Below are positions 1 to 52,758 of a stretch of DNA of 52,758 nucleotides, one piece after another (position 1 is the stretch's first letter; every line of letters begins with the position of its first letter). The stretch is from Caldisericota bacterium (lineage in GTDB: Bacteria > Caldisericota > JANLFM01). The notes below the pieces were generated by a model that worked only from the letters and a program-made list of their open reading frames with translations, ran no database searches and had not been told where the DNA came from. Location: assembly GCA_024655865.1 (NCBI GenBank), contig JANLFM010000002.1:21647-74404 (forward strand). Direction: 5' to 3'. Both the position numbers and the translations under genes were made by a program.

Positions 1-618
1 CCTCCTCTTTCCCTTCGTAGCTCCCAGCATTTGTCATAAATTTCCTTGACGTTGGACTCGCTTCCCGGGGTAGCGATAATCTCCCTGGTGCCGATCTCTC
101 TGAGCCATTCGAAGCGCTCCCTGCTCATCTCTTCGGGGAGGATGGCGATGGCGTCGCAAGCCAGAAGAGCGCAGTCAAAAGCCCCACCGCGACAATAATT
201 TCCCGTAGAAGGCCAGACCGCCTTCTGACTTGTGGGGTCGAACTGCCCGGTCACCAGGCGAGGGACCAGACAGCCAAATGCCGCTCCTACCTTATGAGCT
301 CCCGTAGGAAAGTACTTCCCAATGAGGCCCACGATGCGCGCTTTTACTCCCGTTAAGGAAGAGGGGAGCTCTATAAAATTCACACCGTCGAAAAGCCCGG
401 TTTTGATATCGTTTTTCCAGGTAATGCGGAAAAGGTTCAGGGGGTGAACATCCCAGAGCCCGATTTCCGGGAGTTTCCTTTTGACGGCATCGGGGATCAG
501 ATCGGGATTTTTCTGCTGGCTGAAAGTAGGAATGATGATCCCGCGCTCCCGGCAACGCTCCACGGTCTTTTCAAGGACTTCCTCGTTTACTTCCAGAGGC
601 TTGATATATCTGGCCAAA
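1..618 (-). CDS. PLP-dependent lyase, cysteine-synthase-like (C-terminus cut by window edge)
   Basis: An open frame of 206 codons runs off the left edge. It starts at TTG (618-616), placed 7 bases after an AGGAG Shine-Dalgarno at 630-626. The protein contains GAHKVGAAFG around residues 107-116, the likely Schiff-base lysine region of a fold-type II PLP enzyme, and a following PSTGNYCRGGAF stretch that resembles the phosphate/substrate-binding asparagine loop of cysteine synthase relatives. Proteins of this type are usually annotated as 'pyridoxal-5-phosphate-dependent protein beta subunit' in Clostridia. The substrate cannot be told from this part. The gene lies 79 bases downstream of a broken radical SAM gene on the same strand. 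A synthase, a lyase or a diaminopropionate-type enzyme all remain possible. Confidence 0.72.
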
Positions 619-697
619 GCACTCACTCCTAAATCTTTATTTGTCTGACATTTGAGAATATGCCAGAAGGACCCGGCCTTGTCAATTGAGAGGGGAC

Positions 698-1668
698 CTA
701 ACTTGCTTCCGTGGCTCCTACTGAGGCAGCTAGTTCTTTTACTTCCTCTTTGTGGACGAATAGGGCACAGGGGGACCCTTCTGGTTCCAGTAGATTCTCG
801 CTTTCGCGGATGAGTCGGAAGAAATCGCTGGAAAGGGCCTCCTTTAATGGGGTACCGAGAAGACTGTGCGTTGAGAAACTGGAGACTGGACAAGGAGTGA
901 GAAAGCCTTTGGGAGTAACGTGAGCAAACCCCCTTCCCGCGGAAACGCAGCCCCCAGCGTACTCTTCGTCTCCGGGGGAATGAATAAGGAATATCCTTTT
1001 CTTCTGCCGATATTCCAGCACCTTCTCTCGGAACTGGGCCCGCTCTTTCTGCGTGTGATTGTAACGGAGACGCCCGCAAGCGTTCCTCCAAGGATCAGTT
1101 GGGCCTTCGTTTCCATCACCCGTTTGTAGACTCCCCTACCCCGACGGGAATCGGTTTCCTCTTCTCCACCCTCGAGGCTCAAAATTACTGCCACGTTGTT
1201 CAACTTCTTCAGCTCGGCCAGATGCACCTTTGAAACCGCCACACCATTGGTGAAAACAAGGAAAAAATTCCCGGGAAATTCTTTGATCAGGTTCAGAATA
1301 CCCGGATGCAGGAAGGGCTCCCCTCCAGCGAGGAGAAAGAAAAAGACTCCTAATTCCTTTGCTTCTTTAATGATTTTCCGCCACTGATCTATATTCAGAT
1401 GGGGACGATAGCTTGGTTGGCCCTTCTTCATGGTTCCCACCTGAGCTGCGTAGCACCCTGTGCAGGCGAGATTGCATTCCTGGGTGATACTCAAAATAAG
1501 CATCGGGGGAACAACAAGTCCGTCCTGAAGCAGTTCCCTTCTTTTTTGAGTTGCCCTTTTAAAGGAAAAGAGGAAAGAAGGGAGGTGGAAAAAGTAGCGT
1601 GGACTTTTCCAGAGCCAGAGGGAGAGAATTCTAAGAAGGGTTTTGATATCCAAATTATTTTGTTGCAC
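698..1668 (-). pseudogene. Radical SAM/SPASM-type protein, frameshifted
   Basis: The N-terminal frame starts at GTG 1668, 8 bases after AAGG, and carries the radical SAM cluster motif CNLACTGCYA (CxxxCxxC) near residue 64. A GGEPF motif follows near residue 115. That frame stops being protein-like after VSVTIT. The natural continuation (TQKERAQFREKVLEYRQKK, then GGCVSAGRGF and TPCPV, a SPASM-like cysteine region) lies in another frame and ends at TAG 700-698. The break falls in the CACA dinucleotide stretch at about 1051-1058; two extra bases or one missing base would explain it. The parts together would give a protein of about 320 residues. It is either a young pseudogene or a sequence error. 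No partner peptide is visible nearby, so the substrate is unknown. Confidence 0.8.
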
Positions 1669-1718
1669 TCTAATTACCTTTCCGAATATTGAGTATTTAT
1701 ACCACCTCGATCTTAGAG

Positions 1719-1749
1719 AGTCCAGGATAAAGCGAGCAACTCCTGGACT
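1719..1749. repeat. Inverted repeat between divergent genes
   Basis: AGTCCAGGA (1719-1727) is the exact complement of TCCTGGACT (1741-1749), with 13 bases between. No T-run follows on either strand, so it is not a classical terminator. It sits just upstream of the cation-efflux promoter and may be an operator. Confidence 0.45.
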
Positions 1750-1781
1750 TCATCCCTTTAGCAGTGAATTGGTGCGGAATG

Positions 1782-1810
1782 TTGACAGGATACCGTTTTC
1801 GGCCTATTAT
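1782..1810 (+). promoter_or_regulatory. Sigma-A-type promoter of the cation efflux gene
   Basis: TTGACA (1782-1787), a 17-base spacer and TATTAT (1805-1810) form a near-consensus housekeeping promoter. Its position inside the upstream extension of the next reading frame argues that translation starts downstream, at 1848. Confidence 0.75.
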
Positions 1811-1847
1811 AGGCGGCAATGCTCTTTCCAGTTATGGGGAAATCCCT

Positions 1848-2783
1848 GTGAATACCAATATAAATCTAAATCAAGCTAGTCGAGAAAAGAATAATGCTGC
1901 CCTGAGTTCCGTGATTGCCGCGGTGGGCCTTACGATGCTTAAGCTCGTGGTCGGTATCACCACGAACAGCTTAGGCATCCTGGCCGAGGCTGCCCACTCT
2001 GGACTCGACCTGGTGGCTGCTATCATTACCCTGATTGCCGTCCGGATCTCAGATCGGCCTGCCGATGGGAATCACCGTTATGGACACGGTAAGGTGGAGA
2101 ATTTATCTGCCCTCTTCGAAACCCTTTTGCTCCTGGCCACCTGCGTTTGGATCATCTACGAATCTGTCCAACGCTTGTTTTTCCGACCAGCGGACGTTGA
2201 CCCCAGCATCTGGGCCTTCCTGGTGATGGGGTTGTCTATCGCCGTGGATGCTTCCAGGTCGCGGATCCTCTACCGGGCAGCCCGCAAACATAACAGCCAG
2301 GCGCTAGAAGCTGACGCGCTTCATTTTTCTACCGACATCTGGAGCTCGAGCGTAGTTATTTTAGGCCTGGTCGGTGTAGTACTGGCCAGGACTTTTCCTG
2401 GGTTGTCCTTTTTACAGCAAGCCGACGCTGTAGCAGCGCTGATTGTTGCTGCTATTGTGGTCTATATCAGTTTTCAATTAGGTAAGCGGACGATCACGGC
2501 ACTTCTAGACACCGCTCCCCCAGGAATAATTGAAAAGCTGCAAGCGGTTGTGCAAAGCACACCAAAAGTGCGCAATTGCCATCGAATTCGAGTTCGCCCG
2601 TCCGGCGCACATTACTTTGTAGACGTGCACATTTTGGTGGATAGCAAGGCTAGAATTGAAGAGGTTCATGCCATTACCGAGGCGGTCGAGCAAGCCGTTC
2701 GCAAGGAACTCCCAGGAGCCGATGTAACAGTCCACCCTGAACCGAACACCCCGGCTAACCGCCCCACTCCCTCCGAGTTGTAG
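1848..2783 (+). CDS. Cation diffusion facilitator (CDF) family efflux transporter
   Basis: A 311-residue inner-membrane metal/proton antiporter of the CDF family, expected to export Zn, Fe, Mn, Co or Cd. The two metal-site pairs are visible: HSGLD (HxxxD, helix 2, near residue 51) and HFSTD (HxxxD, helix 5, near residue 155). The family motif HRYGHGKVE follows helix 2. The last 90 residues form the cytoplasmic ferredoxin-like dimerisation domain. I chose GTG 1848 because GGGGA lies 7 bases upstream and the promoter at 1782-1810 excludes the longer frame beginning at 1764. The HxxxD/HxxxD type suggests Mn/Fe/Co/Zn but does not settle the metal. The gene stands alone, and most of its arginine codons are CGN, unlike the AGG/AGA mixture next door, which may mean transfer. 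Confidence 0.88.
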   Translation: MNTNINLNQASREKNNAALSSVIAAVGLTMLKLVVGITTNSLGILAEAAHSGLDLVAAIITLIAVRISDRPADGNHRYGHGKVENLSALFETLLLLATCVWIIYESVQRLFFRPADVDPSIWAFLVMGLSIAVDASRSRILYRAARKHNSQALEADALHFSTDIWSSSVVILGLVGVVLARTFPGLSFLQQADAVAALIVAAIVVYISFQLGKRTITALLDTAPPGIIEKLQAVVQSTPKVRNCHRIRVRPSGAHYFVDVHILVDSKARIEEVHAITEAVEQAVRKELPGADVTVHPEPNTPANRPTPSEL

Positions 2784-2814
2784 ACCAATTTCGCCTGACC
2801 ACTATAAAGCCAAC

Positions 2815-3447
2815 CTATTCCAGAGGTATCAGCTTCCTGCGCGAGATTGCTTCAAGACAGAATTTATAACCTCCCTCTTCCAGTAGCCGGAGCACCTCCT
2901 CTAAACGAGCGCCTCCTAAAGGTGAGGAGTAAAGCTCAACTTCCAGAAAACCTCTCCTTGCCCTCAAAGCCCGGAGGTATTTCTTCAGGTTAATTTGTTT
3001 TACCACTTTAGGAGTGGAGCGCAGGGTAAAAAGCTCCTCCCTTTGAAGGAGTGCTTTTAAAAAGTCCTCCTCCGGGACCTTCTCCCAGGTTCCTGAAAGG
3101 TACCATAAAGAAAGAAAGGGGAAAGCCGTGAGTGCTTTATCTTTTTCCTCCACGAACCAGGTCTCCTTAATTTCCAGACCAGGAGGAGAACAGGCTTTTA
3201 ACCTTGAAAGGAGATCAGAATCTGGTTCTCTTTCAAGAAATATATCCAAAAGTTCCTCCTCCCCCGATGCTCCCACAGGCAAAGCAGGCCCCATGGAAAT
3301 CATAGGACGGGGGTGGAATCCCTGGCTAAATTCAATGGGAATTTCTGCGCGGCGCACGAGCCGGGAAAAGGCCCTCCAGATATCCAGATGGGAAAGGAAG
3401 GCAATTTCCTTACCCTTCTTATAACGTATGCGCACCCTTTTACTCAT
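2815..3447 (-). CDS. TIGR03936-family protein (DUF2344), partner of a radical SAM enzyme
   Basis: This 210-residue protein begins MSKRVRIRYKKGKEIAFLSH and has the family's SQGFHPRP segment near residue 40. Proteins of this family (DUF2344, 'radical SAM-linked protein') nearly always follow a TIGR03960 radical SAM gene, as here, where the two overlap by 8 bases. Their biochemical role is not established; the N-terminal region resembles a small RNA-binding-like fold in some annotations, which I cannot verify. It is the last gene of the cell-shape series; the next gene is convergent and no clear terminator was seen between them. Confidence 0.85.
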   Translation of the reverse strand: MSKRVRIRYKKGKEIAFLSHLDIWRAFSRLVRRAEIPIEFSQGFHPRPMISMGPALPVGASGEEELLDIFLEREPDSDLLSRLKACSPPGLEIKETWFVEEKDKALTAFPFLSLWYLSGTWEKVPEEDFLKALLQREELFTLRSTPKVVKQINLKKYLRALRARRGFLEVELYSSPLGGARLEEVLRLLEEGGYKFCLEAISRRKLIPLE

Positions 3448-5179
3448 TACCGCTAAGGGCCCTCATCCTTTCCCTAAAGAGGTACTCCTTTCCTGCAGTA
3501 TAAAGCGCTCCTTCCCAGGGCAGGGACTCGCTCTTATCCCGTTTCCGGTAAAGGTAGAAGGAGGGATCAATACCGCAGGCCTCAAAAGCTTTCTCCCATC
3601 TTTCGAAGGAAAAGTGGTCGCTCCAGCCATCGAGTCGAGAACCATTTTTCCAGGCCGCTTCGATAACATCCGCTACCCTGCGGTCACCCCGGGCAATCAC
3701 GCCCTCAAGGAAACTCAGCTCCTCTTTCTGACCCCCCACTTCTATTCCCCTTTGTTCTAATCTGGAGCGAATGAAATACCTCTTTCTCTTGAGCTCTGAA
3801 AGCCCCTCCATTTTCTCCCACTGAAAGGGCGTCTGCGGTTTGGGGACAAATCCCGAGCAGGACACGGAAAGGTGGGTTTTCCTATTAATCGATCTTGCCT
3901 CCTGATTGAGTTTGAGAACTAAATTTATGATCCCTTCCAGGTCTTTCTCTGTTTCCCCAGGGAGCCCCACCATAAAATACAGCTTTACCCTGCTAAATCG
4001 GTTTTGAGCAGCCAGCCTGACGGCCTCCAAGATTTCCTCCTCACTCAGATCCTTGCCAATAATGTTTCTCAAGCGCTGGGTTCCGGCCTCCGGAGCGAAA
4101 GTAAGGGTAATGTTGCTTCCCATTGCGAGCCGGGCAATTCTCACGGAAAATGAATCTGCCCGGAGTGAGGGCAGGGAAATTTGTACCCTCCTTTTCCGAA
4201 GATCGGACTCGAGCCCTAAAATTACCTGTTCTAACCAGGGATAATCGCAGGTAGATAAGGAAACCAGGCCTAATTCCTCCCAACCCGTATTTTCTAAGAT
4301 CTCCTTCGCTTGAAAGATCACTGTTTCCGGCCTTTTATAGCGCCGGGGTCGATAGACAAAACCGGCCTCACAGAAGCGACACCCTCTGAGACAACCTCGA
4401 AAGAGCTCCACCTGAGCCCGATCATGGATTGTTTCGATTCCAGGGAGGATTGGCTTAGTGGGGAAAAAGGCCGAATCCAGATCTTTTACCCTTCTACTCC
4501 TCACGGGCCAGGGTTCACCCTTTGTCTCCCAGGAGAGAATAACCCCTGAGTCAGAGAAATGGGGTTGATAGAGAGAGGGGACATAAACCCCGGGGATTTT
4601 ACTCAGCGCATAATGAAGCTCTGATCTTGTGTAAATTGCGCCCCTCTTATAATCCAGGACGGTCCGGGCAATCTCCACTGCGGCTTCTTCCCCATCTCCC
4701 AGAAGCATAGCGTCGAAAAAGGGAGCCATGGGCTCTGGATTTGCGGTACAGGGACCACCAGCCACTACCACGGGGTCCTTCTTTTCCCTATCCTCTGTCC
4801 TGATGGGCACTCCTCCCAATTCCAGCATATTCAATACCTGGGGGTAAGTGAGCTCGTATTGCAAGGAAAATCCTATCAGGTCAAAGTCCTTAAGCGGGGT
4901 TCTGCTTTCTAAAGAAAAAAGGGGCAGACCGTTTTCCCTTAGCTTTTCCTCCAGGTCAGGGGCAGGAGCAAAGGCCCTCTCGCACCAGAATTCACGCTCT
5001 TGATTCAACCTGTGGTAAATTATGGAAATTCCCAGATTGGACATCCCCACCTCGTAGAGGTCCGGGTAGCAAATGACCGCGCGCAAGGAGACGTCAAATC
5101 CTTTATGAACGGAATTCAGCTCACATCCCAGGTACCGTCCGGGCTTCTCTACTTGAAAGAGGATTTCCTCGATGGTCAT
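3440..5179 (-). CDS. TIGR03960-family B12-binding-like radical SAM protein
   Basis: A 579-residue protein with an N-terminal cobalamin-binding-like Rossmann domain (YPDLYEVGMSNLG, then the GGP and LLGDGEE motifs) and a radical SAM domain with CLRGCRFC at residues 263-270 (CxxxCxxC). The C-terminal part has the SCSGFVPKPQTPFQW segment typical of the TIGR03960 family, which is distantly related to methylthiotransferases. The substrate is not known. I place the start at ATG 5179, which overlaps the rodA stop as ATGA; a longer frame from 5350 would lie entirely inside rodA. Translation is probably coupled to rodA, since no good ribosome-binding site precedes it. The small partner TIGR03936 follows immediately. 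Confidence 0.87.
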   Translation of the reverse strand: MTIEEILFQVEKPGRYLGCELNSVHKGFDVSLRAVICYPDLYEVGMSNLGISIIYHRLNQEREFWCERAFAPAPDLEEKLRENGLPLFSLESRTPLKDFDLIGFSLQYELTYPQVLNMLELGGVPIRTEDREKKDPVVVAGGPCTANPEPMAPFFDAMLLGDGEEAAVEIARTVLDYKRGAIYTRSELHYALSKIPGVYVPSLYQPHFSDSGVILSWETKGEPWPVRSRRVKDLDSAFFPTKPILPGIETIHDRAQVELFRGCLRGCRFCEAGFVYRPRRYKRPETVIFQAKEILENTGWEELGLVSLSTCDYPWLEQVILGLESDLRKRRVQISLPSLRADSFSVRIARLAMGSNITLTFAPEAGTQRLRNIIGKDLSEEEILEAVRLAAQNRFSRVKLYFMVGLPGETEKDLEGIINLVLKLNQEARSINRKTHLSVSCSGFVPKPQTPFQWEKMEGLSELKRKRYFIRSRLEQRGIEVGGQKEELSFLEGVIARGDRRVADVIEAAWKNGSRLDGWSDHFSFERWEKAFEACGIDPSFYLYRKRDKSESLPWEGALYTAGKEYLFRERMRALSGNE

Positions 5180-6309
5180 TTCTGAGGGTAAAAAAGGAAT
5201 TTCCTCTTGTGCAGGACAACAGAGAAAACCAGACCGATAGTGAAAAAGTTCAAAAGCACGTTGTTTCCGCCGTAAGAGAAGAAAGGAAGCCAGATTCCTG
5301 TTACTGGCATAATCCCCACTGTCATTCCTATATTTACTAAAATGTGGCAAAGCCAGAGGCTCACAGCTCCAATAACAATTAGCCGTCCATAGATATCCTC
5401 TGCTTCCTGCGCCACCCTAAGTGCAAGATAGAACAGAAGGCCGTAGAGGATCAAAAGTAAGGTAACCCCAACAAACCCCAATTCCTCGGCCAATACTGCG
5501 AAAATAAAATCAGAGTGCCTTACTGGTAAAAATTGAAGTTGTTTCTGGGTTCCCTGGAGATATCCCTTGCCAAAGAGTCCTCCGGAACCAATAGTCACGA
5601 GAGATTGTCTCAGGTTATACCCGATCCCCAGGGGGTCTACGTTGGGGTTAAAAAGCACCAGAAATCGGTTTCTCTGATAATCGTGAAGGAAATACCAGAG
5701 AAGCGGAAAACTTGCCAGTAATGCTCCCAGAAACCCGAGGATGTACTTCAGGCGGATTTCTCCAAAATAAGCCATGGGGAAGAATATAAAAAGAAGCACG
5801 ATGGAAGTTCCCAGGTCAGGTTGTTCAAAAGTCAGAATTGCAGGTAATATGACCAGAAGAAGGTAGCGTAGAAAGCAAGAAAGCTCGGAACCTCCCTCCT
5901 TACGGGTTCCGATCTCCTTTGCCAGTACAAGGATTAAGGCAGCTTTAGCAAGCTCAGAGGGCTGAATCGCAACAGGACCAAGGAAAAGCCATCTTTGAGC
6001 GCCATATACTTCCTTTCCCAAAATAAGTACCACCACAAGGAGGAGCAGAACAATAATGTAAAAAGGATAAGCCAGCTTAAGCCACACATGATAGTCTATG
6101 AAGGCTAAAAATAAAGCCAGAATTATTCCTACCAGGGTGAAGCCCAATTGCCACCAGAAAGCCGCTCTTCCAGATTCGTGGCTCGAGGCGCTGTAAAGGA
6201 CAAAAAGACCATAAAGAACCAGGGCAAGGCAGGTCAAGATTAAAGCCCAGTTTAGATTGCGCCAGATCTTCTTTATCTGGCCAGCTTTTAAAAAGGTGCT
6301 CTCCTTCAA
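5176..6309 (-). CDS. rodA: Peptidoglycan glycosyltransferase RodA (SEDS family)
   Basis: This 377-residue polytopic membrane protein polymerises lipid II glycan strands during cell elongation, together with a class B penicillin-binding protein. About ten hydrophobic helices can be counted. SEDS hallmarks are present: GAQRWLFLGPVAIQPSELAK near residue 104, a QPDLGTS loop, and NIGMTVGIMPVTGIWLPFFS near the C-terminus. The start is TTG 6309, overlapping the PBP2 stop codon as TTGA. It is cotranscribed with mreBCD and PBP2, forming a complete elongasome cassette. RodA is preferred over FtsW because of the PBP2/MreBCD context. Confidence 0.93.
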   Translation of the reverse strand: MKESTFLKAGQIKKIWRNLNWALILTCLALVLYGLFVLYSASSHESGRAAFWWQLGFTLVGIILALFLAFIDYHVWLKLAYPFYIIVLLLLVVVLILGKEVYGAQRWLFLGPVAIQPSELAKAALILVLAKEIGTRKEGGSELSCFLRYLLLVILPAILTFEQPDLGTSIVLLFIFFPMAYFGEIRLKYILGFLGALLASFPLLWYFLHDYQRNRFLVLFNPNVDPLGIGYNLRQSLVTIGSGGLFGKGYLQGTQKQLQFLPVRHSDFIFAVLAEELGFVGVTLLLILYGLLFYLALRVAQEAEDIYGRLIVIGAVSLWLCHILVNIGMTVGIMPVTGIWLPFFSYGGNNVLLNFFTIGLVFSVVLHKRKFLFYPQK

Positions 6310-8054
6310 GGAGTCACCCCTTTCGAGGAGAAGAAGGTAGCGAGAAGCTCGTGTGCGAATGGGGCAAGGTAGCTCCCGTAAGGAAGCTTTGAGTACTCAT
6401 CCATTATGAGGACAACAATTTGCGGATTCTCCACAGGGGCATAGGCGGCAATCCAGATATCTTGTTTTTCTGAAGTGATCTGTGCCGTTCCCGTTTTTGC
6501 CGCCACAGAAATTCCCTCTAACTTAATTTTCTGAGTGGTGCCCCTTTCCGTGGCCTTCATCATTCCCTCCCTCAGGTAAGAAAGGGTTTCCTGGGAAAGT
6601 GGGATTTGGGCTTTGACAACGCTGGGGATAGTTTTTACGAGAAGGCCATCGTAGGTTCTGATCTCCCTGACGAGGTGGGGAACATAGAGAGTTCCTCCGT
6701 TCGCGATGGCGGCATAAACGTTAGCCAAACCCAGAGGGGTAACCAGGACATCGCCCTGCCCTATGCCTATATTGGCGGTGTCTCCAGGGTACCAGGACTC
6801 TCCTGTAACTTTTTCCTTCCATTCTGGATCCGGAATCAGGCCTTTGGCTTCTTCGGGTAAGTCTACCCCCGTGTAACCATCGAGATTAAAGATTCTGGCC
6901 CACTTGGCTATCCTTTCAGGCCCCACTTCTAAAGCCAGAGTGTAAAAGAAGACGTTGCAGGAGTTGGCGATAGCCTCAATTAAATCCTGTTCCCCATGAC
7001 CGGATGTCTGCCAGCAATAAAATCTCCTGTCACCTATGTCTTTATAGCCCGGGCAGACCACTTTAAAAGTCTTAGGATCAATGACCTTTTCTTCCAGAGC
7101 GGAAATGGTTGTGATCACCTTGAAAGTGGAGCCCGGGGGAAACCTATCCTGGGTGGCCTTGGGAATGAAGGCCTGGGCTTTCAGCAGCGCATCGTACTCT
7201 TTTAAAGAAATGCCCTTCACGAAGAGGTTAGGATCATAGTCGGGAGTAGAAGCCATAGCGAGGATTTCTCCATTTCTGGGGTCCAGGCAAACCACCGCTC
7301 CGTTCATTTTATTATCCACCAGGATCTGGCGCGCCTTCTCCTGAAGTTTCAAATCTAAGGAGAGAATCAGGTCGTTTCCCGGCTGGGGTTCGATCTCGTG
7401 AAGGACCTTGATGGGCTGACCAAGGGCGTTAACCTCAATAACCTGCTTTCCCTTTTGTCCCTTGAGATAATCTTCGTAAGATTTCTCCAATCCTGTCTTG
7501 CCAATCGTGTCCCCCCCTGTATAACCCTTTTCGCCTAAAGAAGCCAGTTCCTCTCTGGAAATTTCCCCTACATAGCCAATGATGTGGGAAAAGAGGTTAC
7601 TGAAGGGATAGCTCCTCTTAGGTTCGATCTGCAGAACCACTCCTGGCAATTTGAGATGCTGTTCCTCAATTTTCTGTGCTACATCTTCGCCCAACCCGGA
7701 GCGCAGCGTGAAGGGCTCCCAGGGAGGGAGATCATTTTCCTCGAGCTTGGCCTGGATTTCCTCTACGGGCATGGAGAGGATGGAGGACAGAACGGGAATG
7801 GCCTCCTCTTTGAGATCATCAGGAACAATTTTTATGGCATAAGTGGGCTGATCCTTGGCGAGACAAACACCATTGCGGTCATAAATACTGCCCCTTACGG
7901 CAGGTGTGGATACCAGGCGTGTTCTGTTTTGTTCGGACTGCACTCGAAATTCTTCCCCGTGCACGATCTGCAGGTAGAACAACCTTCCCCAGATGATGGA
8001 GAGCACAAAGAAACAAAGAAGCGCGAAAGCCAGGAGGCGCTTATCCAGCTTCAT
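6306..8054 (-). CDS. mrdA: Penicillin-binding protein 2 (class B transpeptidase)
   Basis: A 582-residue bitopic membrane protein that cross-links peptidoglycan in the elongation machinery. One N-terminal anchor helix (about residues 8-28) is followed by the PBP dimerisation domain and the transpeptidase domain. The catalytic motifs are all visible: STFK (the active serine, in PPGSTFKV), SCN (the SxN box, in ANSCNVFF) and KTGTAQ (the KTG box). I chose ATG 8054 (MKLDKRLL), which overlaps the mreD stop as TGATG; the frame is open for 14 more codons upstream but these lie within mreD. RodA, its glycosyltransferase partner, follows with a 4-base overlap. Confidence 0.93.
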   Translation of the reverse strand: MKLDKRLLAFALLCFFVLSIIWGRLFYLQIVHGEEFRVQSEQNRTRLVSTPAVRGSIYDRNGVCLAKDQPTYAIKIVPDDLKEEAIPVLSSILSMPVEEIQAKLEENDLPPWEPFTLRSGLGEDVAQKIEEQHLKLPGVVLQIEPKRSYPFSNLFSHIIGYVGEISREELASLGEKGYTGGDTIGKTGLEKSYEDYLKGQKGKQVIEVNALGQPIKVLHEIEPQPGNDLILSLDLKLQEKARQILVDNKMNGAVVCLDPRNGEILAMASTPDYDPNLFVKGISLKEYDALLKAQAFIPKATQDRFPPGSTFKVITTISALEEKVIDPKTFKVVCPGYKDIGDRRFYCWQTSGHGEQDLIEAIANSCNVFFYTLALEVGPERIAKWARIFNLDGYTGVDLPEEAKGLIPDPEWKEKVTGESWYPGDTANIGIGQGDVLVTPLGLANVYAAIANGGTLYVPHLVREIRTYDGLLVKTIPSVVKAQIPLSQETLSYLREGMMKATERGTTQKIKLEGISVAAKTGTAQITSEKQDIWIAAYAPVENPQIVVLIMDEYSKLPYGSYLAPFAHELLATFFSSKGVTP

Positions 8055-8554
8055 CAGGCGACTGCCCTCCTTTGCGGTATGGTTTTTAACATCCACAACG
8101 AAGGGTAAAAAAGCAAGGGGGCGAAGAGAGCGGTATAAAAGAGGTGCCAGAGAAAACGGGAAAGAAAGATCTCCCAGGTTAGGATGTTTCCACCTATGAA
8201 AACAAAAAAGGTGTAAAGGAGCTGAGAGAAAAAGTCAAAGCCTACCACCAATAAAAGCCAGGTCAAAAATCCTTTCTGGAAGAACGTTCTCCTCCAGGCG
8301 CTGAGAAGGAGAGCGCTAAGTAAATAAACCAGCATATTCAAGCCAAATAGAGTGGAGGAAGAAAGATCTAAGAAGAACCCGGCAAGGACTGAGAAGGAAA
8401 AAACAAGGGGCAAATTTTCAGTATAGAGAATCAATGAGATTAAAAAAGGTACAAAGAGAGAGGGAATAGCAGTGGGAAAGAGAAAAGCCAAAAACGATGC
8501 CTGAAAGACGCTCAAAAAGGCAAAAAGCAAGGTGTAGACAATGAAGGTTCTCAT
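8054..8554 (-). CDS. mreD: Rod shape-determining protein MreD
   Basis: A 166-residue, very hydrophobic protein with about five membrane segments, of the length expected for MreD. It sits between mreC and PBP2, the standard position. MreD is an inner-membrane component of the elongasome with no known enzymatic activity. Its start codon overlaps the mreC stop (ATGA), which suggests translational coupling. Sequence conservation in MreD is low, so the call rests on topology, length and neighbours. Confidence 0.9.
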   Translation of the reverse strand: MRTFIVYTLLFAFLSVFQASFLAFLFPTAIPSLFVPFLISLILYTENLPLVFSFSVLAGFFLDLSSSTLFGLNMLVYLLSALLLSAWRRTFFQKGFLTWLLLVVGFDFFSQLLYTFFVFIGGNILTWEIFLSRFLWHLFYTALFAPLLFYPSLWMLKTIPQRRAVA

Positions 8555-9363
8555 TCTTTCGGTCCCACAACTACCAGGACAAACTTCAATTCCGAGAAAT
8601 CAGCCTGGGGAACAATTGTGGCCCTAAGATGCAGGGAACCACGGGCAAAGACCTCTTTAATTTTCCCAATAACCAAACCGGGAGGAAAAATGCCACCCTG
8701 GCCGGAGGTCACCACCACATCTCCTGCTTTCATTTGCGTTTCCTTGAGGAGCCTCTCTAAGTAACAGCCCTCAAGCCCATCACCTTTTACCACGGCAAGC
8801 TCTCCGGAGCTTTGAATTTTCCCGGAAACAAAGGAATTGGCGTCAGTAATTAAAAGCACCCTCGATTTAGTAGGGTAAATCTCCAGAATCTGGCCTACCA
8901 GCCCTCCATTTGGTGCAAGAACGGGCATCTGCTCTTTTATCCCATCGTTCGACCCCAAAGAGATCAGGAGGCTCCGTCCGTACAGGGCGGAATCAGCAGC
9001 CAGTACTGAAGCCGCTTTTGTGTCCAGTGCGGTCAGAGAATTTTTCAGATTGAGAAGAGCGCGGAGTGATTCGTTCTCCTTACGCGCTTCCTCCATAAGA
9101 ACCTTCTCCGCAAGAAGCTGGCTATTCTCTTGACGCAACTTTTCAAGCTCGGAGGTGATAGAGGATAAGCGAGTTAGGTTTTCCCAGGTGCTGGCTATCC
9201 ACTCCCCGAATTGCACGAATGGGCGGCTGATAAAAGCAAAAACGGTGGAGAATCCTTCTTTGAGCCAAGCACCAAAGGGCAGGTGGGCAATAGTCAGGAT
9301 GATTATAAGAAGGACAAAACAAAGGAGCACCAAAAAGACATTACGGCTTAAGTTACTCCTCAT
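8551..9363 (-). CDS. mreC: Rod shape-determining protein MreC
   Basis: A 270-residue bitopic protein with one N-terminal membrane helix (about residues 8-30), a coiled-coil stretch (about 62-105, rich in E, L and K) and a C-terminal beta-barrel region with the MreC motifs NGGLVGQI, SGQGGIFPPGL and GKIKEV. MreC links the MreB filament to the periplasmic penicillin-binding proteins. It lies 8 bases downstream of mreB. Confidence 0.93.
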   Translation of the reverse strand: MRSNLSRNVFLVLLCFVLLIIILTIAHLPFGAWLKEGFSTVFAFISRPFVQFGEWIASTWENLTRLSSITSELEKLRQENSQLLAEKVLMEEARKENESLRALLNLKNSLTALDTKAASVLAADSALYGRSLLISLGSNDGIKEQMPVLAPNGGLVGQILEIYPTKSRVLLITDANSFVSGKIQSSGELAVVKGDGLEGCYLERLLKETQMKAGDVVVTSGQGGIFPPGLVIGKIKEVFARGSLHLRATIVPQADFSELKFVLVVVGPKE

Positions 9364-9371
9364 TCACGCTA

Positions 9372-10403
9372 TTAAGCCCGTTTGCTTAAAGCCAGGACTT
9401 GTCTCAGGGTATCAAGGTTTTCCAAAACTTTTCCAGCTCCCAGGACGACACAGGATAAAGGGTCCTCGGCCACGAGTACGGGAAGTCCCAGGGCATCTGA
9501 AAGGAAGCGGTCCAGACCATAAAGCAGGGCTCCTCCACCAGTGAGCATGATGCCCCGATCCACGATATCGGCGGCAAGCTCGGGGGGTGTAGTCTCGAGA
9601 CAGGCCTTAATGGCATCGAGGATCACAGCCAGAGGCTCGGAAATGGAATGCCTGATTTCCTCAGAATCAACAGTAATGGATTTGGGAAGACCGGTAACCA
9701 GATCCCTACCTGAAACGTCGTAGGTCCTAACCTCCGGAAAGGGATAGGCACAGCCAATACGAATTTTCACTTCCTCCGCAGTGCGTTCCCCGATCATCAG
9801 GTTATAGTTTTTCCTGATGTAGGCAAGGATGGCCTCATTCATCTCATCCCCTCCCACACGCACAGATTTGGTAGCCACCATACCTTTCATAGAGATCACA
9901 GCTACTTCAGAGGTTCCTCCACCCAGATCCACCACCATGGAGCCCGTGGCTTCCACAACCGGAAGACCAGCCCCAATCGCCGCGGCCATGGGTTCCTCAA
10001 TCAGGGAAGCTTCCTTGGCGCCGGCATGGATAGCGGCATCCAGGACGGCGCGCTTCTCCACCTCGGTAACTCCCACGGGAATTCCCACCAGGACACGTGG
10101 GCCTACACGGAAAAGTCCTCGATCGTTGAGAGCTTTGGAAATGAAATAGCGCAACATTTTCTCGGTGATGTCAAAATCAGCAATTACCCCATCCTTAAGG
10201 GGCCTGATGATAGTAATATCCGCCGGGGTTTTGCCTGCCATGCGCCTGGCCTCTTGCCCAACTGCAAGGACAGTATTGTTGCGGTAAACCGCAACCACGG
10301 AGGGCTCCCGAACGACGATTCCCTTTCCCTTCACATAAACCAAGCTATTAGCTGTCCCTAAATCTATTGCTATATCTTTTTGCAGAAAAGAGAAGAGTCC
10401 CAT
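9372..10403 (-). CDS. mreB: Rod shape-determining actin-like protein MreB
   Basis: A 343-residue actin-fold ATPase that forms membrane-bound filaments steering elongation. The nucleotide-site motifs are clear: IDLGTANSLVYVKGKG (phosphate 1) near residue 13, VDLGGGTSEVAV (phosphate 2) near residue 158, and IMLTGGGALLYG (adenosine) near residue 284. The N-terminal LFSFLQKDI is typical of MreB. It follows maf by only 5 bases and is the first of the shape genes in the series. Confidence 0.96.
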   Translation of the reverse strand: MGLFSFLQKDIAIDLGTANSLVYVKGKGIVVREPSVVAVYRNNTVLAVGQEARRMAGKTPADITIIRPLKDGVIADFDITEKMLRYFISKALNDRGLFRVGPRVLVGIPVGVTEVEKRAVLDAAIHAGAKEASLIEEPMAAAIGAGLPVVEATGSMVVDLGGGTSEVAVISMKGMVATKSVRVGGDEMNEAILAYIRKNYNLMIGERTAEEVKIRIGCAYPFPEVRTYDVSGRDLVTGLPKSITVDSEEIRHSISEPLAVILDAIKACLETTPPELAADIVDRGIMLTGGGALLYGLDRFLSDALGLPVLVAEDPLSCVVLGAGKVLENLDTLRQVLALSKRA

Positions 10404-10408
10404 TCTGC

Positions 10409-10984
10409 CTACTTTACTTTAATTCCAATTTTTTTCAAGAGCATATGCAACCTGTACAAGGGTAAACCTATCACATTATAAAAGCAACCTTCAATCCTTT
10501 CCACGAAAATGGCAGCCTTGCCCTGGATGGCGTAAGCACCAGCTTTACCAATGGGTTCGCCGCTTTTTACATAATTTGTGATCTCCTCTTCATCCAATTC
10601 TCGAAAATAAACAGAGGTACACTCGTAATCGGTGAGGATTTCTGAATTTTCAAGGTCGAGAAGGGCGAGGCCCGTATAAACCATGTGCCTCTTTCCCGAG
10701 AGCTTCCTGAGCATAAAAATTGCCTCTTCGGGGTTCCTTGGTTTTCCGAGGATATCCGAGTCCACGACCACTATTGTGTCGCAGCCCAAAACTACGCCCT
10801 CCTTTAGCTTTGAAGCAGCATGAATCGCCTTATCCAGCGCCAGGCGCTGACAGGCCATCTCTGGAAGCTCTCCAGGGAGAAAAATTTCCTTGATCCTGCT
10901 GGGCACGACCGTGTACTCCACCCCAAGAAGCTTCAAAAGCTGTTTCCTTCTCGGAGAGGCAGATGCCAGGTAAAATTTCTTCAT
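10409..10984 (-). CDS. maf: Maf-family nucleotide pyrophosphatase
   Basis: A 191-residue protein beginning MKKFYLASASPRRKQLL, the Maf signature (SxSPRR). It also has the GCDTIVVVD and GKPRNPEEA motifs of the family. Maf enzymes hydrolyse non-canonical or modified nucleoside triphosphates (dTTP/UTP, m7GTP or pseudo-UTP, depending on subgroup) and have been linked to septum inhibition. Its place directly before mreB is the classic Bacillota arrangement. The substrate subgroup was not determined. Confidence 0.93.
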   Translation of the reverse strand: MKKFYLASASPRRKQLLKLLGVEYTVVPSRIKEIFLPGELPEMACQRLALDKAIHAASKLKEGVVLGCDTIVVVDSDILGKPRNPEEAIFMLRKLSGKRHMVYTGLALLDLENSEILTDYECTSVYFRELDEEEITNYVKSGEPIGKAGAYAIQGKAAIFVERIEGCFYNVIGLPLYRLHMLLKKIGIKVK

Positions 10985-10986
10985 TT

Positions 10987-11229
10987 TTAAATCAGAGAAT
11001 AAAGGTAAAGGCCAAGGAGTATCCCTAATGCGCTTCCCAGGGTGAGCTTGATGGAAATGCCAAAAGTAATAGTCAGCACCACAAGATCAAGGGTGGCAGG
11101 GCCAAAGGAAGCACTGAGGCCGTAATCCATAAAAGGCAAAATGTCCTTAAGAGCGTGGCTGATCAAACTTCCAATTAACGCCCCCAGGATCAAAAACAGG
11201 ATCAGGAGCCCCACCCTTACATTCCGCAC
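10987..11229 (-). CDS. DUF4321-family small membrane protein
   Basis: This 80-residue protein has two hydrophobic segments (about residues 6-28 and 54-78) around a short polar loop, and looks like the DUF4321 family often found just upstream of maf in Clostridia. Its function is unknown. It sits 1 base after the nfnB stop codon and 2 bases before maf, so it is surely cotranscribed with them. Confidence 0.78.
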   Translation of the reverse strand: MRNVRVGLLILFLILGALIGSLISHALKDILPFMDYGLSASFGPATLDLVVLTITFGISIKLTLGSALGILLGLYLYSLI

Positions 11230-11230
11230 C

Positions 11231-12622
11231 TCACCATTTGGCCTCCAGATATTTCAGGATATTCTCTACCGCAATTTTTCCTTCTCCCATAGCGGAAATA
11301 ACGGTGGCGCCGCCGGAAATAACGTCTCCACCGGCAAAAACCCCGGGGCGTGTGGTCTTCCCGGTCTTTTTGTCCACGACCAGGGTACCGTGAGGGCTCA
11401 TCTTCAACCCAGGGGTGGTCATGGTAACTAAGGGGTTCGGAGTTGTGCCGATAGCGATCACCACAATGTCTGCCTCGATCTCAAAATTTGATCCATCAAT
11501 GGGTATCGGCTTCCTTCTTCCCGAGGCATCCGGTTCGCCAAGCTGCATCCTGACGCATTCCAGTCCTGCTACATTTCCAGAATCTTCAAGGATCCTAACC
11601 GGAGCCGTAAGCCAGTGGAATTCTACTCCTTCCTCAGCCGCATGGTGATACTCCTCTCTTCTGGCGGGCATCTCCTCAAAGGAGCGACGGTATATGATCA
11701 TGGATTTTTCCGCGCCCAACCTTAAGGCAGTGCGGGCACAGTCCATGGAAACGTCTCCGGCCCCGATAACCGCCACCTTTTTGCCCCTTTTTGTGGGTGT
11801 GTCAAACTCTGGGAAAAGATAGGCTTTCATCAAATTGGAGCGGATGAGGTACTCATTGGCGGAGAAAACCCCGTTCAGGTTTTCCCCGGGAATGTTTAGA
11901 AGGAGAGGAAGACCAGCTCCGGTTCCCAAAAATACAGCCTCGTATCCCTCGCCGAAGAGGTCATCGATCGTGATCGTGCGCCCCACGAGCACATCGAGCT
12001 TAACTTCCACCCCTAAGCGCTTGACGTAATCAGCCTCTGCAGCCACGATCTTTTTAGGCAGACGGAATTCGGGAATCCCGTAAACCAGAACCCCTCCTTC
12101 CTTATGTAGGGCCTCAAAGAGGGTAACCTGGATTCCAGCGCGGGCCAGGTTTCCGGCAACTGTCAACCCCGCTGGTCCTGCTCCCACAACCGCCACCTTT
12201 TTCCCTACTGGCTCAGGGAGAGATGGGATTTCCACTCCGTGTTCCAATTCCCAATCAGCGGCAAAGCGCTCCAGTTTTCCAATGTTGATGGGGTCTCCCC
12301 TTTTCCCCATCACGCAGGGCTGTTCGCATTGTCTCTCCTGAGGACAGACCCTGCCGCAGATAGCAGGAAGGTTGTTCCAGCGCTTCAGCTCTCGGATAGC
12401 TTCCATAAATTCGCGCTCGGCAATATGTTTGATGAATTTAGGAATATCAATATTTACCGGGCAGCCACTTCGGCAGGGTGGGTTCTTACACTGCAGGCAC
12501 CTCTTAGCTTCAGCAACTGCCTCCTCTTCATTGTACCCCAGGGCCACTTCTTGAAAATTTTTGACCCTCTCCTGGGGAGATTGTTCGCGAACCGGGATCC
12601 TTTTGAATTCCACAGGGCTCAT
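11231..12622 (-). CDS. nfnB: NfnB: large subunit of electron-bifurcating NADH-dependent ferredoxin:NADP oxidoreductase
   Basis: A 463-residue flavoprotein of the glutamate-synthase small-subunit family. The N-terminus has two [4Fe-4S] motifs, CLQCKNPPCRSGCPV and CGRVCPQERQCEQPC, followed by an FAD dinucleotide fold VAVVGAGPAGLTVAG (near residue 143) and an NADPH fold VAVIGAGDVSMDCAR (near residue 286). On its own it could be called GltD, but it overlaps by 4 bases a ferredoxin-NADP-reductase-like gene (NfnA), and no large glutamate synthase gene is near. The pair therefore matches NfnAB, a cytosolic flavin-based bifurcating transhydrogenase that balances NADH, NADPH and reduced ferredoxin in anaerobes. 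Confidence 0.87.
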   Translation of the reverse strand: MSPVEFKRIPVREQSPQERVKNFQEVALGYNEEEAVAEAKRCLQCKNPPCRSGCPVNIDIPKFIKHIAEREFMEAIRELKRWNNLPAICGRVCPQERQCEQPCVMGKRGDPINIGKLERFAADWELEHGVEIPSLPEPVGKKVAVVGAGPAGLTVAGNLARAGIQVTLFEALHKEGGVLVYGIPEFRLPKKIVAAEADYVKRLGVEVKLDVLVGRTITIDDLFGEGYEAVFLGTGAGLPLLLNIPGENLNGVFSANEYLIRSNLMKAYLFPEFDTPTKRGKKVAVIGAGDVSMDCARTALRLGAEKSMIIYRRSFEEMPARREEYHHAAEEGVEFHWLTAPVRILEDSGNVAGLECVRMQLGEPDASGRRKPIPIDGSNFEIEADIVVIAIGTTPNPLVTMTTPGLKMSPHGTLVVDKKTGKTTRPGVFAGGDVISGGATVISAMGEGKIAVENILKYLEAKW

Positions 12623-13455
12623 TTGACACCTCTTCTTTTAAGATACAAATCCAGTGCGGCTTTTTCTTCAGCTTTGTACACTGCCAAGCGCGAGAGAAGG
12701 TGATCGAAGTCCACCTTATGAGCATCAAAGTCCGGGCCGTCCACGCAGGTGAACCTGGTTTTCCCATCCACCATCACGCGGCAAACGCCGCACATGCCAG
12801 TACCGTCAACCATCATAGCGTTCAGGCTAGCTATCGTGGGTATACCGGCAAGAGCAGTTACTTCGGCAACCTTCTTCATCATAATCGCCGGGCCCGCGGT
12901 AAAAACCATGTTGATCTTCGTTCCCCTCGAGATCACCTGTTTTAGGAGATCTGTAGTGAAACCGTGAAAACCAAAGGAGCCGTCGTCAGTGGAGATTAGA
13001 ACTTCGTCCGAGACCGAGCGCATGCGATCCACCCAGAAAAGCAGGTTTTGGGAACGAGCCCCCATGCAGGTAATCACCATGTTTCCTTGTTCCTGAAGGG
13101 CTCGAGCTATCGGGAAAAGGGGAGCAATACCGACTCCTCCAGGCACGCAGACTACGGTCCCAAATTTATCAATGTGAGTGGGCTGACCCAAGGGGCCAAG
13201 AAGATCCTGAAGTTGGTCCCCCTCTTCAAGCTCACCCAACTTCAGGGAGGTCACTCCCACTTCCTGAAAGACAATGGTCACAATTCCTGAGTTCGGCTTC
13301 CAATCAGCAATGGTTAAGGGGATACGTTCTCCTTCCTCTCTGACTCTAACAACGACGAACTGCCCGGGTCTTGCTTTTCGGGCCACCATGGGTGCATGCA
13401 CGTCAATGAGCTTAATTGAGGGAGCAAGCTCCTCCTTGCGTAAAATCCTGAACAA
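12619..13455 (-). CDS. nfnA: NfnA: small subunit of electron-bifurcating NADH-dependent ferredoxin:NADP oxidoreductase
   Basis: A 278-residue protein with an N-terminal FAD-binding barrel, an NAD-binding domain (VVCVPGGVGIAPLFPIAR near residue 105) and a C-terminal [2Fe-2S] site in GMCGVCRVMV...TCVDGPDFD. This architecture is shared with dihydroorotate dehydrogenase electron-transfer subunits (PyrK) and sulfide dehydrogenase SudB. The linked NfnB subunit decides in favour of NfnA. The start is TTG 13455, 7 bases after GGAGG. It lies 13 bases downstream of the AMMECR1 gene. Confidence 0.87.
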   Translation of the reverse strand: MFRILRKEELAPSIKLIDVHAPMVARKARPGQFVVVRVREEGERIPLTIADWKPNSGIVTIVFQEVGVTSLKLGELEEGDQLQDLLGPLGQPTHIDKFGTVVCVPGGVGIAPLFPIARALQEQGNMVITCMGARSQNLLFWVDRMRSVSDEVLISTDDGSFGFHGFTTDLLKQVISRGTKINMVFTAGPAIMMKKVAEVTALAGIPTIASLNAMMVDGTGMCGVCRVMVDGKTRFTCVDGPDFDAHKVDFDHLLSRLAVYKAEEKAALDLYLKRRGVK

Positions 13456-13468
13456 TTGCTAACCTCCT

Positions 13469-13990
13469 TTACTTTAAGCGTTGGACTTTAAAGCGATAGA
13501 TTTTATAAGGTTCAGTTTCCAGAATTCCTGCCTTTCGCCTGGCAATTTCAAGCTGCTCCTCCACGGTGTCCACTCCCTCAAGGTCGGGGAGAAGAACTCC
13601 TTTCCTCCAACCACTTTCCACGATCACCCCGTAGACTTTGGGATCGAGCTCATCAAGTGATTTCACTGGTTCGGGAGGAGTGAGGACATCCACGGAAATC
13701 TCCAGCTCTGGGATTTCGGAAATTTGAACAGGAGGGAAGCGAGGATCCTGAATAGCCGCAGCGATGGCGTTTCTTTGCACTTCTTCCTCGAGTGTTGGAG
13801 ATTGAGGGGAAAGGGTACCGATGCAGCCACGCAGCATTCCCCGTTTCTTTAAGGATACAAAAGTAGCAGCTCTATTGGGCAAGCCCTCAGGGTGTGGAAT
13901 TCCTGGTTTAGAAACCTTCCCTTGTTTGAGATACTCTTCGATCGTCCTTCGCGCTAATTTAACTAAAGGGTGTTCCTCTTCTTTTGCCAT
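13469..13990 (-). CDS. AMMECR1-domain protein (AmmeMemoRadiSam system protein A)
   Basis: A 173-residue AMMECR1-family protein, with the motifs RGCIGTL, DPRFPPV and [14 protein letters not shown] in family order. In many prokaryotes it is found with a Memo-like protein and a radical SAM protein; neither is adjacent here. The molecular role is unknown. The start is ATG 13990. There is no Shine-Dalgarno, and a TATAAT ends only 6 bases before the ATG, so the gene could be expressed both by read-through from metG and from a leaderless transcript. Confidence 0.85.
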
Positions 13991-13996
13991 GTCCCA

Positions 13997-14002
13997 ATTA
14001 TA
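13997..14002 (-). promoter_or_regulatory. Candidate -10 box for a leaderless AMMECR1 transcript
   Basis: On the minus strand TATAAT is preceded by TTTTGA and followed, after 6 bases, by the AMMECR1 start codon. No convincing -35 box is visible at the right distance. If active, transcription would begin at or next to the ATG. Confidence 0.4.
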
Positions 14003-14093
14003 TCAAAATCCGTAGAAAGGCTTAAAAAGGAAGTTCCAAGCGAAGGTTGAGAGCTGATATTATTTCAATTTTAAAGGTAATCTCTGCTCCGGC

Positions 14094-14873
14094 TTACCTC
14101 CCTCCCTTTAAAAATAAAGTATGGGCGTTCTCCCAACTCTTCTGCGCAAGGTCCTCAAGCTTTTCCCCGCGAAGATCGGCTAAAAAGCGAAGTACCTCTT
14201 TGATAAAAAGGGGCTCGTTTCTCCCTTTTCTGTCCGGCCAGGGCTTAAGGTATGGAGAATCAGTTTCTACGAGAATCCTTTCTCGAGGAACTTTCTGTGC
14301 AGCTTCCTGGATTCCTCTGCTTGAGGGATAAGTCAAATTTCCAGCAAAAGAGATATAAAAGTTTAGATCCAGTGCTTCCCTGGCTTCCTTCCAGGAAGCG
14401 GAGAAGCAGTGCATTACACCTCCAACCTCATTCGCTTTTTCCTCCTTAAGGATCCTCAGAATATCCTGATGGGCATCTCGGTCATGGATGATGATTGGCA
14501 TACGGTGTTTTTTAGCAAGCTGGATCTGGGCGCGGAAGACGGATTTTTGGACATCGCGGGGGGATAAATCACGATAATAATCCAGACCAATTTCTCCCCA
14601 GGCGACTACTTTTGGAGAAGACAAAAGCATGGATTCCAGGAATGAGAAATCCTCCGCCTGAACGATCTTGGCATCATGAGGGTGCACTCCTATTGCAGAA
14701 TAGACATCCTTGTTTTTTTCTGCCAGGGCCACGGATTCCCCTGAGGAGCGGAAATTAAAGCCCACACAAAGAAATTTCTGAACCCCGGATTCCCTGGCCC
14801 GGGAAAAAACCTCAAGGAGGTCTCGCTGGAAGTCCCTCATGGAAAGGTGAGTGTGAGTATCAAAGATCTGCAT
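14094..14873 (-). CDS. tatD: TatD-family metal-dependent hydrolase
   Basis: A 259-residue TIM-barrel metallohydrolase. Metal ligands and family motifs are present in order: DTHTHL (residues 5-10), GEIGLDYY (about 92-99), IIHDRDAH, MHCFSASW and VETDSPYL. TatD proteins are Mg-dependent DNases/exonucleases thought to act in DNA repair or turnover. Its ATG shares one base with the stop codon of the tRNA-binding gene (TAATG). The metG-tatD order is common in Bacillota. Confidence 0.93.
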   Translation of the reverse strand: MQIFDTHTHLSMRDFQRDLLEVFSRARESGVQKFLCVGFNFRSSGESVALAEKNKDVYSAIGVHPHDAKIVQAEDFSFLESMLLSSPKVVAWGEIGLDYYRDLSPRDVQKSVFRAQIQLAKKHRMPIIIHDRDAHQDILRILKEEKANEVGGVMHCFSASWKEAREALDLNFYISFAGNLTYPSSRGIQEAAQKVPRERILVETDSPYLKPWPDRKGRNEPLFIKEVLRFLADLRGEKLEDLAQKSWENAHTLFLKGGR

Positions 14874-15205
14874 TAAAGAATGCGCGACCCCTCCTTCACC
14901 GGGTGATCTAAAGTGAGAAGGGAAATAGTATGCTCCGGGGAATCCTCTTCAGCGGCAAGGAGCATGCCTTCAGAGCGTATCCCTCGAATGGTTGCGGGTT
15001 CTAGGTTGGAAACCACTACTACCAATTTCCCCAGGAGGGACTCGGGTGCGTAGTGCATCGCTATACCCGCTACCAGGGTCCTCTCCCCATCCTGGCCTAA
15101 GTTCACTTTCAGCTGGAGTAGCTTCTCGGAACCCTCCACTTTTTGGGCTTCGATCACTCGACCTACTTCTAACTTCATCTTCCGGAATTCCTCAATGCTG
15201 ATCAT
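14873..15205 (-). CDS. Detached C-terminal tRNA-binding domain of methionyl-tRNA synthetase
   Basis: A 110-residue EMAP/Arc1p-type OB-fold protein, with IEEFRKMKLEVGRVIEAQ at the N-terminus and the motifs GIAMHY, VVVSNLEP and SEGMLLAA. In many bacteria this domain is fused to the C-terminus of MetRS as a dimerisation and tRNA-binding module; here it is a separate gene that overlaps the metG stop codon (ATGA), so equal expression is likely. I chose ATG 15205 because the frame upstream of it lies wholly inside metG. Confidence 0.9.
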   Translation of the reverse strand: MISIEEFRKMKLEVGRVIEAQKVEGSEKLLQLKVNLGQDGERTLVAGIAMHYAPESLLGKLVVVVSNLEPATIRGIRSEGMLLAAEEDSPEHTISLLTLDHPVKEGSRIL

Positions 15206-16752
15206 GGATTCTCCTTTCCGGGACGAGGGAAAATAGGAGGCTTTTTGGAAATCCGAAGTCCGGGAGCTAATTTGCCCCAGACAAGTTCCCTGTCCCAAAT
15301 AGCCTTTTTTACTTCTCCATCCAGGCCCAGAGATTCCCAGAAAAGCTGAGCTGTAGTGGGCATGAAAGGAGAAATCAGCAGGGCAGAGAAACGCAGCCCC
15401 TCAGCGACATTAAACAGGGAATCCCCCAATTCCTCAGTTTTTCCCTCTTTGGCCAGTCTCCAGGGGGCCCGCTCATCGAGGTATTTATTCAGGGTTCCCA
15501 AAAAGGCCCAAATGGAGTTCAGAGCCTCACTGAAGGCCAGATCACCCATATGTTCCTCCACCAGGGCCACTGTCCTCTCGGCCTCCTTGCCCAGTACCGG
15601 ATCGGGCCTACCCTCGGGGATCGACCCTGCAAAGTTCTTCTCAATCAGCGGAAGGGATCGGTTCAGAAGGTTTCCCAGATCGTTTGCCAGGTCCGCCGAG
15701 TAGCGTAGTTCTAATGAAGCGTCTTTGAAATCTCCATCGGCCCCAAAAGGAACTTCGCGCAGAATGAAGTAACGGAAGACATCCACGCTTACCCTTTCGT
15801 TTCCAGTATATTGCGTGAGGTCTTGCACTACTTTCAAGGGATCGATTACGTTGCCCAACGACTTGGAGATCTTCTGTCCTTCCTTGGTCCAGAAGCCGTG
15901 AGCGAAAACTTTTTTGGGGAGGGGGAGACCGGCTGCCATAAGCATAGCCGGCCAGATGATGGAATGAAATCTATTAATCTCCTTGCCTACCAGGTGCACG
16001 TCCGCGGGCCAGAAGAGGGTAAACTTTTCCCGATTATCCAGCCATCCAGCAACGGTAATGTAGTTCAGAAGCGCGTCCACCCAGACATACACTACATGCT
16101 GGGCATCGAAGGGCAGAGGGACTCCCCAGGTGATCGTGGAACGGGAGATAGAAATGTCTCTTAAACCGGATTTCAAAATATTGAGCATCTCATTGTAGCG
16201 GATTTCCGGCTCCACAAATTTGGGATTGGCCAGGAAGTGCTCTAAAAGGGGTTGAGTGTATTTGGAAAGGCGGAAAAAGTAATTCTCCTCTTTCATCCAC
16301 TGGAGTTCCCTGGAGCAGTCCGGGCACTTCCTCTCCTGGACCTCAGACTCGGGAAAGAACGCCTCGTCCCAGAAGCAGTACCAGCCTTCATAGTATCCTT
16401 TGTAGATATCCCCTGAAGCGTAAAGTCGCGAGACGAACTCCTGAACCACCTTTTTGTGGCGGGGTTCGGAAGTGCGAATGAAGTCATCGAATTCCACCTC
16501 CAGGAAGGAGAAAACCTTTTTCCAAGAGGCTGCGAGCTGATCCACGTAATCTTGAGGGGCCAGGCCCTTTTTCTCCGCGGCCTGCCTCACCTTTTGCGCA
16601 TGCTCATCTGTACCCGTAGAGAATAGCACCTGGAGGCCACGGTGCCTCTTGTAGCGTGCCAGTACATCGGCAGCGATTGTCGTGTAGGCGTGGCCGATGT
16701 GCGGCTCATCATTAACATAGTAAATGGGCGTGGTAATGTAATACTTTCCCAT
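15202..16752 (-). CDS. metG: Methionyl-tRNA synthetase (catalytic chain)
   Basis: A 516-residue class I synthetase that charges tRNA-Met with methionine. HIGH is at residues 18-21 (DEPHIGHAY) and the KMSKS loop appears as KISKS. One CPDC zinc pair is present in the connective peptide, which places it in the single-knuckle group. The C-terminal domain is missing because it is encoded by the next gene. I prefer ATG 16752, 8 bases after AGAGG; GTG 16761 would be the alternative. It is preceded by a T-box leader, so it should be induced when uncharged tRNA-Met accumulates. Confidence 0.95.
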   Translation of the reverse strand: MGKYYITTPIYYVNDEPHIGHAYTTIAADVLARYKRHRGLQVLFSTGTDEHAQKVRQAAEKKGLAPQDYVDQLAASWKKVFSFLEVEFDDFIRTSEPRHKKVVQEFVSRLYASGDIYKGYYEGWYCFWDEAFFPESEVQERKCPDCSRELQWMKEENYFFRLSKYTQPLLEHFLANPKFVEPEIRYNEMLNILKSGLRDISISRSTITWGVPLPFDAQHVVYVWVDALLNYITVAGWLDNREKFTLFWPADVHLVGKEINRFHSIIWPAMLMAAGLPLPKKVFAHGFWTKEGQKISKSLGNVIDPLKVVQDLTQYTGNERVSVDVFRYFILREVPFGADGDFKDASLELRYSADLANDLGNLLNRSLPLIEKNFAGSIPEGRPDPVLGKEAERTVALVEEHMGDLAFSEALNSIWAFLGTLNKYLDERAPWRLAKEGKTEELGDSLFNVAEGLRFSALLISPFMPTTAQLFWESLGLDGEVKKAIWDRELVWGKLAPGLRISKKPPIFPRPGKENP

Positions 16753-16769
16753 CACTCTCACCTCTTTAT

Positions 16770-17035
16770 AAATAAAAAACCCCCTTCTTTTTATTCTTTA
16801 GGGACGGGAGGGGGTTCCCGCGGTACCACCCTAATTTGCCCCAAGAGCTCAAGCTACAAGAGGCAATCTCTAAGCCCTTTAACGAGGGCCAGACGGCTCG
16901 GCCTACTTACCTTAGTTCAGCCAGCGGCTCCCGAAACATTTCAGGCGCACTCCCTGACCGGCTTTCACCTTACCCGGTTCTCTGAGCAGTTGCGGGCACC
17001 TTACTCCCTTCGTTCATCGCCGAATTTTAATGGAA
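16770..17035 (-). promoter_or_regulatory. T-box riboswitch, methionine-type
   Basis: The minus-strand leader of metG contains the T-box sequence AGGGTGGTACCGCGGGAA (16832-16815), a GGGAGTA motif in the 5' side of stem I, and a stem I specifier region CCTGAAATGTTTCGG. Within it, ATG at 16939-16937 is the probable specifier codon and pairs with the CAU anticodon of tRNA-Met. A terminator follows. Known T-boxes bind uncharged tRNA and switch from terminator to antiterminator. The choice of specifier is by position and by the downstream gene. Confidence 0.9.
16771..16816 (-). terminator. T-box-controlled intrinsic terminator before metG
   Basis: AACCCCCT (16816-16809) pairs perfectly with AGGGGGTT (16785-16778), followed by TTTTTTATTT. 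The 5' arm immediately follows the T-box sequence and would be disturbed when the antiterminator forms. Confidence 0.87.
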
Positions 17036-17062
17036 TTTAGAGCATTCCTGAACTGTTGTCAA
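17034..17062 (-). promoter_or_regulatory. Promoter of the metG T-box transcript
   Basis: TTGACA (17062-17057), a 17-base spacer and TAAATT (17039-17034) form a near-consensus housekeeping promoter, placed right before the T-box leader. Confidence 0.8.
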
Positions 17063-17092
17063 CAAAACTTCGAAGAACTTGACGATATTTCC

Positions 17093-17530
17093 CTATAGTT
17101 TCCAGTACTCGGCCAGGAAAACGGAGAATGCACCTAAGGGGTCCATTTCTGGCTTTTCTGGAAAGCCCCCTGGCCAAAAGTGGAGCAGGCGGTCCAACAG
17201 AGTTAGTGCCTGAACGTGGTCAAGGGTGTCCTCCGTAACAGCGCCGTTCACGTAGAGGAACCGAGATGCTGAGGTTCCACAGGTGAAGTAGAGGTAGGAA
17301 AGAAAAACAACCTTATGGTTCTCGATGAGGATCTTCACCTGATAACGGTAATCAAGGGAACAAGCTTCAACGTACGCATATCCCAGGTCCCTGGCGTAAA
17401 CTCCCTGGAAAAAGGCATTTTCTGAAACTAAAGACATTGGGACAGGGTAGAAAGGTTCAGATCCGGCAAAGGTGGACGCAGGGAAAATCAGGGAAAATAA
17501 CAGAACCAGAATAAGCAGCTTAACCTTCAT
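17093..17530 (-). CDS. Small secreted protein of unknown function
   Basis: A 145-residue protein with a clear signal peptide (MKVKLLILVLLFSLIFPAS, cleavage probably after TFA or nearby). The mature part has two cysteines (ACSLDY and FTCGTS) that might form a disulfide, and no motif I recognise. It starts 13 bases after the WD40-SLH gene, so the two are probably cotranscribed and may act together at the cell surface. The stop lies only 31 bases before the metG promoter, with no obvious terminator. Confidence 0.65.
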   Translation of the reverse strand: MKVKLLILVLLFSLIFPASTFAGSEPFYPVPMSLVSENAFFQGVYARDLGYAYVEACSLDYRYQVKILIENHKVVFLSYLYFTCGTSASRFLYVNGAVTEDTLDHVQALTLLDRLLHFWPGGFPEKPEMDPLGAFSVFLAEYWKL

Positions 17531-17543
17531 GATTCATTCCTCC

Positions 17544-19205
17544 TTAAATTAAAAGTTTGCCTTTGCGCAAGGCCCTTTCAACGAGAAAACAGGCTTCAGC
17601 CCTGGTCGCCTCACGGGAAGGGTTAAATAACCCCTCTTCAGAAATCAGGGGGGGATCGGGAAAATGGAGCGCTCCCATGGAGAGAAGAGCGCCGAGATAC
17701 CCTGAGGCCCAGTCGTTAAGAGGAACATCCAGGGGAAATTGTTCCAGGGTTGAGGGGGAAATCTCGTCCCACCCCATTGCCCGGGCAACCATGGCCAGAA
17801 TTTCCGCTCTCGAGACGAATTTCTCCGGCTTAAATGTCCCATCGGGGTATCCTTTAACCAGACCATGAAGTTGAGCAGAGGCAATGTACCCGTAAGCCCA
17901 GTGCTCAGGGGGGAGGTCGCTGTAAGGAAGGGAAGCGTTTTCTGCAGCCTGAATTCCCAATGAAAGCAGAATTATTTTCACCGCCTGGGCTCTGGTAACT
18001 AGAGCATCGGGTCTGAAGGTGTTATCCGGGAAGCCGTTCACCGCACCTCTTTCCACTAAAGAGTCGATGTAATCCTCAGCCCAATGCCATCCGAGATCCG
18101 AGAAAGTTGGAGGTTTGAGAGTAAAGGTGCGAATGGTCCCATCGTCAGACACGGATGCCAGAACAGGCTTAGTTCCCTCAGGGGTCTTTTTCCAGGAAAC
18201 ACCGTTTACCGCATCCCAGTGGCGCTCAATTTTCTGTTTTAAGTTCCCTTCCGCAGTATAAATTCGAATCACTCCTTGATTATCCCCGCAGGCAATCAGG
18301 GAACCATCTGGGGACCAAGAGACGCTTTTTACGGTGGCGTTCCAGGTAGCGACAAGCTTACTTTCAGATTTATCTAAATCAAAGATCTCAAAACCGCCAA
18401 CTTCACCTTCCGGTTCCCAGTAAGCGCTGCCGAAACCCAAGGCGAGCTTGCGTCCATCGGGACTCCAGGATACGGAAGTATATGGCTTATATCCCAAGAC
18501 GAGGTACTGATCAAGGTTTTCCCCTTGCCAGATCCGGGCTTCTCCGCTTAAATCGCCATTTAGAGGCCTCCAGATGGTGGATGCCAGCTTTTCCCCGTCA
18601 GGGCTCCAGGATACAGCAGTTATTGATCCATTTCCCAGCTTTAATACCCGGAAAGGGGATTTCTGGTCAACGTCCCAGAACTGGATCTCCGCTTCTGGCA
18701 AAGGGCTGCTTGATGAGAGTAAGGCCCCCACACCTAAAGCGAACTTCACGGAGGAAGGATGCACGGCAACGGTTAGCACGGGGAAATCAGAAACCTTAGT
18801 GGCAAAACGCAATAGCCTCTCCTTCGTGTCCCAGAGGAAAATCCATCCTTCGCTGTAGGAACCATCTTGTAGATAATCTCCCGTTCCCGCAAGAAGGAGA
18901 GCGCTTTCAGAAGTCCAGGAAATAGCTCTCACGCAAGATTGGTTTTCTGCCTCCAGAGAAAACCCTGGCAGCCGCAAGCCAGGGTAAGAAATCCAAATTT
19001 TGCCAATTCTTGATCCAGTAGCCAGAGCCTGATTGCCATCATAATCCCAGGCAAGGGAGAGCACTTCGGCCTGGTGAAAGGTGTCCCTCTGTTCCTGTCG
19101 GAAGCGCTCTTCCTCCGCAATTACTGGGAAAGGGCTCCAGAGGAGCGCGATTAAAAGAAAAACCATTATTTTCCTGAACACGGACACCACCACCTTCGCC
19201 CTCAA
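17544..19205 (-). CDS. Surface-anchored WD40 beta-propeller protein with three SLH domains
   Basis: Up to 553 residues. A signal peptide (about residues 12-30) is followed by seven WD40-like repeats (about 43-365), with typical VSWSPDG strands, enough for one seven-bladed propeller. Three SLH domains (about 367-553) follow: FSDLGWHWAEDYIDSL, YSDLPPEHWAYGYI and a degenerate third ending TRAEACFLVERAL. SLH domains bind pyruvylated cell-wall polymers and anchor proteins to the wall. The propeller is probably exposed for protein or ligand binding. The start is uncertain: TTG 19205 gives the longest form, and GTG codons at 19190-19181 or the ATG at 19166 are alternatives. A small secreted protein follows in the same unit. 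Confidence 0.85.
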   Translation of the reverse strand: MRAKVVVSVFRKIMVFLLIALLWSPFPVIAEEERFRQEQRDTFHQAEVLSLAWDYDGNQALATGSRIGKIWISYPGLRLPGFSLEAENQSCVRAISWTSESALLLAGTGDYLQDGSYSEGWIFLWDTKERLLRFATKVSDFPVLTVAVHPSSVKFALGVGALLSSSSPLPEAEIQFWDVDQKSPFRVLKLGNGSITAVSWSPDGEKLASTIWRPLNGDLSGEARIWQGENLDQYLVLGYKPYTSVSWSPDGRKLALGFGSAYWEPEGEVGGFEIFDLDKSESKLVATWNATVKSVSWSPDGSLIACGDNQGVIRIYTAEGNLKQKIERHWDAVNGVSWKKTPEGTKPVLASVSDDGTIRTFTLKPPTFSDLGWHWAEDYIDSLVERGAVNGFPDNTFRPDALVTRAQAVKIILLSLGIQAAENASLPYSDLPPEHWAYGYIASAQLHGLVKGYPDGTFKPEKFVSRAEILAMVARAMGWDEISPSTLEQFPLDVPLNDWASGYLGALLSMGALHFPDPPLISEEGLFNPSREATRAEACFLVERALRKGKLLI

Positions 19206-19254
19206 TTTACAAGAAAATTCTCAATCGGGCAAACGCTGTCTCAAGTTGAGATCC

Positions 19255-19677
19255 CTACGCCCAATCGGGAAATTGCACCCCGGACGGGAATTTCTTCATC
19301 ATGAAGGGTTTTATGTCCAGAACAGGGGAGCCATCATAGGCATCAAGCCCCTTAACTGTAAGGATGTTTCCCTTGACCTCTTCCAGGCGAACCAGGGTCA
19401 GGCCAATAGGATTGGGCCTTGTGGGGCTCCGGGAGGCGAAGACGCCAACTTCCTCAAAATCTGGATCTCCTCGAGGATGCACTCTCAGGCGCACTTGATC
19501 TGAACTCATCCAGAAAAGCACGTATATGTGAGAAAAACCCTTCAGGCCAGTTAACCCGGCCTCGTAAAGAGGGTCTATCTCAATCCTGGACTTTACCAAC
19601 GCCCAGTTTATTCCTTTTTCCCCAAAGGTGATCCCATTGCACACAACCCCAATGGGCCTGAGGGTGATCTCATTCAC
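19255..19677 (-). CDS. tRNA t6A37 methyltransferase TrmO/TsaA family
   Basis: A 140-residue single-domain protein of the TsaA/YaeB (UPF0066) family. It has the TLRPIGVV N-terminus, GLKGFSHIYVLFW, and the hallmark SRSPTRPNPIGLTLV. The E. coli member TrmO N6-methylates t6A37 of tRNA-Thr with S-adenosylmethionine; here it is shorter, lacking the C-terminal extension, so the exact substrate is less sure. The start is GTG 19677, overlapping the OsmC gene by 8 bases. Confidence 0.85.
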   Translation of the reverse strand: MNEITLRPIGVVCNGITFGEKGINWALVKSRIEIDPLYEAGLTGLKGFSHIYVLFWMSSDQVRLRVHPRGDPDFEEVGVFASRSPTRPNPIGLTLVRLEEVKGNILTVKGLDAYDGSPVLDIKPFMMKKFPSGVQFPDWA

Positions 19678-20107
19678 TTTCTATGGTGTAGCTGGAAGTG
19701 ATTTCCACCTGAGGCATCAAAGTAGCCCTGACCAGGCAGTACTTCTCCTCCGAAAGCTGAATGGCTCTCTCCACGGCCTCAGGGTCTATGCCTTTCCCCT
19801 TGACCCTGTATTCCACTTTGATTTTCACAAACTTTCTGGGATAATCCGGGGCTTGCTCGCCCCAAACGGCAACTTCAAAAGAGGAAACCTTCTGTTGCTT
19901 CTTTCTCAGGACGGAAATCACATCCATCCCGGTGCATCCGGCAAGGGCAAGGAGGAGGAGTTTTCCGGGAGTAACTCCCTGGTTCAGACCTCCAACATCC
20001 GGAGTGGTATCCACCACAAAGGCGTGCCCGCGATCATCACGGCCTACGAACTGTAACCCCTCTACCCACTTAACCATAGCGTGGGGTTGAGCTTTTTCTT
20101 CCATCAT
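19670..20107 (-). CDS. OsmC/Ohr-family thiol peroxidase-like protein
   Basis: A 145-residue OsmC-family protein with both conserved cysteines, LALAGCTGMDV and EEKYCLVRATL, which in Ohr/OsmC reduce organic hydroperoxides. The start is the first of two ATGs (20107), 7 bases after GGAGG, overlapping the stop of the disulfide oxidoreductase gene (AAATGA). Pairing with a disulfide oxidoreductase suggests that the latter, or a partner, could reduce it. Confidence 0.88.
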   Translation of the reverse strand: MMEEKAQPHAMVKWVEGLQFVGRDDRGHAFVVDTTPDVGGLNQGVTPGKLLLLALAGCTGMDVISVLRKKQQKVSSFEVAVWGEQAPDYPRKFVKIKVEYRVKGKGIDPEAVERAIQLSEEKYCLVRATLMPQVEITSSYTIESE

Positions 20108-20796
20108 TTGTTGCCCTCCTGTGCTTTAATTACCTGCTCGATGAAGGGACCCTCGGGAAGAGCGCCCTCAAAAGAGTATAGGTCATTGATCACGGTTTTG
20201 GGAACTGCATAGACCTGGTAGCGGTTGCTCAGATCCGGGAACTCAATTGCTTCAATCATTGCCGACTTTACGAGGGGAGACTCCATCGCAAGCTGATGAG
20301 CCAGAAGGACTGCGGAGGGACAATAAGGACAGGTCGGGGTAATGAAAACCTTAATATCCACGGGTTTGGTAATCTCTGCTTTAACTCTTTTCTTTGCGGC
20401 ATCAGAAAGCTTGGTGCTCCCCCTTGAGACCATAATTAAGGTTTCAAGGAGAGTTGCAAACTCATATCCCGAGACCATCCCCAGGAAGCGGATACCAGGA
20501 TCATTCTCCTCGGTGCGCACAATGGTCGCTGGGAGAAGGGAAACCTGATACCTGGAGCGTTCCTCTTCTTCATACCAATCGTGCACTTCCAGGGTAATTT
20601 TGCCGGAAAGTTGGGAAACCTCCGAGATAAGTTCCAGGGCTTCTGCACAGTATGGGCAGGGGGGTACGGTGATGCTCTCCGGAAGCGCGATACCTGCTTT
20701 GTTCTGAGTAAAGTGCACGATCTTCACGGGGCTTGTGAGCTCTGCCTCTAATTTTTTTCTGATTAATTCCTTATCTTTTTCACTGATCATTCCCAT
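20104..20796 (-). CDS. Protein disulfide oxidoreductase with two thioredoxin folds (PDO)
   Basis: A 230-residue cytosolic glutaredoxin/thioredoxin-like protein with two CPYC active sites, one in PPCPYCAEAL (about residue 48) and one in PTCPYCPSAV (about residue 158). This twin-fold architecture is the PDO family of thermophilic archaea and bacteria, which forms and reshuffles disulfides in cytosolic proteins. I chose ATG 20796 (GGAGG 10 bases upstream); ATG 20790 is an alternative. Both sites keep both cysteines, so both halves are probably redox-active. It heads the OsmC-TrmO unit. Confidence 0.9.
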   Translation of the reverse strand: MGMISEKDKELIRKKLEAELTSPVKIVHFTQNKAGIALPESITVPPCPYCAEALELISEVSQLSGKITLEVHDWYEEEERSRYQVSLLPATIVRTEENDPGIRFLGMVSGYEFATLLETLIMVSRGSTKLSDAAKKRVKAEITKPVDIKVFITPTCPYCPSAVLLAHQLAMESPLVKSAMIEAIEFPDLSNRYQVYAVPKTVINDLYSFEGALPEGPFIEQVIKAQEGNK

Positions 20797-20859
20797 TTCC
20801 TTTTTACCTCCAATTTGGAATTCTCTTTCTGAAACAAAAAATCTGATAAAATATTTCCC

Positions 20860-21171
20860 GTGGGCCAAAGGTGCAAATACATTACGATAATTAAAAAGCC
20901 CCTGATCAAAGGGTCTCCGGAAGAGATATACCAGTTCATCTGCCGAGCTGGTGAAGAGAAAGTGATCGGCACTCCGGCCAATTTAAATCTCCCCTGTTCC
21001 GAATGCGTGATTGGAAAAATATTTTCTGAGCGCCACTGCCAGTTTCTGGAAGCCGAGAAACGCTGGGGAGAAAAACCCGACTACTTCTTTAAATGCCGAC
21101 TTCTAAACAAAAAGGGGTTCGACCCCACAGTCTTCTGCCCGAAATGTAACGACTATGAAATTGGACGTTGA
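20860..21171 (+). CDS. Small cysteine-rich protein, unknown function
   Basis: A 103-residue frame with cysteines spaced like a metal-binding protein: PCSEC, RHCQF, FKCRL and FCPKC. It might bind zinc or an iron-sulfur cluster. I do not recognise the family. The GTG start at 20860 lacks a Shine-Dalgarno but lies 7 bases after an extended -10 (TGATAAAAT, 20844-20852), so the mRNA may be leaderless. It is divergent from the PDO gene and its last 19 bases overlap the 3' end of comF, a tail-to-tail arrangement. Confidence 0.6.
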   Translation: MGQRCKYITIIKKPLIKGSPEEIYQFICRAGEEKVIGTPANLNLPCSECVIGKIFSERHCQFLEAEKRWGEKPDYFFKCRLLNKKGFDPTVFCPKCNDYEIGR

Positions 21172-21875
21172 GTTCCTGTCCCGCGAGCAAGGGTCAGGAC
21201 ATATACCGCTGAAGCTCCGACACCCTGGAGAACCTTTGCGCATTCGGAAGCAGTAGCACCTGTGGTAAGAACGTCATCTACAAGCAAGACCGCCTTTCCC
21301 CCAAGATCTTCATTTCCGTATGTCGCAAAAACCCCGATTACATTTTTAAGCCTTTCTTCTCTTTTCAATTTGCTCTGCTCTCTGGTCTCCCTTCTTTTTA
21401 CTAAGAGAGTCCGGTAAGGAATCCCCAGACTTCTGGCTACCACCTTGGCCAGGAGTTCCGCCTGATTGTAGCCCCGAACTTTAAGCCTTCTTGAGGAAAT
21501 GGGAACTGCGGTTACGAGATCCACCTTAATTCCGCTCTGGCGCCACCTCTGAACCATCAATTGCCCCAGGGGTTCCGCCAGATGCGGGTGGTCTTGAAAC
21601 TTGAAGCGCAAGATAGCCTCCTCCAATTTTCCCTCATACAGGCCGTAGAAAAGGGCCTTTTTATAATCAGGGGGATTATGAGAACACTGAGGGCAAAAGT
21701 TCCCTTCGCCTTCCATAGGAACTCCGCAAAGGGAGCACGTTTTCCCGGAAAATGGCTTAAGCTGAAAAAGACAGTCCGGACAGATAAGTTCGGGATAGAA
21801 TCGCTGGCAGAGAATGCATTTGGGAGGAAAGAGCAGGTCCAGAAAAAAACGAAATGTTCTTTTGAAGATCTCCAA
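21153..21875 (-). CDS. ComF-family phosphoribosyltransferase-like protein
   Basis: A 240-residue ComF-family protein: an N-terminal zinc-binding part with CILC, CPDC, CSLC and CPQC pairs (residues 20-80), then a phosphoribosyltransferase-type domain with VLLVDDVLTTGAT as the PRPP-binding loop (about 192-204). ComF is needed for inward transport of DNA in naturally competent bacteria, and relatives (GntX/amidophosphoribosyltransferase-like) are widespread. It lies 6 bases after ktrA, so it is probably in the ktrB-ktrA transcript. Confidence 0.9.
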   Translation of the reverse strand: MEIFKRTFRFFLDLLFPPKCILCQRFYPELICPDCLFQLKPFSGKTCSLCGVPMEGEGNFCPQCSHNPPDYKKALFYGLYEGKLEEAILRFKFQDHPHLAEPLGQLMVQRWRQSGIKVDLVTAVPISSRRLKVRGYNQAELLAKVVARSLGIPYRTLLVKRRETREQSKLKREERLKNVIGVFATYGNEDLGGKAVLLVDDVLTTGATASECAKVLQGVGASAVYVLTLARGTGTQRPIS

Positions 21876-21881
21876 AACTGT

Positions 21882-22535
21882 TTATTCCTGGATCAGTTTT
21901 TTTACCTCTTCCGTCTCCCCAACGATCACCAGAACATCTCCCTCCCGGATTTTTTCCGAGCCGGGAGGCCCCACTATGATGTGATCGTTGCGCTTGATGG
22001 CTACTACGATAACGCCACTCCTTTTGTCAGGTTCAAATAGGTGAGCCAAAGTCTTTCCTACCATTTGGGCGTTCGCCCGTTCCTCAAGTATGGTGTAATC
22101 TGGGGAGAGGTCAATGATGTCCATCACGTTAGTTGAGGTGAGAACCCGAGCCAGTTTTTCCGCCATCTCCTTTTCCGGATAAACTACCCGGGAAACCCCG
22201 ATCTTTTCCAGGATCTTCCCGTGCGTTTCGTTCATGGCCTTGGCCACGACAATAGGGATTCCTAAATCTTTTAAGGCCATAGCAGCCAGCACGCTGGCCT
22301 CAATATTTGTCCCCATAGCCACAATGGCTACATCGGAGTTGGCGACCCCGGCTTCTCTCAAGGCTTCGATGTCAGTGCAATCTACCACTCTGGCCACAGA
22401 CACGTAATCGGAAATATCCTGGACTAATTTTTCGTCTATATCAAAAGCCAAAACCGTATTGCCCAGCTTGGCAAGGCTTAAAGCGAGGCATTTTCCAAAT
22501 CTTCCCAATCCCAGTACTGCAAAGTGTTTCCTCAT
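21882..22535 (-). CDS. ktrA: K+ channel regulatory subunit KtrA (RCK domain)
   Basis: A 217-residue cytosolic regulator. The N-terminal RCK_N Rossmann domain has GLGRFGKCLA (nucleotide loop) and the acidic DID residues; the C-terminal RCK_C domain (about 135-217) is the part that in Bacillus and Staphylococcus KtrA binds cyclic di-AMP. It gates the membrane subunit KtrB, encoded 1 base upstream. Confidence 0.9.
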   Translation of the reverse strand: MRKHFAVLGLGRFGKCLALSLAKLGNTVLAFDIDEKLVQDISDYVSVARVVDCTDIEALREAGVANSDVAIVAMGTNIEASVLAAMALKDLGIPIVVAKAMNETHGKILEKIGVSRVVYPEKEMAEKLARVLTSTNVMDIIDLSPDYTILEERANAQMVGKTLAHLFEPDKRSGVIVVAIKRNDHIIVGPPGSEKIREGDVLVIVGETEEVKKLIQE

Positions 22536-22536
22536 T

Positions 22537-23874
22537 TCAACCTACTATTATTTCCTCCTGTGGATACCCAATACGGGTTTCCTTTCTTTTTAAAATTAAG
22601 GCGGTCACAAGAGTTAGAATGCCCACACGACCGCTGAAAACCGTGAAGATGATGAAGAGTTTTCCGGCAGTTGTCAAGGAGGGGGTAATTCCAGTAGAAA
22701 GGCCTACCGTGCCAAAACCGGAGGTAACTTCAAAAAGGAGCGCGGGGAAAGCATAAGGTTCAAAAAGGGAAATCCCAAGAGAGACAAGACATACCAGAAA
22801 AAACGAGAGCGCGACGATGGAGAAAGCTTTGCGAACTAAATAGGAGGGGATCTGCCGGCCAAAAAGGACGGTCTCTGAGTACCCTCGCACCGTGCTTTTT
22901 ATGGTAGCCAGAATTACGGCAATGGAGGAAGTTTTCACTCCTCCCCCTGTTCCTCCCGGGGAAGCCCCGATGAACATCAGGATCACGAGGAACATCAGAG
23001 TCCCTACGTTCATAGCGTTGATGTTCAGGGTGTTAAAGCCCGCCGTCCTGGGGGTGACCGCCTGGAAGAATGCGGTTAGTGCCTTTTCCCAGAGAGGCAG
23101 AGAACCAAGCGTGTGGGGATTATTGTATTCCAGGCCGAAAACCGCCAGGGTTCCCAGGATTAAAAGGACTGCCGTAAAACGAAGCACGATTTTCGCGTGC
23201 AGCTCCAAGGGTTCTTTTCTTCCCAAATGTCTGATTAAATTGGCGATTACGGGAAAACCAATGCCTCCTATGATAATCAGGGTGCACACGGTGAGGTTTA
23301 CCAGTAGATCTCCTCTAAAGTAGGTGAGACTGGAAAATGGTCCCGAAAAGCTGCCCATAATGTCAAAACCAGCGTTGCAGAAGGCGGAAACGGAATGGAA
23401 CAAGGCAAAGTAAAGGGCTTTATAAACGGGCATGAGAAAAACGAACCGTAAAAAAAGCAGGAGAGCGCCCAAGCCTTCCATGATGGCCACGGTGAAGAAA
23501 ACATATTTGGCAAGAAGCATAATCCCTTTTAAACTGGAGAGGTTCAGGGTCTCTGCCAGGCGAATCCGGTCGATAAGACCTACTTTTCTCCCCAGGATAA
23601 TGGGGAAGAAGGTAGCAATGGTCATGTAACCAAGACCGCCAATTTGAATCAAAAGAAGGATCACCATCTGGCCAAATATTGACCAATAGGTACCGGTATC
23701 CTTTACTACCAGGCCTGTGACACAGGTGGCAGAAGTTGCTGTGAAGAGGGCATCAATAAATGGGGTAAACTGCCCTTTCTGGGAAGAGATGGGGAGCCAG
23801 AGTATAGTAGCTCCCACCGTAATCACCAGCAGGTAGGACAAAACGACAAATTGTATTGGCTTAACCTTTATCAA
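22537..23874 (-). CDS. ktrB: K+ (Na+-dependent) transporter membrane subunit KtrB/TrkH family
   Basis: A 445-residue polytopic membrane protein of the TrkH/KtrB/HKT superfamily, with repeated membrane-pore-membrane units; SATCVTGLVV, FHSVSAFCNAGFD, AVTPRTAGFN and SGFGTVGLS are the four pore loops with selectivity-filter glycines. Together with KtrA it forms a K+ uptake channel. The start is TTG 23874, preceded by GAAGG. Length and pairing favour KtrB over TrkH. Confidence 0.92.
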   Translation of the reverse strand: MIKVKPIQFVVLSYLLVITVGATILWLPISSQKGQFTPFIDALFTATSATCVTGLVVKDTGTYWSIFGQMVILLLIQIGGLGYMTIATFFPIILGRKVGLIDRIRLAETLNLSSLKGIMLLAKYVFFTVAIMEGLGALLLFLRFVFLMPVYKALYFALFHSVSAFCNAGFDIMGSFSGPFSSLTYFRGDLLVNLTVCTLIIIGGIGFPVIANLIRHLGRKEPLELHAKIVLRFTAVLLILGTLAVFGLEYNNPHTLGSLPLWEKALTAFFQAVTPRTAGFNTLNINAMNVGTLMFLVILMFIGASPGGTGGGVKTSSIAVILATIKSTVRGYSETVLFGRQIPSYLVRKAFSIVALSFFLVCLVSLGISLFEPYAFPALLFEVTSGFGTVGLSTGITPSLTTAGKLFIIFTVFSGRVGILTLVTALILKRKETRIGYPQEEIIVG

Positions 23875-23901
23875 ATCTTTGCCTTCCCTTAACAGAAATG
23901 T

Positions 23902-23907
23902 ATTATA
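23902..23907 (-). promoter_or_regulatory. Candidate -10 of the ktrBA-comF transcript
   Basis: TATAAT on the minus strand, about 28 bases before the ktrB start. No good -35 box could be seen at the right spacing. The leader would be too short for a riboswitch. Confidence 0.4.
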
Positions 23908-23949
23908 TTACCAAAAGGGAAAAATTCCACTTTCGTTAACGATTGGAAC

Positions 23950-24153
23950 GTGGTGAGGATGGAAACAGAAGAAAAAGAGGGATACGGTTTTTTTATCCCC
24001 CCAAAAAAGAAAGTTAAAAAAGGAAAGAAGCTTATAGTTGAGGAGCAGGTCTTTGAACCTGCAGATACAGTCTGGGACGAGGAGGATATTCCCATCGATG
24101 TTGAGGCGGAGTCCTCTTTGCCCGAGAAGGAAGATGAATCACTACCTCTTTGA
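23950..24153 (+). CDS. Short, highly charged protein of unknown function
   Basis: 67 codons from GTG 23950, or 64 from ATG 23959. A lysine-rich stretch (PPKKKVKKGKK) is followed by a very acidic tail. No domain is recognised and no hydrophobic core is apparent; it may be disordered. Its end overlaps the start of the zincin gene by 20 bases, which is consistent with an operon. It could also be a non-coding frame. Confidence 0.4.
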   Translation: MVRMETEEKEGYGFFIPPKKKVKKGKKLIVEEQVFEPADTVWDEEDIPIDVEAESSLPEKEDESLPL

Positions 24154-24505
24154 AAAGTTGGTAAGCGAGGCGCTGGACAGCCTCCCTCCGGAGTTCCAGG
24201 AAAAACTCTCTAATGTCTCCGTGGTGATTGAGGATCTCGCTTCATGGGAGGTCCTAAAGGCTCAGAACTTGAAAGATCCCTATGCCCTTCTTGGCCTTTA
24301 CGTAGGCATTCCTCAAAGCAAGCGCGGAATAGGTTATAGCTTTGTACTCCCCGATCGTATCTTTATCTACAGGAGAGCCATTGAGGCCAGGGCATCAACC
24401 CCGGAAACGATCAGAAGCCTCGTACGCAAGGTAGTACTCCATGAAATCGGCCACCATTTTGGCCTCTCGGAAGAGGAATTGGAGGAAGCAACGAGAGATG
24501 ATTGA
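24134..24505 (+). CDS. Metallopeptidase-family (zincin-like) small protein
   Basis: A 123-residue protein with the zinc-protease motif HEIGHHFG (HExxHxxG) near the C-terminus and the upstream hydrophobic segment RIFIYRRAIE. It belongs to the short 'metallopeptidase family' proteins (DUF1025-like/possible minigluzincin). Substrates are unknown. I start at ATG 24134, preceded by GAGAAGGAAG; a longer frame from 24038 is not supported. The third metal ligand would be the Glu in the following SEEELEE stretch. Confidence 0.8.
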   Translation: MNHYLFEKLVSEALDSLPPEFQEKLSNVSVVIEDLASWEVLKAQNLKDPYALLGLYVGIPQSKRGIGYSFVLPDRIFIYRRAIEARASTPETIRSLVRKVVLHEIGHHFGLSEEELEEATRDD

Positions 24506-25328
24506 TCCTCTGGAAGTGCGAGACCTGAGCAGGACGGAAGATTTCCTGAAAGTCAGGGTCCTCACCGAGAGCCGGACTGAACCCCTGATCTTAGCCCGGG
24601 AGGTGGTCCTGATTTCGGGAGGAAATTCTGGAATTGGCCTGGGGATGGTTCACGCACTATTGAAGAGAGGCTTCCGCGTTGCAGTTCTGGATTCCTCGCG
24701 GGAGAACCTGATCTCCTTACAGGTCTGCTTTTCCAACCTTCTCGTGCTGAGGTGCAATGTCACGGATTCCGAAGAGCTGAAAACAGCGCTGGACCTAATC
24801 GTGAGAAAATGGGGAAGGATTGACGTCTTAGTAAACATCATACCTGACCCTGAGAGCTACTCGACCAGTAACCCTTCTTTAGAGAGAACCAGAGAGTGTA
24901 TGGAGAGGGGCTTTTTCCTCCCTTTAAAAATTCTCTTAGAGGTTCTTCCCCAGATGCAAAAGCAGCAAAAGGGGATCGTGCATAACGTAATTTCCCCTAT
25001 GGCATTGGTTGGCCTCAAGGGTTCCTTTCCCTATTGCGCTCTAAGCGGAGCTTTAGAAGCCATGAGCCGCTCCCTGGCTATGGACACAAAAAGAGATGGT
25101 GTGGATATAAACATCATGCTTAAAAGTGTCCTTCCCTCAAAAAAGAAGGGCAAGGACATGCTTGAGGGGAAAGTGGGGGAAAGCTTGGCCCGGGAAATCC
25201 TTACTATAAAACCGGTAATATCTCCAGATTTTGCTACCAGTCTGTTCGCTTTTTTCGCCCGAAGGTTTCCCTATTTTTTAGGGAGAATTTCCTCCTGGTT
25301 AATCAGGTCAGGACTGATAGAGCCTTAA
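24498..25328 (+). CDS. Short-chain dehydrogenase-like protein lacking the catalytic lysine
   Basis: A 276-residue SDR-fold protein. The cofactor loop SGGNSGIGLG (about residues 40-50) and DVLVNI (NAG-region equivalent) are present, but the active-site YxxxK reads YCALS (Tyr then Ser), so the catalytic lysine is missing. A roughly 35-residue N-terminal extension precedes the Rossmann fold. Enzymatic reduction is therefore doubtful; it may be a binding or structural protein. ATG 24498 overlaps the end of the zincin gene. The last 4 bases overlap the convergent TrkA gene. Confidence 0.75.
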   Translation: MIDPLEVRDLSRTEDFLKVRVLTESRTEPLILAREVVLISGGNSGIGLGMVHALLKRGFRVAVLDSSRENLISLQVCFSNLLVLRCNVTDSEELKTALDLIVRKWGRIDVLVNIIPDPESYSTSNPSLERTRECMERGFFLPLKILLEVLPQMQKQQKGIVHNVISPMALVGLKGSFPYCALSGALEAMSRSLAMDTKRDGVDINIMLKSVLPSKKKGKDMLEGKVGESLAREILTIKPVISPDFATSLFAFFARRFPYFLGRISSWLIRSGLIEP

Positions 25329-26017
25329 TGTTTGGAATTCCCCTTCTGGGCTTCCGAATGCGATAGGAGCTTCCCGAACTTTTCCGATCCCTCTTCATCC
25401 ACCACAGCCAGGACTTCGTCCCCTTCTTCAAAAGAGGTTTCTCCTCGGGGAAGGATCAGCTCCCCCTGCCTGATGATTGCAGCAATGACGCAACGCTTGG
25501 GAAGCTCAAGTTCCTTAATGGTTTTCCCGATAGCGGCGCTCCCTTTCACAATCCTTTCGCTCACGAGAAAGTAGTTGCCCTGGCGTAGCTTGAGTAAGGT
25601 CATCATGTCACCCAGGGCTATGTCCTCCTCAATCACCGAGGCTAAAATTTCTGACTCGTTTACCGCAACATCGACATGGAATTTTTCGTCGAAAAGCCAG
25701 GCATGACGGGGATCATTAATTCTTGCGATGGTGCGAGGAATATGATAGCGAGAGCGCGCCAGGTAGCATACTAGGAGATTGACCTCGTCGTCGGGAGTGC
25801 TGGCCACTATTACCTGTGCTCGCGAAGCCCCGGCCAGATCAAGGGTGAGCGGATCATCCGCTCTCCCCTCAAAAATTACCTCCGTAGGCAATTCCCGATG
25901 AAGCCTGGAAAGCAATTCTTGCCTGTGTTCTATGAGAAGTACCTCATGTTCCTGAGAAAGCAAGATGTGCGCCAGGTGCGCTCCTGTTTTTCCCCCACCG
26001 GTAATTATGACAAACAT
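25325..26017 (-). CDS. TrkA-family RCK regulator (second of two)
   Basis: A 230-residue K+ uptake regulator. The NAD-binding loop is GGGKTGAHLA near residue 8; the TrkA_C domain covers about residues 140-220 with REGDEV-like EEGDEVLAVV near the end. It follows the other RCK gene with a 1-base overlap (TGATG). The pair sits behind the KimA-like transporter, suggesting that both regulate it, probably by nucleotide or cyclic di-AMP binding. Confidence 0.85.
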   Translation of the reverse strand: MFVIITGGGKTGAHLAHILLSQEHEVLLIEHRQELLSRLHRELPTEVIFEGRADDPLTLDLAGASRAQVIVASTPDDEVNLLVCYLARSRYHIPRTIARINDPRHAWLFDEKFHVDVAVNESEILASVIEEDIALGDMMTLLKLRQGNYFLVSERIVKGSAAIGKTIKELELPKRCVIAAIIRQGELILPRGETSFEEGDEVLAVVDEEGSEKFGKLLSHSEAQKGNSKH

Positions 26018-26688
26018 CAGTGACCTGCACCTCCTTCTCCAGGCCGAAAGAGCTTAGCCTGCAAGCATTCGATCCCCTTTAACGTGGCGCTGATATGGAG
26101 AACATCCCCTTCCTCTAAAACGGCATCCTGGTCTGGCAAGCGAGCCTGCCCTGCTCTCGTCAGAGCTATTAGAGTACACTCACCTCCGGAAAATAATTCC
26201 TTGATTTTCCTTCCCTGCCAATGAAGGGGGGTAATTACTTCGTAAATTTTAATCTCGCCGTTCCCCAAAGAAAAAGCTACTCGCAATCCGGAATTCAGAA
26301 GGATCTCTTCCATGCGTTGAACTCCCCAGCTGACAGAGCTGACTACTTGAAGTTCAAATTCTTCAAACAGGGCGCGATATTTGGGATCATAATTGCGCAC
26401 AACGATATTGGGAACGTGAAAGGCTTCACGTGCAATATGAGCCACCACCACGTTGATGGCATCGGAATTGGTTGCCAGAGCTAAACTATCGGCTTTCTCT
26501 ATACCGGCCCTAAGGAGGACATCCTGAGAAAGGGCATCTCCTTCTAACATTAAGCCAAGGAAATCAGGGGGCAAATTATCAAAAGCATCGGGGTTTCTGT
26601 CGATGATCGTTACGTTATTACTTGATTTGTACAGGCGATAAGCAAGAGCAGCTCCAAACCTGCCACAGCCTACTACGATAATATTCAA
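26017..26688 (-). CDS. TrkA-family RCK regulator (first of two)
   Basis: A 223-residue RCK protein with nucleotide loop GCGRFGAALAYRL near residue 7 and a C-terminal RCK_C domain ending LEEGDVLHISA. It begins 27 bases after the KimA-like gene and overlaps the next RCK gene. The two proteins are paralogues rather than repeats, differing across most positions. Confidence 0.85.
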   Translation of the reverse strand: MNIIVVGCGRFGAALAYRLYKSSNNVTIIDRNPDAFDNLPPDFLGLMLEGDALSQDVLLRAGIEKADSLALATNSDAINVVVAHIAREAFHVPNIVVRNYDPKYRALFEEFELQVVSSVSWGVQRMEEILLNSGLRVAFSLGNGEIKIYEVITPLHWQGRKIKELFSGGECTLIALTRAGQARLPDQDAVLEEGDVLHISATLKGIECLQAKLFRPGEGGAGH

Positions 26689-26715
26689 CTCTTTACCCTC
26701 CTTTCCCTTCTAAGT

Positions 26716-28656
26716 TTAATCCAGTTGATAAGGCACCGAGGTAATCACTATGTCTTTATGAAAGAGCAGGGCCCTGCGGAGCACTGAAGCGGTCTGGGCA
26801 TGAAGCAGTCTGTTCCAGAAGTGCCGAGGGACAAACTCCGGAACTACCACAGTGATGATTTCATTGGGTTGGCGCCTTTTATCGATTTCATCAATATACT
26901 CTAAAAGTGGTTCGATAAACAATCGATATGGTGAATCCAGAATCACGAGCCGATAGCCCATACCCCAAATTTCCCATTTTTGGCGAATCTTCTCAGCTTC
27001 CTGGGGATCCAGGGATACGTAGACTGCAGTAATGTCATCTGAGAGGGTTTCGGCGTAACGCAAGGCTAAAAGCGTCCCTCGGTGCACACCCCCAATGGGA
27101 ACGATTACCCTGTGCCTGATGATTGGTGGAGTAGAACCAAAATTTTCCAGGGATAACTTGCGTGCTAAGCCCCTGTAATGACGGTGAATTCCAGAAAATA
27201 AAAAGACCAGCGCGGGGATTATCAGGACTACCAGCCAGGCTCCATCCACAAATTTGGTTGCCGTGAAGATTACTACTACTACTGCAGTGCAGATCGCTCC
27301 TAGGCCATTAATAGCCATTTTGGTTTTCCAGTTTTTCTGGCTAAAGAGAACGGAACCGCGCTCCTTTCTTTCTTCTCCGGGTTTGAGGTGCCCGATTTTC
27401 CACCAGCGGTGGGCCATGCCCAACTGGGACAAAGTAAAGGAAAGGAATACGCCAATGGCATAAAGAGGGATCAAACGGGTAACGCTGGCCTGAAAAACAA
27501 TAATCAGGACAGAGGCCAAAATGGCCAGGGAAATTATGCCCCGGGAATATACTAATCGGCTTCCGCGATAGGTCAACTGGCGGGGAAGAAAACCATCAGA
27601 GGCCATAATAGCGCTTAGCCTGGGAAAATCGGCAAAGGAGGTGTTGGCTGCCATAACCAAGATTACAGTAGTAGCTACAATGGTGAACCAGTAAAATACT
27701 CCTCTGCCATCAAATATGGTGCGCGCAATTTGGGAAATAACCGTCTCTGTTTCAGAAGGGACAGCATGAATGGAGGAAGCAAGGAAAGAAATCCCCAGTA
27801 GCATGCTACCCAAAATGCAGGCCATGATAATCAGGGTAGCACCAGCATTTTTCGTACGGGGTTCACGGAAAGCAGGAATACCATTGGAAATGGCCTCTAC
27901 GCCAGTCAAAGCCGAGGTTCCACTGGAAAAAGCGCGCAGGAGCAAGAAAAGGCTCAAGTTTCCGCCTAAATTCATGACCTCCAAAGATGGAGGAGCGCTC
28001 ACCTGCCCTAAATAGCCCGTCAAACTGCGTACCAAACCCGCCCCTATCGTCAAAAACATAGTAATAATGAAGAAATAGGTCGGGAAAGCAAAAAAGATAC
28101 CTGATTCCTTTACGCCTCGCAAATTGACAAGCATAATGAATAATACCAGGCCCACAGAGACCCAAACCCGATAAGGGTAAAGGGATGGGACTGCAGAGAT
28201 GACCTGAGCCACTCCGGAAGAAACGGACACTGCCACCGTCAAGAGGTAATCCGTTAACAGGGCTGCTCCCGCTACCTGGGCGGGAATTTCTCCGAGATTA
28301 TCCCTGGAAACGATGTAGGAGCCCCCTCCATTGGGATAAGCGTGGATGGTTTGCTCATAGGACAAGGTCACGATCGCTAAAAGAAGCACAATGGTTATGG
28401 AAAGGGGAAAGACGAATTGATAAGCTGCAGCGCCCAGGACAGCCAGGATAACCAACATTTCCTGGGTAGCATAAGCTACAGACGATAGGGCATCAGAGGA
28501 AAAAACAGCCAAACCAAGGAACTTGCCTATTGTCTGGTGTGGGGCATCAGAGGTGGGTAAAGGTCTTCCAATTAGCCATGTTCGCCAGGAGCGTCTGGGC
28601 TGGTATTTAGTTTTTCTTTTAAGAACCGCACTTCCAAATTCGTCCTCATTATCCAT
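26716..28656 (-). CDS. kimA: KimA-like high-affinity K+ importer (APC/KUP superfamily)
   Basis: A 646-residue membrane protein with about 12 hydrophobic helices (residues 45-460) and a cytosolic C-terminal domain of roughly 150 residues resembling a universal-stress-like fold. FSSDALSSVAYATQE near residue 53 is typical of the KimA (YdaO) group; an APC amino-acid permease would usually lack it. KimA imports K+ with protons and is inhibited by cyclic di-AMP in Bacillus. The two RCK genes downstream support a K+ role. A structured leader precedes the ATG. An amino acid permease is the alternative. Confidence 0.78.
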   Translation of the reverse strand: MDNEDEFGSAVLKRKTKYQPRRSWRTWLIGRPLPTSDAPHQTIGKFLGLAVFSSDALSSVAYATQEMLVILAVLGAAAYQFVFPLSITIVLLLAIVTLSYEQTIHAYPNGGGSYIVSRDNLGEIPAQVAGAALLTDYLLTVAVSVSSGVAQVISAVPSLYPYRVWVSVGLVLFIMLVNLRGVKESGIFFAFPTYFFIITMFLTIGAGLVRSLTGYLGQVSAPPSLEVMNLGGNLSLFLLLRAFSSGTSALTGVEAISNGIPAFREPRTKNAGATLIIMACILGSMLLGISFLASSIHAVPSETETVISQIARTIFDGRGVFYWFTIVATTVILVMAANTSFADFPRLSAIMASDGFLPRQLTYRGSRLVYSRGIISLAILASVLIIVFQASVTRLIPLYAIGVFLSFTLSQLGMAHRWWKIGHLKPGEERKERGSVLFSQKNWKTKMAINGLGAICTAVVVVIFTATKFVDGAWLVVLIIPALVFLFSGIHRHYRGLARKLSLENFGSTPPIIRHRVIVPIGGVHRGTLLALRYAETLSDDITAVYVSLDPQEAEKIRQKWEIWGMGYRLVILDSPYRLFIEPLLEYIDEIDKRRQPNEIITVVVPEFVPRHFWNRLLHAQTASVLRRALLFHKDIVITSVPYQLD

Positions 28657-28677
28657 ATTTCTTCTATTGAATGTTGC

Positions 28678-28791
28678 TTCCTGGAATCTTTAACATTTAC
28701 TATGTATAACTGCCTTACCAGGTTCTTGAGGTAAAAACCTCCGCTCAAAGACCGTAGGCACCTAAGAAATTCGATCAAAATTGGCCAGGAA
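28678..28791 (-). promoter_or_regulatory. Structured 5' leader of the KimA-like gene (candidate riboswitch)
   Basis: On the minus strand TTCCTGG (28791-28785) pairs with CCAGGAA (28684-28678), closing a domain that contains a nested stem: GCCT/AGGC (28759-28756 with 28715-28712), GGTCTT/AAG-A-ACC (28753-28748 with 28727-28721) and GAGGT-TTTT-ACCTC (28741-28728). A short ACAT/ATGT hairpin (about 28706-28693) would make a three-way junction. The 3' closing strand ends 21 bases before the start codon, so translation could be controlled. It does not match the ydaO (cyclic di-AMP) consensus well. Pairings were found by eye. Confidence 0.45.
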
Positions 28792-28832
28792 ATAAGCTAA
28801 TATCAAACTCTCCTCCTCTCTACAGACAAGGT

Positions 28833-28838
28833 ATTATA
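28833..28838 (-). promoter_or_regulatory. Candidate -10 of the KimA-like transcript; intergenic 28657-28960
   Basis: TATAAT at 28838-28833 lies about 177 bases before the start codon, leaving room for the structured leader. The -35 region is T-rich and not convincing. The rest of the gap toward 28960 holds a GC-rich imperfect repeat (28892-28920) but no gene. Confidence 0.45.
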
Positions 28839-28960
28839 TCGCTACCTCTAAAAAAAGAAAGAAAATTTCAAAGCAAAAGGGCCTGGCAGTAAAACCTTGA
28901 GGCGGGGTTTCCTCCCTCGATTTATTGTCTAAAAGGTGCCGAGTTCGCGGAGAATAAAGC

Positions 28961-29572
28961 CTATTTAAAGTGAGCGCTCATGTAGTTAAGGATTTTCCGG
29001 GCTCCTTTGAGCATCAGATCCAGGGGAAAGGAGGGTGCAACTTTTTCCAGCTGTGCTACAAGCTCGGGAGTGCAGGGAAGGTGAATGAATCCCCCTTTAA
29101 AATCCCTCCAGTTTCGAGAGTAGTGAGCCAGAAGGTAAAAAATTTGGTTACATACATAAGTTCCCGCAGTGTTGGAAATCTCGCAGGGTATCCCCTCTTC
29201 CCTTAAAACTTGCTGGAGCTCTTTCAGGGGAAGACCTGAAAAGTAAGCGAGCGGACCCTCAGCCACAATAGGGGTTTCCTCCGGCTTCCATCCCTCATTA
29301 TCCGGAATAGAAAAGTCCAGGAGATTAATGGCTACTCTTTCTAAGGAAATTGCGGGCCGGTTATAAGCCAGACCAAAGGAAAGGACGAGCTGGGGTTTAA
29401 ATTCTTCCAGAGCGTCCTTGAGCTCCTCCCCTACCCTTTTTCCCTTCACCGGAAGCACCCAGGCATAAATTTCGAGGCCTGGATCTGAGGAAGCTAACTC
29501 TTCAACAAGAAGTTGGGAGGGGTTTACAGAATATCCCCCGAAGGGCTCGAAACCAGTAAGCAAAACTCTCAC
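28961..29572 (-). CDS. pcp: Pyroglutamyl peptidase I
   Basis: A 203-residue cysteine peptidase (family C15) that removes N-terminal pyroglutamate from peptides. The triad is visible: Glu in SLERVAINL (about residue 78), Cys in GTYVCNQIFY (about 142), His in GGFIHLPCTP (about 166). The N-terminal VLLTGFEPFGGYSVNPS is the family signature. It lies 19 bases after the GDT1-like gene. The 5-oxoproline it releases could be used by PxpABC, encoded at 39278-41716. Confidence 0.94.
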   Translation of the reverse strand: MRVLLTGFEPFGGYSVNPSQLLVEELASSDPGLEIYAWVLPVKGKRVGEELKDALEEFKPQLVLSFGLAYNRPAISLERVAINLLDFSIPDNEGWKPEETPIVAEGPLAYFSGLPLKELQQVLREEGIPCEISNTAGTYVCNQIFYLLAHYSRNWRDFKGGFIHLPCTPELVAQLEKVAPSFPLDLMLKGARKILNYMSAHFK

Positions 29573-29591
29573 AGAACGCTTCTCCTTGCGC

Positions 29592-30167
29592 CTAAAAAGA
29601 GAGGGCGGGTATGAAAGTGGAAAGCAAGGTCAAAACGCCGAAGATCAAAAAAAGAGCCGCCGCCACATAGCTGAGAGTGCGCACAGGAATGACCTTGCCC
29701 AAACGATTCCCCAAAAAAACCGCCACTCCGTCCACCAGAATCATAGCCAATGAGGCTCCGAGCCAAACTAGGAAGGGACTCTTGTATTCTGCTGAAAGGG
29801 CCATTGTCATAAGCTGAGTCTTATCTCCCAACTCGCTCAGAAAAAAGGTGAGAAAGGTGGCCCAGAATGGTGAGAGCTTGTTCTTTACCTTCTCCTCACC
29901 CTTTTTGCCCCGTTCCCAGAGGGTGTAGACCCCAAAAAAGAGAAAAAGACACCCCGCGATGATCTTCAGGGCCAGTTCAGGGAGGAGAGCAAGCAGGTAG
30001 TTCCCCAGAATAACAGCCAGCCCCATAAGGATCAGGATAGCCAGGACGATACCCCCCAGGACGGGTTGCCATCTATACCTGCAGGCCAGGGCCACGGCGA
30101 GGAATTGTGTCTTGTCCCCCAGCTCGGCCACCATGATCAACCCCAATACCAGAAGAAAGACCTTCAA
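29592..30167 (-). CDS. GDT1/UPF0016 family divalent cation transporter
   Basis: A 191-residue membrane protein with six predicted helices in two halves, each with the family motif E-x-G-D: AELGDKTQFLAVAL (about residue 14) and SELGDKTQLMTMAL (about residue 110). Bacterial members (MneA, Mnx) export Mn2+. The start is TTG 30167, overlapping the preceding stop as TTGA, so it is translated from the SLH gene's transcript. Confidence 0.87.
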   Translation of the reverse strand: MKVFLLVLGLIMVAELGDKTQFLAVALACRYRWQPVLGGIVLAILILMGLAVILGNYLLALLPELALKIIAGCLFLFFGVYTLWERGKKGEEKVKNKLSPFWATFLTFFLSELGDKTQLMTMALSAEYKSPFLVWLGASLAMILVDGVAVFLGNRLGKVIPVRTLSYVAAALFLIFGVLTLLSTFIPALSF

Positions 30168-31138
30168 GGTTTTTTGATCTCCTTAGCATGGAGGAGAAAA
30201 AAGGCCGTCTGCGCTCTGGTGGCAGGTAGTGCAGGATCAAAAAGGAGCGCCCCTGAACTATCGGTTCTGACGATCTGGGGTACATCCAGGGGGATGAGGC
30301 CGTTTCCGGAAGCTGTTTCTATATATCTATAGTACCAGTCTTCAGGAGAGCAGTCGGAAAAAGTAGGGCTTGAAGGTAGGATAATAACCCAGCCAAGAGA
30401 GCGGACGAGAACGGTAATCATTTCTGCTTTGGTAATTTCCCCATCCGGCTTAAAGGCACCATCAGGATAGCCTTTGACCAATCCCGCCTTCACTGCCGCT
30501 TCCACATATCCAAAGGCCCAGTGTTCCGGAGGGACATCGGGAAAGGTGGCTCTCTCGGGTTTAATCGGGGAAAGGCCAAACGAAAGAAGGACCATTTTGG
30601 CAAATTCCGCCCTGGAGACCGGGTTATCAGGACGAAAGGCTCCATCAGGGTACCCGGAGATCACACCCGCTTCCGTTAATGCGGATATTTCCTGAAATGC
30701 CCAATAGTCCAGGGGTACATCGGGAAAGGCAAGCTCGATTTTCTGAATGGCGAAGTCCCCATCGGAAACATCCCAAACGCTTTCCCCCCACTTTGGGGAC
30801 CAGATTACTCTGATTCTCCCGTGATCGCTCTTTACCGGGGGGACCAGCCAGACGTAGGCTCCTTTCTCTCCGCCTTTTGAAGCCGGGTTAGGAAAGTAAG
30901 CGATGTCCGTCCAGGTCTTCCCTGAATCCAGCGAGTACTGAAGGCCTATATTCCCTCCAGTAGCGGAAGTAGTCCATTGAATTTCAAAAACTTTCAAAGC
31001 GGCGAGGGTTTCCCCTCCATTGGGCTGGATCAAGGTCACGGAAAGAGGTTCCTCCGTGGGAAATACCACCGGCACCGAGATCACCAGAACTCCCAGAAGC
31101 ATGGAGGTCAGGAAATTTCTAAAAGCCATGAGTTTCAT
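30164..31138 (-). CDS. SLH surface protein with an Ig-like domain
   Basis: A 324-residue secreted protein. A signal peptide (about residues 1-27) precedes an Ig-like domain of the Ser-Thr/GPI-anchored Kre9-like type (VTLIQPNGGETLAALKVF and WLVPPVKSDHG, residues 33-130), then two clear SLH domains (FPDVPLDYWAFQEI and FPDVPPEHWAFGYV) and a third, degenerate SLH region ending TRAQTAFFLLHA. It probably sits in the S-layer. Start ATG 31138 has GAAGG upstream. Partner genes downstream (GDT1 and Pcp) overlap or nearly touch. Confidence 0.85.
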   Translation of the reverse strand: MKLMAFRNFLTSMLLGVLVISVPVVFPTEEPLSVTLIQPNGGETLAALKVFEIQWTTSATGGNIGLQYSLDSGKTWTDIAYFPNPASKGGEKGAYVWLVPPVKSDHGRIRVIWSPKWGESVWDVSDGDFAIQKIELAFPDVPLDYWAFQEISALTEAGVISGYPDGAFRPDNPVSRAEFAKMVLLSFGLSPIKPERATFPDVPPEHWAFGYVEAAVKAGLVKGYPDGAFKPDGEITKAEMITVLVRSLGWVIILPSSPTFSDCSPEDWYYRYIETASGNGLIPLDVPQIVRTDSSGALLFDPALPATRAQTAFFLLHAKEIKKP

Positions 31139-31383
31139 TGAGCATTACCTTCCCTTCGAAGCATCAATGGGGATTATACAATCCAGTCAGGGAATGTGGA
31201 ACCCCGTCCCTTTAATAATTTAATTAATGGAAATTGTGCCACATCTGCTTTAAGAAGGGTAAAATACCCTCAGCTTCAAAGTTGACTATGCGGGATTCGG
31301 ATATACAAACGGTCACCGGAAGAATAGGGGGCATTCCTTTGCTCCTTCAAGGAAGAGCAGCCACAATACTGGTCTGGCTGATA

Positions 31384-31620
31384 GGCTTTTACTTTCCCGA
31401 GGCCAGAGCCATAACGCATCCCTTATTTTTCGATTATCCAGAGGATAAAAGGGCAAAGAGTATCTGGGACGAATACTTTTACGGGCCGGAATACCTCGTA
31501 GCGCCGACCTGGAGGACAGAGAAAAGGGAAATCTGTCTTTCGGAAGGAAACTGGGTGGATTTCTGGAATTGCTCAAAGGTACATCAGGGACGATTACTAT
31601 GGTATACCGGGCAGAATTAG
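31384..31620 (+). pseudogene. Remnant of a GH31 glycoside hydrolase
   Basis: The open frame on the plus strand, ending at TAG 31618-31620, reads as the C-terminal part of a family 31 alpha-glucosidase/xylosidase: ITHPLFFDYPEDKRA, DEYFYGPEYLVAPTW and EGNWVDFWNCS. In intact enzymes these segments follow the catalytic barrel. The roughly 450 residues before and the C-terminal beta domain are absent, and no start or Shine-Dalgarno is visible. I read it as a decayed gene. The intergenic block 31139-31656 holds nothing else that I recognise. Confidence 0.65.
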
Positions 31621-31656
31621 ATCCCTACCCATGATTGAAAGGCTGGAGGGTGTTCC

Positions 31657-32592
31657 ATGAGCTCTGAAAAAGGCAACTATTACCGAGGGGTTTTTGCTAT
31701 CCTCCTCGCTGCCTTACTCTGGTCCACTCTGGGGGTGATGGGGAAACTTTTCCTGAAGGAGGGCATCGACATTATTGCGGGAGTCTCTCTGCGTCCTCTG
31801 TTCGCTTTCCTTGTCCTGCTCCTCGCCCGTCCTATTTTCCCCAAAAGGAGAGAAATTACTCCAGAAAATAAGTGGCGCAAAATTTCCTTCTTTGTCCTTT
31901 TTGGCTTCGTGGGGGTTACTATTTTTTACGTCCTTTATTTCTTGGCGGTGAAGATCACTTCTATCTCCCTGGCTGTGATCCTGCTTTACACTGCTCCTAT
32001 CTGGGTGCTCGTTTTCTCCCTGCTCTCCCGCTGGGAAAAGTTTCGCCTGGAAAAGGGCGCGGGCATTATCCTTTCCCTTCTGGGAGTTAGTCTCATCGCC
32101 CAGTCCTCTTTAGGGGAGTTCTCCTTCTGGGGGTTTCTTGCGGGCCTGGGCTCTGCTCTGACCTACGCCCTGTTCACATATTTTGGCAAAGTGGCCCTGG
32201 GAAAATACGACCTGGGTACCGTCCTGGTATGGGTTTTTGGTTTTGGTGCCCTGGGATTTTTGCCTTTCTGGCTGGTTAAACCTGAACTTCTAATTCAGGT
32301 TCTCAACCATCCCAAAGCGCTTCTCATTTCTTTCCTGATGGGTCTGGGTCCTACGGCGATATCCTATGGCGCTTACCTCTGGGCCCTGAATCATGTTCCT
32401 CCCACAGTTGCTGCTTTAATCTGCACTCTGGAGCCTGTCCTGGGAAGTATCTGGGGGGTGCTCTTTTTTTCGGAAAGTTTTACCCTTCTCAATGCCCTGG
32501 GAGGGCTTTTGGTTCTATCTGCGGTAATAATTGCCTCAATAGGGGGCGGTAGGAATCGCCTTCTTAAAGTTTCCGAAAGGAACACTATCTGA
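31657..32592 (+). CDS. EamA/DMT-family transporter
   Basis: A 311-residue membrane protein with ten predicted helices in two EamA halves (about residues 10-145 and 155-300), typical of drug/metabolite transporters that export amino acids or other metabolites. Start ATG 31657 has GGAGGG six bases upstream. The substrate cannot be inferred. Confidence 0.88.
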   Translation: MSSEKGNYYRGVFAILLAALLWSTLGVMGKLFLKEGIDIIAGVSLRPLFAFLVLLLARPIFPKRREITPENKWRKISFFVLFGFVGVTIFYVLYFLAVKITSISLAVILLYTAPIWVLVFSLLSRWEKFRLEKGAGIILSLLGVSLIAQSSLGEFSFWGFLAGLGSALTYALFTYFGKVALGKYDLGTVLVWVFGFGALGFLPFWLVKPELLIQVLNHPKALLISFLMGLGPTAISYGAYLWALNHVPPTVAALICTLEPVLGSIWGVLFFSESFTLLNALGGLLVLSAVIIASIGGGRNRLLKVSERNTI

Positions 32593-32728
32593 GATGCTCT
32601 TCCAGGGAGGGTTCTCGCTCCTCATAAGTATCCTCTTTGAGTTATCTATTCCAGGTAGGGTCTTGACGGGTTCTACCCTCGTGTTTCCATTTGTCAGAAT
32701 TTAAGGGAAAATGATTTTAGCCTGAAGG

Positions 32729-33190
32729 ATGGAAACAATGGAAATTGAACGGAAATTTGTGGTTAAGGGGTTATCACTCTCCAAGCTTGAGGGATTAATA
32801 TTCTCTCAAATAGAGCAATACTACCTGAGAAACTGCAGAGGGGTGCGCCTGCGCAAGGAGAATGACAGGTTCACTTTAACGATAAAAGGAGAGGGCCTCC
32901 AGGAAAGAGTGGAGGTGGAAAAAGAGATCATGGAATCCGAATTCCAGGAACTTTTAAGCCTCTGCGATCGTGGTCTCAAAAAAAGGCGCTATTTTGCAGG
33001 AAGGTGGGAAATAGACGTCTTCGAGGGAAGTCTGGAGGGCCTGATTCTTGCAGAAATTGAGCTGGAGTACAAAGAGGAACCCCCGCCTAAATTTCCCTTT
33101 CCGGAAGCGAGGCTCGTTGAGGTTACGGATAACCCCGCTTTCCTCAACCAGAATTTGGCCCTGGGAAGAATTCCTCCCCTGAAGCCCTGA
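32729..33190 (+). CDS. CYTH-domain phosphohydrolase-like protein
   Basis: A 153-residue triphosphate tunnel metalloenzyme. The CYTH N-terminal motif appears as MEIERKFVV (ExExK), with RGVRLRKEN, FTLTIKGEG and AEIELEYK further on, all charged residues lining the tunnel. Bacterial members are inorganic triphosphatases, thiamine triphosphatases or class IV cyclases. The 3' end overlaps the convergent histidine kinase gene by 47 bases. Confidence 0.87.
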   Translation: METMEIERKFVVKGLSLSKLEGLIFSQIEQYYLRNCRGVRLRKENDRFTLTIKGEGLQERVEVEKEIMESEFQELLSLCDRGLKKRRYFAGRWEIDVFEGSLEGLILAEIELEYKEEPPPKFPFPEARLVEVTDNPAFLNQNLALGRIPPLKP

Positions 33191-35111
33191 GGGGCAGTTT
33201 CACAGTGACCGTTGTTCCCTTTCCAACCTCACTTTGAAGGCTCAGCGTTCCTTCATGGGCTTCCACTATCTTGCGGGAAACATAGAGGCCCAGGCCAGTT
33301 CCTGGAAGGGCTCGTTTGGATGATTCCCTGGTCCGGAAGAAGGGCTCAAATATTGAGTCCATCTCTTCAGGGGGAATTCCTATCCCTTCGTCCTGGACCT
33401 GGAAGATTACTTCTTTGCCAGACTGAAAAAGCCGGATGAAAATTCTGGAGCTATGCCTGGAGTATTTCAAAGCATTGGAAAGCAAGTTGCTCACTACCCT
33501 GCTAATAGCTTCCCGGTCCAGGCTTAAGACAGGGACATCACCGATCTCAAAAGAAGCACGCACATTCAGGGTTTGGGCATAGGATTCTAAATCCTCCCAA
33601 CATTCCTTGACTATTGTGGGAAGATCAGAGGGAGAAAGGGATAAGGGGTATTTCGCCTCCCTTATCCTCAAGGTGTCCACGAGGTTATCCACAAGCCTCT
33701 TTAACCTCTTCAGGTTACGCTCCATGGGAGTGCTCCATCTTGAAAATACCCGGGGTATTTCCTCGGGAGAGGAGTTCTGAAGCACTTCAAAGGCCGAAAA
33801 CAGAAAAGTAAGGGGCGATTTGAGCTCGTGAGAGATACTGTAAAGCAAATCCATTCTGGCGTTCTCCAGACTTTCCTCCAGTAGTTTCCTTTCCGTGATT
33901 TCTCTGGAAATTCCCAAGATTCCGATAGGTTTGCCTCTTCCGTTCCTCATTGGGGTCTTGATCGTGTCGTAGACCCTCGTTTTTCCACCCCAGGTCAGGC
34001 TTTCTTCCAGCCTCATAGGGCCATCGCTTTTGATGAGCTCCCTGTCCGTCGAGATAATGCGCTCTGCAAAATTGGGGTCGAAGAGATCCCTGGCGGTTTT
34101 TCCCAGTATTTCCGATTCCGGCAAGTTTAAGGCGTTCATAAAAGCCTGGTTCACCATCTGGTAGCGCCCTTTGAGGTCCTTCACGTAGATAGGGTCAGGA
34201 CAGCTTTCAAAGAGAAGGGCAAGACTCTGCTTGAGCTCCTTTTCGGATTCCTCAAAACGTAAGCGAAGGATTAAAGCGGAAAGGGTCTGAGAGACAAGAA
34301 AGAGGAGCTCCAGGTGCTCTTCGTTGAGCGCTACTTCCTTCTCGTAGCTCTGAACCGCCAGAACACCGTAGGCTTTACCTTTGACCATTAGAGGCACACC
34401 CATCCAGCTTTCCGGCGGGGTTCCCAGGACTTCCACCTCTCCCCTTTCCACCATTTTCAGGAAATCATTTTTGGTTTCAAGAAGCAGTGGCTTTCGAGAG
34501 TTCAAAACCCACTCTGTCAGGCCTTTTGCCTTTTTCCGGAATCCTCTTTTAGACTTCTTGAAATCATCCACGTAGTAAGGGAAGGCAATTCGATCCCGTT
34601 CCTGGTCAAAGAAAGCGACATAAAAATTTCTTGCCGGTACAAGGTCGTTCAATACGGCATGAAGGGTCCTGAAGAAACCCTGGAGGCTTCTTCCGGTAAG
34701 CGCTTGGGTGACAATCCGGAGATAAGCTTCCCGCACCCTTTTGCTCCTTTCAGCGTCTCCCTCGCCAGTTATGAAAATTACTTCCTTTTCCCCGTTTGGG
34801 TAATAAAGCGTTTGTTTTCTGAGCTCTAAGGGGAGCTCTTTCCTTCCATTTTTAAGAAAATAAATCAGGGCCTTTTCCTCCTCTTCCGGCTTACTGAAAA
34901 AGGCCTGAGCGCGTTCAGATGATCGGGGAGAAACCAAACTTTGAACGTTTATTTGAGCCTGCTCTTCCTGTTTCAGGGAGAAAATCTCAAAAAATGACCG
35001 GTTGGCCCACTTTAAGGAACCATCCGGGTTGAGAGCAAAAATAGGTACTTCTCCAGGATTGTTAGCGTCCCGGGATTTATTGCCTTCCCCTTCCCTGCTC
35101 TTTTTCGCCAT
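33144..35111 (-). CDS. Orphan sensor histidine kinase, PAS-GAF-PAS-HisKA-HATPase
   Basis: A 655-residue cytosolic kinase without membrane helices. Order: a PAS-like domain (about residues 20-120), GAF (about 130-280), PAS (about 292-400, ending ISREITERK), HisKA with the phospho-acceptor SISHELKSPL (about 428), and HATPase_c with the N box NLLSNALKYS, G1 DEGIGIP and G2 GTGLGLYVSRK. It should sense a cytoplasmic ligand or redox state and autophosphorylate. No response regulator is adjacent, so the partner lies elsewhere. ATG 35111 follows GAGGAG by 4 bases. Confidence 0.9.
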   Translation of the reverse strand: MAKKSREGEGNKSRDANNPGEVPIFALNPDGSLKWANRSFFEIFSLKQEEQAQINVQSLVSPRSSERAQAFFSKPEEEEKALIYFLKNGRKELPLELRKQTLYYPNGEKEVIFITGEGDAERSKRVREAYLRIVTQALTGRSLQGFFRTLHAVLNDLVPARNFYVAFFDQERDRIAFPYYVDDFKKSKRGFRKKAKGLTEWVLNSRKPLLLETKNDFLKMVERGEVEVLGTPPESWMGVPLMVKGKAYGVLAVQSYEKEVALNEEHLELLFLVSQTLSALILRLRFEESEKELKQSLALLFESCPDPIYVKDLKGRYQMVNQAFMNALNLPESEILGKTARDLFDPNFAERIISTDRELIKSDGPMRLEESLTWGGKTRVYDTIKTPMRNGRGKPIGILGISREITERKLLEESLENARMDLLYSISHELKSPLTFLFSAFEVLQNSSPEEIPRVFSRWSTPMERNLKRLKRLVDNLVDTLRIREAKYPLSLSPSDLPTIVKECWEDLESYAQTLNVRASFEIGDVPVLSLDREAISRVVSNLLSNALKYSRHSSRIFIRLFQSGKEVIFQVQDEGIGIPPEEMDSIFEPFFRTRESSKRALPGTGLGLYVSRKIVEAHEGTLSLQSEVGKGTTVTVKLPLRASGEEFFPGPNSG

Positions 35112-35238
35112 TTTCTCCTCAGGAGAATGAATAAATAGTAACTAAATTGGGGAGGATTTTTGCCTAATGTTCTTTGCCCTGTAGTAAGCCCGTCTACCCC
35201 CGTTAATTTATATATTGTAAACAAATGAGAAAAAATTT

Positions 35239-35263
35239 AAAGGAGGCCCAAAGGGCCTCCTTT
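35239..35263 (-). terminator. Intrinsic terminator of the YvrJ/amidase operon
   Basis: A perfect 11-bp stem AAAGGAGGCCC (35239-35249) / GGGCCTCCTTT (35253-35263) with a 3-base loop. On the minus strand it is followed by AAATTTTTT, and on the plus strand by CCTTTTT, so it may work both ways. It lies 71 bases after the YvrJ stop. Confidence 0.8.
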
Positions 35264-35334
35264 CCTTTTTGAACCTGATTTCCTGCTTACGAATTATGGA
35301 TCTCCTTTTCTCTATTTCCTTTTTCTTCTTTTCT

Positions 35335-35496
35335 TTATGCATCCTGAATATTTGCTTTAAGGCTTTCTACGATCCTGCTCAACTCCACGATTACCTCGGA
35401 AAGATTCTCCAGCTTGCTTTCCACTCGAAATAAAAGATAGGCGGAAACCACAATCGGGAATCCGAAGTTTGCCACCAGACGCAAGAAATCCTCCAA
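35335..35496 (-). CDS. YvrJ-family small membrane protein (holin-like)
   Basis: A 53-residue protein with one hydrophobic helix (LRLVANFGFPIVVSAYLLF, residues 5-23) followed by a coiled-coil-like amphipathic tail rich in E, K and L. This is the pattern of the YvrJ family and also of BhlA/UviB-type holin-like peptides. The start is TTG 35496, 8 bases after a GGAGGTGA Shine-Dalgarno that overlaps the amidase stop codon. The role is unknown. It is the last gene of a DUF1659-DUF2922-amidase-YvrJ unit. Confidence 0.78.
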   Translation of the reverse strand: MEDFLRLVANFGFPIVVSAYLLFRVESKLENLSEVIVELSRIVESLKANIQDA

Positions 35497-35501
35497 AATT
35501 C

Positions 35502-36245
35502 TCACCTCCTCCCTTCTTCCTGGATGTAATTTACAAGCCGCATGAACAAAATCGCGGCTTCACCTCGAGTAAGCGGCTTTTCCGGATGAAAGGTTCCGTC
35601 TGGATACCCCTTTATCAGTCCCATCTTGGCTAATCGCACCAGAGCATCTTTCACTTCCCCGGAGGAGACATCCCAAAAAGGCAGGTTAAGTGAAAAAAAC
35701 TTCCTCAATCCTTTAACTATAGCCAGTGAAGCGTTTTCCAGAAACTTTGGATTTAAGAGGAGCCGAGCTTCCTCCGGGTCGGATATGAAAAGAAGTTCAA
35801 TTACCACCGCCGGACCGGGAAACTCGCGTAAAATTCCCATTCCTCCCTTCCATCCGGGATCCGAGGGAGGAAACCATTGATCGTCTGATTTTATCCCCCT
35901 CATCTTTAAGGGAAGCTCGGACAGGAAACCCTGGAGGGAAAGGGCAAGCTCCTTCCCTCCTTCGCTTCCTGTCCGGTACCAGATCTCGCAACCTCTCGCT
36001 CCTTGAGGACCGGCATTCAAATGAAGGCTGAGGAGAACCTGACACTCGTTTTCCTGAGCCTCCCTGGCTCTCTGGGAGGATAAAAGCTCGCGATCTGGAA
36101 AGAAGACCTGGAAATCAGGCACCAGTTTTTCCTTGATTAGTTCTCTTAAGACGGACACGGCCTGGGCCTCGGAAAGTAAGAGTTCCAGGTTCACTGCACC
36201 GGGGTCTCCATCTCTACCATGCCCCGCATCAATCGCAATCTTCAA
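35502..36245 (-). CDS. N-acetylmuramoyl-L-alanine amidase with a single SLH domain
   Basis: A 247-residue protein. The N-terminal zinc amidase (Amidase_3, residues 1-180) has IDAGHGRDGDPG, SLHLNA and VIELLFISDPEEA, the conserved His/Glu zinc and catalytic residues. The C-terminus (about 190-247) is one SLH domain (IKGYPDGTFHPEKPLTRGEA). No signal peptide is visible; the start MKIAIDAGHG leaves none, which is odd for a wall enzyme and fits a holin-dependent or otherwise non-Sec route. TTG 36245 follows GGAGG by 5 bases. Confidence 0.87.
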   Translation of the reverse strand: MKIAIDAGHGRDGDPGAVNLELLLSEAQAVSVLRELIKEKLVPDFQVFFPDRELLSSQRAREAQENECQVLLSLHLNAGPQGARGCEIWYRTGSEGGKELALSLQGFLSELPLKMRGIKSDDQWFPPSDPGWKGGMGILREFPGPAVVIELLFISDPEEARLLLNPKFLENASLAIVKGLRKFFSLNLPFWDVSSGEVKDALVRLAKMGLIKGYPDGTFHPEKPLTRGEAAILFMRLVNYIQEEGRR

Positions 36246-36266
36246 GATCTCCTCCTTTCTCTGTCA

Positions 36267-36289
36267 GGGGCGGGGGAGTACCCCGCCCC
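36267..36289 (-). repeat. Strong GC hairpin in the mRNA between DUF2922 and the amidase
   Basis: GGGGCGGGG (36267-36275) and CCCCGCCCC (36281-36289) form a perfect 9-bp stem with a 5-base loop. No U-run follows on the minus strand, so it is not a standard terminator. It may protect or process the upstream mRNA, or lower amidase translation. Confidence 0.6.
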
Positions 36290-36299
36290 GAATCAACTT

Positions 36300-36530
36300 T
36301 TATGGCACTAAGTCCTGGACGTTGCGGTTCACGATCTGAGCATCAACGATGCCCATCAGTCTGCCGCCGGGAGCCTGGAAGACGTCCCGGGTGATGATGT
36401 TGGTCATCACCTGGGTAACCTCCTCCTGAGTCACGTTATCGCGAGGGTTGTTGATCGTGATGATGAAATTTCTGGAGGGGTCCTCCGTTGAGAAAATCAT
36501 CCTCAGGGTCTGTCGAACGGAATCCGCCAA
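36300..36530 (-). CDS. DUF2922-family small protein
   Basis: A 76-residue protein resembling the DUF2922 family: LRMIFSTEDPSRNFIITINN, then VTQEEVTQVMTNII, and a C-terminal half ending IVNRNVQDLV. Predicted mostly beta-strand with one helix. Function unknown; DUF1659/DUF2922 pairs are conserved in Bacillota. TTG 36530 lies 8 bases after AAGGAGG. Confidence 0.82.
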   Translation of the reverse strand: MADSVRQTLRMIFSTEDPSRNFIITINNPRDNVTQEEVTQVMTNIITRDVFQAPGGRLMGIVDAQIVNRNVQDLVP

Positions 36531-36568
36531 TTAAATCACCTCCTTCCATCAAATTTTCACTGAGCTAC

Positions 36569-36796
36569 TTACATCGAGAGGAGTTCGGAGCGATCGACCT
36601 TTTCCACGGAATAAAGTGGAAGTTCCATCAGTCCCGCCAGGTCCTGGGCGGTTGCGTAAAGGTTGTCAAGTGTAGCGTCGGGGCGGACGTTGTTAAAGCT
36701 AACGGTTCTCAGGATAGGCCTTCCGGTCTGCTCGTTAGTGCCCGCATTTAGCCTCAGGGTAAGCCTGGAAGGATATGGGTTAGCATTAATCGGCAT
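36569..36796 (-). CDS. DUF1659-family small protein
   Basis: A 75-residue protein of the DUF1659 type: LTLRLNAGTNEQTGRPILRT, TVSFNNV, then a helix DNLYATAQDLAGLM. Function unknown. It is the first gene of the operon; ATG 36796 follows AAGGAGGTGA closely, a consensus site pointing to high expression. It has the same strand-helix plan as DUF2922, so the two may be related. Confidence 0.82.
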   Translation of the reverse strand: MPINANPYPSRLTLRLNAGTNEQTGRPILRTVSFNNVRPDATLDNLYATAQDLAGLMELPLYSVEKVDRSELLSM

Positions 36797-36817
36797 CTTT
36801 TCACCTCCTTTCCTGGA

Positions 36818-36864
36818 AGCGGCGGAGAAACAAAAACAGCGGCATCAGGTTTCTCCGCCGCTGT
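36818..36864 (-). promoter_or_regulatory. Competing hairpins in the DUF1659 leader (possible attenuator)
   Basis: In the minus-strand leader, ACAGCGGC (36864-36857) can pair with GCCGCTGT (36843-36836), followed by TTTTT, like a terminator. The overlapping AGCGGCGGAGAAAC (36862-36849) can instead pair perfectly over 14 bp with GTTTCTCCGCCGCT (36831-36818), a non-terminator hairpin. The two share the AGCGGC strand and so exclude each other. Confidence 0.6.
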
Positions 36865-36868
36865 CCCT

Positions 36869-36892
36869 AAAATGCAATTGCAATTGCATTTT
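36869..36892. promoter_or_regulatory. Perfect 24-bp palindrome, candidate repressor operator
   Basis: The stretch from 36869 to 36892 equals its own reverse complement (core TTGCAATTGCAA). It covers the -10 region and start site of the minus-strand promoter and lies in the gap shared with the divergent XRE repressor gene, so binding would block the DUF1659 operon. Confidence 0.7.
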
Positions 36893-36917
36893 TAGCATAT
36901 AAAGAAGGGAATGTCAA
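36889..36917 (-). promoter_or_regulatory. Promoter of the DUF1659-DUF2922-amidase-YvrJ operon
   Basis: TTGACA (36917-36912), a 17-base spacer and TAAAAA (36894-36889, followed by T). The start would be near 36882, inside the palindrome. Confidence 0.7.
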
Positions 36918-36992
36918 GGGGTTTTCGAAAAAATTTTTCCAGGGTTTTCCAGGCCCTTGTATAATTAGTATATAATATATTCGCATATATTA

Positions 36993-37020
36993 TTGACTTT
37001 TTGGAAATATTCTGTATAAT
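36993..37020 (+). promoter_or_regulatory. Promoter of the XRE/ImmA-like unit
   Basis: TTGACT (36993-36998), a 16-base spacer and TATAAT (37015-37020). The Shine-Dalgarno region GGAGTTGAGG precedes GTG 37044. Confidence 0.75.
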
Positions 37021-37043
37021 ACTAAAAGAGAGGAGTTGAGGAA

Positions 37044-37457
37044 GTGGCACTGGCGCGGGATAAAATTCGGGAGATCAGGTTAAGTAAAGGTCTTTCGCAG
37101 GGTCAGCTGGCGCACCTTCTGGGATATACGCCCTCCACTGTCTCCCGCATCGAACAAGGGGCACTGAAGCCCTCCTTAAAGTTCCTCCAGAAGTTCGCTG
37201 AGGCCTTTGGGCTTTCCCTCTCATACCTGATCGACCCTGCTGAACCAATTTACCTTGATGACAAAGAGGAAGTTGATCTCAACAGGCTTGAGCCGGGGTT
37301 GAGGGACCTTGCTCTTGATAGTGAACTCAGGCGCCTGTTCGGTGTCCAGGACGAGGATATCAAGCGCCTGGCAACCGTCAGGTTCAGGGCGGGAGCCGTA
37401 GACAAGCAGGGCTATCTCAGTTTGCTCCTTTTTCTGCGCAATTTAGACCGAAGGTAA
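37044..37457 (+). CDS. XRE-family transcriptional repressor
   Basis: A 137-residue regulator with an N-terminal helix-turn-helix of the phage-repressor type (IREIRLSKGLSQGQLAHLLG and TPSTVSRIEQG, residues 8-45) and a C-terminal half that is probably for oligomerisation or protease recognition. It starts at GTG 37044. The next gene, an ImmA/IrrE-type protein, begins immediately after its stop. Such pairs act as a repressor and an anti-repressor protease (ImmR/ImmA of ICEBs1). Its likely target is the 24-bp palindrome across the intergenic gap. Confidence 0.88.
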   Translation: MALARDKIREIRLSKGLSQGQLAHLLGYTPSTVSRIEQGALKPSLKFLQKFAEAFGLSLSYLIDPAEPIYLDDKEEVDLNRLEPGLRDLALDSELRRLFGVQDEDIKRLATVRFRAGAVDKQGYLSLLLFLRNLDRR

Positions 37458-38123
37458 ATGGGTGCCCTGGAACAGGTTATTCTTGACACTTTAGCTCAAG
37501 CCGGGATTTACGGGCCGCCAGTAAACATAGAAAAGGTTTTGAAGGTCCTGGGCCTAGATGACATATTTATCGATTATTCCAAACCCCCAATGGGGGGAAC
37601 TTCGCTTTTCTTCGACGACCTTAAAAGGAAGTGGCGGATTCGGCTTTTACCTTCTCTTCCCCCTGAAAGGCGGACTTTTGATCTGGCTCATGAGTGCGTG
37701 GAGTACCTGGCCCTGAGGGAGGAATTCAAGGGCCCTCACTATCAGATCAATGAGGGCGCGGCTGAACTGCTTATACCGAGGAAATGGGCGGAAGAATGCA
37801 TCCGAAAGAACGGGCTGGACCTTTTTGCCTTAAAGCGCTTGTTTTCCACAGCTTCATTTGATACCTGCGCATTGAGGCTTCTGCGCCTTTCGCCCTGGCC
37901 CTGTACCCTCGTTGTTGTCACGGAAAATGAAAAGCGGGTGATGGGGAGGAAGAAAAAGGCTGGCCTTTCTCCTGATGAGGAGGTTTTCGTGAACAGGGCT
38001 TTCCGGACACTGACCCCGCTTCTTACATCCAAGGGCAGAAAGTTGCTCAGGTCTTTTCCCATTCCTGACGAGAAAAGGCTTAAGATTAAAAAGGCTTATA
38101 TTTATGTCTGGGATCGCATTTAG
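37458..38123 (+). CDS. ImmA/IrrE-type protein with an altered zinc motif
   Basis: A 221-residue protein with the ImmA/IrrE (DUF955) arrangement: RTFDLAHECVEYLA followed by EGAAELLIPRKW. The canonical HExxH reads H78-E79-C-V-E82, with Glu in place of the second zinc histidine. Activity may be lost or use a different ligand set (His94 lies near). In relatives this protease cleaves the adjacent XRE repressor when a signal is sensed. The C-terminal 100 residues are specific to this branch. The start ATG directly follows the XRE stop. Confidence 0.78.
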   Translation: MGALEQVILDTLAQAGIYGPPVNIEKVLKVLGLDDIFIDYSKPPMGGTSLFFDDLKRKWRIRLLPSLPPERRTFDLAHECVEYLALREEFKGPHYQINEGAAELLIPRKWAEECIRKNGLDLFALKRLFSTASFDTCALRLLRLSPWPCTLVVVTENEKRVMGRKKKAGLSPDEEVFVNRAFRTLTPLLTSKGRKLLRSFPIPDEKRLKIKKAYIYVWDRI

Positions 38124-38132
38124 GAGGGGATT

Positions 38133-38360
38133 CTGGAGTACCTTACCGCACAACAATTAGCGATTCGCTGGAATGCTCCCTTGAGGGCCGTTTACGGCAT
38201 CGCTCTGGGTAAACACCGCTTTTCCTCTCTTACCGGTCCCTTAAATATTTACCAAAGGGACAAACGAACAATGTTTTCCCTGGAGGAGGTCATGGAATGG
38301 GAGAAGAAATTGGCCCGGTCAAAGATTCCCCTGGAACTCATAATCAACGAATTCAAATAA
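38133..38360 (+). CDS. Small HTH/excisionase-like protein with a probable CTG start
   Basis: A 75-codon open frame follows the ImmA stop codon. The only well-placed start is CTG 38133, 5 bases after a perfect AGGAGG (38122-38127); the first in-frame ATG lies much further in. The translated protein has YLTAQQLAIRWNAP (like the YLTAKEVA helix-turn-helix opening of AlpA/excisionase proteins) and FSLEEVMEWEKKL (like the recognition-wing RREDVEAWEK ending). It looks like a MerR/HTH_17-type DNA-binding protein, perhaps regulating the same intergenic region. Confidence 0.55.
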   Translation: MEYLTAQQLAIRWNAPLRAVYGIALGKHRFSSLTGPLNIYQRDKRTMFSLEEVMEWEKKLARSKIPLELIINEFK

Positions 38361-38431
38361 AAAACAGGGGCTGCCTGGCGGCAACCCCTGCCATGGGGGA
38401 GGTGGGAAGACAGGCTATTGGCAATAACCTT
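38356..38431 (-). ncRNA. Candidate small RNA between the HTH gene and the nuclease gene
   Basis: A minus-strand promoter (TTGACA 38467-38462, 18-base spacer, TATAAA 38443-38438) and an intrinsic terminator would yield an RNA of about 76 bases. It contains an exposed CCACCTCCCCC stretch that could pair with Shine-Dalgarno sequences, and its 3' end is antisense to the last codons of the HTH gene. No protein frame of note is present. It resembles no RNA family I can name. Confidence 0.55.
38359..38390 (-). terminator. Intrinsic terminator of the candidate small RNA
   Basis: On the minus strand CAGGGGTTGCC (38390-38380) pairs with GGCAGCCCCTG (38375-38365), one G-U pair, 4-base loop, followed by TTTTTT. 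The plus strand has no T-run after the stem, so it works only leftward. Confidence 0.7.
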
Positions 38432-38437
38432 GCATTC

Positions 38438-38467
38438 TTTATAGAGGAGAAAAATGATGGTTGTCAA
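38438..38467 (-). promoter_or_regulatory. Promoter of the candidate small RNA
   Basis: TTGACA (38467-38462) and TATAAA (38443-38438) separated by 18 bases on the minus strand, close to consensus. No coding sequence lies downstream except through the terminator. Confidence 0.6.
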
Positions 38468-38525
38468 GAGGGAAGTAAAATTTTTTTAAAAATTTTAACT
38501 TCCTGGCTGGAGCTTGAATAAAAGG

Positions 38526-39269
38526 ATGGAAGCAAGAATTTTGAAATTAACCCCCTCTCTGGTTGATATTTTTGAGTCCTGCCCCAGAAGGTACTGGTAT
38601 ATTTATGAGCCGGATTCTCCTCATGTGGAAAAAAGGGTCTCCTGGCAGCTTTCTTTCGGCAACTCTCTCCACGATGCCTTAAAGGAAATTTACAATCAGG
38701 GCGGACCTCCCCGAGTTTCCCTGGCTTCCCTTCCCGGGATTCTGGAAAAGGTATGGCGCAACGAAGGATATCCCGACGGGGAGCTTGAAAAGGAGAAGAA
38801 AACTTTGGGCCTGGAAATTTTAGAAAGGTACCTGGAAGAGAACCGTTTTCGCTCAGTTTGGACCATTGAGCTGGAAAAACAGTTTACGGCAACCATGGAA
38901 GGCGTTACCCTTTCTGCCCGGGTGGACCGTTTGGATTTGCTCAAGCCTGGACTTTTGATCGTGGACTACAAAACTGGACAGGGGACCTTGAGCGAAAACC
39001 AACTTTACATTTCCTACCTCGTGGTGAGAGCTAACTATCGTTCAAATCAGGACAGGCCGATACGTTTTCTGCTTTTGAACCTGGAGCGTCAGGAAGAACG
39101 GCTGATCGATGTTGAGGAGGAAAAGGCTCTTTCTCAAATTTATTACTACCGTGAGATCAAGGATCAAATTATAAGAAGGGAATTTCCGCCCAATCCTTCT
39201 CTTCCAACCTGTAGATATTGCGAGGCAGTAAAAATCTGCCCTTATGCGCGACAATGGGAAAGGGAGTGA
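38526..39269 (+). CDS. PD-(D/E)XK nuclease with a Cas4/AddB-like Fe-S cluster motif
   Basis: A 247-residue RecB-family nuclease domain. A first cysteine in ESCPRRYWY, then GNSLHDALKEI, ARVDRLDLL and LIVDYKTGQGT (motifs II and III, catalytic D and DxK), and a C-terminal trio in TCRYCEAVKICPY give the 4-Cys iron-sulfur pattern seen in AddB, Cas4 and Dna2. Such proteins are 5'-3' or 3'-5' exonucleases. No CRISPR or recombination partner is in the window. The start is uncertain: ATG 38526 or TTG 38514, neither with a well-spaced Shine-Dalgarno. It could belong to housekeeping repair or an undescribed defence unit. Confidence 0.82.
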   Translation: MEARILKLTPSLVDIFESCPRRYWYIYEPDSPHVEKRVSWQLSFGNSLHDALKEIYNQGGPPRVSLASLPGILEKVWRNEGYPDGELEKEKKTLGLEILERYLEENRFRSVWTIELEKQFTATMEGVTLSARVDRLDLLKPGLLIVDYKTGQGTLSENQLYISYLVVRANYRSNQDRPIRFLLLNLERQEERLIDVEEEKALSQIYYYREIKDQIIRREFPPNPSLPTCRYCEAVKICPYARQWERE

Positions 39270-39277
39270 ATAAAGCT

Positions 39278-40054
39278 ATGAAGGAAATTTTTGTTGATCT
39301 AAACGCAGACGTAGGGGAGAGTTTTGGCGTCTATCGCCTGGGGCACGACGAGGAACTCTTTCCTTACCTATCTTCTGTGAATATCGCCTGTGGTCTGCAC
39401 GCTGGAGATCCCCTCGTTATGGAGAAAACAGTAAAAAGAGCTCTGGAATTTAATCTGGCTATCGGAGCGCACCCCGGCTACCCTGATTTACAGGGGTTTG
39501 GCAGAAGAAAGCTCGCTCTGTCCCCTCGGGAAGTAAAAAGCTTCCTGATATATCAAGTGGGGGCACTCATGGGATTCCTTAAAGTGCAAAAAGGGAAACT
39601 CTCCCATATAAAACCTCATGGGGCTCTTTACAACGAGGCCGCGGTTAACCCGGAGCTGGCTCTGGCGATTGCTCAGGCTGTGCAGGAAATCGATCCGGGC
39701 CTTATCCTTCTTGCTCGTTCTGGTTCGGAAATGGTAAAGCAAGCCCGACTTATCGGCACCAGGGTTGTCGAGGAAGCCTTCGCCGACCGCAACTACCAGG
39801 AAAACGGCGACCTAGTCCCAAGGAGTCATCCCCAGGCTTTAATTTCCGACCCCGTAGAAGCTTCAGAGAGGGCGCTCATCATGGTTCAAGAGCAAAAAGT
39901 TCAAGCTTTGGATGGGACCTGGATCCCGCTCTCCTTCAGGAGCCTGTGCCTCCACGGGGATAATCCCCATGCCCTGAATTTAGCGCGCTCCATCCGTCGG
40001 CTCTTCCAGGAAAACGGAATCAGGGTTGTCCCTTTAAACAGGACGGCGGAATGA
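39278..40054 (+). CDS. pxpA: 5-oxoprolinase subunit PxpA (LamB/YcsF family)
   Basis: A 258-residue TIM-barrel-like protein of the LamB/YcsF family, with VDLNADVGESFG near the N-terminus, NIACGLHAGDP, GAHPGYPDLQGFGRR, and HIKPHGALYN. With PxpB and PxpC it forms the ATP-dependent bacterial 5-oxoprolinase. I chose ATG 39278, 12 bases after GGGAG; a GTG at 39266 is an alternative. pxpB follows with a 4-base overlap. Confidence 0.92.
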   Translation: MKEIFVDLNADVGESFGVYRLGHDEELFPYLSSVNIACGLHAGDPLVMEKTVKRALEFNLAIGAHPGYPDLQGFGRRKLALSPREVKSFLIYQVGALMGFLKVQKGKLSHIKPHGALYNEAAVNPELALAIAQAVQEIDPGLILLARSGSEMVKQARLIGTRVVEEAFADRNYQENGDLVPRSHPQALISDPVEASERALIMVQEQKVQALDGTWIPLSFRSLCLHGDNPHALNLARSIRRLFQENGIRVVPLNRTAE

Positions 40055-40767
40055 ATTTAGAGTATCCCAGGTACCTCAAGGCGGGAGAGGATGGTTTAGT
40101 GGTGGAGTTTGGGGACTCCATCGACCCTGAGATCAACTTTTGGGTTCTGAAATTAGAAGAAATTTTAGAGGAGTCCCAGATATTGGGGATAGAGGAGCTA
40201 ATCCCCACCTATCGTTCCCTATTCGTCTCTTATAATCCTTTAATCCTCTCTTTCTGGGAATTGCAAGAAAAGATAAAAGAACTCATTCCCTTTCTCCAGG
40301 GTGGGAGGGTGAGGGCGCACAAATTGGTGAGGATTCCAGTAGCTTATGGCGGTGAGTATGGACCGGATCTTGAGGACGTAGCAAAAATGCACGGGTTGAC
40401 TGAAAAAGAGGTCGTTGATATTCACACAGGAAAGGAGTACCTGGTCTATATGCTGGGCTTCACCCCGGGCTTCCCTTATATGGGAGTGGTTCCAGCAGAG
40501 ATCGCCACCCCTCGCCTGGAAAACCCACGGGTCAAAGTCTCCAGGGGTTCTGTGGGAATTGCCGAATCCCAAACCGGGATTTACCCCCTGGAAAGCCCGG
40601 GGGGCTGGAGGATCATCGGGCGCACTCCCATAGAAATCTTCAACCCTATAAGAAAGCCCCCGTTTTTACTCTCCCCTGGTGATCGTGTGCGCTTCTTTGC
40701 TATTTCCCTTGATCAGTTCGAGGAATTCACACTCTCAGGCTTTTTACCAGAGTTCGAGCAAAGGTAA
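40051..40767 (+). CDS. pxpB: 5-oxoprolinase subunit PxpB (KipI/AHS1 family)
   Basis: A 238-residue protein of the KipI/allophanate hydrolase-subunit-1 family. Markers are DGLVVEFGDSID near the N-terminus, RIPVAYGGEYGPDL, FTPGFPYMG, the PRVKVSRGSVGIAES segment and PGGWRIIGRTP. It forms part of the PxpABC complex that hydrolyses 5-oxoproline to glutamate using ATP. In Bacillus KipI also inhibits KinA, but gene order here points to 5-oxoprolinase. Confidence 0.92.
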   Translation: MNLEYPRYLKAGEDGLVVEFGDSIDPEINFWVLKLEEILEESQILGIEELIPTYRSLFVSYNPLILSFWELQEKIKELIPFLQGGRVRAHKLVRIPVAYGGEYGPDLEDVAKMHGLTEKEVVDIHTGKEYLVYMLGFTPGFPYMGVVPAEIATPRLENPRVKVSRGSVGIAESQTGIYPLESPGGWRIIGRTPIEIFNPIRKPPFLLSPGDRVRFFAISLDQFEEFTLSGFLPEFEQR

Positions 40768-40774
40768 AAGGAGA

Positions 40775-41716
40775 ATGAAGACCCCTTTCCTTAAGGTGAT
40801 TCACCCTGGGGCTATGACCCTGGTTCAGGATCTTGGCAGACCGGGATACCTGAAATATGGTCTTCCCCCTTCTGGATGCGCGGATGAAATCTCATTTCGG
40901 GCGGGAAACGCCCTTGTAGGAAACCAGGCGGGGTGTGCAGGACTGGAGATGACAGTTCAAGGAGGGAAATTCCAATTATTGGCCGACACCTTACTGGCCA
41001 TTACGGGAGCTGACATGAAACCCAGAATTAACGGTCATCCCTGCCCTATGTGGCAATCTTTCCTCACAAGAGCAGGGGATATCCTGGAATTCTCTTTCGC
41101 TCGTTCGGGTTGCCGCTCCTATCTATCCGTAAGTGGAGGTATCGAGGTATCCTTGATCATGGGAAGCAGAGCCACGTACCTCACCGCGAGAATTGGGGGC
41201 CTAGAAGGGCGCCCTTTACAGCCAGGGGATATCCTTTGCCGGGAAAGTGGCGGAGGAGAGGAAGGAAAGTGTTTCCCACCTCAGTTTATCCCAGAGTTCA
41301 AAGAAACCCAGGAGTTGCGAGTGGTCTTAGGGCCCCAGGACGACCACTTCACCGAATCCGGATTGAAAACCTTCCTCTCTGAAGAATACACCGTGACCCC
41401 TCAATCAAATCGCATGGGTTACCGCCTTCAAGGGCCTCCCATAGAAACTGTAAAGAAGGGGATCATCTCCGATGCCATTGCTTTAGGTGCTGTGCAGGTA
41501 AGTGGCGAGGGGCAACCAATAGTCCTTCTCTGGGATCGGCAGACTACTGGAGGTTATCCCAAAATTGGGGTTGTGGTCAAACCCGATATTTGGAAGCTGG
41601 CACAGGCAAAACCAGGGGATAAATTCAGGTTCAGGAAAGTGGAATTAGAGGAAGCGCGTTCCCTTTACCGAAATTACGTCCACTTTCTCCTTATCCTGGA
41701 AAACTTAGTAAAATAG
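40775..41716 (+). CDS. pxpC: 5-oxoprolinase subunit PxpC (KipA/AHS2 family)
   Basis: A 313-residue protein of the allophanate hydrolase-subunit-2 (KipA) family: PGAMTLVQDLGRPGYL, GLEMTVQGGKF, TGADMKPRING, SYLSVSGGIEV, QSNRMGYRLQGP and DRQTTGGYPKIG. It completes the PxpABC complex. I start at ATG 40775, 5 bases after AAAGGAG; a longer frame from 40679 lies within pxpB. No terminator was seen before the next gene. Confidence 0.93.
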   Translation: MKTPFLKVIHPGAMTLVQDLGRPGYLKYGLPPSGCADEISFRAGNALVGNQAGCAGLEMTVQGGKFQLLADTLLAITGADMKPRINGHPCPMWQSFLTRAGDILEFSFARSGCRSYLSVSGGIEVSLIMGSRATYLTARIGGLEGRPLQPGDILCRESGGGEEGKCFPPQFIPEFKETQELRVVLGPQDDHFTESGLKTFLSEEYTVTPQSNRMGYRLQGPPIETVKKGIISDAIALGAVQVSGEGQPIVLLWDRQTTGGYPKIGVVVKPDIWKLAQAKPGDKFRFRKVELEEARSLYRNYVHFLLILENLVK

Positions 41717-41745
41717 AATCAAAAATAGAAAAGGAGGCAAGAAGG

Positions 41746-43257
41746 GTGGTGTTGAAGGTCTTAAATTTTTTCCTCGCGCTTTCCCTAGTGTTTGCCTCCC
41801 CTGTAGTTAATTTCAGTAAATTTCAGGATCTCCCCCAGGAGCACTGGGCTTATGAAGTGATTGAAAACCTCACTTCCCTGGGAATTATTGCCGGTTACCC
41901 CGATAAAACCTTTCATCCAGAAGGCTCGGTAACCCGCGCTGAATTCGCCAAAATAATCACCCTAAGCTTCAAGATACCCGTTCCCTCGAATTCAGGTTCC
42001 CGGTTTCCCGACGTGGGAGCATTTCACTGGGGAGCTCCTTTTGTGGAAGCCTGTGCCCTTGAAGGGATAATTGAAGGATATCCGGATGGAAATTTCTACC
42101 CGGAAAAGCCGGTTTCTAAGGAAGAGGTTCTGGCCATTCTTATTAGGCGCATATTGCCCGATCAAGAACTATTGCCTGAATCCGTAACTTTTCCAGACGT
42201 AGAGCCTGAGCGCTGGTCCTCTCCTTATATTGAGGCTGCTTTAACCCTGGGCCTTTTTACAAGAGACGACCCCCATTTTACTGAAAAGGGCCTTTTCCAT
42301 CCTGATGTTTCCTGTACTCGAACTCAGGCCTGTTACCTGGTTTATCGGGCCAGATTTTTGGGGGCCTCTCTGTATTTAGGTGCTCCTTCCACATATGAGG
42401 TGAACTATACCGTACACCTGGTCAACAGGGGGGCAGGTCGCTCTGGAGAGCTGGATTTCACCCTTGCTCTGTTCCCGGATGTCTTGCCCTTTCAGAAAGT
42501 GGAAAGCCTTGCCCTCACCCCGCTACCAGAGGACTACGAGGAAGATGACCACGGGAATCAGTACGCTTTATTCCGCTTAGATGGGATCAATCCAGGAGAA
42601 TCGGTCTCATTGAGTATGGTCGCAGAAGTAGAGGTTTTCCCCTTTACCTATTTTCCGGATCCCGAAATAAACAACCTCACATACCTCAAAAGCACTCCGG
42701 GATACGAGTGCTACACCTCCTCCGAGCCTTATGAGGAATCAGGGAGTCCTGAAATCCAGGAAAAATCAAAAGAGTTTCCCTCGGGGAATAGTCATTTTGA
42801 TGCCGCCCTTGAAGTTTACGATTTCGTGCGCAGCTATCTTGAATACTCGGGATACAATCCTCTAAGTTCCGGCGCGCTCGAAGCATTGTTTTCGGGGAAA
42901 GGTGATTGCACGGAATTCGCAGATCTTTTCGTGGCTCTGGCGCGCGCTAAAGGGATACCTTCTCGTTTCGTAGAGGGCTTTACTTACAATCCCGGGTCTC
43001 AAGGAAGAGGAGACCTAACTCACGATTGGGCTGAGATTATGTTACCAGGGGAAATCTGGTTACCGGTTGATCCTACCTATGGGCGTTTTGGAGAAAACTA
43101 TTTCTGCTCTTCTGATAATAAGCACATTATCCTCACCAGGGGCAGGAATTTGGATCTACTGGGCGGTTACCATTACTACTATTACACTTACAGCACCGGA
43201 GGAGGTCTGGCGGAAATCAATTCCTGGGATGAGATCTCCATTGTCCCCTTAGAGTAA
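41746..43257 (+). CDS. SLH surface protein with a transglutaminase-like domain
   Basis: A 503-residue secreted protein. A signal peptide (about residues 1-20) leads directly to two SLH domains (LPQEHWAYEVIENL; FPDVGAFHWGAPFV) and a third, degenerate one (about 135-208). The central region is beta-rich, and the C-terminal transglutaminase core (about 345-460) has Cys in KGDCTEFADL, His in THDWAEIML and Asp in LPVDPTYG, the complete triad. It may cross-link or cleave surface peptides. GTG 41746 is 8 bases after AAGGAGG. Confidence 0.87.
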   Translation: MVLKVLNFFLALSLVFASPVVNFSKFQDLPQEHWAYEVIENLTSLGIIAGYPDKTFHPEGSVTRAEFAKIITLSFKIPVPSNSGSRFPDVGAFHWGAPFVEACALEGIIEGYPDGNFYPEKPVSKEEVLAILIRRILPDQELLPESVTFPDVEPERWSSPYIEAALTLGLFTRDDPHFTEKGLFHPDVSCTRTQACYLVYRARFLGASLYLGAPSTYEVNYTVHLVNRGAGRSGELDFTLALFPDVLPFQKVESLALTPLPEDYEEDDHGNQYALFRLDGINPGESVSLSMVAEVEVFPFTYFPDPEINNLTYLKSTPGYECYTSSEPYEESGSPEIQEKSKEFPSGNSHFDAALEVYDFVRSYLEYSGYNPLSSGALEALFSGKGDCTEFADLFVALARAKGIPSRFVEGFTYNPGSQGRGDLTHDWAEIMLPGEIWLPVDPTYGRFGENYFCSSDNKHIILTRGRNLDLLGGYHYYYYTYSTGGGLAEINSWDEISIVPLE

Positions 43258-43335
43258 GCTTTAATTTGACAGGGAATGATAGTAAAACTTAAGCTATACA
43301 AGAGAAATGCTAAACAGCAAGAGGGTGGTTAAAAA

Positions 43336-43815
43336 ATGTTCTTGAATCAAGTGCTGGCACAGACTGCCACTTATCAGGTGGTAGTGCTGGAGCCTTTACC
43401 TGCGTCTAATATGCTGGATTTAATCCCAGCAATTATTATTAGCGTTCTTTCTGTGATTTTCCTTTTTCTGAGCATCAGGCTCTCCCGGGTAAGAACTGAC
43501 GGCATTGGCTCCACATACCTTTTAATGGGAGTTTTTCTCTTTCTCGCTTGCGTTTTTCAGGTAATTTTCCTGTTTTTAAGAAGCGAGTGGCTTTACACCT
43601 TTATATTCGCTCAGGAGGTTTTCCTTCTTTTGGCTTTAATTACCCTGATCGTCTCGGCCTTGAGCCTGAGCAAGAGGGCACCGCAGCCCCCACCTGCCCC
43701 AATGCCACCAGTCAAGGGAAAACCGGTTTCCCCACTCAAAGAGGAGCCTGCGCCCGAAGAAGGAGAGAAGAAAGAAAACGCTCAGGAACCTGAAAGGAGC
43801 CCTGAGGGCCAATAG
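43336..43815 (+). CDS. Membrane protein with three helices and a proline-rich tail
   Basis: A 159-residue protein with three predicted membrane helices (about residues 25-50, 60-82 and 90-112) and a charged, proline-rich cytosolic tail (PQPPPAPMPPVKGKP, then many E and K). I do not recognise the family. ATG 43336 follows GAGGGTGG. It lies 5 bases before the UPF0104 gene, so the two may work together. Confidence 0.7.
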   Translation: MFLNQVLAQTATYQVVVLEPLPASNMLDLIPAIIISVLSVIFLFLSIRLSRVRTDGIGSTYLLMGVFLFLACVFQVIFLFLRSEWLYTFIFAQEVFLLLALITLIVSALSLSKRAPQPPPAPMPPVKGKPVSPLKEEPAPEEGEKKENAQEPERSPEGQ

Positions 43816-43820
43816 TTTCA

Positions 43821-44864
43821 GTGGCCAAAGAAACTCCCCGCAGGACAAACGTCTGGCGTAGCATTTTCCTCGCTGTAGGCTTTTCCGCCCTGGCGATCAG
43901 TCTACTTTTGTATTTTACCCACACCAATCTCAGCAGCCTTTTCTCCCTGGTAAACCTGTGGTATTTTCTCGGCGCTCTGGCATTAATCCTCTTGAACTGG
44001 GTTCTTGAGGCCGAGAGGCTCTGCGCCATCTCCAACCTTCTGGGGTACAAGTTGCTTTTTAGCAAAGCCTTTCAGATCGTACTCGTCGGCTCATTCTTCG
44101 CCAACATTACCCCTTTTGATACGGGAGGAGAGCCCTTTCAGCTTTATCTCCTGGCAAAGAACGGGGTAGGTGCGGGAAAGTCAGCGGCCATTATCATGAT
44201 CAAGGGAATCATGAGCGCTCTGGCCCGGATAACCCTGGGAATTGGTATTCCTCTCTGGCTCCTTTTAATTAAAAGGGCCTGGCAACTGCCCATCGGGTTG
44301 AATACAGCCTTAAACATCGGGATAATCATCTATGGGGTGGCTACGGTTTTCATGCTCCTCGTCTCCTGGAAGCCCCAGTTCCTCAATCATTTGATCCAGT
44401 GGCTCTTTTCCCGAAAATTAATTCAGAGAATCTTTTCCAGGGAGAGATTAGAGGCCTTGGGGTCGAAAATCACGGGCGGCGTGAACGAGTTTCGGGAATC
44501 GATGCACAGTCTCGCCCAGGCAGACAAAAAGACCATCCTTCTTATCGCCATCTACAGCCTACTTCTGTGGGTCATCGTGCTCACAGTCCCGGCACTGCTC
44601 TTGTGGGGGTTAGGAGTTTACTCCCCCCTCTCCCAAATCCTGGCTGTGGGAATAGTCTTTTACCTGGCTTCCGCTTATGCTCCTACCCCTGGCTCCTCAG
44701 GGGTAGCCGAGGCAGGATTCGCCACGATCTTCTACACCGCCCAGCTCGTCCCCTACCCTCTTCTGGGAGTTTTTGTGACCCTCTGGAGGCTACTCACCTA
44801 CTACATGAGCTTTCTTATTGGCGGGCTGGTGAGCCTTTTCTCCTTTTCCAAAAAGAAGCGCTAA
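43821..44864 (+). CDS. UPF0104/MprF-like flippase-domain membrane protein
   Basis: A 347-residue polytopic protein of the lysylphosphatidylglycerol synthase transmembrane-region (UPF0104/YbhN) family. Motifs: FANITPFDTGGEPFQLYLLA (about 93-112), GKSAAIIMIKG, and YAPTPGSSGVAEAGF (about 287-301). The MprF version flips lipids; a synthase domain is absent here. GTG 43821 has no close Shine-Dalgarno. The last 4 bases overlap ispH. Confidence 0.85.
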   Translation: MAKETPRRTNVWRSIFLAVGFSALAISLLLYFTHTNLSSLFSLVNLWYFLGALALILLNWVLEAERLCAISNLLGYKLLFSKAFQIVLVGSFFANITPFDTGGEPFQLYLLAKNGVGAGKSAAIIMIKGIMSALARITLGIGIPLWLLLIKRAWQLPIGLNTALNIGIIIYGVATVFMLLVSWKPQFLNHLIQWLFSRKLIQRIFSRERLEALGSKITGGVNEFRESMHSLAQADKKTILLIAIYSLLLWVIVLTVPALLLWGLGVYSPLSQILAVGIVFYLASAYAPTPGSSGVAEAGFATIFYTAQLVPYPLLGVFVTLWRLLTYYMSFLIGGLVSLFSFSKKKR

Positions 44865-45688
44865 AAGGATCGGAGGCGCCTTACTACGTCTTCCACCGTC
44901 TCTTTGGGAGTGGAGGCACCTGATACTACTCCCACCGTTCTAATTCCTTGAAACCACCCGGCTTCGAGCTCTTCAGCCCTCTCTACATGCCAGGTTCTTT
45001 TTCCGTTTTCTTGGGCAATTAAGGCCAGGCGCCTGGTATTGGCGGAGTTCTTCCCTCCCACCACAACTATCCCTTCCACTTCTGGGAGCAATTTCCGCAA
45101 AGCTCCCTGCCTTTCCCTGGTCGCGGAACAGATAGTGTTAAAAACTCTTAATTCCCTGGCTCCCTGGACTATTAGTTTATGCGCCAGATTTGCCAGCGCG
45201 TTATTATCTTGAGTGCTCTGGGAAAATAAAGCTACTTTCTTTGAAAGAGGGAGATTTGGGAGTTCTCCCGGGGAAACCAGCCTGGCTTTAGGCACAAAGG
45301 AAAGTAAACTTTCCACTTCCGAGTGCCCCCGGTCTCCCAAAAGAAGGACCTCATATCCCTCATCCAGAATGCGCAGCATAAGCTCTCGAGTTCTTTCAAG
45401 CTCAGGACAGGTGAGGTCCAGAATTTTTATTCCTCTTTTTAACGCTTCCTCCAGGATCTCGGCTCTTGCACCTTGAGCGGAAATCACAAGAACCTCCTCG
45501 GGCTTAACCTCGTTCAGGGAGCCTGCCACCCGAATTCCTCTTTTTTCCAGCTCTTCCACTACCTGGGCGTTGTGAATCAGTGGCCCCAGGGTAACAGTTT
45601 TACCCGGTTCGGAGGAAGAAAGGGCTCTTTCGATTGCCAGCTTCACTCCGTAGCAAAAGCCAATAGCTGGAGAAACAACGATCCTCAA
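44861..45688 (-). CDS. ispH: 4-hydroxy-3-methylbut-2-enyl diphosphate reductase (IspH)
   Basis: A 275-residue iron-sulfur enzyme, last step of the MEP isoprenoid pathway, making IPP and DMAPP. Cluster cysteines are in GFCYGVKLA (residue 12), LTCPELERT and TICSATRERQ; GPLIHNAQVVEEL and SANTRRL follow the family. The usual GHPEVxG loop reads RGHSEVESL, keeping the His and Glu. TTG 45688 has no strong ribosome site. The single-domain length (no S1 fusion) fits Gram-positives. Confidence 0.93.
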   Translation of the reverse strand: MRIVVSPAIGFCYGVKLAIERALSSSEPGKTVTLGPLIHNAQVVEELEKRGIRVAGSLNEVKPEEVLVISAQGARAEILEEALKRGIKILDLTCPELERTRELMLRILDEGYEVLLLGDRGHSEVESLLSFVPKARLVSPGELPNLPLSKKVALFSQSTQDNNALANLAHKLIVQGARELRVFNTICSATRERQGALRKLLPEVEGIVVVGGKNSANTRRLALIAQENGKRTWHVERAEELEAGWFQGIRTVGVVSGASTPKETVEDVVRRLRSF

Positions 45689-45700
45689 TTGCCTGAAACC

Positions 45701-46540
45701 CTATTTCTGAGAGAGAACAAGTTCCTTTGGTGTGACCGGGCGTACTCCCTCCATAATTTTTGAAATCCAGTCGTGATAGGTCAACTTCTCCTGGCGATAG
45801 AAGATCCCTGTGTAAATGACATCCTGCATTACCTGGGCCATCTCTATAGCTTTCGTGCGGTCATCTGGCTGATATTCCGCAGGCAGAGGGGTTACTTTTT
45901 CCTGGAAATATTTGTAGGTATGCACCTTATTGAAGGTGACACACGGGGAAATCACTTCCAGGAAGGCGAAGCCCCGATGAGTGATGGCTGCGACGATCAG
46001 ATCCGTAAGCTGATCAACCTTCCCGGAAAATCCTCGGGCTGCGAATGTCGCCCCTACCGAGATAGCAAAAGCTACGGGGTTGATAGGCTCCTCGAAATTT
46101 CCATAAGGGGAGGAAACGGTGCGGAAGTTGACATCAGAAGTGGGGGCCACCTGTCCCTTTGTTAACCCATAAATCCTGTTGTTCATGACAATGTAGGTCA
46201 GGTCAATGTTTCTTCTGGCAGCATGGGGAAAATGACCTCCTCCGATAGCGAAGGCATCCCCGTCTCCCCCAACTACGACCACCTCAACCTCAGGATTGGC
46301 AAGCTTTACTCCCTGGCCGATGGGTAGGGCGCGGCCGTGAAGGCTGTGCACACCATAGGTGGAAGCGAATCCTGGAAGACGACTGGAGCAACCGATTCCC
46401 GAGACGATGGCGATGTTGTTCGGGTCAAGATCGAGTCTGGCAAAAGCGTTGAATAAGGCTGTAAGAACTCCGAAGTCGCCGCACCCGGGACACCAGGTAG
46501 GTTTTAGTTTCCCCTTATAATCCAAGGCTGTGCGCACCAT
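45701..46540 (-). CDS. 2-oxoacid:ferredoxin oxidoreductase, beta (TPP) subunit
   Basis: A 279-residue thiamine-diphosphate-binding subunit with WCPGCGDFGVLTA at the start (the cluster cysteines), GIGCSSRLPGF, GDGDAFAIGGGH and NNRIYGLTKGQ. With the alpha chain it oxidises a 2-oxoacid-CoA pair (2-oxoglutarate or branched-chain 2-oxoacid) and reduces ferredoxin. The ATG shares one base with the alpha stop (TAATG), implying coupled translation. Confidence 0.9.
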   Translation of the reverse strand: MVRTALDYKGKLKPTWCPGCGDFGVLTALFNAFARLDLDPNNIAIVSGIGCSSRLPGFASTYGVHSLHGRALPIGQGVKLANPEVEVVVVGGDGDAFAIGGGHFPHAARRNIDLTYIVMNNRIYGLTKGQVAPTSDVNFRTVSSPYGNFEEPINPVAFAISVGATFAARGFSGKVDQLTDLIVAAITHRGFAFLEVISPCVTFNKVHTYKYFQEKVTPLPAEYQPDDRTKAIEMAQVMQDVIYTGIFYRQEKLTYHDWISKIMEGVRPVTPKELVLSQK

Positions 46541-48255
46541 TATAGGACCTCCTCAATTTTCTTCAGGATTTCATAACCGGCAAAAGGTCTTCCCCCGGCG
46601 AGATTCAGAGGGATGGGATCGAAGAGAAAGTATGCTCTAAGCAGGTGAGAGAGTTGCCCCGAGTAGTTCACTTCAGGGACAATGACCTTCTTTTTGTTCT
46701 TCAGAAAATCCTCGATCTGTTTTCTGGGCAGCGGACTGAGCAGCTTAATGTATAACACGTCCGGCTCCTCGCCCCGGGCCTTCAGTTGATTGGTGGCTTC
46801 CCTGACGGCCCCTTCCGTAGACCCCCAGGAGATAATGCCGACCTCACTTTCCTGGTTGCCCCAGCGCAGAGTGACATCATTATCGTTCTGGGCCAGATTG
46901 AGTTTTCGGAAACGTTTCTCGGTCATAACCTGATGAATCCCAGGGTCATAGGAGGGGGTTCCTTCACCGTCGTGTTCAAGTCCCCTGGCGATGTAAGCTC
47001 CCGGTTTTCCAGGAATGCCCATGGGCATCAAGCCGTTTTCCGTGATCCGGTAGCGCTGGTATCCCTGGGCAACCTCCTCCGGGGAAACAATAAGCCGATC
47101 CTCAACCTTAATGGAATCAAAGTCCGGAACGGAAATGGTTTCATATCTATGGGAAAGGGATTGGTCTGAGAGGATAATTACGGGAAGCTGGGTCCTCTCG
47201 GCAAGATTGAATCCCTTGATCGTCTGGTAGAAGCAGTCCTCTACGTTAGTCGGAGCAATTACAACCCTGGGACAGTCCCCATGGCTCCCGAAAACTGCAT
47301 GGAAAAGGTCTGATTGCTCGGTCTTTGTTGGCAGACCTGTCGCCGGCCCACCCCTCTGAACATCTACGATCACCACGGGAATTTCGGCCATAGAGGCGAA
47401 GCCGATCAGCTCGCTCATCAGAGAGAGCCCTGGTCCAGAGGTGGCAGTCATCGCTTTCTTTCCGGCGAAGGAGGCCCCTATGGCCATAGCCAGAGCAGAG
47501 ATCTCATCCTCCACCTGGATAGATACCCCGCCCACGCGAGGCATCTCCTTCATCAGGATCTCCAGAATATCGGTGGCTGGAGTGATAGGATAGCCAGCGA
47601 AGAAACGACACCCTGCGTAAACAGCGCCCAGCGCAATAGCCGCGTTCCCGGAGATCACGATCCTGGTCTCGCCTTCGGTCCCTCCTAATTTCAGGTTTTC
47701 GCGCTTGGGGATGTTCTGACGAGCGTACTCCATTCCTACCTTAAGCGCCAGAAGGTCCTTTTCCAGAATCTGAGAACCCTTTGATCCGAACCTTTCCTGG
47801 ATAACCTCCTCAAGCTTATCCTGAGGAATGGAGAAGAGTTCAGCCAGAACGCCAACAGTGACAATATTTTTGGTCTGGATGGCCTGAACTTGATTCAGGG
47901 CTAAGTCCTTTAGAGGACAGGGATAAAGGATCAGATCCTCCCGATCGTGTGGCTTGACACTCTCAGGATCGTAAACCAGCACTCCTCCTTTTTTAAGGGT
48001 GGAGTAATGGCGATCGTAAGCCTCCTGGTTTAATGCCACAAGGATGTCCACAAGGTCTCCAGCAGAAAAAATGGGCGCATTTGCTGCCCTCATCTGAAAC
48101 ATGGAGTGCCCGCCACGAACTTCAGCCGGGTAGGCACGGTAGGTGTAGACTTCAAAGGAAGCTCTGGCACAGGCTAAGGTAAGAATTTCACCTGCGACGA
48201 TGATTCCCTCTCCCGATTCCCCACCAATGCGCACAACCAGATCAACTTTTTCCAT
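46540..48255 (-). CDS. 2-oxoacid:ferredoxin oxidoreductase, fused gamma-alpha subunit
   Basis: A 571-residue fusion. The N-terminal gamma domain (about 1-190) has RIGGESGEGIIVAGE and YPAEVRGGHSMFQMR; the alpha domain follows (about 195-571) with GNAAIALGAVYAGCRFFAGYP and EDEISALAMAIGASFAG. This two-gene form (alpha-gamma fused, beta separate) is typical of KorAB/VorAB-type enzymes. No delta-ferredoxin gene is beside it. The specific substrate is not decided. Confidence 0.9.
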   Translation of the reverse strand: MEKVDLVVRIGGESGEGIIVAGEILTLACARASFEVYTYRAYPAEVRGGHSMFQMRAANAPIFSAGDLVDILVALNQEAYDRHYSTLKKGGVLVYDPESVKPHDREDLILYPCPLKDLALNQVQAIQTKNIVTVGVLAELFSIPQDKLEEVIQERFGSKGSQILEKDLLALKVGMEYARQNIPKRENLKLGGTEGETRIVISGNAAIALGAVYAGCRFFAGYPITPATDILEILMKEMPRVGGVSIQVEDEISALAMAIGASFAGKKAMTATSGPGLSLMSELIGFASMAEIPVVIVDVQRGGPATGLPTKTEQSDLFHAVFGSHGDCPRVVIAPTNVEDCFYQTIKGFNLAERTQLPVIILSDQSLSHRYETISVPDFDSIKVEDRLIVSPEEVAQGYQRYRITENGLMPMGIPGKPGAYIARGLEHDGEGTPSYDPGIHQVMTEKRFRKLNLAQNDNDVTLRWGNQESEVGIISWGSTEGAVREATNQLKARGEEPDVLYIKLLSPLPRKQIEDFLKNKKKVIVPEVNYSGQLSHLLRAYFLFDPIPLNLAGGRPFAGYEILKKIEEVL

Positions 48256-48273
48256 GGACTTACTCGCACCTCT

Positions 48274-48798
48274 TCACGTAATTTTAACCGCAAAAAGCTT
48301 TGTCAATTGCTCCAGGGCCATTTCTCCTTCTTCCTTTGATAGAGCTGCCACGCCCTTCCGGGGGATATATACTTGAAAACCGCGCATACAAGCATCCGCT
48401 GAGGTAAAAAACACGCAGATGTTCGTGACACAACCAACCACTTCCACCTCGTCCACCCCTTCCTTACGAAGGATCTCCTCCAGGGGAGTGCCCACGAAAC
48501 CGGAGTAAGTCTTTTTTGGGACAAGGATCTCCCCTGGAGCAGGGGCAAGCTCATCTACAATTTTCGCGCCAGGAGTTCCTCTGAGGGCATGCAAGGGGAA
48601 AATGTTCATTTCAAAATCAGTGGGTTCATGGCAATCTGAAATAAAAATAACGGGCAAGCCCGCTTCGCGATAATGAGCGATTCTCTCCTTGATGAAGGGA
48701 ATAATTTCCCTTGTTGCGGGAACCTCAAGCGGCGCTCCCGGGTCCACGAAATCGCGAATCATGTCCACTACGAGCAAGGCTCGCTTACCGGGTTTCAT
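48274..48798 (-). CDS. Isochorismatase-family cysteine hydrolase (nicotinamidase-like)
   Basis: A 174-residue hydrolase with the D-K-C catalytic trio: Asp in VVDMIRDF (residue 11), Lys in VPKKTYSGF (about 95), Cys in GCVTNICVFFT (about 132). HALRGTPGAKIV matches the nicotinamidase PncA loop. It may convert nicotinamide to nicotinate for NAD salvage. ATG 48798 is upstream of the OFOR unit by 19 bases, likely the first gene of that transcript. Confidence 0.85.
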   Translation of the reverse strand: MKPGKRALLVVDMIRDFVDPGAPLEVPATREIIPFIKERIAHYREAGLPVIFISDCHEPTDFEMNIFPLHALRGTPGAKIVDELAPAPGEILVPKKTYSGFVGTPLEEILRKEGVDEVEVVGCVTNICVFFTSADACMRGFQVYIPRKGVAALSKEEGEMALEQLTKLFAVKIT

Positions 48799-48878
48799 AG
48801 CAATTAAAATTTTAAATTTTACTTTATGATACCATTTTTTGATCCGTTTGGATTATGAAACCAAAAAATTTAAAAAGT

Positions 48879-48898
48879 TTTTAGCGGAGTGCTAAAAT
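48879..48898 (+). promoter_or_regulatory. Promoter/inverted repeat before pepA
   Basis: An extended -10, TGCTAAAAT (48890-48898), sits in the right arm of an inverted repeat TTTTAGC-ggagt-GCTAAAA (48879-48885 and 48891-48897). It may be a regulated promoter for the aminopeptidase. Confidence 0.5.
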
Positions 48899-48905
48899 CC
48901 TCTTG

Positions 48906-48919
48906 AGGTAATATTACCT
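48906..48919. repeat. Perfect 14-bp palindrome in the pepA leader
   Basis: AGGTAATATTACCT equals its own reverse complement and is followed by TTTTT. It lies just after the predicted start site, at an operator-like position, 34 bases before the pepA ATG. Confidence 0.5.
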
Positions 48920-48953
48920 TTTTGACGGAGATAAACAACGAAAGGGGTTATAT

Positions 48954-50414
48954 ATGAAAATCAGGATAAGTGAGCAGGCTATTCCAGAGATAGAAGCAAA
49001 CACAATCATCATCCTCCTTCCCAGTCGTTTACCTGAGGCCCTTCAAACCCTTGATCCTGCTTTGAAAAACAGGATAGAGGAAGCCAGGCAAACCATGCCT
49101 CTCTACACGAAGGATTCCATAGTACTTCTTTCTCACGGAGAGGTGAAAGCGCAGAAATTATTCCTTTTGAAGGTTCCAGATAATGCAGATTCCTTTGAGT
49201 TGAGGCAGATTTATTCCCAGGCGGGGCGAGAGGCGCGCCTCAGGGAGCTGGGTCCGGATGTGGCGATAGCACTCACGGGCCTCTTAGACCCCCTGATGGA
49301 GGCCGAAATTGCTGTTGAGGGTTTAGTTCAGGGGTCCTACTTACCGGAATTGTATAAGACGGAAAAAGCTCATAAGAGTTTGGAGAACTTGATTCTTTGC
49401 TTTTCCCGTACCTTTGAGATAGAAAAAATAGTCCGTAAGGCGGAGCTTGTGGGTAACACTCAGAACTATGTGCGAGATCTGGTCAATGAGCCAGCTTCCA
49501 GGGCTACCCCATTATTCTTAGTTGAGGAGGCAAAAAGGATTGCTTCCGAAACCGGATCACGAATTGAGGTATTGTCTCTCAACGATGCGGAAAAAATGGG
49601 GATGGGCGCTTTTTCTGCTGTAGCCCGAGGATCGGATCAGCCAGCCTTCATGGTGAAGCTTCACCATCCCGGAGAAGATGGTGCACAAAAGCTGGGGTTA
49701 GTAGGCAAGGGCTTAACCTTTGATTCCGGAGGCCTCTCACTTAAACCCTGGGAGTCCATGACTACTATGAAGTCCGATATGGCTGGTGCAGCAGCTGTCC
49801 TGGGCGCCTTTCGGGTCCTTTCGTTCCTCAGGCCGGAGTTGGATTTCATGGCCTTTTTGCCTTTAACTGAGAACTTGCCCTCCGGGAAATCCTATAAGCC
49901 CGGAGATGTGGTTAGAGCCATGAACGGAAAAACCATCGAGGTGCTCTCCACAGACGCTGAGGGCAGGCTGATCTTAGCTGATGCCTTGTGCTGGGCAGTC
50001 AAGGAAGGGGTCACGCACATTGTGGACGTAGCTACTCTTACCGGGGCTTGCATCATTGCTCTAGGCCATGAGACCACAGGTCTTTTCACCAACAGTGAAG
50101 CGTGGAGAGAACAGATTTTGATGGCCGCCCTTAAAGCCGGGGAAAGGGTCTGGGAACTTCCCATGTTCCCGGAATACAAGGAGCTCATTCGTTCCGAGAT
50201 CGCGGATCTGGCAAACAGTGCGGGGAGGTCCGGTGCACCGGCTGGAGCCATTTTTGGCGCAATGTTCCTCAAGGAGTTCGTCCCCGAGGAAATTGCCTGG
50301 GCTCACATGGATATTGCCGGGCCATCCTGGCTTCCCAAAAGCAGCAAGACCATAGCTTCAGGAGCCACGGGAGCAAGCTTCAGAACGCTTGTAGAATTAG
50401 GGCTAAGCTTCTAA
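48954..50414 (+). CDS. pepA: Leucyl aminopeptidase (M17 family)
   Basis: A 486-residue two-metal exopeptidase. The C-terminal catalytic domain has VGKGLTFDSGGLSLKP, MKSDMAGAAAVLGAF, LPLTENLPSGKSYKPGD and STDAEGRLILADAL (the signature NTDAEGRL, with Asn changed to Ser). These supply the metal-binding Lys/Asp/Glu and catalytic residues. It releases N-terminal amino acids from peptides in the cytosol. ATG 48954 follows GAAAGGGG. Its 3' end overlaps the convergent CBS-ACT gene by 4 bases. Confidence 0.94.
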   Translation: MKIRISEQAIPEIEANTIIILLPSRLPEALQTLDPALKNRIEEARQTMPLYTKDSIVLLSHGEVKAQKLFLLKVPDNADSFELRQIYSQAGREARLRELGPDVAIALTGLLDPLMEAEIAVEGLVQGSYLPELYKTEKAHKSLENLILCFSRTFEIEKIVRKAELVGNTQNYVRDLVNEPASRATPLFLVEEAKRIASETGSRIEVLSLNDAEKMGMGAFSAVARGSDQPAFMVKLHHPGEDGAQKLGLVGKGLTFDSGGLSLKPWESMTTMKSDMAGAAAVLGAFRVLSFLRPELDFMAFLPLTENLPSGKSYKPGDVVRAMNGKTIEVLSTDAEGRLILADALCWAVKEGVTHIVDVATLTGACIIALGHETTGLFTNSEAWREQILMAALKAGERVWELPMFPEYKELIRSEIADLANSAGRSGAPAGAIFGAMFLKEFVPEEIAWAHMDIAGPSWLPKSSKTIASGATGASFRTLVELGLSF

Positions 50415-51040
50415 TTAACGGAAAGAACGTTGTAACCTTTAGTTTTTAGTTCCTCAACCAGAGGGGATACTTGAGATGTGCTTAGCCTGAGCATGATCTG
50501 AACCTTTTCTCCCAGCTCGATGCAAGCCAGGCCGATCACGTTGATCTGATGATCACGGACGATCCCTAATAGATCGGCAAGGGTGCCCAGTTTGTTCTCC
50601 GCCTCAAGAACCAGCCTGACACCCGGCCTCCGGAATCCGAATATTTTGATTAAGGCCTCAAAGAGATTGGATTCCGTGATAATGCCCACGAGATTCTCCC
50701 CTTCCATCACGAGAAGGGAACCAAACCTGTGCTCCCGCATGATCACGGCCGCCTCCTCTATCGTGGCATCGGGGCTGATTCGAGCAGGAGATTTGATCAT
50801 CACCTCTTTTACGGTCATCCTGGAAAGGAGATAGTTTATCTCATAAATACTTAAAGTGGTAGCTGGAGAGGGAGAGACAGTGAGCAGGTCCCTTTCTGTC
50901 ACCAGTCCCAGAAGTTTTCCATCCTCTACCACGGGGAGCTGCTTAATGCGATGTTTTTTCATCAGATTCAGGGCTTCAAAGATGGGAGTATTAGGTTCAA
51001 CGGTAATGGGATTAGGGGTCATATGATTCTTTACAAACAT
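50411..51040 (-). CDS. CBS-domain pair with ACT domain (AcuB-like)
   Basis: A 209-residue cytosolic protein with two CBS domains (MTPNPITVEPNTPIFEAL, then KSPARISPDATIEEAA; residues 5-145) and an ACT domain (RLVLEAENKLGTLADLLGI, about 137-209). It resembles AcuB of Bacillus. CBS pairs bind adenine nucleotides and ACT domains amino acids, so this is a metabolic sensor; the target is unknown. The start is TTG or ATG at about 51040, preceded by AAGGAGG. Confidence 0.85.
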   Translation of the reverse strand: MFVKNHMTPNPITVEPNTPIFEALNLMKKHRIKQLPVVEDGKLLGLVTERDLLTVSPSPATTLSIYEINYLLSRMTVKEVMIKSPARISPDATIEEAAVIMREHRFGSLLVMEGENLVGIITESNLFEALIKIFGFRRPGVRLVLEAENKLGTLADLLGIVRDHQINVIGLACIELGEKVQIMLRLSTSQVSPLVEELKTKGYNVLSVN

Positions 51041-51121
51041 TTTGTATTCCTCCTTGTTTGTTCTCTTTTAATTTTACAACAGCATCTGCTCTGGTTAAAT
51101 TCCTGTCTTTGAGTTATCCAG

Positions 51122-51130
51122 TGCTATAAT
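51122..51130 (+). promoter_or_regulatory. Extended -10 promoter of the XdhC-like gene
   Basis: TGCTATAAT (51122-51130), 30 bases before ATG 51161. No clear -35 box at normal spacing. Confidence 0.5.
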
Positions 51131-51160
51131 CATTGTAAATCCTCAAGAAGAGGGATAGGG

Positions 51161-51982
51161 ATGAGCACAAAGGATATCTTTGAGGAAATAGTGAGACTAA
51201 GAAGCTCTGGAGAGGAAGGGGCCCTGGCCATAGTGGTGAACACCTCTGCCTCCAGTCCGGGAAGAGTGAACTTCAAAATGTTAGTCTATCCGGACGGACA
51301 AATCCTCGGAACCGTAGGTGGAGGGATAATGGAGAAAAAAGTAATTGAGGAAGCTTTACAATGCATCAGGAACAAGCGTTCCAGATTTCTTCATTATTCG
51401 CTGAAGGAGGATGAAATGGAGGGATTGGGCGTCCTTTGCGGGGGAGAAGCTGACGTTTATATTGAACCTATCGGAGCTCCTCCTTTCCTTTACATTTTCG
51501 GTGGGGGACATGTAGGCCATGCCTTATACCAAATAGCCTCGCTCCTGGAGTTTCGCATTGTGGTCGTGGACGACAGGCCAGCCTTTGCCTCCCCCGAGAG
51601 ATTCCCCAAAGCTTATAGAGTCCTCTCTAAGGATTTTAAGGCAGCGGTTTCGGAAATAGAGTTTTCCCCCTCAGACTTCGCCGTGATCGTCACCCGAGGG
51701 CATGCCCACGACCAACTGGTCTTAAAGGAAATCCTTTCCAAGGATCGGCTTCCCGGTTACCTCGGAATGATCGGCTCTAAATCTAAGACCGCCAGGGTCT
51801 TCCAGAATCTGGCGAAGGAGGGAATCCCTCAGGAGCTCCTGGAGAAAGTCTTCGCTCCCATTGGTCTGGACATAGGTGGAGAAAAGCCGGAAGAAATTGC
51901 CATCTCTATCCTAGCCGAGATCATTGCCTTTCGCCATGGGAAGATTCAGGGTAAAACCCGGGACAAAAACGCTGCAATCTGA
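51161..51982 (+). CDS. XdhC/CoxI-family molybdenum-enzyme maturation protein
   Basis: A 273-residue protein. The N-terminal XdhC domain has SSPGRVNFKMLVYPDG and GTVGGGIMEKKVIE; the C-terminal Rossmann domain has IFGGGHVGHALYQ and TRGHAHDQLVL. Such proteins bind molybdopterin, help its sulfuration and insert it into xanthine-dehydrogenase-type enzymes. No molybdenum enzyme is in the window, so it serves one elsewhere. ATG 51161 follows AGAGGGATAGGG. Its last 37 bases overlap the convergent SLH gene. Confidence 0.85.
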   Translation: MSTKDIFEEIVRLRSSGEEGALAIVVNTSASSPGRVNFKMLVYPDGQILGTVGGGIMEKKVIEEALQCIRNKRSRFLHYSLKEDEMEGLGVLCGGEADVYIEPIGAPPFLYIFGGGHVGHALYQIASLLEFRIVVVDDRPAFASPERFPKAYRVLSKDFKAAVSEIEFSPSDFAVIVTRGHAHDQLVLKEILSKDRLPGYLGMIGSKSKTARVFQNLAKEGIPQELLEKVFAPIGLDIGGEKPEEIAISILAEIIAFRHGKIQGKTRDKNAAI

Positions 51983-52758
51983 GCTCTACTGGCGGGCTCG
52001 TTAAAGGCCACAGCGCCTCCCGTGCCTACTTTTTCTGTAAGGTTGGGGTCATCGAATTTTAAAAGGCCATTTTTGAAAGCTGCCCCTGCGTAAAGAAAGT
52101 ACCAGTCGGTGGGTTGGATTGGTCTCACTATGCTCCCCTCTTTCAGGAAGACATCAACTGGTGCCTCAAGCTGCCACCTTTTAGCGCGCACGATCAGAGT
52201 AATTGCTTCCGCCAGGGTCACCTTACCTTCCGGACGAAAAGTGCCATCGGGATAACCCTGGACTAGGCCATAAGCTACCGCCGCTTCGATGTAGGAGTGC
52301 GCCCAATGAGAGACCAGCACATCCGGAAAAGTCGTGGCCTGGGTGCTGACGGGTTCTAAATTGAAGGTTAACAGGATCATCTTGGCGAACTCCGCCCTGG
52401 TCACCTTGTTCTCGGGCTTGAAAGTCCCATCGGGATATCCGTTGATTACCTCTCTTTCCGAGAGGGCCCCAATAGCCGCAAAGGCCCAGTGGTCTGTGGG
52501 AACATCAGGGAAAACCGGGGTCTTGACTACCACAAGAAGCATGGTCTTAGTTTCAAAAGAACCAGAGACTGCCTTTATTTCCAGACTGTAAGTTCCAGAG
52601 GGGAATCCCTGGGGAACAGCCAGATTGAGAAGTACCTGAACATCCTGGCCAGAAAGCTGAAATTCGCTGGGAGAAAGGGAAACAGAAAACCCGGGAGTGT
52701 AAATGGCCTCAAGCCTTCCGGAAATCGGGGAGCTATCCAGCGGGTGCACGTTGACAAC
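51946..52758 (-). CDS. SLH surface protein, N-terminus cut by window edge
   Basis: The frame is open to the right edge; about 270 residues are visible. An immunoglobulin-like/NEW3-type beta domain (SPSEFQLSGQDVQVLLNL, GTYSLEIKAV) is followed by two SLH domains (FPDVPTDHWAFAAI and FPDVLVSHWAHSYI) and a third, degenerate unit ending ASRAQIAAFLSRVLP. The N-terminus, including any signal peptide and enzymatic domain, lies outside the window. The third unit resembles those of the other SLH proteins here. Confidence 0.85.
   Translation of the reverse strand, partial: VVNVHPLDSSPISGRLEAIYTPGFSVSLSPSEFQLSGQDVQVLLNLAVPQGFPSGTYSLEIKAVSGSFETKTMLLVVVKTPVFPDVPTDHWAFAAIGALSEREVINGYPDGTFKPENKVTRAEFAKMILLTFNLEPVSTQATTFPDVLVSHWAHSYIEAAVAYGLVQGYPDGTFRPEGKVTLAEAITLIVRAKRWQLEAPVDVFLKEGSIVRPIQPTDWYFLYAGAAFKNGLLKFDDPNLTEKVGTGGAVAFNEPASRAQIAAFLSRVLP

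Follow-up and report, generated by a model that had tools for sequence, protein, structure and literature searches.

What could a peptidoglycan amidase, a holin-like peptide and two small proteins of the DUF1659 and DUF2922 families accomplish together in one operon facing a repressor of phage type? The question is raised by a locus at positions 35335–38360 of the 52,758-nucleotide stretch of Caldisericota DNA analysed here (the window), where the genes of DUF1659, DUF2922, an Amidase_3 protein with an SLH domain and YvrJ on the minus strand face those of an XRE regulator, an IrrE/ImmA-like protein and a small HTH-like protein on the plus strand. The available part of the full-text literature on DUF1659, DUF2922 and YvrJ is sparse and reports no tested function for DUF1659 or DUF2922. 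DUF2922 was nevertheless carried by over half of the sampled genomes of the Clostridium magnum phylum (136/250), yet few papers mention the family. With the DUF1659/DUF2922 pair linked to four unrelated switch-type regulators, to wall hydrolases and to holin-like peptides, a function for it can be put to the test. Our tentative answer, held at slightly below even probability, is that the locus may be a chromosomal, switch-controlled holin/amidase cassette for wall opening or release, possibly freeing the DUF1659/DUF2922 pair.

The operon and its conservation

All seven genes described in a first-pass annotation of the window were recovered by Pfam and open reading frame checks, the small HTH-like gene without a family match. 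The first operon gene encodes a DUF1659 protein of 75 aa (36569–36796, minus strand; PF07872, 5.6e-23), and the DUF2922 protein of 76 aa is encoded at 36300–36530 on the same strand (PF11148, 1.1e-20). By inspection both lack a signal peptide. AlphaFold2 models predict for the two proteins the same E-E-H-E (beta-beta-alpha-beta) topology, with pLDDT of 83 for DUF1659 and 80 for DUF2922, and comparison of their profiles (hhalign E 0.009, probability 4%) is only suggestive of kinship. Sequence and fold searches with both proteins, including Foldseek, gave no significant relative of solved structure; the best Foldseek matches, phage p56 (E 0.34) and arginine decarboxylase (E 0.04), were discarded.

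The predicted N-acetylmuramoyl-L-alanine amidase (35502–36245, minus strand, TTG start) combines an Amidase_3 domain (PF01520, 6.1e-23) with one C-terminal SLH domain (PF00395, 3.4e-10). It resembles a PHROG endolysin (8.8e-30) and the solved amidase 4rn7 (7.9e-12), retains the active-site motifs and, since the protein begins at the catalytic domain (MKIAIDAGHG), has no signal peptide, as had been annotated. YvrJ (35335–35505, minus strand; about 53–56 aa; PF12841, 2.3e-16) carries one N-terminal hydrophobic segment and matches the PHROG holin family phrog_4898 (1.3e-7), which is consistent with the holin-like character proposed earlier.

In a congeneric genome of the phylum Caldisericota (G001), the gene content, order and orientation of the locus are unchanged. 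DUF1659 and DUF2922 are 81% and 89% identical between the two species, and the genes of the locus differ with dN of 0.07–0.37 and dS above 1 or saturated; the whole layout is, judging by these rates, under purifying selection. The layout exceeds chance, given its conservation in the sister genome with dN below dS and the adjacency of DUF1659, DUF2922 and YvrJ in many independent loci. The flanking genes, which are chromosomal, encode a histidine kinase, a PD-(D/E)XK nuclease and LamB-type metabolic functions, and the sister species shares this synteny; no phage structural or integration genes occur near the locus.

A conserved core with interchangeable neighbours

Our survey of 151 nonredundant DUF2922 loci revealed DUF1659 in 96% and YvrJ in 70% of them, and both were present at 80 of the 108 loci with full flanks; DUF1659-DUF2922-YvrJ is thus a widely conserved core. 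The arrangement with DUF1659 just upstream of DUF2922 and YvrJ nearby on one strand is found at the window locus as well. Peptidoglycan hydrolases occurred within 2 kb of DUF2922 at 43/132 loci (33%) versus 6/108 (6%) at 3–5 kb (Fisher 1e-7; a paired comparison within the 108 loci gave p=6e-6). They belong to unrelated folds (Amidase_2, Amidase_3, M15_3 and M15_4/VanY), and all 57 hydrolase open reading frames listed share the strand of the module; none has a hydrophobic segment at the N terminus, and the linked hydrolases examined in relatives are all devoid of a signal peptide. Because two thirds of the DUF2922 loci have no such hydrolase within 2 kb, wall cutting may be accessory.

The regulators change likewise. 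Homologues of ComK (phmmer 2.6e-14; hhalign 99.4%) lie in or beside the operon at 32/132 loci (24%) versus 1/108 at 3–5 kb, flanking the module in Geobacillus-type plasmids and in Clostridia, and small sigma-70 factors accompany 20/132 loci (15%) versus 1/108 at 3–5 kb, the assignment in L042 and L063 coming from a home-made profile where Pfam gave no sigma match. In a sibling Caldisericota family (f2) the module faces an HTH-S24 repressor of LexA/CI type, with no clear palindrome between the two. The survey named by the first-pass annotation bore out the DUF1659-DUF2922-YvrJ neighbourhood and, at a third of loci, the hydrolase; the XRE/ImmA pair proved confined to the genus, with ComK homologues or sigma factors elsewhere. 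General linkage of XRE genes to DUF2922 was rejected, with 5 occurrences within 2 kb against 4 at 3–5 kb across 108 loci.

Regulators and hydrolases are interchangeable around a conserved core. Such swapping of regulators points to a tightly controlled device for wall opening or protein release that is widely distributed, has been overlooked and was not found in phages. A more specific proposal, which we consider somewhat unlikely, is that the core would be a non-phage, horizontally reused cellular device in which a paralogous beta-beta-alpha-beta pair assembles inside the cell and is delivered by a holin-like peptide and an interchangeable hydrolase. Different lineages would have brought it independently under bistable-type switches (split or small sigma factors, ComK, CI/ImmA-like, LexA/CI-like S24), which would limit firing to a subpopulation. 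If this were true, the ComK homologues of Clostridia would be dedicated to the device; their occurrence there, attached to the module, bears on the evolution of competence regulation.

The same ComK homologues and linked sigma-70 factors could instead indicate control by the competence state, with DUF1659, DUF2922 and YvrJ forming an envelope accessory of DNA uptake and the hydrolase opening the wall locally for DNA. We regard this as unlikely: an unsystematic look noticed no com genes beside the modules, the ComK homologues may control this module alone, and neither a ComK homologue nor a sigma factor is present at the locus in the window lineage. Non-lytic envelope remodelling, in which the DUF pair would be structural or chaperone-like, YvrJ would serve as a membrane anchor and trimming of the wall under stress would fall to the SLH amidase, would suit the frequent occurrence of the core without a hydrolase and the SLH domains that several amidases of Caldisericota, of two folds, have kept. 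It is, in our judgement, distinctly unlikely, as only lysis or a holin-like protein offers the hydrolase a way out of the cell, and simple remodelling is not usually governed by bistable-type regulators.

The divergent regulators and the intergenic region

The XRE protein (37044–37457, plus strand; 137 aa; HTH_3, 4.4e-17; 82% identical in the sister species) resembles CapH/ImmR-type repressors and matches PADLOC capH (5.9e-10). Directly after its stop codon begins the gene of the IrrE/ImmA/CapP-like protein (37458–38123, plus strand; 221 aa; Peptidase_M78, 6.4e-6; PADLOC capP, 1.7e-6). An HTH_3 repressor gene followed immediately by that of an M78-type protein and divergent from a target operon recalls ImmR-ImmA, CapH-CapP and DdrO-IrrE; unlike in these systems, the metal-binding motif HExxH is lost, HECVE replacing it in both species, and the presumed target, a putative wall-opening module, takes the place of ICE, CBASS or DNA-repair genes. 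The motif change makes proteolysis doubtful, and with it any proteolytic signalling through the ImmA-like protein. The small HTH-like protein (38133–38360, plus strand; about 75 aa, 76% identical in the sister species) has no match in Pfam, PHROG, NCBIfam or PADLOC; its probable start is CTG 38133, which aligns with a GTG-started frame in the sister genome.

Between the two gene sets lies a perfect 24-bp palindrome, AAAATGCAATTGCAATTGCATTTT (36869–36892), proposed as the operator. It is identical in the sister genome, has no second exact copy in either genome, and none was expected from shuffles of the window. It overlaps the -10 box of the predicted operon promoter (36888–36917, minus strand; TTGACA, 18 nt, AAAAAT), a consensus match only, and lies about 100 bp from the predicted XRE promoter (36993–37020, plus strand; TTGACT, 16 nt, TATAAT; 11/12 consensus matches). 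The operon thus looks repressed, as had been supposed. Its leader RNA (36797–36870, minus strand), recognized by conserved stems and folding (z-scores -2.7 and -3.8), has no Rfam match and may form either a terminator-like stem (36864–36857/36843–36836) with a T-run or a mutually exclusive 13-bp hairpin (36861–36849/36831–36819); in the sister species the stems are identical and the loop differs.

The capH and capP matches, together with the S24 repressor of the sibling family and the reported cleavage of CapH by CapP upon binding of single-stranded DNA (PMC10904395), would accord with programmed suicide, the pair sensing DNA damage or infection and triggering lysis. We consider this decidedly improbable in view of the HECVE motif, of the ComK and sigma versions, which do not suggest a damage trigger, and of PADLOC, which matched none of the four operon proteins.

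Origin and mode of action

A domesticated phage lysis cassette, the origin proposed in the first-pass annotation, would explain the holin and endolysin families, the phage-type repressor opposite, the S24 repressor in the sibling family and the resemblance of DUF2922 to one PHROG family of unknown function, phrog_21372 (5.3e-9). However, tblastn with four different DUF2922 queries gave no match in 50,697 phage genomes, and a scan of 2.9 million IMG/VR viral contigs confirmed none, the pattern being taken from an alignment of four sequences, the first of them close to the consensus; the wide DUF2922 alignment held no stretch conserved enough for scanning. As DUF2922 was not found in phages, the core does not appear to be an ordinary or simply domesticated phage cassette, and the syntenic chromosomal flanks and the frequency of DUF2922 in the Clostridium magnum phylum also make a prophage origin very improbable. 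DUF1659 is found as well in Caldisericota, Synergistales, Atribacteria and Thermotoga maritima, none of which is known to form spores. This distribution renders a sporulation-linked role such as mother-cell lysis extremely improbable, despite the statistical association of DUF1659 with endospore formers (PMC2955703).

In the holin/amidase cassette that we tentatively favour, XRE would bind the palindrome and keep the operon off until a stress signal, sensed via the ImmA/CapP-like partner, perhaps by binding and not by cleavage, turned it on. DUF1659 and DUF2922 would then build up as a pair, YvrJ would permeabilise the inner membrane, and the escaping amidase, held by its own SLH domain, would cut peptidoglycan, so that the cell would be lysed or locally opened and the DUF1659/DUF2922 assembly released. 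Lysis itself is inferred. Speaking for the cassette are the conserved layout, the palindrome, promoter and leader, the enrichment of hydrolases and regulators, the holin match of YvrJ and the S24 repressor of the sibling family; against it stand the two thirds of loci without a nearby hydrolase, the DUF models without a significant solved fold, the degenerate ImmA motif and Bacillus subtilis yvrJ, which is transcribed by SigO-RsoA with no lysis role reported (PMC8103513). There, too, the YvrJ gene is under a dedicated unusual regulator; unlike at the present locus, no amidase is reported alongside, and neither DUF1659 nor DUF2922 was matched in a control search of B. subtilis.

The working mode would be akin to systems of sigma factor, holin, endolysin and cargo, namely UviA/UviB/Bcn5, TcdR/TcdE and type 10 secretion. 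At Bcn5 loci the cargo, which lacks a signal peptide, is always surrounded by the genes of a BhlA holin, an amidase and a sigma factor (PMC9527704). The window operon likewise holds a holin-family protein, by match, and a hydrolase devoid of a signal peptide, clustered with cargo candidates that also lack one and with a regulator assigned as dedicated by linkage (XRE/ImmA here; ComK, sigma-70 or XRE-S24 elsewhere), and sigma-70 regulators in many DUF2922 loci are a further point in common with the UviA-UviB-amidase-Bcn5 and TcdR/TcdE loci. In contrast to those, where the cargo is a bacteriocin or toxin, the candidate cargo would be the DUF pair of 75 aa, YvrJ takes the place of BhlA, the regulator is XRE/ImmA, and release is a prediction. 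Type 10 secretion (ChiWXYZ, Salmonella, Yersinia entomophaga), for which lysis of a subpopulation has been published (PMC10847048), similarly puts a phage-type holin and a peptidoglycan hydrolase, ChiX, needed for secretion, to host use; YvrJ differs in being a single-helix peptide, and secretion at the window locus is putative.

Gene content and conservation of the locus

All genes named in the first-pass annotation were confirmed by ORF and Pfam scans of the window. The amidase had been described as lacking a signal peptide and carrying an SLH domain, and this proved accurate: the protein is translated from a TTG start, its N-terminus MKIAIDAGHG is already the beginning of the catalytic domain, the amidase motifs are kept in an alignment to a solved enzyme, and a single SLH domain lies at the C-terminus. 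The third plus-strand gene, coding for the small HTH-like protein, had no match in any family library and probably starts at CTG 38133, because the congeneric genome G001 has GTG at the equivalent place.

The window belongs to a fragmented assembly of 1.82 Mb, and G001 has a block in the same gene order (histidine kinase - YvrJ - amidase - DUF2922 - DUF1659 / XRE - ImmA-like - small HTH - PD-(D/E)XK nuclease - LamB). Amino-acid identity between the window and G001 was 89% for DUF2922, 85% for YvrJ, 82% for XRE, 81% for DUF1659, 76% for the small HTH protein, 64% for the amidase and 52% for the ImmA-like protein; with dN of 0.07-0.37 and dS above 1 or saturated, all genes are therefore maintained. 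No integrase or phage structural gene adjoins the block. The PD-(D/E)XK nuclease (38514-39269), similar to Cas4 (PADLOC 7.8e-12), lies directly 3' of the XRE/ImmA genes and is kept in G001. The DUF2922 and amidase genes are separated by a 9-bp GC-rich hairpin (36267-36289; GGGGCGGGG/CCCCGCCCC), which perhaps keeps the amidase at a lower expression level than the DUF pair.

Control region and divergent repressors

The divergent intergenic region contains a perfect 24-bp palindrome (36869-36892), identical in G001. The predicted promoter of the DUF1659 operon (TTGACA 36917, AAAAAT ending 36888) has its -10 box overlapping this palindrome. The palindrome's 16-bp core is present as a single exact copy in the window genome and in G001, and 0 chance matches to its 20-bp core are expected in the window. 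As judged from the sequence, a repressor of the operon would be expected to bind at the palindrome, which bears out the earlier suspicion that the operon is repressed. We infer that the binder is XRE, whose predicted promoter lies ~100 bp from the palindrome. The operon leader (folding z -2.7 and -3.8; no Rfam match) can fold in two ways that draw on the same bases, as a terminator-like stem followed by a T-run or as a longer hairpin of 13 bp; since these two structures compete and their stems are identical in G001, where the loop differs, attenuation by the leader RNA is possible.

XRE resembles CapH, and the protein encoded 3' of it resembles CapP/IrrE. In the systems related to this pair, PprI and CapP cleave their repressor once ssDNA is bound (PMC10904395). 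Classical proteolysis by the ImmA-like protein is doubtful, because the HExxH metal motif is replaced by HECVE in both species, and on this motif the protein falls outside the ImmA/CapP protease class. In a sibling Caldisericota family (G007, G009) an HTH_3 plus Peptidase_S24 protein of the LexA/CI type stands opposite the module, and thus the same module is guarded by two repressor types within one phylum. Beside the HTH-S24 repressor of locus L116, motifs similar to ATTATATCAA recur in both orientations within the intergenic stretch 7031-7160, which has no long palindrome; these motifs are possible operator sites.

A core module with exchangeable partners

DUF2922 loci were collected from Caldisericota genomes, a named-genome scan, plasmids and a sample of 250 genomes from the Clostridium magnum phylum, this last contributing 80 regions, and were annotated with home-made profiles; 151 loci were left once near-duplicates had been removed, 132 of them with enough flank. 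DUF1659 was found within 2 kb of DUF2922 in 127/132 loci and YvrJ in 93/132. Enrichment near DUF2922 was seen for the PG hydrolase (43/132 within 2 kb, 6/108 at 3-5 kb; p = 6e-6), the ComK homologue (32/132, 1/108; p = 2e-8) and the small sigma-70 factor (20/132, 1/108; p = 6e-5). The p-values come from a paired test of near against 3-5 kb positions on the same 108 loci and are guides, as relatedness among loci was corrected for only roughly and the best-scoring hits supplied the 80 regions. The XRE/ImmA pair, earlier seen as part of the module's layout, has no supported general link to it (XRE in 5/132 loci within 2 kb and 4/108 at 3-5 kb; p = 1.0). The core is therefore DUF1659-DUF2922-YvrJ, with the PG hydrolase as a frequent accessory and XRE/ImmA as a lineage-specific regulator.

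The hydrolase is Amidase_3 in the window and on a Peribacillus plasmid, Amidase_2 in most other Caldisericota and Clostridia, M15_3 in Alkaliphilus, Atribacteria and Acetobacterium, and M15_4/VanY on Geobacillus-type plasmids; within Caldisericota, SLH is found on amidases with two unrelated folds. Each of the 57 hydrolase ORFs listed lies on the module strand and none of the 57 has a strongly hydrophobic N-terminus, a pattern that is, by predicted features, that of endolysins. YvrJ in turn matches a family of phage holins, and an Acetobacterium locus contains a Phage_holin_4_1 gene.

The regulators are exchanged as well. The plasmid ComK has a Pfam match (3.1e-6); the Clostridial homologues are mostly too distant for Pfam ComK, but both phmmer (best 2.6e-14) and a comparison of profiles (99.4%, E 3e-21, 142 columns) tie them to ComK. 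At L064, L197, L232 and some 30 further loci of Clostridia such a distant homologue lies directly downstream of DUF1659-DUF2922-YvrJ. Module-linked sigma factors comprise regions 2 and 4, divided between two proteins in Atribacteria; in B. subtilis, transcription of yvrJ is described as the work of SigO-RsoA, a sigma factor made of two subunits (PMC8103513).

Proposed function, origin and further copies

AlphaFold2 predicted a beta-beta-alpha-beta arrangement for both DUF1659 (pLDDT 83) and DUF2922 (pLDDT 80), and neither model had a significant match among solved structures; an old duplication yielding a paired assembly is plausible from these models. Well-studied CI-like, S24, ComK and dedicated sigma regulators can give all-or-none switching, and we infer that the regulators of these modules may share this capacity. 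The best reading of the locus is a tightly switched cassette that would open the wall or release proteins. It would work like the sigma-holin-endolysin-cargo loci (PMC9527704) and type 10 secretion, of which it is a putative member.

A phage origin of the module, suggested in the first-pass annotation, is unsupported: with E values up to 1 allowed, DUF2922 queries had no tblastn match in 50,697 genomes of phages, none was confirmed in the IMG/VR scan, and the domain is frequent on chromosomes and also occurs on plasmids. On these searches the core is not a phage cassette. Occasional phage carriage of DUF2922 is possible, because one PHROG family of unknown function resembles it.

Four further DUF1659 copies (L033-L036) lie on 7-9 kb contigs of the window assembly (C42, C39, C35, C34), with DUF2922 and an amidase visible on some, an extra unrecognised 113-aa protein (MAKVYAPLMSIDASG...), and transposase or restriction-type genes near some copies; as C35 and C34 are unlike the window in composition, some of these copies may be foreign or contaminating. 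Replication-initiator-like proteins, recognised by eye beside Clostridial and Atribacterial modules (L102, L103, L077, L089, L097), hint at mobile-element carriage. Genome G054 has seven copies of DUF2922 and genome G212 has eight, which suggests mobility or diversification.

Follow-up and report, generated by a model that had tools for sequence, protein, structure and literature searches.

An AlpA-like HTH gene and a PD-(D/E)XK gene of a Caldisericota bacterium are separated by a gap in which promoter-like and terminator-like elements occur on the minus strand, raising the question of whether this gap holds the gene of a small RNA (sRNA) and how such an RNA would act. Within the window, that is the whole 52,758-nucleotide stretch of DNA that was analyzed, the reading frame of the HTH gene runs on the plus strand and stops at position 38360, that of the PD-(D/E)XK gene begins at position 38514 at the least, and none of the window ORFs is located between promoter and terminator (Table 1). 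The HTH gene itself probably starts at a CTG codon, a start that escapes ORF lists limited to the common start codons.

Table 1. Coordinates of the sRNA gene, its parts and other features. Positions are those of the window unless a contig is named.
Feature	Position	Strand	Remarks
-35 element TTGACA	38462..38467	-	Seen in the sequence; exact TTGACA in 9/9 copies, five genomes
-10 element TATAAA	38438..38443	-	18-nt spacer to -35
sRNA transcript, ~73 nt (putative)	38359..38431	-	Both ends predicted from promoter position and terminator; start at ~38431 from promoter position
5' hairpin, 8 bp	38412..38430	-	Predicted fold; built from different bases in other copies
Ultraconserved core, 56 nt	38360..38415	-	54-56/56 identical bases for every pair of copies compared, three genera
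CACCUCC	38398..38404	-	Inside C-rich, mostly unpaired stretch, ~38411-38393
Intrinsic terminator hairpin	38363..38392	-	U tract to ~38357; stem sequence invariant
AlpA-like HTH gene	38122-38360	+	Probable start CTG at 38133 after AGGAGG; GTG in same position in congener
T-box leader (RF00230, 110.6 bits)	16797-17026	-	Directly 5' of methionyl-tRNA synthetase-like gene (start ~16752)
Gene taken to be DUF3795-like	L076 12220-12552	-	Same genome as window
Short tandem repeats near sRNA copies	L015 660-1066; L012 882-1172, 3545-3856		G002

By its sequence the sRNA promoter is of the housekeeping type. It is passed over by an automated promoter scan because its -10 element ends in A and, taken alone, the TTGACA/TATAAA pair of the window could have arisen by chance; conservation, as judged from sequence comparison, decides in favor of a real promoter. 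The terminator stem comprises 13 pairs, 8 of them G-C, closed by a 4-nt loop and followed by a T run. A fold of -34.8 kcal/mol was predicted for a stretch of 101 nt at this locus (z = -3.7 relative to shuffled sequences).

A DNA search of 61 genomes returned nine copies of the sRNA, distributed over all five examined genomes of the bacterium's uncultivated family (G000 to G004) and three genera, and no comparable match outside these five. One copy each was found in G000, G001 and G003 and three each in G002 and G004. The nine are not independent events and represent roughly five separately diverged lineages. All nine carry an exact TTGACA and a TA-containing -10 element at 17–18 nt spacing, for which the chance estimated from shuffled upstream sequence is 0.0003–0.0019 per copy. 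Outside the window's genus, the spacer of all seven copies measures 17 nt and the -10 element reads TATCCT, TATATT, TATGAT or TATAGT; the congener has TATAAA. A CC(C/T)N stretch is also present 5' of TTGACA in most of the nine copies and may represent either an extension of the promoter or a regulator site.

The core of the gene, GCCTGTCTTCCCACCTCCCC[C/G]ATGGCAGGGGTTGCCGCC[A/C]GGCAGCCCCTGTT, is nearly identical between genera, two of which (G001 and G002) have 16S rRNAs that are 91.6% identical. Between the -35 element and the core, identity among paralogous and inter-genus copies was 0.43–0.62 compared to 0.45–0.49 for shuffled sequence, i.e. at or near the shuffled level. Promoter hexamers and core have been kept while spacer and flanks have diverged, a pattern which argues, on sequence grounds, for an RNA gene that is transcribed independently, strongly selected and conserved across the family. 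The original prediction of an sRNA with its own promoter and terminator and no gene inside is borne out by the nine conserved copies and its coordinates were correct; promoter and hairpin, checked in relatives for poor conservation, were both found to be conserved.

The same pattern argues strongly against a repeat or the remnant of a mobile element that happens to contain a terminator and no functional RNA gene. Copies at several separate sites in G002 and G004 would fit such a remnant, but the promoter hexamers have been retained next to diverged spacer and flanks, each of the three genomic positions of the sRNA is common to more than one species, and no core match was found in viral contigs, where a scan returned a single 18-mer attributable to chance. 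We regard this explanation as highly improbable. Near the sRNA copies of G002, short tandem repeats were observed, visible in reading frames through recurring peptide motifs such as CLVAGG, RGLSSC and CHAAAG.

Coding capacity could also be considered as the source of core conservation, in the form of a small ORF (MAGVAARQPLFF...) that begins at an AUG before the terminator and in whose frame both core substitutions are synonymous in the alignment, these being two cases only. The AUG has no upstream Shine-Dalgarno (SD) sequence however, and a shared stop is absent, as only three copies end in ATT-TGA/TAA. The frame crosses the U tract of the terminator and its stop therefore lies at or beyond the end of the transcript. 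A small ORF is accordingly hardly credible.

Three genomic contexts of the sRNA were distinguished. In the first it lies upstream of the trigger factor gene, in the second it converges on a radical SAM gene, and in the third, which comprises the window, G001, G003 and one copy each in G002 and G004, it is located in an HTH/ImmA-like neighborhood; in the window, G001 and G002 the PD-(D/E)XK gene flanks it on the opposite side. Two of the three contexts converge on the 3' end of the neighboring gene and the sRNA is therefore not the leader of a downstream gene. The convergence with the HTH gene that is seen in both the window and G001, together with the recurrence of the HTH/ImmA-like neighborhood in G003, G002 and G004, could point to a cis-antisense regulator of the adjoining HTH gene, and the RNA had indeed been described as antisense to the 3' end of that gene. 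The overlap with the ORF amounts to roughly two bases of the stop codon however, and the same core is found near the trigger factor and radical SAM genes without such a neighbor. Neither substantial overlap nor constant linkage with the HTH gene was observed, the antisense claim did not hold and cis regulation of this kind is very improbable.

Within the predicted transcript, eight of the nine copies are predicted to form a 5' hairpin, with energies between -5.5 and -6.5 kcal/mol; the exception is copy G002a. The leader, from the transcription start to the core, varies between copies yet pairs with a constant GCC(UGUC) arm. Compared to shuffled leaders, p values of 0.0035–0.04 were obtained for seven copies, and one of 0.12 for G004a. 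Between the two hairpins lies the C-rich stretch UGUCUUCCCACCUCCCCC, for which a mean unpaired probability of 0.63–0.92 was calculated across copies from predicted folds; the lowest value belongs to G002a, where CACCUCC is predicted to be roughly half unpaired. CACCUCC is present in every copy and is the anti-SD sequence of the 16S rRNA 3' end GGATCACCTCCTTTCT, which was identified in G001 and G002. The CCUCC patch to which attention had been drawn is thus real, mostly unpaired in predicted folds and part of a heptamer common to the 16S 3' end.

Potential targets of this patch were searched for in roughly 25% of the window genome and, for the congener, in approximately half. A properly placed SD-type GGAGG was found upstream of 139 of the 458 sampled genes. 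Complementarity extending beyond this was no commoner in the five genomes than for a reversed control. Duplex energies calculated for the 458 genes, whose starts came from a crude gene finder and are in some cases misplaced, gave no signal over patches with shuffled flanks. In 192 ortholog pairs the flank-shuffled and fully shuffled versions of the patch were likewise not beaten, and no conserved target stood out. Targets suggested earlier in the window did not gain support from these calculations: AGGAGGGG of the HTH gene forms a weak, interrupted duplex of -16.4 kcal/mol, and the values for the DUF1659 and DUF2922 genes, -19.5 and -18.7 kcal/mol, are at the generic SD level that is reached by many genes. 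The most striking candidate site, the ribosome-binding site of the gene that we take to be DUF3795-like (GGGGAGGTGAGAAGA-ATG), matches the complement of the sRNA in 14 of 15 bases directly before the ATG in the window genome. It was rejected as a conserved target, since a search for the gene drew a blank in G001 and gave only weak matches elsewhere.

These results bear on whether the RNA might regulate translation in general by imitating the 16S 3' end and, in certain conditions, competing with ribosomes for strong SD sites without preferring particular targets. The seven bases identical to the anti-SD and the lack of a preferred target in the search are in line with this. The patch reaches well past the anti-SD however, and its invariance extends to these outer bases, which points to pairing of a more specific kind; we consider a general mimic improbable.

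All copies have the same terminator stem sequence and no covariation was seen in it. A plain terminator would not usually be so constant, nor does SD pairing explain it. This constancy could be accounted for if, instead of pairing with SD sites, the RNA worked mainly through a protein, or another RNA, bound to the whole of its invariant core with the terminator hairpin included. Nearly all 56 core bases, with both terminator arms, are conserved without covariation and target enrichment was not found, both of which are consistent with such binding. On the other hand, a C-rich anti-SD stretch is a known working part of many sRNAs, the core has no GGA motif for CsrA, and no protein partner is known; binding in place of SD pairing is in our view rather unlikely. 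Recognition in addition to anti-SD pairing, in which the whole core including the terminator stem of a new, family-confined sRNA is read sequence-specifically by an RNA chaperone or partner RNA in cells where Hfq is not recognizable, would explain a conservation above that of 16S rRNA; it is put forward tentatively and as an unlikely option only slightly easier to accept. Sites complementary to the terminator arm were also searched for: all exact sites coincide with the sRNA loci, as does one in G003 that has a single mismatch, and other sites with 3 mismatches were somewhat commoner than for the reversed control.

C-rich sRNAs that block SD sites are established in other bacteria, examples being LhrC, RoxS/FsrA and NfeR1 (PMC4132741, PMC8216469, PMC10746234). 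LhrC of Listeria is present in five copies under LisRK control and has three CU-rich sites, its C-rich (UCCC) motifs binding a G-rich region upstream of the start codon without a requirement for Hfq (PMC4132741). The Caldisericota sRNA resembles it in its several homologous copies, in its C-rich motif and with respect to Hfq, for which searches of the family's five genomes were negative while their controls were positive. It differs from LhrC in having 1–3 copies, a single C-rich stretch and housekeeping-type promoters. C-rich regions also characterize RsaE/RoxS, FsrA and CsfG of Firmicutes, and their use on target mRNAs has been shown for RoxS and FsrA (PMC8216469). The Caldisericota sRNA has such a region but belongs to a different phylum and gives no Rfam match at a useful score. 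The alpha-r14/cuckoo sRNAs of alphaproteobacteria, e.g. NfeR1, carry an ultraconserved anti-SD motif in unpaired regions while their stem sequences vary (PMC10746234). An unpaired ultraconserved anti-SD motif is likewise found here and the stem variation is matched by the 5' hairpin, whereas the terminator stem is invariant; furthermore, CCUCCUCCC is placed in three hairpins of the cuckoo RNAs as opposed to the single CCCACCUCCCCC stretch between two hairpins in Caldisericota.

Searches with the Rfam 15 covariance models placed no family in the sRNA region at gathering score, and matches on the sRNA strand at E values up to 10 were sub-threshold, at chance level and not credible. RsaE/RoxS, LhrC, alpha-r14 and the other Rfam 15 families therefore did not claim the RNA by covariance model. 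A covariance model built for the sRNA itself produced no convincing hit among the 49 remaining genomes of the phylum; weak hits on L022 and L023 turned out to be ordinary terminators 3' of other genes. Beyond the family, no copy of this sRNA was found in 386 genomes including other phyla under strict filters, by which weak matches may be lost. In an exact 18-mer scan of 85k GTDB species, full cores were recovered only from MAGs titled Coprothermobacterota (Lac Pavin) and Caldisericota A05DMB09. Other 18-mer matches outside the family were attributed to chance, being without promoter or terminator.

Taken together, the locus is best read as a new family of a known kind, trans-acting and SD-blocking, where the SD blocking is what we infer. 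We assign a probability of roughly 0.68 to a stand-alone gene for a ~73-nt trans-acting sRNA, present in 1–3 copies per genome, whose C-rich stretch blocks SD sites without Hfq. The C-rich stretch would pair with G-rich ribosome-binding sites on several mRNAs, and pairing would block initiation of translation and hasten mRNA decay, with no need for Hfq. The 5' hairpin and the terminator may shield the ends of the RNA, and paralogous copies, each with a promoter of its own, would allow the same RNA to be made under different conditions.

As a literature search turned up no paper in which Caldisericota and small RNA are both named, this looks like the first well-supported sRNA family of the base-pairing type for the lineage. 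It would extend multi-copy C-rich anti-SD sRNAs past Firmicutes and Proteobacteria, to genomes in which Hfq was not found, and the invariance of its terminator stem raises a testable question.
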